20,458 bases of DNA from a virus, in IMG/VR virus record IMGVR_UViG_3300049491_000005, positions 1-20,458 of that record; one strand, 5' to 3'. Below the pieces are notes generated by a model. It ran no database searches and had not been told where the DNA came from. It saw only the letters and a list, made by a program, of their open reading frames with translations. This document shows, one piece after another, positions 1 to 20,458 of the stretch. The stretch's first letter is position 1. The number at the start of each line of letters is the position of its first letter. A program made the translations under genes and the position numbers.

Positions 1-3000
1 CGATGGGGTCCAACTTGTCGAAGTTCTTAAAGTCATCATGGATACGCTTGAGTGCACCAGATACAACTTCCCCTTCCTTACCCGCCGATACGCCCTGAAT
101 GTTGCCAGCGTAGGCTACAGCAATGTCAATCTGGGCCTGACGGCGCACAGTCTCCTTGCCACTTGAGAGGTTCTTGTATGCCTTGTTCAACTTAATGACG
201 TTGGCTGCCACCTTCTCCGGGCTGTTGTGCTTGCCGTTAGTCATGGTGATGAACTCCATGGTGGCAACCTTGTCAAGTGCTGGATTGAGGTTCTGAATCA
301 TTGCCCAGTCCTTTGCTAGGCTACGTGCCATAGGGCCGAACTTCTCAATGTCATTGGGATTGTCAATGTTGATCTTGAGACCCTTGACGATTTCTGATGG
401 AAGCGAGTTGATAGCAGCGGTGGCCTTACGTACCCGGTCGATCTGCTTGACAAGATCCTCTGGGGTCCCACCACCAGATGACTCAATGGTAAACCTGATA
501 ACTCTCTCTGTCACTCCCTTGTCCTTGGCCAATGCGAGGGCGGAATCAATTGATCGTACACCAGTATCGCTGAAAGAGCCTCCTGCACCTGTCTGGCTAA
601 TGGCAGACCTGTATGCCCCGGAACTTGTAAGGGCATTGCTCGTTGCCATGCCATACTCAGAACTTGCAGCAAGGTCGGTATTAAGGAACGCGGACTGAGC
701 AGCCTGACGACCGATGGTTGACATTCCTGCACCGATCTTGGCGAATGATCCCACGGCTCCCTGCGATCCACGGGCTGCAATGTACGCACGGTACTGCTCT
801 ACCTCTCTTGGACCTCCAAGACCAGCAGACGTTGCCTGATACTGGTCAAGAGCAGACTTTGATAGGCCGGGGATATCAATGGCAGCATTTGATGCTGTCA
901 GAGCCTTCCCGAATGCATCAACGTTCATTCCTGCATCCATGAATGCTGTTGCGGCGACACCAAGGGGATCGGCAAGAATAGACTTAACAAGATTCATGGC
1001 TGTCTGAGGATCTGCACCATTGGCAACAGACTGCATCATTGCATTGGCTAGGAAGTCTTGGTCTACAGCCTTTGTTCCTCTTTCATTGAGACCAGCCATC
1101 TTGAATGCCGCCTGAGCCTGATCTGCTGCCACTCGTGCGGCTTCATTATATGCCTTCTCATCTTTCTGCTGCCACTCCTGAGCAGACCCCATTCCAGCAT
1201 TCTTTGCTGCCTCTAGCAAGAGGTTGTCGCCAAATGATCCAGAGTCAAAGCCAGCCTGATTGCCATTGGCATCTGTATACTTGGTATTGTTGATTGCCAT
1301 TATGTCGTTTGCGCCTACGGACTTGGTTATATCCCGAAGGGCCGCAACCTGATCTGGAGACATTCCCGCCGCGATCAACTGACTGTCCACACCCTGATTG
1401 GTTGCCCCTATGTCATTGCTTGCATTGTTGGCGGCAGCCATATTGGCCTGCCATTCTGCCGTAGCATTCTTCGTAGCATCAACTACTGCCATGTAGTCTT
1501 GGAAGGTGATTGTTCCATTCTTCTGTTCTTCCTCTGCCACGGCAAGAGCATCATTGTAAGACTGGATAATCTGTGTACCCGCAGAAATCGCCATGGCTGC
1601 GGTGCCAGAGTCGATGCTGTCTGGCTGGGTGGCATTGATCGCTGACTGCACCCTCTTGTTGGCCGCTACAATGGCCTCTCGCTGCTTAGCAAGACCAAGC
1701 ATGGCCTGAGACCCTACCGCCTGATCTGATGCCGCTGCCGTGCCCTGAGCGGCCAGTACGGCACTCTTCATCTCACGACCTACGGACTTGGCGAATACAG
1801 TCGCCTGATCCTTTGTTAGCATCCCCGATGCTACGGCTGTCTTAATATAATCAGTTAGCAACTTGCCCTGATCTGCCCCACTCTTGCCACGCATAGAATC
1901 AATGAACGCCTTGCCCTCGCCTGACTGCAATGCCTGAGTAAACTCATCAGCAAGTTGCTGCTGCTCTGGTGCTACGGAGAATGCAACCTTGGTTCTACGG
2001 TCATTAAGACTCTGTACACCGAGAATCTTGGCCATCTTGTCTGATGCATTGGATGCCATGCCAAGGTTTGCGCCAAGTTCTGCGGCTGACCTTGCGGCAC
2101 TGTCAACACCCTCACGCCACTTGTAGATTGCTACCCCGGCTGTTCCGGCTACTGCTGCCAATGCTGCAATAGGAACGGCTGCTGCTCCCAGCATGGGAAG
2201 CATCGATGCCATGGATAGCGCCATGCCACCGCCAGTCATGGCAGTTGTCAATCCAGCATTGTTGCCGATACCGGGAATCATTGGGGCCATCATCATCGCG
2301 CCACCAGCAGCGCCAAGACCCATACTCACGCCCATGCCCCGGCCAGCCATACCTGTACGTGGCTGAGCAGCAGAGCCACCAGCCTTATTCATCTTCAGTG
2401 CTTCTGCGTGTGCTCTATTTAGATCTTTCTTCCAGCCAGCGCTAGCCTTCTTGTGGAACGCCTGCGCCTCTTCCTGTGTCTTGAACGATCCTGCGAGAGA
2501 ACCGTCTGGAGCATATACCTCCCATGGGTTGATACCCCACTGCTCATTGGCGACAACATACTTTACCTCACCACCAAGACGTAGCCTCTGACCGCTCTGG
2601 TTAATACGGTGTAGCAAATCTAGGTTACCCTCTGTGGCCTGCTTGTTGACAACGAATTCTCCCGGTGTCAGCATGGCTGGAACAGTATCGGTATTGCCAG
2701 TGCCCGGTACAAAGTTTGACTGTGCTGAGTTGAATACATGCCCACCGTTATTGAAACGACGTAGATGTGCTGTCCTTGGGTAGGCACGATAGGCTTCAAA
2801 CGATGACCTCGCCAGACTCAATGGGGCATTACGAGGAAGATTATCGCGGTACTGGCCAAACTCATTGTTAAGGGCATAGCCACGGCTCTGTGTGCCTGAT
2901 ACATCATCACGGGCAGAGATGAATTCCCTGAATGACATACCCGCGTTCTCTGGCATGGAGCGAAGGGACTTGTTTCCAGCCCTGTCAGCACCGGCAGACC

Positions 3001-6000
3001 CAATGAGTTCCCTGTATCCTAGAGCAGCAATGCGCTTGTAGTGGTCAGGAAGAGAGCCAGTAAGGGCCAGTGGTTCAATACCGGGCAGGCTGGCCCTGAT
3101 GAGAGCGAACTTCTGCTCTGGTGACATTCCATTGTTGATACGTGTTCCATGGGCAAGGCTGGTACCCAGCAGGAAGTCTGCATTGGAGTTGATAGCCTCC
3201 TGCAATGTCTGCATAACCAATGACTGATGACCCTTGGTGAATGGCTGGAACTTGCCGATGACCTGAGCAATCTTGGTACCGTCGCCATGACGGTTGCGCA
3301 GGATGGGAAGTCCATTACGATCCTCCAGAGTGAAGTTCTCCATCAACTTGTCAAGTTCACGAAGGACCATGCCCCCGCGCTTGAAACCGGGGATGCCATA
3401 GCGCATGGCTGCATTGTGGCCAGTTGTGCGAGCCTTCTCTGCTGCCGCTGCCGCTTTCTTAGCCATGGCTGCTGGCGTGAGAGGCTTGGTTTCCTTTGGC
3501 ATATAGCCTGCAAGATGAGAGTATAGGGACAACGAATCTGATGACTCTAGTTCGTCCAGTACCCGAGCAATGTGGACAGCATATGCTTGCTTCTGAGCGT
3601 CTGTTGCACCGGGAAGGCTATCGACCGCACTGCCCATGGATGAGCGTGCTTCCTTGAGAATGGCATTCCATTTGCGTGAGAATTCTGCCGATGTGGTTCC
3701 ACGGGCCATGGCACCAAGACGTTCTGGAAATGACGACTTTCCGCCGCCAGCGGAATTACGCCTTACCAGAACATCCAACATTTCCAGCGGTGTCATCTTC
3801 TGCGAGCCGATATTTCGTGGCTCTGTTGCTCGTGCTACACCAAGATCATTGATGCCACGGAAGGCTGCACCCTGATCTGCTACGACGCGGCCATGTACGT
3901 TGTCCAGAGAACCATCGGAGTCATAGCGCATGACCCCACCAATGATCTGCCTGATACCAGAGTCAAGATCAAAGGTTGGAGAACTGTTGGCAATGGCAGA
4001 ATTGAATGGCGAGATAACGGCTGGGATAGCCCCGCCAGTAACAGGATGAGCAAGAGTAGTCAGAGTATGCTCAGGTGATACCAGACCAAGGCCCTTGCGC
4101 ATCAGGTGTGAGGAGAACTGCTCCAACTGGGCAGACTCCATGGTCTTGTATGTCTTGGCAACGATGCTTCCAAGACCGGGCACATTTTCGTACAATCCCT
4201 GCATACCGCTGACATAGGAACTGAATCCACCAAGGCTCTTTGTTGGTCGGCCTAGGTTGTATGCTGCCTTGCCACGCTGAGTGGACTCTGCAATGCGCTT
4301 GGCTGCTTCCTGCTGTGCTGCGAACCCGTGGATCTTGCCCAAGAACAGGCCACCAGATCCTAGACGCTGTGCGCCTCCACCGGGAAGAATCATTCCACCC
4401 TTGTTGACGTGGGTATACTGCTGACCGGGCATGGAGCCTAGGCGACCGCGCAACTTGGTGTAGTCAACGATGCCGTCGTAACTGTTGACTGTTCCTAGTT
4501 CACTGTTTGGAGTAATGTCGATACGGTTGCCGTCGGAGTGGCGAAGGTAGATGCGAGTCTTGCTGTGCTTGCCCTCTGGGTTGGCCTTGGTGCGTGCCAT
4601 TTCAATGTCAAGTGCGTATCCGGGTGGGACGGGGATTGACCGTGCCCAGTCCAGAGTAGACTGGTTCTCATCAAAGCCTCCCTTGATCTTGAATGACTTG
4701 GGCGCTGTTGCTGCTGAGATAAATGCCCTCTTATCCCCGGCTGTTCCCGCCATGGATTCGGTCAGTGCCTTACGGAATAGCGATGTGAAATTGGCATCCT
4801 TGTACAGAGTGTCATCATCAATGGATGCAAGCAAGTGCTTAAGAGCATCCTTGGCATTCAGGTCCAACTTGCGCTTGGGATCTGCACCAGTGAAGCCAGC
4901 CAATTGCATGGCAATAGGAGAGTAGATTTCATCTGGAGACAGTCCACCAGCGCGAATCATTGCCTTTACTTCTGCACCGGTAGCACCATTGGCACGGAAC
5001 TTCTGGTTCATGCTTGTTGGCAGCAACGCTGTCAATGCTCCAAGTGTCTCTACTCGCATAGCCTTGAGTGTCTCTGGTGGCAATCCCATCCAATAGGCAT
5101 GGCGCTTCTGTACCTTGGCTGCGGTGTTCATCTGACCACCGGGGTAGAGAATATCGTAGAGAGACTGTCCCTTTGGAGATGAAACCGCTGCCTCTACCGC
5201 TCCCAACTTCGCTGCCTGAGACTGCATCTGGCTAATGGGGATATCCTGAACTACACGCTGAGGCCTACGCATTCCAAAGTATTGAACCCTGCCACCAGTA
5301 TTGTACCCCGCGACATTTCCGTCATTGATAGCATGTAGCAGAGGAAGGTGCTTCTCTGTTGCTGTCTTGTTGATGACGAACTCACCGGGAGTAAGCATGG
5401 CTGGTACTGTATCTGTATTACCAGTACCGGGGATCGTTCCACCAGTGGCACGCTTGACGTACCTGACGGTTATAGGTGCCTTTCCAGCCCTGCCCATGGC
5501 AGAACCGGCTACACCGAACACACCAGCGTTGGCTGCCGATGCCTCCTGCATACGCTGGGCAAGGATGACGTATGACGCACCAAGATTGAGAATTGCGTCC
5601 TCTGCCGCTGCTGCTGCTCCAACCTGCTCAAGCATGGCGGCGTTGACAACATCTGTTGCCTTGCCCAACTGCTCGGATGCAATGGCGGTATCAATCTGTG
5701 CCAGAGACATATACTGCAACGACTGGCTGACAGCCTTGAGCGCCCCGGAGAATCCACCAGTAATGAATCCCTTGAACGTCACACCGATGATATGACCAAA
5801 CTTGATCAGAGTTCCCATCAGGTTGAACAGGAGGCCGAGGAACATGGTTCCGGCAGGTACCACCACGCCGATGATAGCCGTGCTGATAGCAAGGAAGTTC
5901 TTCGCACCGTCTGGCAACTTGTTAAGCCATTCGAAGATTGACGAGAACATATTGACGATGGGAGTGGCAATCTTGAGGAACATCTCTCCAATGGGGGCAA

Positions 6001-7489
6001 TGGACAACTTCATGCGCTCCATGGCTGCGGTGAATTTGACCGATGTTGCCTGCTCTACCCGGCCAAGTTCCTTCTCGGATGATGCTGCAAGTTGGGATAC
6101 AGACAACTTTGCAATGTCCATTACCCGGCTTGCCTGAGTACCGTCCTTGATGATGTTATTGAACAGTGCACCTAGGCGAGCGTACTGGTACTTGCCGAAT
6201 ACCTTTTCAAGTGCCTGCTGCTTTCCAAAGTCATCAAGGGTTGCGAGAGCCTGTCCAAATGCCTGCACCGTTCCCATAAGGTCTCCACGGTTGGCATTGA
6301 TAATGGTATTCATATTGATACCCAGTTTTTGCAAAGAGGCAACAGCCTTATCGCTTGGATTGATAAGCGAGGCCAAGCCAGACTTGAGGGCGTTGGCTCC
6401 CTGTGCTGCGGTCACGCCACCTTCCTGCATGGCTGCAAGCATGGCTGCCATATCCTCTACGCTGCCGCCCAAGCCCTTGATGACAGGGGCAACGCGGGGA
6501 ATGGCCTGAGCCAAGTCCTGCAATGTTACGACAGTCTGGTTCTCAACTTGGTTGAGGAAGTCAATGGTCTTGCCAAGGTCTGCGCTGCTGATCTTGAAAG
6601 CGTTCTGCAAGGCAATGGTGGTCTTGAGTGCCTCTGCCTGCTCCATCTGGCCTAGTGTCGCTAGGCGAGTTGACTGCGTGGTTGCAGCAATAAGGTCTGC
6701 TCCCTTGGCTCCCGCTGCTGCGGCCTCTGCTGCAAGACCAAGGGTGTCCTTGACGGCAATTCCGTACTTGGTGTACTCCTTTGCAAGAGCCTTAACATCC
6801 TTAAGAGCCTTCTCCATTTCTGCCGGGGTTGTGAATGAGTCTCCATATACTTTCTTGAAAGCAATCATCTGCTTCTCAAGATCCATGAATGTCTTACCCG
6901 CGACCGCTCCGAAGATGGTTAGAGGCACGGTGAAGCCCACCATCAACTGGCGACCAGCCCACTGAGTATTCTTACCGAAGTTGACCATCGACGTAGTGGC
7001 CTGCGTAAGCATGGCACGTTGAATGGCAAGGCGCTCGGCTGTTACCGCCGCTTCCTTGTTGAAAGCCTGCATAGGCTTGATTGCAATGGCCTGCTGGAAT
7101 CCTCCAGCGGCAGCACCAGTGGCAACAAACTGTGTCTGCAAGGCTGCTGCACGGGCATTCGCCAGTTGCATGACCTGATTGGCTGCCGTACCATTCTTAA
7201 CAAACCGGGCACCAAGGAACTGAGACATTGTGCCACGGCCCTTGGAAAGGGTGTCGTCCAGTTGTGATGCGGCGGTGCGCATCTTGACGGTCTCAGCAGT
7301 GAAGAACTTAGACTGGTTGACAAGCGTGGAAAGACTCTGCGAGTATTCCTTGGCAGCCGCAGCCTGCTGCATATTGTTCTTGTTCAGGGCTGACTGGAAG
7401 GCATTGAGTTGTGCCTGTAGACTACGGAGGCTGGCCGCTGCGCCACTCGTATTAATATCTAGGTTGATTACAGCGTTAGCCTGCGTCAC
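1..7489 (-). CDS. Tape measure protein with embedded nucleotidyltransferase domain (3' end outside window)
   Basis: This is the tail length ruler and a probable injected protein. The frame is open from GTG 7489 to the window edge, giving at least 2496 residues. GTG lies 2 nt after the chaperone stop, with GAGG about 12 nt upstream. Residues about 1-180 are helical and Ala/Gln-rich. Residues about 180-450 resemble the conserved phage tail tape measure core. A hydrophobic helical segment lies at about 535-590, and a second Gly/Ala/Met-rich one at about 1715-1795. Two copies of PGTGNTDTVPAMLTPGEFV lie near residues 686 and 1594. Between them are Gly-Gly hinge motifs (NTGGRV, NKGGMI, KRGGMV, NNGGHV) and a nucleotidyltransferase-like domain at about 1395-1560. 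Residues after 1800 return to Ala/Gln/Ser-rich helical sequence. Family identity is secure from position and sequence. The enzymatic role of the insert is inference. Confidence 0.95.
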   Translation of the reverse strand, partial: MTQANAVINLDINTSGAAASLRSLQAQLNAFQSALNKNNMQQAAAAKEYSQSLSTLVNQSKFFTAETVKMRTAASQLDDTLSKGRGTMSQFLGARFVKNGTAANQVMQLANARAAALQTQFVATGAAAGGFQQAIAIKPMQAFNKEAAVTAERLAIQRAMLTQATTSMVNFGKNTQWAGRQLMVGFTVPLTIFGAVAGKTFMDLEKQMIAFKKVYGDSFTTPAEMEKALKDVKALAKEYTKYGIAVKDTLGLAAEAAAAGAKGADLIAATTQSTRLATLGQMEQAEALKTTIALQNAFKISSADLGKTIDFLNQVENQTVVTLQDLAQAIPRVAPVIKGLGGSVEDMAAMLAAMQEGGVTAAQGANALKSGLASLINPSDKAVASLQKLGINMNTIINANRGDLMGTVQAFGQALATLDDFGKQQALEKVFGKYQYARLGALFNNIIKDGTQASRVMDIAKLSVSQLAASSEKELGRVEQATSVKFTAAMERMKLSIAPIGEMFLKIATPIVNMFSSIFEWLNKLPDGAKNFLAISTAIIGVVVPAGTMFLGLLFNLMGTLIKFGHIIGVTFKGFITGGFSGALKAVSQSLQYMSLAQIDTAIASEQLGKATDVVNAAMLEQVGAAAAAEDAILNLGASYVILAQRMQEASAANAGVFGVAGSAMGRAGKAPITVRYVKRATGGTIPGTGNTDTVPAMLTPGEFVINKTATEKHLPLLHAINDGNVAGYNTGGRVQYFGMRRPQRVVQDIPISQMQSQAAKLGAVEAAVSSPKGQSLYDILYPGGQMNTAAKVQKRHAYWMGLPPETLKAMRVETLGALTALLPTSMNQKFRANGATGAEVKAMIRAGGLSPDEIYSPIAMQLAGFTGADPKRKLDLNAKDALKHLLASIDDDTLYKDANFTSLFRKALTESMAGTAGDKRAFISAATAPKSFKIKGGFDENQSTLDWARSIPVPPGYALDIEMARTKANPEGKHSKTRIYLRHSDGNRIDITPNSELGTVNSYDGIVDYTKLRGRLGSMPGQQYTHVNKGGMILPGGGAQRLGSGGLFLGKIHGFAAQQEAAKRIAESTQRGKAAYNLGRPTKSLGGFSSYVSGMQGLYENVPGLGSIVAKTYKTMESAQLEQFSSHLMRKGLGLVSPEHTLTTLAHPVTGGAIPAVISPFNSAIANSSPTFDLDSGIRQIIGGVMRYDSDGSLDNVHGRVVADQGAAFRGINDLGVARATEPRNIGSQKMTPLEMLDVLVRRNSAGGGKSSFPERLGAMARGTTSAEFSRKWNAILKEARSSMGSAVDSLPGATDAQKQAYAVHIARVLDELESSDSLSLYSHLAGYMPKETKPLTPAAMAKKAAAAAEKARTTGHNAAMRYGIPGFKRGGMVLRELDKLMENFTLEDRNGLPILRNRHGDGTKIAQVIGKFQPFTKGHQSLVMQTLQEAINSNADFLLGTSLAHGTRINNGMSPEQKFALIRASLPGIEPLALTGSLPDHYKRIAALGYRELIGSAGADRAGNKSLRSMPENAGMSFREFISARDDVSGTQSRGYALNNEFGQYRDNLPRNAPLSLARSSFEAYRAYPRTAHLRRFNNGGHVFNSAQSNFVPGTGNTDTVPAMLTPGEFVVNKQATEGNLDLLHRINQSGQRLRLGGEVKYVVANEQWGINPWEVYAPDGSLAGSFKTQEEAQAFHKKASAGWKKDLNRAHAEALKMNKAGGSAAQPRTGMAGRGMGVSMGLGAAGGAMMMAPMIPGIGNNAGLTTAMTGGGMALSMASMLPMLGAAAVPIAALAAVAGTAGVAIYKWREGVDSAARSAAELGANLGMASNASDKMAKILGVQSLNDRRTKVAFSVAPEQQQLADEFTQALQSGEGKAFIDSMRGKSGADQGKLLTDYIKTAVASGMLTKDQATVFAKSVGREMKSAVLAAQGTAAASDQAVGSQAMLGLAKQREAIVAANKRVQSAINATQPDSIDSGTAAMAISAGTQIIQSYNDALAVAEEEQKNGTITFQDYMAVVDATKNATAEWQANMAAANNASNDIGATNQGVDSQLIAAGMSPDQVAALRDITKSVGANDIMAINNTKYTDANGNQAGFDSGSFGDNLLLEAAKNAGMGSAQEWQQKDEKAYNEAARVAADQAQAAFKMAGLNERGTKAVDQDFLANAMMQSVANGADPQTAMNLVKSILADPLGVAATAFMDAGMNVDAFGKALTASNAAIDIPGLSKSALDQYQATSAGLGGPREVEQYRAYIAARGSQGAVGSFAKIGAGMSTIGRQAAQSAFLNTDLAASSEYGMATSNALTSSGAYRSAISQTGAGGSFSDTGVRSIDSALALAKDKGVTERVIRFTIESSGGGTPEDLVKQIDRVRKATAAINSLPSEIVKGLKINIDNPNDIEKFGPMARSLAKDWAMIQNLNPALDKVATMEFITMTNGKHNSPEKVAANVIKLNKAYKNLSSGKETVRRQAQIDIAVAYAGNIQGVSAGKEGEVVSGALKRIHDDFKNFDKLDPI
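2652..2708 (-). repeat. Tape measure motif repeat, copy 2 (PGTGNTDTVPAMLTPGEFV)
   Basis: This second copy, around Leu1607, lies about 908 residues after copy 1. The identical residues are kept with different synonymous codons, so the pair is either an old duplication or two sites under strong selection. Downstream come NKQATEGNLDLLHRIN and a Gly-Gly motif, parallel to NKTATEKHLPLLHAIN after copy 1. Confidence 0.9.
2790..3320 (-). other. Nucleotidyltransferase (HxGH superfamily-like) domain inside tape measure
   Basis: This covers residues about 1390-1567 of the tape measure protein. In order it shows GKFQPFTKGHQ (1412-1422), equivalent to the GRFQPxHxGH nucleotide-binding motif; MSPEQKFALIRASLPG, resembling the middle segment of phage-type members; GYRELIGSAGADR, matching the usual G-[SA]-D-R element; and VSGTQSR (1530-1536), matching the ISGTxxR motif. 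The first His of HxGH is Thr, as I recall in GRFNPPTxGH proteins of T4-like phages and cyanophages. Known members transfer AMP or CMP from a nucleoside triphosphate to a phosphorylated small molecule such as NMN. The substrate here is unknown. All the motifs expected for activity seem present. Confidence 0.8.
5376..5432 (-). repeat. Tape measure motif repeat, copy 1 (PGTGNTDTVPAMLTPGEFV)
   Basis: This encodes a 19-residue motif around Leu699. In protein sequence it is identical to copy 2 at about 2652-2708, but 12 of the 19 codons differ at the third position. It is preceded by a Gly-Gly (ATGGTI) and followed by NKTATEKHL and a second Gly-Gly motif. Motifs of the DTVPAMLTPGEF type recur in tape measure proteins of many siphophages. 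Confidence 0.9.
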
Positions 7490-7491
7490 CG

Positions 7492-7857
7492 TTAGATCGC
7501 CTCATAGTCTAGGCCGCGACCTATGCCGAATCCAGCCTGCTTAGCGGCTGCTCCCTGCAACGTGGTAACGTCCTGCGGATTGTTTGTCTTGCCCTTGCTC
7601 AGTGCCTTAGCCTTGATTCGTTCCCAAGTCTCTTGCCCTGCGTTGTTGTTCTTGTCGAGGTCTACACCCTTCAAGGCCGCTGCGAACTTCTTGTTCTCAT
7701 AATCCTCAGCCTGCTTGGCTTCAAGGACTGCGAAGAGTTCCGGCATTGAAAGGTTGTCCTCCAGTTCTTTATAGTCTTTCCAGTTTCCCAGAAGGAACAC
7801 TCGTGATTCTATCCCGGCGAGGTCTAGGTCGTTCCAACTAGAGCCGCCGCCAGTGCG
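7492..7857 (-). CDS. Tail assembly chaperone, downstream frame (made by -1 frameshift)
   Basis: This is the second tail assembly chaperone reading frame, equivalent to the T half of lambda G/GT. It has no convincing start codon with a ribosome site; the first GTG (7800) lies deep inside conserved-looking sequence. The -1 frame is open back through the slippery site at 7857-7863. A ribosome slipping there would join residue 101 of the upstream chaperone to RTGGGSSWNDLDLAGIESR and then VFLLGNWKDYKELEDN, giving a fusion of about 222 residues. The tail (SMPELFAVLEAKQAEDYENK) is rich in charged helix. The stop at 7492 is 2 nt before the tape measure start. In siphophages the fusion binds the tape measure protein during tail assembly. 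Identity is strongly supported by position and frame relation. Confidence 0.88.
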   Translation of the reverse strand, partial: RTGGGSSWNDLDLAGIESRVFLLGNWKDYKELEDNLSMPELFAVLEAKQAEDYENKKFAAALKGVDLDKNNNAGQETWERIKAKALSKGKTNNPQDVTTLQGAAAKQAGFGIGRGLDYEAI

Positions 7858-8159
7858 TTTGGGTCATTCAACTTGATTCCCGAAGCCACTTCGATGATCT
7901 TGTATACCGTGGGAAGGTCTACAATCTCCTCAAGCAATTCCTTCTTCGCAAGTTCTACCTTGTACTGCTTCATTGCGATCACTGCGCAGTCTAGCAATAG
8001 GTCCATCGATGCGATGTTATCCTCTGCAATGTCCTGCTGGCTGATCTTCTGGAATTCAACCATGAACTCCCGTAGCAAGGAAATCTTGAGTGGTCGAAGA
8101 GAAATCTTCTCACCGTCCATCAGTTCGATTTCCACTGTCTCATATACGCTTGTTGCCAT
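7824..8159 (-). CDS. Tail assembly chaperone, upstream frame
   Basis: This 111-residue protein lies between the major tail protein and the tape measure, where siphophages encode the first tail assembly chaperone (lambda G equivalent). It starts at ATG 8159 behind a strong AGGAGGG site at 8164-8170. It begins with a beta-rich part (VETVEIELMDGEKISLRPLK, roughly residues 5-25), followed by helices with acidic and Leu-rich residues. It ends in NDPNALAAALVGTT, with the CCCAAAC slippery heptamer at codons 99-101. Most ribosomes should stop at 7824; a fraction should shift to the -1 frame. It has its own terminator-insulated promoter at 8186-8194. Confidence 0.88.
   Translation of the reverse strand: MATSVYETVEIELMDGEKISLRPLKISLLREFMVEFQKISQQDIAEDNIASMDLLLDCAVIAMKQYKVELAKKELLEEIVDLPTVYKIIEVASGIKLNDPNALAAALVGTT
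7857..7863 (-). promoter_or_regulatory. Programmed -1 ribosomal frameshift site CCCAAAC
   Basis: On the coding strand the codons are GAC CCA AAC GCA, so C-CCA-AAC fits the X-XXY-YYZ slippery pattern exactly in the zero frame. The -1 frame continues open into the downstream chaperone. Three bases further on, CTGGCG can pair with CGCCGG, with an inner CTAG/CTAG pair, forming a possible stimulatory hairpin at about 7810-7853. The spacer is shorter than usual, so the structure is less certain than the heptamer. Confidence 0.85.
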
Positions 8160-8185
8160 TAAACCCTCCTAGGTTACTAATGTAA

Positions 8186-8194
8186 ATTATAGCA
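8186..8194 (-). promoter_or_regulatory. Extended -10 promoter for the tail chaperone/tape measure unit
   Basis: The coding strand reads TGC followed by the perfect -10 hexamer TATAAT (8191-8186), about 27 bases upstream of the chaperone ATG and 20 bases after the terminator hairpin of the previous unit. A possible weak -35 is TTTGTC with 16-nt spacing. The extended TGn element makes a strong -35 unnecessary. Confidence 0.65.
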
Positions 8195-8210
8195 TAATGG
8201 ACCCCACGAC

Positions 8211-8240
8211 AAAGCCCCCGCCAAGTTAATGACGGGGGCC
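8211..8240 (-). terminator. Intrinsic terminator after major tail gene
   Basis: On the minus strand GCCCCCG (8239-8233) pairs perfectly with CGGGGGC (8220-8214) around a 12-nt loop, followed by TTTGT. It lies 19 bases after the major tail protein stop and before the next promoter. This would limit read-through and give the abundant major tail protein its own transcript level. Confidence 0.8.
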
Positions 8241-8258
8241 GTGTCTATGAAATTGTTA

Positions 8259-8936
8259 TTACGGACCAACAACGCGGTCTACGATCTTACCGTAGGAACC
8301 ATTGTTGGCAGGAAGCAGACGGAACGTTACTTCGAATGAAGTAGGTGCGTCACGCTTTGCAGATGCCGTTACGCTCTCAATTGAGAGTGCACGGTGCGTT
8401 ACGTACACGCGCTCTACCTCTAGTGCTCCGACTGCATCGGGGTCACCAGATCCGGGTCCGATAGCGATAATTGCTCGCTCTACGGGAACCTCACCTAGAT
8501 TACCTGAATTCAGTACGAGAGTGGTGTCGCCACCTGATACCGAGTAGTCGTTGTCATTGGCTGCAACAGCCACGACAAGATTCTCAAGTGTTCCTTCTGC
8601 GAAAGCAGTAACGAGCGAAACGCTCATACCCTGCTTGAAGAAGCGAACAGTGTCAAGAACCTGATCGACCTGTACCTCACCGAAGTCTGGCTGGAATTGT
8701 ACTTCCAGACCATTGCTCGTGTAGCCTACGTTCCTCCAGTTTGCAGATGCAGAACCCGCTAGGGTGTCTGCGTACTTTGTGCCGTCCACGAATGCTGGAA
8801 TGTCACTGCCTGCAAGCCCGTCGAAAGAGTATTCTGCTGGATTGGTACCTGTGATGTACTTAAGTGCACCCTGCTTCGATACGAAGATCTGGGCTGCACC
8901 AACGATAATTTGCCTTGAATCGCCAAGAGTTGCCAT
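8259..8936 (-). CDS. Major tail protein
   Basis: This 225-residue protein would polymerise as hexameric rings to form the tail tube. It is beta-rich with many Gly, Val, Thr and Asp residues. It starts MATLGDSRQIIVGAAQIFVS and contains WRNVGYTSNGLEVQFQPDF (about 67-85) and DQVLDTVRFFKQGMSV. This pattern is typical of siphophage tube proteins, where an early strand pair is followed by GxTxxGxxxxxxxxF. It sits between the tail terminator candidate and the chaperone pair, the usual place. ATG 8936 has AAGGGGTGA about 9 nt upstream. A terminator directly downstream and a long upstream gap (8937-9015) suggest separate, high-level expression. Confidence 0.88.
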   Translation of the reverse strand: MATLGDSRQIIVGAAQIFVSKQGALKYITGTNPAEYSFDGLAGSDIPAFVDGTKYADTLAGSASANWRNVGYTSNGLEVQFQPDFGEVQVDQVLDTVRFFKQGMSVSLVTAFAEGTLENLVVAVAANDNDYSVSGGDTTLVLNSGNLGEVPVERAIIAIGPGSGDPDAVGALEVERVYVTHRALSIESVTASAKRDAPTSFEVTFRLLPANNGSYGKIVDRVVGP

Positions 8937-8966
8937 ATTATTAAATCACCCCTTATTTCGTTTGAA

Positions 8967-9005
8967 ATTGTATTGCATGGGGGCGTTTCCTCATTACCTA
9001 GTATA
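8967..9005 (-). promoter_or_regulatory. Possible -10 elements upstream of major tail gene
   Basis: The gap between the major tail gene and the gene before it holds two -10-like hexamers on the minus strand: TATACT at 9005-9000 and TACAAT at 8972-8967. No good -35 or TGn extension was found for either, so only the existence of a promoter somewhere here is suggested. Confidence 0.3.
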
Positions 9006-9015
9006 GCGTATGTAT

Positions 9016-9513
9016 TCAGGCATTGTAGACAGTAGCCTTGTGGAACTCGTAGGGAATGACGATTTCCGCTGTCTGGTCCTTGCGCTGCGTAGGCTGCGAC
9101 TTGTATGCCATGTTGACATAGTTGAACTGGTAGGCACATACGGAGTGGAAGAATATGTTGTACCCGGCGATGTTCAGGCCAGAGTACCTGTTAATATCTT
9201 GTGCTGCTGCATCCTCGCGGTCAAGCACATCGACAATGAACTCCCGCCACTCAAAGATATCTTTGATCGATCCCTTGATGGAATAGATCATCTGTCCGTT
9301 CTTGACAGGGTAGAATGACTTGCGTGTGCTACGTGGTCGCACCATGGAGTCATAGATAATATGGGTCTTTCCGTCCCATGCACTGTCCCCGGCCTGTACG
9401 TCATCGACAGGGAAGAACGGTACGGTCGTGCCATACTGGGCATGGATCGCTGGCTTGGCAAGCCTGAACTGCTCCCATACGTACTCATTGATCGCTACCT
9501 CTGGATAACTCAT
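9016..9513 (-). CDS. Probable tail terminator protein
   Basis: This 165-residue protein has its start ATG sharing bases with the preceding stop (ATGA at 9513-9510) and GGGTGA about 8 nt upstream, so it is translationally coupled. It lies directly before the major tail gene, where siphophages encode the tail terminator (lambda U/HK97 gp10-gp11 region). The sequence is mixed alpha/beta: an N-terminal helix (VAINEYVWEQFRLAKPAI), a central segment IYDSMVRPRSTRKSFYPVK, a GQMIYSIKGSIKDIFEWREFIVDVLDRED helix, and a beta C-terminus (about 130-165). The family call rests mainly on gene order; a neck protein is the alternative. Confidence 0.6.
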   Translation of the reverse strand: MSYPEVAINEYVWEQFRLAKPAIHAQYGTTVPFFPVDDVQAGDSAWDGKTHIIYDSMVRPRSTRKSFYPVKNGQMIYSIKGSIKDIFEWREFIVDVLDREDAAAQDINRYSGLNIAGYNIFFHSVCAYQFNYVNMAYKSQPTQRKDQTAEIVIPYEFHKATVYNA

Positions 9514-10196
9514 AGACTGTCACCCGGCGCTCTCAGAACCCACGATAGGGCTGCTGCCTTGCCTTGGCTGGCAGCGTTCCCACGAACGGCAGACGTAAAG
9601 TTGCGCTCAAACGTAACGGGGCTAGAGAAGTGTTCGTAATACTTGATAGACCTGAGATACACGTCATTGAAGTACCCGTTGTAGAATTCCTCAAACACCT
9701 TTACGAAAGAACCGCGTACAGCGTCCCCTCCGGGGTTCGTGATTGTAATAGGTCCAAGTCGGAAGAATTCCTCCCCGTCGATTTCGAAGAATAGTGCCTC
9801 GGCATTGACCTCGTTGATCGTGACGGGTATGCCCTCTTCCATGATGGTCGCTTTCTTTTCGAATGGCTCGTTGCTACCCGGCTTGATCGATGTTGAGTCC
9901 AAGAGTTCTGACGTGATGCCAACCGTACCGCCTCCAGATATTATTTTCTTGAGTTCTACCAGTCGGCCTTCGGGGTTGCCGACCTCTCCCCACTCGTATA
10001 CATGGTGGAGCATACCGGGGGCCACACGAGCAAGCCCATCAAGATAGTCATAGAATGCATCGATGCTAGTATCAGCAAGCCTGCTGGCTATCTTTGGCTC
10101 CTGTGCAGCAAGTTCGGTGGCGAATGCCTGAGCATACGTAACAGAATTATTCATGATTTTCATAGCGTCTTTGAATTCAAACATGGCCTTATACAT
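9510..10196 (-). CDS. Probable neck/tail-completion protein (HK97 gp10-like position)
   Basis: This 228-residue protein overlaps the previous gene by 8 bases and the next by 4. An N-terminal helical half (about 5-70, FEFKDAMKIMNNSVTYAQAF) is followed by a beta-rich half with ITSELLDSTSIKPG, a FEIDGEEFFRLGPITI strand pair and FVKVFEEFYNGYFNDVYL. It ends VLRAPGDSL. Order relative to capsid, connector and tail genes suits a head-tail joining or tail completion protein. I do not recognise a specific domain with certainty. Internal Met codons (residues 5, 12 and 15) give alternative starts; the 10196 start has only a weak AGGT upstream and probably relies on coupling. Confidence 0.5.
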   Translation of the reverse strand: MYKAMFEFKDAMKIMNNSVTYAQAFATELAAQEPKIASRLADTSIDAFYDYLDGLARVAPGMLHHVYEWGEVGNPEGRLVELKKIISGGGTVGITSELLDSTSIKPGSNEPFEKKATIMEEGIPVTINEVNAEALFFEIDGEEFFRLGPITITNPGGDAVRGSFVKVFEEFYNGYFNDVYLRSIKYYEHFSSPVTFERNFTSAVRGNAASQGKAAALSWVLRAPGDSL

Positions 10197-10638
10197 CGTT
10201 GTCTACCTGATTTCCTGAGCGTGCTAGCAAGGCCCGGTAGCCAGCAAGTGTATGTGTCTCATCGAACAGTGGCTCCATGGACTCAATCTCAAATGTCGTA
10301 TCCTCGTCGCTATCCTCAAGCCATACGAAGTTTCCCGCTGGGTCCTTGATATGGGCGATAAGAATGTCCGTAGGACGACGGATGGTGCCGTTGTACTGAC
10401 GGTACAGATTCTCTGGTGTCCTGAAATTGATCTTGACATTGAACGACAGGAACTTCTCCGTATCGACAGAGTTCTTGGCATTGTACTCCGCACGCTCCTT
10501 GATTGCTGAGCAGTTGATGGTACGGTCATACTGCCACGTCTTTTCTATCTGTCCTAGTTCATTCTGCGATGATAGGGCATAGTATATGTCTGCTGACATT
10601 GGATATAGCATAGGGGATATGTTTCCTGATAGGAGCAT
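10189..10638 (-). CDS. Probable head-tail stopper (head closure) protein
   Basis: This 149-residue protein starts with an ATG overlapping the preceding TAA (TAATG at 10640-10636). The sequence is mostly beta: IYYALSSQNELGQIEKTWQY, then INCSAIKERAEYNAKNSVD, FLSFNVKINFRTPEN, RRPTDILIAHIKDPAGNFVW and a C-terminal FEIESMEPLFDETHTLAGY. This alternating beta pattern with a solvent-exposed loop resembles head closure proteins of the SPP1 gp16/lambda FII kind. It lies second after the adaptor, as expected for a stopper. The assignment is by order and general fold impression only. Confidence 0.55.
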   Translation of the reverse strand: MLLSGNISPMLYPMSADIYYALSSQNELGQIEKTWQYDRTINCSAIKERAEYNAKNSVDTEKFLSFNVKINFRTPENLYRQYNGTIRRPTDILIAHIKDPAGNFVWLEDSDEDTTFEIESMEPLFDETHTLAGYRALLARSGNQVDNDV

Positions 10639-11507
10639 TACAAGACTCCTAGGTTGATGCCATTCTTGTACACGGATAGCAACTTGTCAACAATGGTGTT
10701 ACCCGTACCGCTACCCGTTCCCTTGGCATACTTGACCTTGAACTCACGGTTGTCGAATTCCTCAATGCCACGAGTGCTGTACTTCATGGCTCCACTCTCA
10801 ATGTCCTGAATAAGCATCTCGCAGGCCTCCTGCACATCCTCGGGAATCTGACGGTATCCGAAGTCACCATCGATCACATAGTCATATCCGTCTACGAATG
10901 TACCCTTGCTGTACCGGCCATTCCATACGATGACTGACTCCATCTTGTTCTCGTCTGTGCCAAGGACAATCGAAGTCTTGTCAATTGAGACCGTATATGG
11001 GTCAGCATCAGGGTCATCACGGTCGTAGATGACAGTGCCGTTCTCCTTGATAGAGTAGATTGTGTGGATGCGCTCATGCAAGGGGAGGTAGTCAAGGCCC
11101 ATACCCTGTACTTCCTTCAACTTCCGCTGGAACGTCATATCCAGTCCTAGTTCCGCGTCGATCAACTTACGGGCAACCTTCTCATGCGTTACCGCTCGTG
11201 CGTTAGTGATGCTCAGTTCTTTCTGTACCTTGGTAAGATCGCAGTAGGGACGGACAACATCGATTCCAAGATTTAGGATACCGTGGCTCATGGAGTCGTA
11301 GACCGTAGCATCTATGCTACCGGTGTACTTGAGGTAGTAGTCGTCTAGGGTGAACGTTACGGTCTTGTTTGCCAGTGACGTTGCTGAGGCAGAGTAACTA
11401 TTGCCATTGTCAAGATCCTCATAGGCCAGTGTGTATACCGCCGATGCCGTGGGTACGGGAGTCGTGAACTGGATTGCTGTTGTATCAATAAGTCTAAGAA
11501 TTTCCAT
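10638..11507 (-). CDS. Probable head-tail connector/adaptor protein
   Basis: This 289-residue protein is coupled to the gene before it by TAATG at 11507, with GGAG 6 nt upstream of ATG. It is larger than many adaptors. An N-terminal beta domain (about 1-85; TTAIQFTTPVPTASAVYTLA, KTVTFTLDDYYLKYTGSID) precedes helices (CDLTKVQKELSIT, KVARKLIDAELGL) and a beta region with IHTIYSIKENGTVIYDRDD. A C-terminal helical part includes IPEDVQEACEMLIQDIESG, typical of the four-helix adaptor proteins (HK97 gp6/SPP1 gp15). It ends with a Gly/Thr-rich linker and VDKLLSVYKNGINLGVL. It would dock onto the portal ring to complete the head. Confidence 0.6.
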   Translation of the reverse strand: MEILRLIDTTAIQFTTPVPTASAVYTLAYEDLDNGNSYSASATSLANKTVTFTLDDYYLKYTGSIDATVYDSMSHGILNLGIDVVRPYCDLTKVQKELSITNARAVTHEKVARKLIDAELGLDMTFQRKLKEVQGMGLDYLPLHERIHTIYSIKENGTVIYDRDDPDADPYTVSIDKTSIVLGTDENKMESVIVWNGRYSKGTFVDGYDYVIDGDFGYRQIPEDVQEACEMLIQDIESGAMKYSTRGIEEFDNREFKVKYAKGTGSGTGNTIVDKLLSVYKNGINLGVL

Positions 11508-11701
11508 TATACTCCGTATGCAGCGGCGACTTCAGTTGGTGTCGCAATGCGAACACTACCCGATACGGCCTGCCACTCTGCTGCCTTTTCTGGTGTAAGG
11601 ATTGTATAGCCAATTTCCAGTCTGCCGAGAGGCCCAAAGTACAATGGATGGTCCGTATGTACGGCTACTGTATTGGGAACTTCTGCCTTTGCTTTTGCCA
11701 C
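11507..11701 (-). CDS. Small protein after capsid gene, unknown function
   Basis: This 64-residue protein starts at GTG 11701, behind AGGAGG at 11707-11712 and an extended -10 promoter. The sequence begins MAKAKAEVPNTVAVHTDH, has PLYFGPLGRLEIGYTILT in the middle and ends VRIATPTEVAAAYGV. Many actinophages encode a small protein at this place between capsid and adaptor. It could be a capsid accessory or part of the connector. No domain is recognised. It is the first gene of a coupled run of connector genes, as its stop overlaps the next start. Confidence 0.75.
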   Translation of the reverse strand: MAKAKAEVPNTVAVHTDHPLYFGPLGRLEIGYTILTPEKAAEWQAVSGSVRIATPTEVAAAYGV

Positions 11702-11718
11702 GTTATCCTCCTTCTATG

Positions 11719-11727
11719 ATTATATCA
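11719..11727 (-). promoter_or_regulatory. Extended -10 promoter for connector genes
   Basis: The coding strand reads TGA then TATAAT (11724-11719), 17 bases before the GTG start at 11701, with the AGGAGG site in between. It lies directly after the strong hairpin following the capsid gene. No -35 match is seen at 16-18 nt, fitting a TGn promoter. Confidence 0.55.
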
Positions 11728-11739
11728 TCCCAAAGCAAT

Positions 11740-11764
11740 GGGGGGAGAGCCGAAGCCCTCCCCC
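11740..11764 (-). terminator. Strong hairpin after major capsid gene
   Basis: The minus strand forms a 10-bp stem (GGGGGAGGGC with GCTCTCCCCC, one G-U pair that works only on this strand) closed by a TTCG tetraloop. The following bases are CATTGCTTTGG, a poor U tract, so it may attenuate rather than stop transcription, or protect the capsid mRNA 3' end. It is 19 bases after the capsid stop. Confidence 0.7.
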
Positions 11765-11782
11765 ACACGCCTAGTGCCGGTA

Positions 11783-12784
11783 CTACTTGCGCCCGAAAGC
11801 GATAGCAGTAGCCTCTTCGATCTGAACTCCAAATCGAACGAACACTGTGTACTCCACTGTGTCCTTCTTTGGCTTGAACTCGCGGTGGACTGTCACGTCG
11901 CGCTGGAAACCCCAAATGCGGTTCTCGGGGAATGTAAGCGATACGTAGTCATCGGGGAAGTAAGGTACCTCAACGATGGGAAGTCCTAGAACGCGGTACT
12001 GCATTGGTGCGCCAACAACCTGTGGTACGCTGCCGTCTACAATGCGCTCAACAATCCTCTCAGATGAGAAGTTGCCTGTCTGTGCCAACTGGTTAAGTAG
12101 GCTAGACATTGTTGGTGAGCCTGTGTAGAACTTCATTGCACCACGCGATCCACGGAACTTACGTGGCATTGCAAGGATGATCTGCTGTAGGTCCTGAACT
12201 GTCCAAGTCGAACCAGACGACGCAACCGAGAGTGCCTCGTTGCCCGTCAGTTCCTTCTTGTGGAAACCGTCCATGATCTTCAGGAATGGATCACCTGTTG
12301 ATGCTGAGTTGCCATTGATAGCGAGATCCTCAAGGTCATTAGCGAATGCGCGAGTCATGGAACGGACCAAGTGATCCTCCAGACCTCCACCTTCGATGTT
12401 GTCCTCAAGTGCTTCAGTCGCAACCTCCCAGTCCAAACGGATCTTCTTGGTTGTGATTTCTACCTTTGTGAACTCTGCTCCTGCATTTGTGTAAGTGCCG
12501 TCAGCCTGATTTGCTGCGCGGATAACACGCTCGCCTACGTTCAACTTCTCCAGTTCAACAGTATTCGAACGCATAGTTACGCGACGACCATCTTGTGCTA
12601 GAACCTGCTGGTCCCAGATGTATTCGATGAACTGGCGTGATTGCTCAGGGTTGAGAATACCGCCGTCGTCTGTGGTTGAGCCGACAATACCAGCCGTACC
12701 ATGAACGGGATTGGTGATTCCACCAATACCACCGGATACGACTACGCCTGCCTCTGCTGACTTGCTTAGAATATCTTCTGACAT
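11783..12784 (-). CDS. Major capsid protein (HK97 fold)
   Basis: This 333-residue protein is the head shell subunit. The start is ATG 12784 with a perfect AGGAGGTGA 8 nt upstream; the longer frame to 12856 runs into the protease gene and has no such site. The N-terminus (MSEDILSKSAEAGVVVSGGI) is short. The mature part begins about NPEQSRQFIEYIWDQQVLAQ. Typical HK97-fold features follow: an E-loop-like segment with FTKVEITTKKIRLDWEVATE, the spine helix with SMTRAFANDLEDLAINGN, then beta sheets of the P and A domains, ending with FVRFGVQIEEATAIAFGRK. It lacks a long N-terminal delta domain, which fits a separate scaffold supplied by the protease gene. It is followed by its own hairpin. Confidence 0.93.
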   Translation of the reverse strand: MSEDILSKSAEAGVVVSGGIGGITNPVHGTAGIVGSTTDDGGILNPEQSRQFIEYIWDQQVLAQDGRRVTMRSNTVELEKLNVGERVIRAANQADGTYTNAGAEFTKVEITTKKIRLDWEVATEALEDNIEGGGLEDHLVRSMTRAFANDLEDLAINGNSASTGDPFLKIMDGFHKKELTGNEALSVASSGSTWTVQDLQQIILAMPRKFRGSRGAMKFYTGSPTMSSLLNQLAQTGNFSSERIVERIVDGSVPQVVGAPMQYRVLGLPIVEVPYFPDDYVSLTFPENRIWGFQRDVTVHREFKPKKDTVEYTVFVRFGVQIEEATAIAFGRK

Positions 12785-12804
12785 TATTATTTCACCTCCT
12801 GTTA

Positions 12805-13350
12805 TTAGTGAGACTGCCGATATAGGTCGGCGGAATTGAGGAAACGCCCACCCCACTTCGACTTCTCGATTTTTTCTTCCTGACCGATCCCGCCAAGATC
12901 GCCAGACTTACGGAGAGCAGTGTCGGCTTCTACTTCATCGACACGCTTTCCAAACCCTTCTACCTCACTCTTTACAGAGGCTACCTCTTCAGTCATAGAC
13001 TTCTTGAGATTGGCTACCTCTTCTGCAAGGCTCTTCACCACTGAAACAAGACCACTAACTGCGTCTGCAACGGTACTATTCAGATCACTTACTGCTTTCG
13101 CCAAGTCCTCGTTGCCTTCTACAGGAGTAGTGGACTCATCAACAGCGTCAGCCTCAACTGCAACCTCTTCGACTACCTCGTCTACATCGGCTGCAACGGC
13201 TTCCTCGGCAACTTCCTCTGCTGCCTCTTCGACAGCCTCTTCGACTGCCTCTGTTGTATCTTCTGATGCCTCTTCAACAACCTCTTCCACTACCTCGTCT
13301 GCTGACTTGGTAATCTCTTCGGCTGGGGCATCCTTCTTGAAAATTCCCAC
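12805..13350 (-). CDS. Nested scaffolding protein from internal in-frame start
   Basis: This is an in-frame GTG at codon 266 of the protease gene, preceded by the strong site AGGAGGG with a 7-nt spacer (13364-13358). Translation from it would give a 181-residue protein (starting M/V-GIFKKDAPAEEITK) made of the acidic repeat, the coiled coil and the C-terminal tail only. The site stands exactly at the junction between protease/Cys region and scaffold region. This layout matches the known lambda C/Nu3 arrangement, where the scaffold is translated from within the protease gene. The strength and placement of the site make it credible. Expression itself is not shown by sequence. Confidence 0.7.
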   Translation of the reverse strand: MGIFKKDAPAEEITKSADEVVEEVVEEASEDTTEAVEEAVEEAAEEVAEEAVAADVDEVVEEVAVEADAVDESTTPVEGNEDLAKAVSDLNSTVADAVSGLVSVVKSLAEEVANLKKSMTEEVASVKSEVEGFGKRVDEVEADTALRKSGDLGGIGQEEKIEKSKWGGRFLNSADLYRQSH

Positions 13351-14145
13351 GTTATTTCCCTCCTTTTCATCGTTGTTATTAGCAATTGACTTGGCTATAC
13401 CGTCAATCGCTTCGTTATCAGATTGTTCACCTGAGCCTGTGTGGTTGTCAATGATGGACTGAATCGTTACCGACTTATCAACGTCATTGCTCTCTACAAA
13501 ACCAATGTTCACCATGCTCTTGTTGCATGATGGGCAATCATATGAAGTCTTTTCCGTAACGATGACAGGCTCGTCGGCTCCACACCAGAAAATGTTCTCA
13601 AGATAGTTCTTCTCAACAATGTCGTCACCGATCTTCTGGATGGACACGACATTGGAGTCGTCGTTCGCCGGGTTGTCAACGAGGCTAAGTTCATATAGGT
13701 TGTATTCCTTGATGAGGGTGGCAGGAGCATCGGCTGACTTGCTGTAGATGCTCTCCTTCTCAATGATATTGCCGCCTATGGAGAACCCGCTAAGGATTCC
13801 CTCATTCACCTTATGCCAAGTATCCTGTGCACCCTTGGAGATGTACACGTCAACGAAGATACCGTTGTGGAACTTGCCGGAAGCCTTGTCGAAATACGTA
13901 TCGCGCTTGAAGGCGACTACCTTTCCTACGGACAACGGAGTGTGCATCTCTCGGACGTTGCCACGGAACTTCTCAAAGGCTCGCTCAGAGGCATCGATAT
14001 CCACGATATCGCCCTGCTTGTCTAGGGAGTCGGTTGTCGCCCAACCGGAAACAATTCTGCGCTCTTGATCCACCTTCTGGATTGGCATGTTAATGGCGAT
14101 GTTGTCGCCACTGATGCTCCAAAAAGCCTTTTCAAATTCTGCCAT
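12805..14145 (-). CDS. Prohead protease fused to scaffolding domain
   Basis: This 446-residue protein cleaves scaffold and capsid precursors inside the prohead. The protease domain covers residues 1-170, with VSGWATTDSLDKQGDIVD, the catalytic His candidate H68 (REMHTP) and the Ser candidate S122 (GFSIGG) of the U35/HK97-type fold. Residues 185-215 hold a partial zinc-ribbon-like Cys set: C188, then DCPSC (C204, C207). Residues about 280-340 are an acidic Glu/Ala/Val repeat, and 350-415 a coiled coil (LNSTVADAV...LAEEVANLKKS). It ends with a basic/aromatic tail (KSKWGGRFLNSADLYRQSH), which may bind the capsid. ATG 14145 has no ribosome site and lies 9 nt from a -10 element. The order protease then capsid is usual. 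Confidence 0.9.
   Translation of the reverse strand: MAEFEKAFWSISGDNIAINMPIQKVDQERRIVSGWATTDSLDKQGDIVDIDASERAFEKFRGNVREMHTPLSVGKVVAFKRDTYFDKASGKFHNGIFVDVYISKGAQDTWHKVNEGILSGFSIGGNIIEKESIYSKSADAPATLIKEYNLYELSLVDNPANDDSNVVSIQKIGDDIVEKNYLENIFWCGADEPVIVTEKTSYDCPSCNKSMVNIGFVESNDVDKSVTIQSIIDNHTGSGEQSDNEAIDGIAKSIANNNDEKEGNNVGIFKKDAPAEEITKSADEVVEEVVEEASEDTTEAVEEAVEEAAEEVAEEAVAADVDEVVEEVAVEADAVDESTTPVEGNEDLAKAVSDLNSTVADAVSGLVSVVKSLAEEVANLKKSMTEEVASVKSEVEGFGKRVDEVEADTALRKSGDLGGIGQEEKIEKSKWGGRFLNSADLYRQSH
13140..13320 (-). repeat. Degenerate Glu/Ala/Val codon repeat in scaffold
   Basis: The coding strand is made of repeated GAAGAG/GAGGCN/GTN codons (plus-strand look: CCTCTTC, GCCTCTTCGAC). They encode runs such as EEVVEEASEDTTEAVEEAVE. 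It explains a long Ser/Thr-rich antisense reading frame on the plus strand. This sort of acidic tract is common in scaffolds. Confidence 0.7.
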
Positions 14146-14154
14146 TGTGATACC

Positions 14155-14160
14155 ATTATA
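14155..14160 (-). promoter_or_regulatory. -10 element close to protease start (near-leaderless transcript)
   Basis: A perfect TATAAT on the minus strand ends 9 bases before ATG 14145. With the usual 6-8 base distance from -10 to the first transcribed base, the mRNA leader would be only about 1-3 nt. No ribosome site precedes the ATG, which fits leaderless translation. No -35 was found. Confidence 0.5.
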
Positions 14161-14172
14161 TACTATGTTTAT

Positions 14173-14203
14173 GCGTAATGTTTATCAGATTGTTACATTA
14201 CGC
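14173..14203 (-). terminator. Hairpin overlapping portal stop codon
   Basis: GCGTAATG and CATTACGC (8 bp, perfect) surround a 15-nt loop. The portal stop TAA (14200-14198) lies within the first arm. There is no U tract, and the stem has four A-T pairs, so it may be a weak terminator, an mRNA end protector or an operator for the -10 element 13 bases downstream. Confidence 0.45.
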
Positions 14204-15763
14204 CTGTGTCCTACCCTCGCCCTTGGGATTTCTTCCCGTAGCGGTGGCAGTTGAGTCGGTAGAGTTGTTTGTTCGCTGCTGATCCCGTGCCCTAGAGCCT
14301 GATGCCTGAGCAGTCTGCTCGGCTCCCGTCTGTGCCTTGAGGTCTACTGGCTTGTCCCCACCGTCGCGCATAGGCAGTCGCATCTTGTCTCGTACCTCGT
14401 TGGGAACAATAACCTGCATACGCAAGTAGCGCTCATCGATCTGGCTCTGCGTGTTCTCATCGGTAAGTGACAGTTCGTTCAACTTGAACTTGAACATATC
14501 CGTCTGTTCCTTGATGATACGGGTGATGACCTTCTCAATATTCTTCTGAGTTGGTCGTGATACCTGCTCCTTGAATGTCCTGTCAGAGGCTAGGGCTGCT
14601 GCAACTCCTACCCCGGCTGCTCCACCAACCTTGGTGATGGGAACAGCATGTGCCATGAGGATATCGTCACGGTTAGCCTTGCGATACTTGTCGAATGATC
14701 CTTCCTGTACCCCGGCTTCCACGGGATTCATCTGGAAGTCCACCTTGTTGTCCTGACTGTCGCCGGGAAGGGGGATGTACAGCGTCCTGTGGTTCTGTCC
14801 CTTGAGACCAGTCTGCAAGAACCTGAACAGTTCTGACTCAGCCTGCTTGCTCAACTTGGCACCCTTAAGAGTAACGATGAAGCGTGGTACGGCCTTGTTC
14901 TCAAAGTAGTCTAGGTTGTACTTGCCAGCCAACTGGTCACCGACAACTGCTGCCGCTGCACTGACCATATCTGGTACGCCGTAGTAGGAGTTCTTTGGCG
15001 TGTACTTCTTGAGATGGATAATCTCATTGGGCCTGCCGTCTGCCGTGATGGGATTCGACTGGTTCTTGTCTTGGAAGTTGGTAAAGAAAACTACGTTCTG
15101 GTTGACTATCTGGACATAGCCATCACGCTTCCTGCGCACCCGGATTGTCGTTGCGGGGACGTGGCCCATGTAGCCAATCTCTCCCCGGTTGGTTCGCCCA
15201 ATCTCAATGTAGCCGTTGCCGACTGCATCGTAGTCAGTCATGACCTTTTCAAGGACGTGAGTAAAGGCATCTGTATCGTTCAGGCTCTCCAGCCAGTCTG
15301 TCAGAGCAATCTTCTGCCGTTCGATCCTGTTATGGGCCAGCCGCTTGGCATTGTCGGACGATGCGTTGTCAAGAGCATCAAGGACATTCTGGGTTACTTC
15401 GAAGCCGTAGCCGAGAGATACGCTGTTGGCTACCTTAGCATTGATCGCTGCGTGGTTGGCATATGACGAATCGTAGAACCCTGCTAGTTCGTCAAGGTTG
15501 TATGGAGGAAGCACTACGTCCAGCAGGCCATAGGCCGTGTTGAGTGCTGGGGTGGGAAGCAACTGCTTCGACTGAGCATCCTGAACACCCGAGTCTACCT
15601 TGGTGATCCGGGCCAGTCTGCGCTTGGTCTTGTCATTGAATCCATCGTAGAATCTGATAGTCTCTGCGTCTGCCGCGAAGTCGTCTATGACAGTCTTTTC
15701 GATGATGAGGTTTCTGTCTGTTCTAGCATAGACCTCTACGTCCTCTTGTTCTTCAGTCTCCAT
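14198..15763 (-). CDS. Portal protein
   Basis: This protein of about 521 residues would form the dodecameric DNA entry ring of the head. I chose ATG 15763 because AAGGGG lies about 10 nt upstream; a TTG at 15772, three codons earlier, is possible but sits almost on the ribosome site. Portal-type features include VLEKVMTDYDAVGNGYIEIG, followed by VPATTIRVRRKRDGYVQI, a PNEIIHLKKYTPKNSYYG block (typical of PBSX/HK97-like portals, GVPDMVSAAAAV after it), KYNLDYFENKAVPRFIVTL and a C-terminal helix-rich stem. The last 50 residues are low complexity (Gln/Ser/Thr/Arg). It overlaps the gene before by 11 bases. Confidence 0.92.
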   Translation of the reverse strand: METEEQEDVEVYARTDRNLIIEKTVIDDFAADAETIRFYDGFNDKTKRRLARITKVDSGVQDAQSKQLLPTPALNTAYGLLDVVLPPYNLDELAGFYDSSYANHAAINAKVANSVSLGYGFEVTQNVLDALDNASSDNAKRLAHNRIERQKIALTDWLESLNDTDAFTHVLEKVMTDYDAVGNGYIEIGRTNRGEIGYMGHVPATTIRVRRKRDGYVQIVNQNVVFFTNFQDKNQSNPITADGRPNEIIHLKKYTPKNSYYGVPDMVSAAAAVVGDQLAGKYNLDYFENKAVPRFIVTLKGAKLSKQAESELFRFLQTGLKGQNHRTLYIPLPGDSQDNKVDFQMNPVEAGVQEGSFDKYRKANRDDILMAHAVPITKVGGAAGVGVAAALASDRTFKEQVSRPTQKNIEKVITRIIKEQTDMFKFKLNELSLTDENTQSQIDERYLRMQVIVPNEVRDKMRLPMRDGGDKPVDLKAQTGAEQTAQASGSRARDQQRTNNSTDSTATATGRNPKGEGRTQA

Positions 15764-16094
15764 GAGCGTCAAGCCCCTTCTTCGCGTCTATGAACGCGCC
15801 AATATCTGTTTCGCTGGGGATGAGGCCCTGCGACATTCTATCCATCTGCTCCGAGTATTCCTCTTCTGTGATCCTTCGGACTCCCGGCCACCATACGGCT
15901 CGCCCCTCTGGATAGCCGTAGTGCACTGCTGCCTTGGTAATCTCCACGATACCCTGCAAGTCGCCTCGGCGTGCTGGGAAGTTGAGGATGTTGCCCTCAG
16001 ATCCAAGAACCTTGTTGTCCTTGGTGTACCAGACATACAGGCCGTGATCGGATTCCTTTTGGATGACAGTGAGTTTGGATTTTCCTTCTACCAT
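15753..16094 (-). CDS. Conserved-looking small protein upstream of portal, unknown
   Basis: This 113-residue protein begins MVEGKSKLTVIQKESDHGLY and has a beta-rich first half (YVWYTKDNKVLGSEGNILNF). Then come ITKAAVHYGYPEGRAVWWPG and a helical, acidic C-terminus (ITEEEYSEQMDRMSQGLIPS). It is the first gene of the portal transcript and overlaps the portal start, so the two are translationally coupled. The -10 element TACAAT ends only 6 bases before its ATG and no ribosome site is present, so translation would be leaderless. No family is recognised with certainty. A head or packaging accessory is possible from position. Confidence 0.75.
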   Translation of the reverse strand: MVEGKSKLTVIQKESDHGLYVWYTKDNKVLGSEGNILNFPARRGDLQGIVEITKAAVHYGYPEGRAVWWPGVRRITEEEYSEQMDRMSQGLIPSETDIGAFIDAKKGLDAHGD

Positions 16095-16100
16095 GGCCTA

Positions 16101-16109
16101 ATTGTACCA
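16101..16109 (-). promoter_or_regulatory. Extended -10 promoter giving a leaderless transcript
   Basis: The coding strand reads TGG then TACAAT (16106-16101), with the ATG at 16094. Six bases lie between the hexamer and ATG, so transcription should begin on or next to the A of ATG. Leaderless genes with this spacing are common in actinobacteria. It sits after the RNR terminator. Confidence 0.6.
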
Positions 16110-16134
16110 TGAGTTGGACATATACATGCGAATA

Positions 16135-16154
16135 CCCCGGTATTTCTACCGGGG
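16135..16154 (-). terminator. Hairpin/terminator after ribonucleotide reductase gene
   Basis: CCCCGGTA pairs perfectly with TACCGGGG around a GAAA tetraloop on the minus strand, followed by TATTCG. The U tract is poor. It lies 33 bases after the RNR stop, directly before the portal-operon promoter, so it probably separates the two units. Confidence 0.65.
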
Positions 16155-16187
16155 CATTACACATTTGCACCATCCTAAGGGCAATCC

Positions 16188-18155
16188 TTACGCCGCACTA
16201 CTCGCGTATGCAGGCATGTCAACAATGTCACATGCACCGGCAGTGCAACTCAGTTCTTGACTTCCCGTTGTCCCGTCGATCTTTTCGTACAGGCTGAGGA
16301 TAGTCCAGTCGATGTTGTCTGGCATTGCTGCCACCGCATCGTTGTACTGCTGCTCGGTGATTTCTTCGTATGGTGCTTGCTTGTAGGTGTGCTCCGACGC
16401 TGGCAGGAATGCTACGCCACCAATATCATCGAAGTTATTGAACACCCATGCGCCGACACCCATCCACTCCTCTTCCTTGACGTTGACCGTCACGGATGGA
16501 TTATGCTCAGTCCAGAATGTACGATAGGTTTTCCACAACTCAAGATGGTCAATAGCCGTCAGATCCTTTGAGGTAACTGCGCCTTCCGGTGCCTTGACAG
16601 GGAAGAAGAAAACTGTCGTATCATTTGGCTTCATCACGTCTGGCTCATTGTAGATGCCAGAGTCCTTGAGGAAGGTTGTCAGTGGGTCCTTGTTGTCCCC
16701 GCGCACGGAGCGAAGGTAATACTTGGAGTACCATGGGTGGATACCAGAGGATACGCCTGTCAACTGGCTGACAGTGCCAGAGGGCTTGACTGTCGTGATA
16801 GCAACAGATGCATTGATATCTAGTTTGTCTGCTTCCTCGGCATTGGTCGTGACAGCGACGTTGCGCAACTGCGTCAGGAAGGTGCTGAGGGTCCTGTCGT
16901 TCGTGCTGGTCAGCGTATTGCCGTAGATGCCTGTCAGGGACACGCCAAGTAGACGCTCTTCCTCGCAGTTGAACTTCCACGACTTGCGAATGTACTTGAA
17001 GTTAGTCAGTGTTGACTGCCATGTTCCAAGGATCGTGGCGAGGCGCACCTTCTCGTACAGGCTACTAGCATCGTCGCTAGCCTCAATGACAACCTCTGTC
17101 AGATTGCAAAATTCGTTGGGTCGTAGTAGGATCTCACCGCAGGGATTAGTTCCCATAACTTTCGAAGAATCTCTTCGACCAAAGCGGTCCACATGACGCC
17201 GAACAGATTCCATATTGTAAATACCTCGTTCACCTGACTTTGACTCATACAGGTTCCTCCACTCTCTTAGGAATTGTGCTGTGTTGGGCTTACGATTGTA
17301 TACCGCCGAATTATTGGACAGTGCACGATGACCGTAGTCCTCCCACCACTGACCAGACTTGGCCTTGGCCATTTCGAAGTCGTCTAGATTCGAAAGACTA
17401 ATAAGCGCAGACCTTCGTACCCCGCCAACCACGACAACTTCTCCGACCTTGCACATGATATCGTGTGCTTCAATGGTCTTGAGGCGGCGTCCCGCCGCAG
17501 CAGCAAACGTATCAACAGTGAAACGGAATAGTTGATCAAGAGGATCTGGACCTGATGCCCTACCACCAAAGGTCTTAAGCCTAGCCCCTGCGGGGCGTAC
17601 CTTAGACATATCCCATAGGGGAATCTGGCCTTGGAAGAGCAATGCTATGAGTTCCTTGTAAGCCTTAGCCCAACCTAGTTTTGAATCCTCTACTACAATC
17701 TTAGTTTCTGTAGGGAAGAAGGACTCTGCAATCAGGGGAAGTTGCGATACGTACTTCTCTTCAACTGAGAATCCTACTCCAGTGCCATTCATCAGGATAT
17801 ACATTGCCTCGTCAAAAGCACGAGGACTATCTACTGCAATGAACGAACAATTATATGCTGCAATGTGATCCCGGTCCAATGCTGGTCCCGCTGTCATCAG
17901 CGCTCGCATGGAGGGCATGATCTTGTGATCCTTGATTGCTTGTGAAATCTCGGGGAAGATGGTATCCTCTGGTGAGTACCCATAGTTCAAGACCATATGG
18001 GTAGTCATGAAGTTCATGTACCTGTCAACAGTCTCGGTCCAAGTCTCTCTCCGATTATCCTCTTCCCTCCATCTTGCGTATCTTGATACTGCTATGAAGT
18101 TACGGTAGAAATCTTTGATTGAACCGTGTTCTGTTGTAATTGACAAGCCAAGCAC
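16188..18155 (-). CDS. Class II (adenosylcobalamin-dependent) ribonucleoside-triphosphate reductase
   Basis: This 655-residue enzyme reduces ribonucleoside triphosphates to deoxynucleotides for phage DNA synthesis, using coenzyme B12 to make a thiyl radical, so it needs no oxygen or metal radical subunit. It resembles the monomeric Lactobacillus leichmannii enzyme. Key residues are C103 (YNCSF) and C350 (EFCNLTE) as the active-site redox pair, C339 in TNPCGE as the thiyl radical site with E341, and a C-terminal shuttle pair C637/C642 (SCTAGAC). Also present are NGTGVGFSVE (123-132) and KPSGTVSQLTG (457-467). GTG 18155 follows GAGGA with almost no spacer; TTG 18146 is better spaced, so the start is uncertain by three codons. 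It lies between structural and accessory genes. Confidence 0.93.
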   Translation of the reverse strand: MLGLSITTEHGSIKDFYRNFIAVSRYARWREEDNRRETWTETVDRYMNFMTTHMVLNYGYSPEDTIFPEISQAIKDHKIMPSMRALMTAGPALDRDHIAAYNCSFIAVDSPRAFDEAMYILMNGTGVGFSVEEKYVSQLPLIAESFFPTETKIVVEDSKLGWAKAYKELIALLFQGQIPLWDMSKVRPAGARLKTFGGRASGPDPLDQLFRFTVDTFAAAAGRRLKTIEAHDIMCKVGEVVVVGGVRRSALISLSNLDDFEMAKAKSGQWWEDYGHRALSNNSAVYNRKPNTAQFLREWRNLYESKSGERGIYNMESVRRHVDRFGRRDSSKVMGTNPCGEILLRPNEFCNLTEVVIEASDDASSLYEKVRLATILGTWQSTLTNFKYIRKSWKFNCEEERLLGVSLTGIYGNTLTSTNDRTLSTFLTQLRNVAVTTNAEEADKLDINASVAITTVKPSGTVSQLTGVSSGIHPWYSKYYLRSVRGDNKDPLTTFLKDSGIYNEPDVMKPNDTTVFFFPVKAPEGAVTSKDLTAIDHLELWKTYRTFWTEHNPSVTVNVKEEEWMGVGAWVFNNFDDIGGVAFLPASEHTYKQAPYEEITEQQYNDAVAAMPDNIDWTILSLYEKIDGTTGSQELSCTAGACDIVDMPAYASSAA

Positions 18156-18164
18156 TTCCTCTTC

Positions 18165-18173
18165 TGATATGAT
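18165..18173 (+). promoter_or_regulatory. Possible extended -10 promoter for 18216 gene
   Basis: TGA followed by TATGAT on the plus strand lies 42 bases before ATG 18216. A perfect TTGACA at 18140-18145 is 22 bases upstream, too far for a normal -35, so the extended -10 would have to act largely alone. Confidence 0.4.
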
Positions 18174-18176
18174 TTA

Positions 18177-18195
18177 GGTAGAAGTCCAGTCTACC
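18177..18195. promoter_or_regulatory. Inverted repeat between divergent genes
   Basis: GGTAGA and TCTACC are separated by 7 bases (agtccag). They lie between the divergent RNR start (18155) and the small plus-strand gene (18216). The repeat could be an operator serving both genes or a hairpin in the plus-strand leader. Confidence 0.4.
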
Positions 18196-18215
18196 AGATA
18201 GAAAAGAGAAAAGCA

Positions 18216-18443
18216 ATGGAATTGACCCTAAAACAGGTCCACGATTATTACAATTTGGTAACGGAGGGTAAGGCTCCTCCGCTCACCCTGCTCGGGGCAG
18301 AAGGCACCGATCTAGCATCACTCCTGATTCCAGCAATTGATGCAGATGGAGTAGTTTATTTTGATGATATGCAGAGTGGGAGCAAGATCTACCCCGGCTC
18401 CGAGACTGTAAGAAACATCCTCCTAACCCTTGACAACTCCTGA
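18216..18443 (+). CDS. Small acidic protein, unknown function
   Basis: This 75-residue protein is on the plus strand, divergent from RNR. Its ATG is preceded by AAGAGA, a weak ribosome site. The sequence starts with a helix (MELTLKQVHDYYNLVTEGK), then PPLTLLGAEGTDLASLLIP and a beta-like stretch (DADGVVYFDDMQSGSKIYPG), and ends with a helix (ETVRNILLTLDNS). It has no Cys and no signal peptide, so it is probably a soluble cytoplasmic protein. No family is recognised. Its codon use looks like that of its neighbours, and the inverted repeat upstream suggests regulation. Confidence 0.65.
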   Translation: MELTLKQVHDYYNLVTEGKAPPLTLLGAEGTDLASLLIPAIDADGVVYFDDMQSGSKIYPGSETVRNILLTLDNS

Positions 18444-18493
18444 TTCGTATGGTATTTTTGATGGGTGGTATGGGAGGGAAATGTACCTATAGA

Positions 18494-18518
18494 TATACAT
18501 GATGTATAACCATATGGT
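18494..18518. promoter_or_regulatory. Adjacent palindromes, candidate operator
   Basis: TATACAT-G-ATGTATA (18494-18508) is a perfect 7+1+7 inverted repeat. It abuts ACCATATGGT (18509-18518), a perfect 10-bp palindrome. They end 22 bases upstream of the -35 element, so they could bind an activator or repressor dimer. Confidence 0.45.
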
Positions 18519-18540
18519 ATAGATAACCAATACCCCTTAG

Positions 18541-18569
18541 TTGACAACGCCTTTTTTATGTGTTACCCT
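18541..18569 (+). promoter_or_regulatory. Promoter of the transglycosylase-like gene
   Basis: A perfect -35 TTGACA (18541-18546), a 17-base spacer and TACCCT (18564-18569), which keeps the key T-A....T bases of a -10. The expected start lies near 18576, giving a leader of about 22 bases that includes the GGAGG ribosome site. Confidence 0.65.
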
Positions 18570-18597
18570 TGTCAGATGTTGTCGCTATGGAGGTAAC

Positions 18598-19143
18598 ATG
18601 ACGAAAACAAACCTAATAAGAGTAATACTAGCAGTCCTCATGGTAGTTGGACTGTCAAGCGGCTCTCAGGCGGCTTATGCTAAGTCGGCTAGCAATATAG
18701 CGCAAAGCACCGCAGCGGTGGCATTCATTGCACCGCCGCAAAAGATAGTAGCAGGACCACCTTTGGTGAAGGTAGAGCAGAAGGCACAGCCCTTTCGCAA
18801 CCCGAACAATCGGTGGATGGATTCAGGCGCTTTTACGGTCTGGGTTGGTGTCCCTAGGTGGATACGCGATCTGGGTCTATGTATCAGGAAGCACGAATCA
18901 ATCATGGCTGGCCATTACAAGGCCCATAATGGGTCTAGTTCTGCGGCAGGAGCCTATCAGATGTTGACGGGTACTTGGCAAGGTAACGCAAAATGGACAA
19001 AGGTGAACGGAAGGTTTGTTGCGCGACAGTATGCAGCGGCTAACCACGCACCACCATGGATTCAGGATGCTGTGTTCATTCACAGTATTAAGAACGGCGG
19101 TGTCCTCAATTGGGTTGGAACCCATTGTGGATACGGAACCTGA
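18598..19143 (+). CDS. Secreted transglycosylase-like (Rpf/lysozyme-fold) protein
   Basis: This 181-residue protein probably acts on peptidoglycan outside the membrane. ATG 18598 follows GGAGGTAAC; the reading frame extends to a GTG/TTG-type start at 18541, but that lies on the -35. An N-terminal signal peptide is clear: MTKTNLIR, a hydrophobic core VILAVLMVVGL, and a likely cleavage after SQAAYA (about residue 28). Residues 30-90 are a Pro/Ala-rich linker. The catalytic domain (about 90-181) has CIRKHES with Glu100 as the candidate acid, then SSSAAGAYQMLTGTW, typical of the actinobacterial transglycosylase-like family, and WIQDAVF near the end. C95 and C177 could form a disulfide. It is monocistronic with its own promoter and terminator, unlike the late genes; a lysis or cell-wall remodelling role is inferred. 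Confidence 0.85.
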   Translation: MTKTNLIRVILAVLMVVGLSSGSQAAYAKSASNIAQSTAAVAFIAPPQKIVAGPPLVKVEQKAQPFRNPNNRWMDSGAFTVWVGVPRWIRDLGLCIRKHESIMAGHYKAHNGSSSAAGAYQMLTGTWQGNAKWTKVNGRFVARQYAAANHAPPWIQDAVFIHSIKNGGVLNWVGTHCGYGT

Positions 19144-19211
19144 TACATATAACTAGATAACGTGGGAACCACAAATTAATTTGCGACAACATTCCCCACG
19201 ATCACGAGAGA

Positions 19212-19235
19212 GCCTCACCTTCGGGTGGGGCTTTT
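19212..19235 (+). terminator. Intrinsic terminator between convergent genes
   Basis: GCCTCACC pairs with GGTGGGGC (one T-G pair) around a TTCG loop, followed by TTTTCT. It ends the plus-strand transglycosylase transcript. The stem lies just beyond the minus-strand glycosyltransferase stop, so it may also slow transcription from that side, where the tail is only GGCTCTCTC. Confidence 0.85.
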
Positions 19236-19236
19236 C

Positions 19237-20331
19237 TCATACCCCGAGGATCTGGTGCATGACTTCGTTCCACTCGTGACCCCGAACTTCCATTGTCTGA
19301 TATGTCCGAATGTTGTCAAGGTTGCGTTCTATATCTTCCTTGCGCACCCGTGGGTCCAGCAAGGCCTCTAGATGGGCCTCCCACGCCTCAGGAGAGTTTG
19401 CCACCCTCCCGATGCCCTGCTGCTCTAAAATGTCGTACTCGGGGCTGTGAGAGGCAATCCAAGGCACTCCTGCTGCGCTGTACTCCAAGCCCTTGATGCC
19501 AGATTTTGCGTGGTTGAATTTCACGTCGCTCAGCGGGACAAGACCAATGTCGATCTTCCTAAACAAATTAGGGTATCTGCTGATAGGCTCCATGCTCTGC
19601 CGGGTGACCTTGGTCCCATAGTGAAGCCCTATTTGCTTAGATGCATACGCGGCATTCTGGACGTGGCCTGAGTGATGAAACGCTAGTCTATTCTTCTCCA
19701 TGAAGCGAGCAAAGAATGGCTGCATTGTCTCAAGATCCATGCTTCTCCATGGTGTTGCTCCAACCCACCCAACAGTGGGGAGCCAGCCAGCATGGTCCCT
19801 GCGCTGTGTCCAGCGGTCAAGGTCGATGCCATTGCGGACCATGAACACGTTCTTGTTGCCCTTCACGTTCTTGTACCAGTCGTACAGGAACGGGGTACTG
19901 GTGATGAGAGCGTCGGCATGATCTATGATGTACTGGTAGTGGTCCCGGTTATTCTTGGGATTGGTCTTGGGGTCGGTAGTCTTGAAGGCCATGTTGCTCT
20001 CCTCAAGTCCTTCGAACCAGTCGTCAAGGTCAACGACGATCTTCTGGCCCATCTCCTGCGCGACCTTGATCTTTTCCGCTACAGTCTCAAGCATGATCAA
20101 CTTGAACACGATGATATCCCAGCCATGAACGGCTTGGTCTCCTTCGATGAGCAAACCGAAGCCATGCTCCGTGTTCCACCCCGGCATTCCAATGCCTGTC
20201 TGCCAGTTGTACTTATTCAATTCCTTTTGCGGCAGGGCACACCGATACCACGCACAGCCGTTAGGCTCTAGCGGCTTGGTTCCAAATGCCCAGTCATACG
20301 TCATGAAACAAACTGAAGGCTGATCAGCCAT
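19237..20331 (-). CDS. GT4-like glycosyltransferase
   Basis: This 364-residue protein would transfer a sugar from a nucleotide-sugar donor; the acceptor could be DNA bases, a virion protein or the host surface. ATG 20331 follows AGGAGA by 4-5 bases. A two-Rossmann GT-B layout is likely. The N-terminal half has IVVDLDDWFEG (98-108), DALITSTPFLYDWYKN (140-155) and VRNGIDLDRW (165-174). The C-terminal half has VGWVGATPWRSMDLE (187-201), DIGLVPL (261-267) and the donor-binding-like KSGIKGLEYSAAGVPWIAS (276-294) with the conserved Glu. The C-terminus is helical. It has its own promoter (20356-20384) and no minus-strand partner downstream, so it seems monocistronic. Its acceptor is unknown. Confidence 0.85.
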   Translation of the reverse strand: MADQPSVCFMTYDWAFGTKPLEPNGCAWYRCALPQKELNKYNWQTGIGMPGWNTEHGFGLLIEGDQAVHGWDIIVFKLIMLETVAEKIKVAQEMGQKIVVDLDDWFEGLEESNMAFKTTDPKTNPKNNRDHYQYIIDHADALITSTPFLYDWYKNVKGNKNVFMVRNGIDLDRWTQRRDHAGWLPTVGWVGATPWRSMDLETMQPFFARFMEKNRLAFHHSGHVQNAAYASKQIGLHYGTKVTRQSMEPISRYPNLFRKIDIGLVPLSDVKFNHAKSGIKGLEYSAAGVPWIASHSPEYDILEQQGIGRVANSPEAWEAHLEALLDPRVRKEDIERNLDNIRTYQTMEVRGHEWNEVMHQILGV

Positions 20332-20355
20332 AATTCTCCTATTGTTGTCGTACCC

Positions 20356-20384
20356 ATTCTACAGCAAAAACGCTGAAATGTCTA
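20356..20384 (-). promoter_or_regulatory. Promoter of glycosyltransferase gene
   Basis: On the minus strand TAGACA (20384-20379, 5 of 6 to TTGACA), a 17-base spacer and TAGAAT (20361-20356, 5 of 6 to TATAAT). The -35 overlaps the stop codon of the preceding gene. The leader would be about 18 bases, with AGGAGA near the ATG. Confidence 0.75.
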
Positions 20385-20458
20385 TACCGCTGTTCGTTCA
20401 AGCAGTTGCCACGATACGTCCGTGAACGTATCTGATCCATTAGAGAACACCTTTATGG
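20382..20458 (-). CDS. C-terminal end of an unidentified gene
   Basis: The minus strand is open from the window edge to TAG at 20384-20382 and encodes a coding-like tail, IKVFSNGSDTFTDVSWQLLE then RTAV. A competing ATG frame in the same stretch gives a 33-residue peptide that overlaps the promoter and looks less natural. Too little is present for a function. Confidence 0.45.
   Translation of the reverse strand, partial: IKVFSNGSDTFTDVSWQLLERTAV

Follow-up and report, generated by a model that had tools for sequence, protein, structure and literature searches.

A head-gene cluster and its protease

The window analysed here is a stretch of 20,458 nt covering positions 1 to 20,458 of the IMG/VR virus record IMGVR_UViG_3300049491_000005. 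Genes for a portal protein, a head maturation protease and a major capsid protein lie consecutively on its minus strand (Table 1). The interval between portal and protease (14146..14197) holds a membrane protein gene in the Streptomyces relatives, and this gene is missing in the window and in the phages Weasels2 and Francesca. On the opposite strand, 18541..19143 (+) encodes a predicted secreted protein with transglycosylase-like sequence, near the position of the LysM endolysin of phage Wakanda. An antisense ORF, 12920..13462 (+), was set aside as a by-product of repetitive Glu/Ala codons.

Table 1. Features of the protease and capsid genes, in window coordinates.
Feature	Position	Strand	Remarks
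Full-length gene, head maturation protease fused to predicted scaffold	12805..14145	-	446 aa; ATG without Shine-Dalgarno; phrog_9427, PF04586
Promoter-like element TAAACA-N18-TATAAT	14155..14184	-	Position conserved in relatives
Protease domain, residues about 21-172	13630..14085	-	T4 gp21/herpesvirus assemblin fold; invariant His68 and Ser122
Cys region C188, C204, C207	13525..13584	-	Zinc-ribbon-like; absent from some relatives
Internal Shine-Dalgarno AGGAGGG	13358..13364	-	
Internal start codon GTG	13348..13350	-	Codon 266
Nested frame of the predicted scaffold, including stop	12805..13350	-	181 aa, 19.2 kDa, pI 4.1
Long helix of the predicted scaffold, residues 346-416	12898..13110	-	Coiled-coil type
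TALRKSGD block	12898..12921	-	T409, A410, K413, S414 and D416 invariant; possible processing site
C-terminal tail WGGRFL	12838..12855	-	W431, G433, F435 and L436 invariant; candidate capsid-binding tail
Major capsid protein	11783..12784	-	Strong Shine-Dalgarno of its own (-14.6 kcal/mol); no long N-terminal delta domain

The window protease matches PF04586 with 29.8 bits (curated cut-off 21) and phrog_9427 with an E value of 5.7e-107. A sequence search of solved structures with the protease returned no significant match, and Foldseek with the whole model returned none with E below 0.001. Structure comparison of the trimmed model placed it with T4 gp21 (Z 11.2), the VZV protease (Z 11.2) and the HCMV protease (Z about 9); overall, the protease domain scored Z 8-11 against T4 gp21 and the herpesvirus proteases, and unrelated rows fell below 6. 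The AlphaFold model, built from 38 sequences, shows a folded region at residues 1-236, disorder at 239-344 and a long helix at 346-416. His68 and Ser122 are invariant in 38 sequences and are the putative active-site residues. Judged by its modelled fold, the window protein is a head maturation protease of the S78/assemblin type. The HK97-type prohead proteases, HK97 gp4 among them, form family S78.

Inside this gene, the minus strand reads ...GATGAAAAGGAGGGAAATAACGTGGGAATTTTC..., in which AGGAGGG is followed, after a 7-nt spacer, by a GTG in frame with the 446-aa ORF; a protein begun there would have the N-terminus M/V-GIFKKDAP. The anti-Shine-Dalgarno duplex energy at this site is -12.3 kcal/mol, compared with only -2.9 at the ORF's own ATG and -4.8 at the next best internal in-frame start of the gene. 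The site outranks every other internal in-frame start in the window and is on par with true gene starts such as those at 11701 (-12.2) and of the capsid gene (-14.6). A sequence-only reading of this DNA had proposed a strong internal start for a nested scaffold, placed exactly between the protease/Cys region and the scaffold region, in a gene whose annotated start has no ribosome site. The motif, its spacing and its position at codon 266 proved exact, it is indeed the strongest ribosome site in the gene, and the modelled domain boundaries put it where that reading had it. By itself, however, the window sequence is suggestive and not decisive, because 52% of synonymous recodings that keep the same amino acids (Lys-Glu-Gly) match the strength of the site and GTG makes up 21% of Val codons; on these chance estimates, the internal start is just moderately unlikely.

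Conservation of the internal start

Relatives were drawn from GenBank phages (Streptomyces Stanwilliamsviridae and Rhodococcus phages), IMG/VR and genome bins. A close-relative search of IMG/VR with the single window protein as query found no match; with an alignment as query, it returned 597. The final sample comprises 99 genes with 78 distinct junctions between the protease and scaffold parts. Only frames reaching the junction were counted, and four loci whose contig ends before it (L074, L077, L055 and L057) were left out. The Vibrio phage D260 homologue, at 206 aa and without a scaffold part, is uninformative on the site.

The strongest ribosome site falls at the same protease/scaffold boundary in all 78 distinct junctions, and at 76 of them it reaches -11 kcal/mol or lower; Francesca has a weaker one (-8.9 kcal/mol). 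Start codons at the junction are ATG in 41 cases, GTG in 35 and TTG in 2, with a GGAGG-to-start spacing of 7-10 in 77/78. Whereas every junction carries a Shine-Dalgarno hexamer, accompanied in 77 of the 78 by an in-frame start at the proper distance, the rest of the same genes (102 kb) contains 50 such hexamers, one of them with an in-frame start; start codons amount to 3.1% of codons. As a further control, long ORFs elsewhere in these loci show a comparable site at 4 of 2003 internal in-frame starts. The mean duplex energy at the junction is -13.2 kcal/mol, against -7.9 for synonymous recodings. The residue after the internal start is A, S, T or G in 64/78, compared with 30% after other M/V residues, and the site is less structured than the gene's other codons (0.60 vs 0.43 unpaired). 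Two more genes from genome bins also carry the internal site. A relative with this site lies on a 110-kb contig (CAINGU010000031.1) that was assigned to a cyanobacterial bin and is possibly a misbinned phage.

These relatives share ancestry, and 78 junctions are not 78 independent events. The evidence for selection on the RNA lies in the changes of register and start codon rather than in the counts. Codons spell the Shine-Dalgarno in either of two registers, AAG GAG Gnn (48 junctions) and GAA GGA GGn (30), hence with different amino acids, and the first residue of the nested frame varies among Met, Val and Leu through ATG, GTG and TTG only. This pattern points to selection acting at the junction on RNA rather than on protein. 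The sequence-only reading had named coding kept with the site lost as the outcome that would count against it; we found the opposite, a conserved site within protein sequence that is not conserved around it.

One environmental contig, L030 (IMGVR_UViG_3300018080_001125), has a TAG at codon 303 (L030:3907-3909), upstream of the internal site. Downstream of this stop, the scaffold frame is intact and both the Shine-Dalgarno and the GTG are kept. The almost identical L029 has no stop, and the one in L030 may either be genuine, splitting the gene, or stem from an error in sequencing. Both contigs, together with L032, L074 and L077, also carry a Hva1_TUDOR-type insert between the Cys region and the internal start (a PF11160 match in L029, by sequence likeness in the others); the insert is always on the protease side of the start.

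The start of the full-length protein

The full-length frame begins differently. In the window, the protease ATG is preceded at 9 nt by a TATAAT box (14160..14155), which the sequence-only reading had missed and which has TAAACA a further 18 nt upstream. Among 70 distinct upstream regions, 90% have a -10 box at -17 to -11 of the protease ATG, as against 22% of shuffled sequences (maximum 33%); over the same interval, the figure is 7% before the capsid gene and 0% before the internal start. The distance of the box from the ATG is fixed, at -15 in 47/67 and at -12 in 7/67. A -35 element is poor in most of these upstream regions; that of Rhodococcus phage Weasels2 reads TTGACA-N17-TATACT. The association between -10 boxes and missing ribosome sites also holds across 50 kb of each of two genomes, with boxes at 7/18 genes without a Shine-Dalgarno vs 0/35 with one in Wakanda (Fisher p 2e-4), and at 8/18 vs 0/44 in Weasels2 (Fisher p 1e-5).

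TA boxes about 10-12 bp upstream of the start mark leaderless genes, which are common in Actinobacteria (PMC3160421), and the protease start, which lacks a Shine-Dalgarno and has a TANNNT box some 12 nt before it, shows the features of this class. With the box at -15, the predicted leader is about 2-4 nt long, not zero. Because a conserved TATAAT box adjoins a protease ATG that has no ribosome site, leaderless translation is indicated: the mRNA for the long form probably has no leader or almost none, with the short form led by a Shine-Dalgarno. Such an mRNA most likely accounts for the lack of a ribosome site at the protease start. Ahead of the portal, a small gene, 16094..15753 (-), may be leaderless too, as a TACAAT (window 16101..16106, -12) adjoins its SD-less ATG; its Wakanda counterpart, gp19, has the same box and also an SD-less start.

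Alternatively, translation of the protease could be coupled to that of the upstream gene, with TATAAT acting as a promoter for the scaffold and capsid genes only. Coupling could serve in several Streptomyces relatives, in which there is a 4-nt overlap between the upstream stop and the protease start. However, the portal stop lies 52 nt from the protease start in the window and 46 nt in Weasels2, the fixed distance between box and ATG would be needless in a promoter serving distant genes, and the boxes in Wakanda and Weasels2 are confined to genes without a Shine-Dalgarno. We therefore regard coupling as unlikely.

A protease and a probable nested scaffold from one frame

If the internal start is used, what would its product do? 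The nested protein is acidic and helical, modelled by AlphaFold on its own with a helix at residues 80-151, and ends in the invariant blocks TA..KS.D and W.G.FL. The first of these, TA.(R/K)KS.D, adjoins the C-terminal tail and could be a maturation cleavage site. The N-terminal extension of the capsid protein is short, with no long delta domain (the N-terminus of the window protein has an extra Gly-rich stretch that is not in the Streptomyces relatives). No other scaffold gene was found between the protease and capsid genes in the window or in annotated relatives, and the annotations of the latter list none there. Since the capsid protein has no delta domain and no gene intervenes, the C-terminal part of the protease gene is the sole scaffold candidate at this place, and the nested 181-aa product is likely the scaffold. 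A sequence search of solved structures with this part gave generic coiled-coil matches only and no known scaffold, and the product might be made and serve otherwise, for example as an internal head protein. Its position between the protease and the capsid gene with no rival candidate, its acidic helical build and its invariant tail make such a role very unlikely.

Collectively, our data are best explained by one frame that encodes two co-C-terminal proteins, an S78/assemblin-type protease-scaffold fusion and the 181-aa scaffold alone, and we put the probability of this reading at about 0.92. It draws direct support from the sequence, its conservation, the RNA-level constraint, the modelled protease fold and the positional -10 box, which together uphold the nested scaffold of the sequence-only reading. 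From these we infer that both proteins are produced, with the free scaffold in excess over the fusion. The 446-aa protein would be a head maturation protease with a scaffold domain as its tail, its ATG most likely read from a leaderless or near-leaderless mRNA whose promoter adjoins it. The second, SD-led start at GTG 13350..13348 would yield the 181-aa scaffold, with its acidic part, long helix and conserved tail, which would co-assemble with the capsid protein. Through the common scaffold part, the fusion would bring a few copies of the protease into the procapsid, where the protease would afterwards cleave the scaffold.

The scaffold could instead arise solely by proteolysis of the full-length protein, as in phage P2 gpO; P2 has one gene for protease and scaffold (PMC8508860). 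Such an origin, with AGGAGGG only a pause site for elongation at the domain boundary or a by-product of acidic and Gly-rich coding, fits its place at the start of the modelled disordered linker and the ease with which Lys-Glu-Gly codons spell it, yet is extremely unlikely given the in-frame start at the right distance in 77/78 genes, the restriction to ATG, GTG and TTG, the two codon registers and the frame and site kept past the stop in L030.

Nested protease/scaffold arrangements are already known from lambda, Mu and herpesviruses, and an in-frame internal start with a ribosome site and a common C-terminus is what the window gene shares with those of the lambda and Mu kind. The sequence-only reading had drawn the parallel with lambda Nu3. 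The mechanism is comparable, in that an in-frame internal start within the protease gene gives the scaffold, but the enzyme is of another type: lambda C is an S49 peptidase (PF01343), and the window protein matches PF04586 and falls outside the S49 family. In lambda gene C itself, the strongest internal Shine-Dalgarno lies at codon 309 (-10.8 kcal/mol), and the GenBank start of Nu3 is codon 239. Mu I/Z likewise has a nested, SD-led scaffold start and a weak Shine-Dalgarno at the full-length start (-1.9); Mu I differs in family (PF10123) and in its weaker internal site (-7.4). T4 gp21 has the same protease fold, and T4 encodes its scaffold by a separate gene. HK97 carries a delta domain in its capsid protein (PMC8508860); unlike in either phage, the predicted scaffold is here fused to the protease. 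For the Mu-like Pseudomonas phage PaMx73, a similar internal start was assigned by its authors at Val177 (PMC4378225).

Alongside lambda C/Nu3 and Mu I/Z, the closest layout is that of herpesvirus UL26/UL26.5 (HCMV UL80a/UL80.5), closer than lambda because the protease is of the S78/assemblin and not the S49 type. There too, a protease of the same fold stands N-terminal to the scaffold, and a shorter, in-frame, co-C-terminal scaffold with a conserved C-terminal tail is made separately. The herpesvirus nested scaffold is expressed from a separate intragenic promoter as a transcript of its own (PMC4498786, PMC7920273), in contrast to the phage internal start, which has no -10 box at -17 to -11 (0/70) and is led by a Shine-Dalgarno instead. 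Likewise, the protease start resembles the leaderless TA-led genes of Actinobacteria (PMC3160421) in its TATAAT-type box about 12-15 nt before an SD-less start, but differs from ordinary genes of this kind in that the box would drive the longer of two nested products, the shorter being SD-led.

An open-access literature search found no report of an internal start in the Streptomyces/Rhodococcus phage group, nor did we find a nested start annotated there; the protein family, how widely the start is conserved and the leaderless partner start all appear to be new to the literature searched. For a widespread group of actinobacterial phages, represented by more than 100 GenBank records and by environmental contigs in the hundreds, the finding assigns a precise predicted N-terminus to a scaffold that has gone unannotated, and it places the herpesvirus protease-scaffold layout, with a protease of the same fold, in a phage. 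A further prediction is that one gene combines a leaderless start with a nested, SD-led one, which makes viral control of the protease-to-scaffold ratio directly testable in culturable Streptomyces phages. We see even odds that these two modes of initiation set the protease-to-scaffold ratio, the fusion being made only from the leaderless mRNA and read-through mRNA from upstream, in which the protease ATG would be buried, giving scaffold and capsid protein only. If so, the ratio would be governed by which promoter is used and by how the ribosome initiates.
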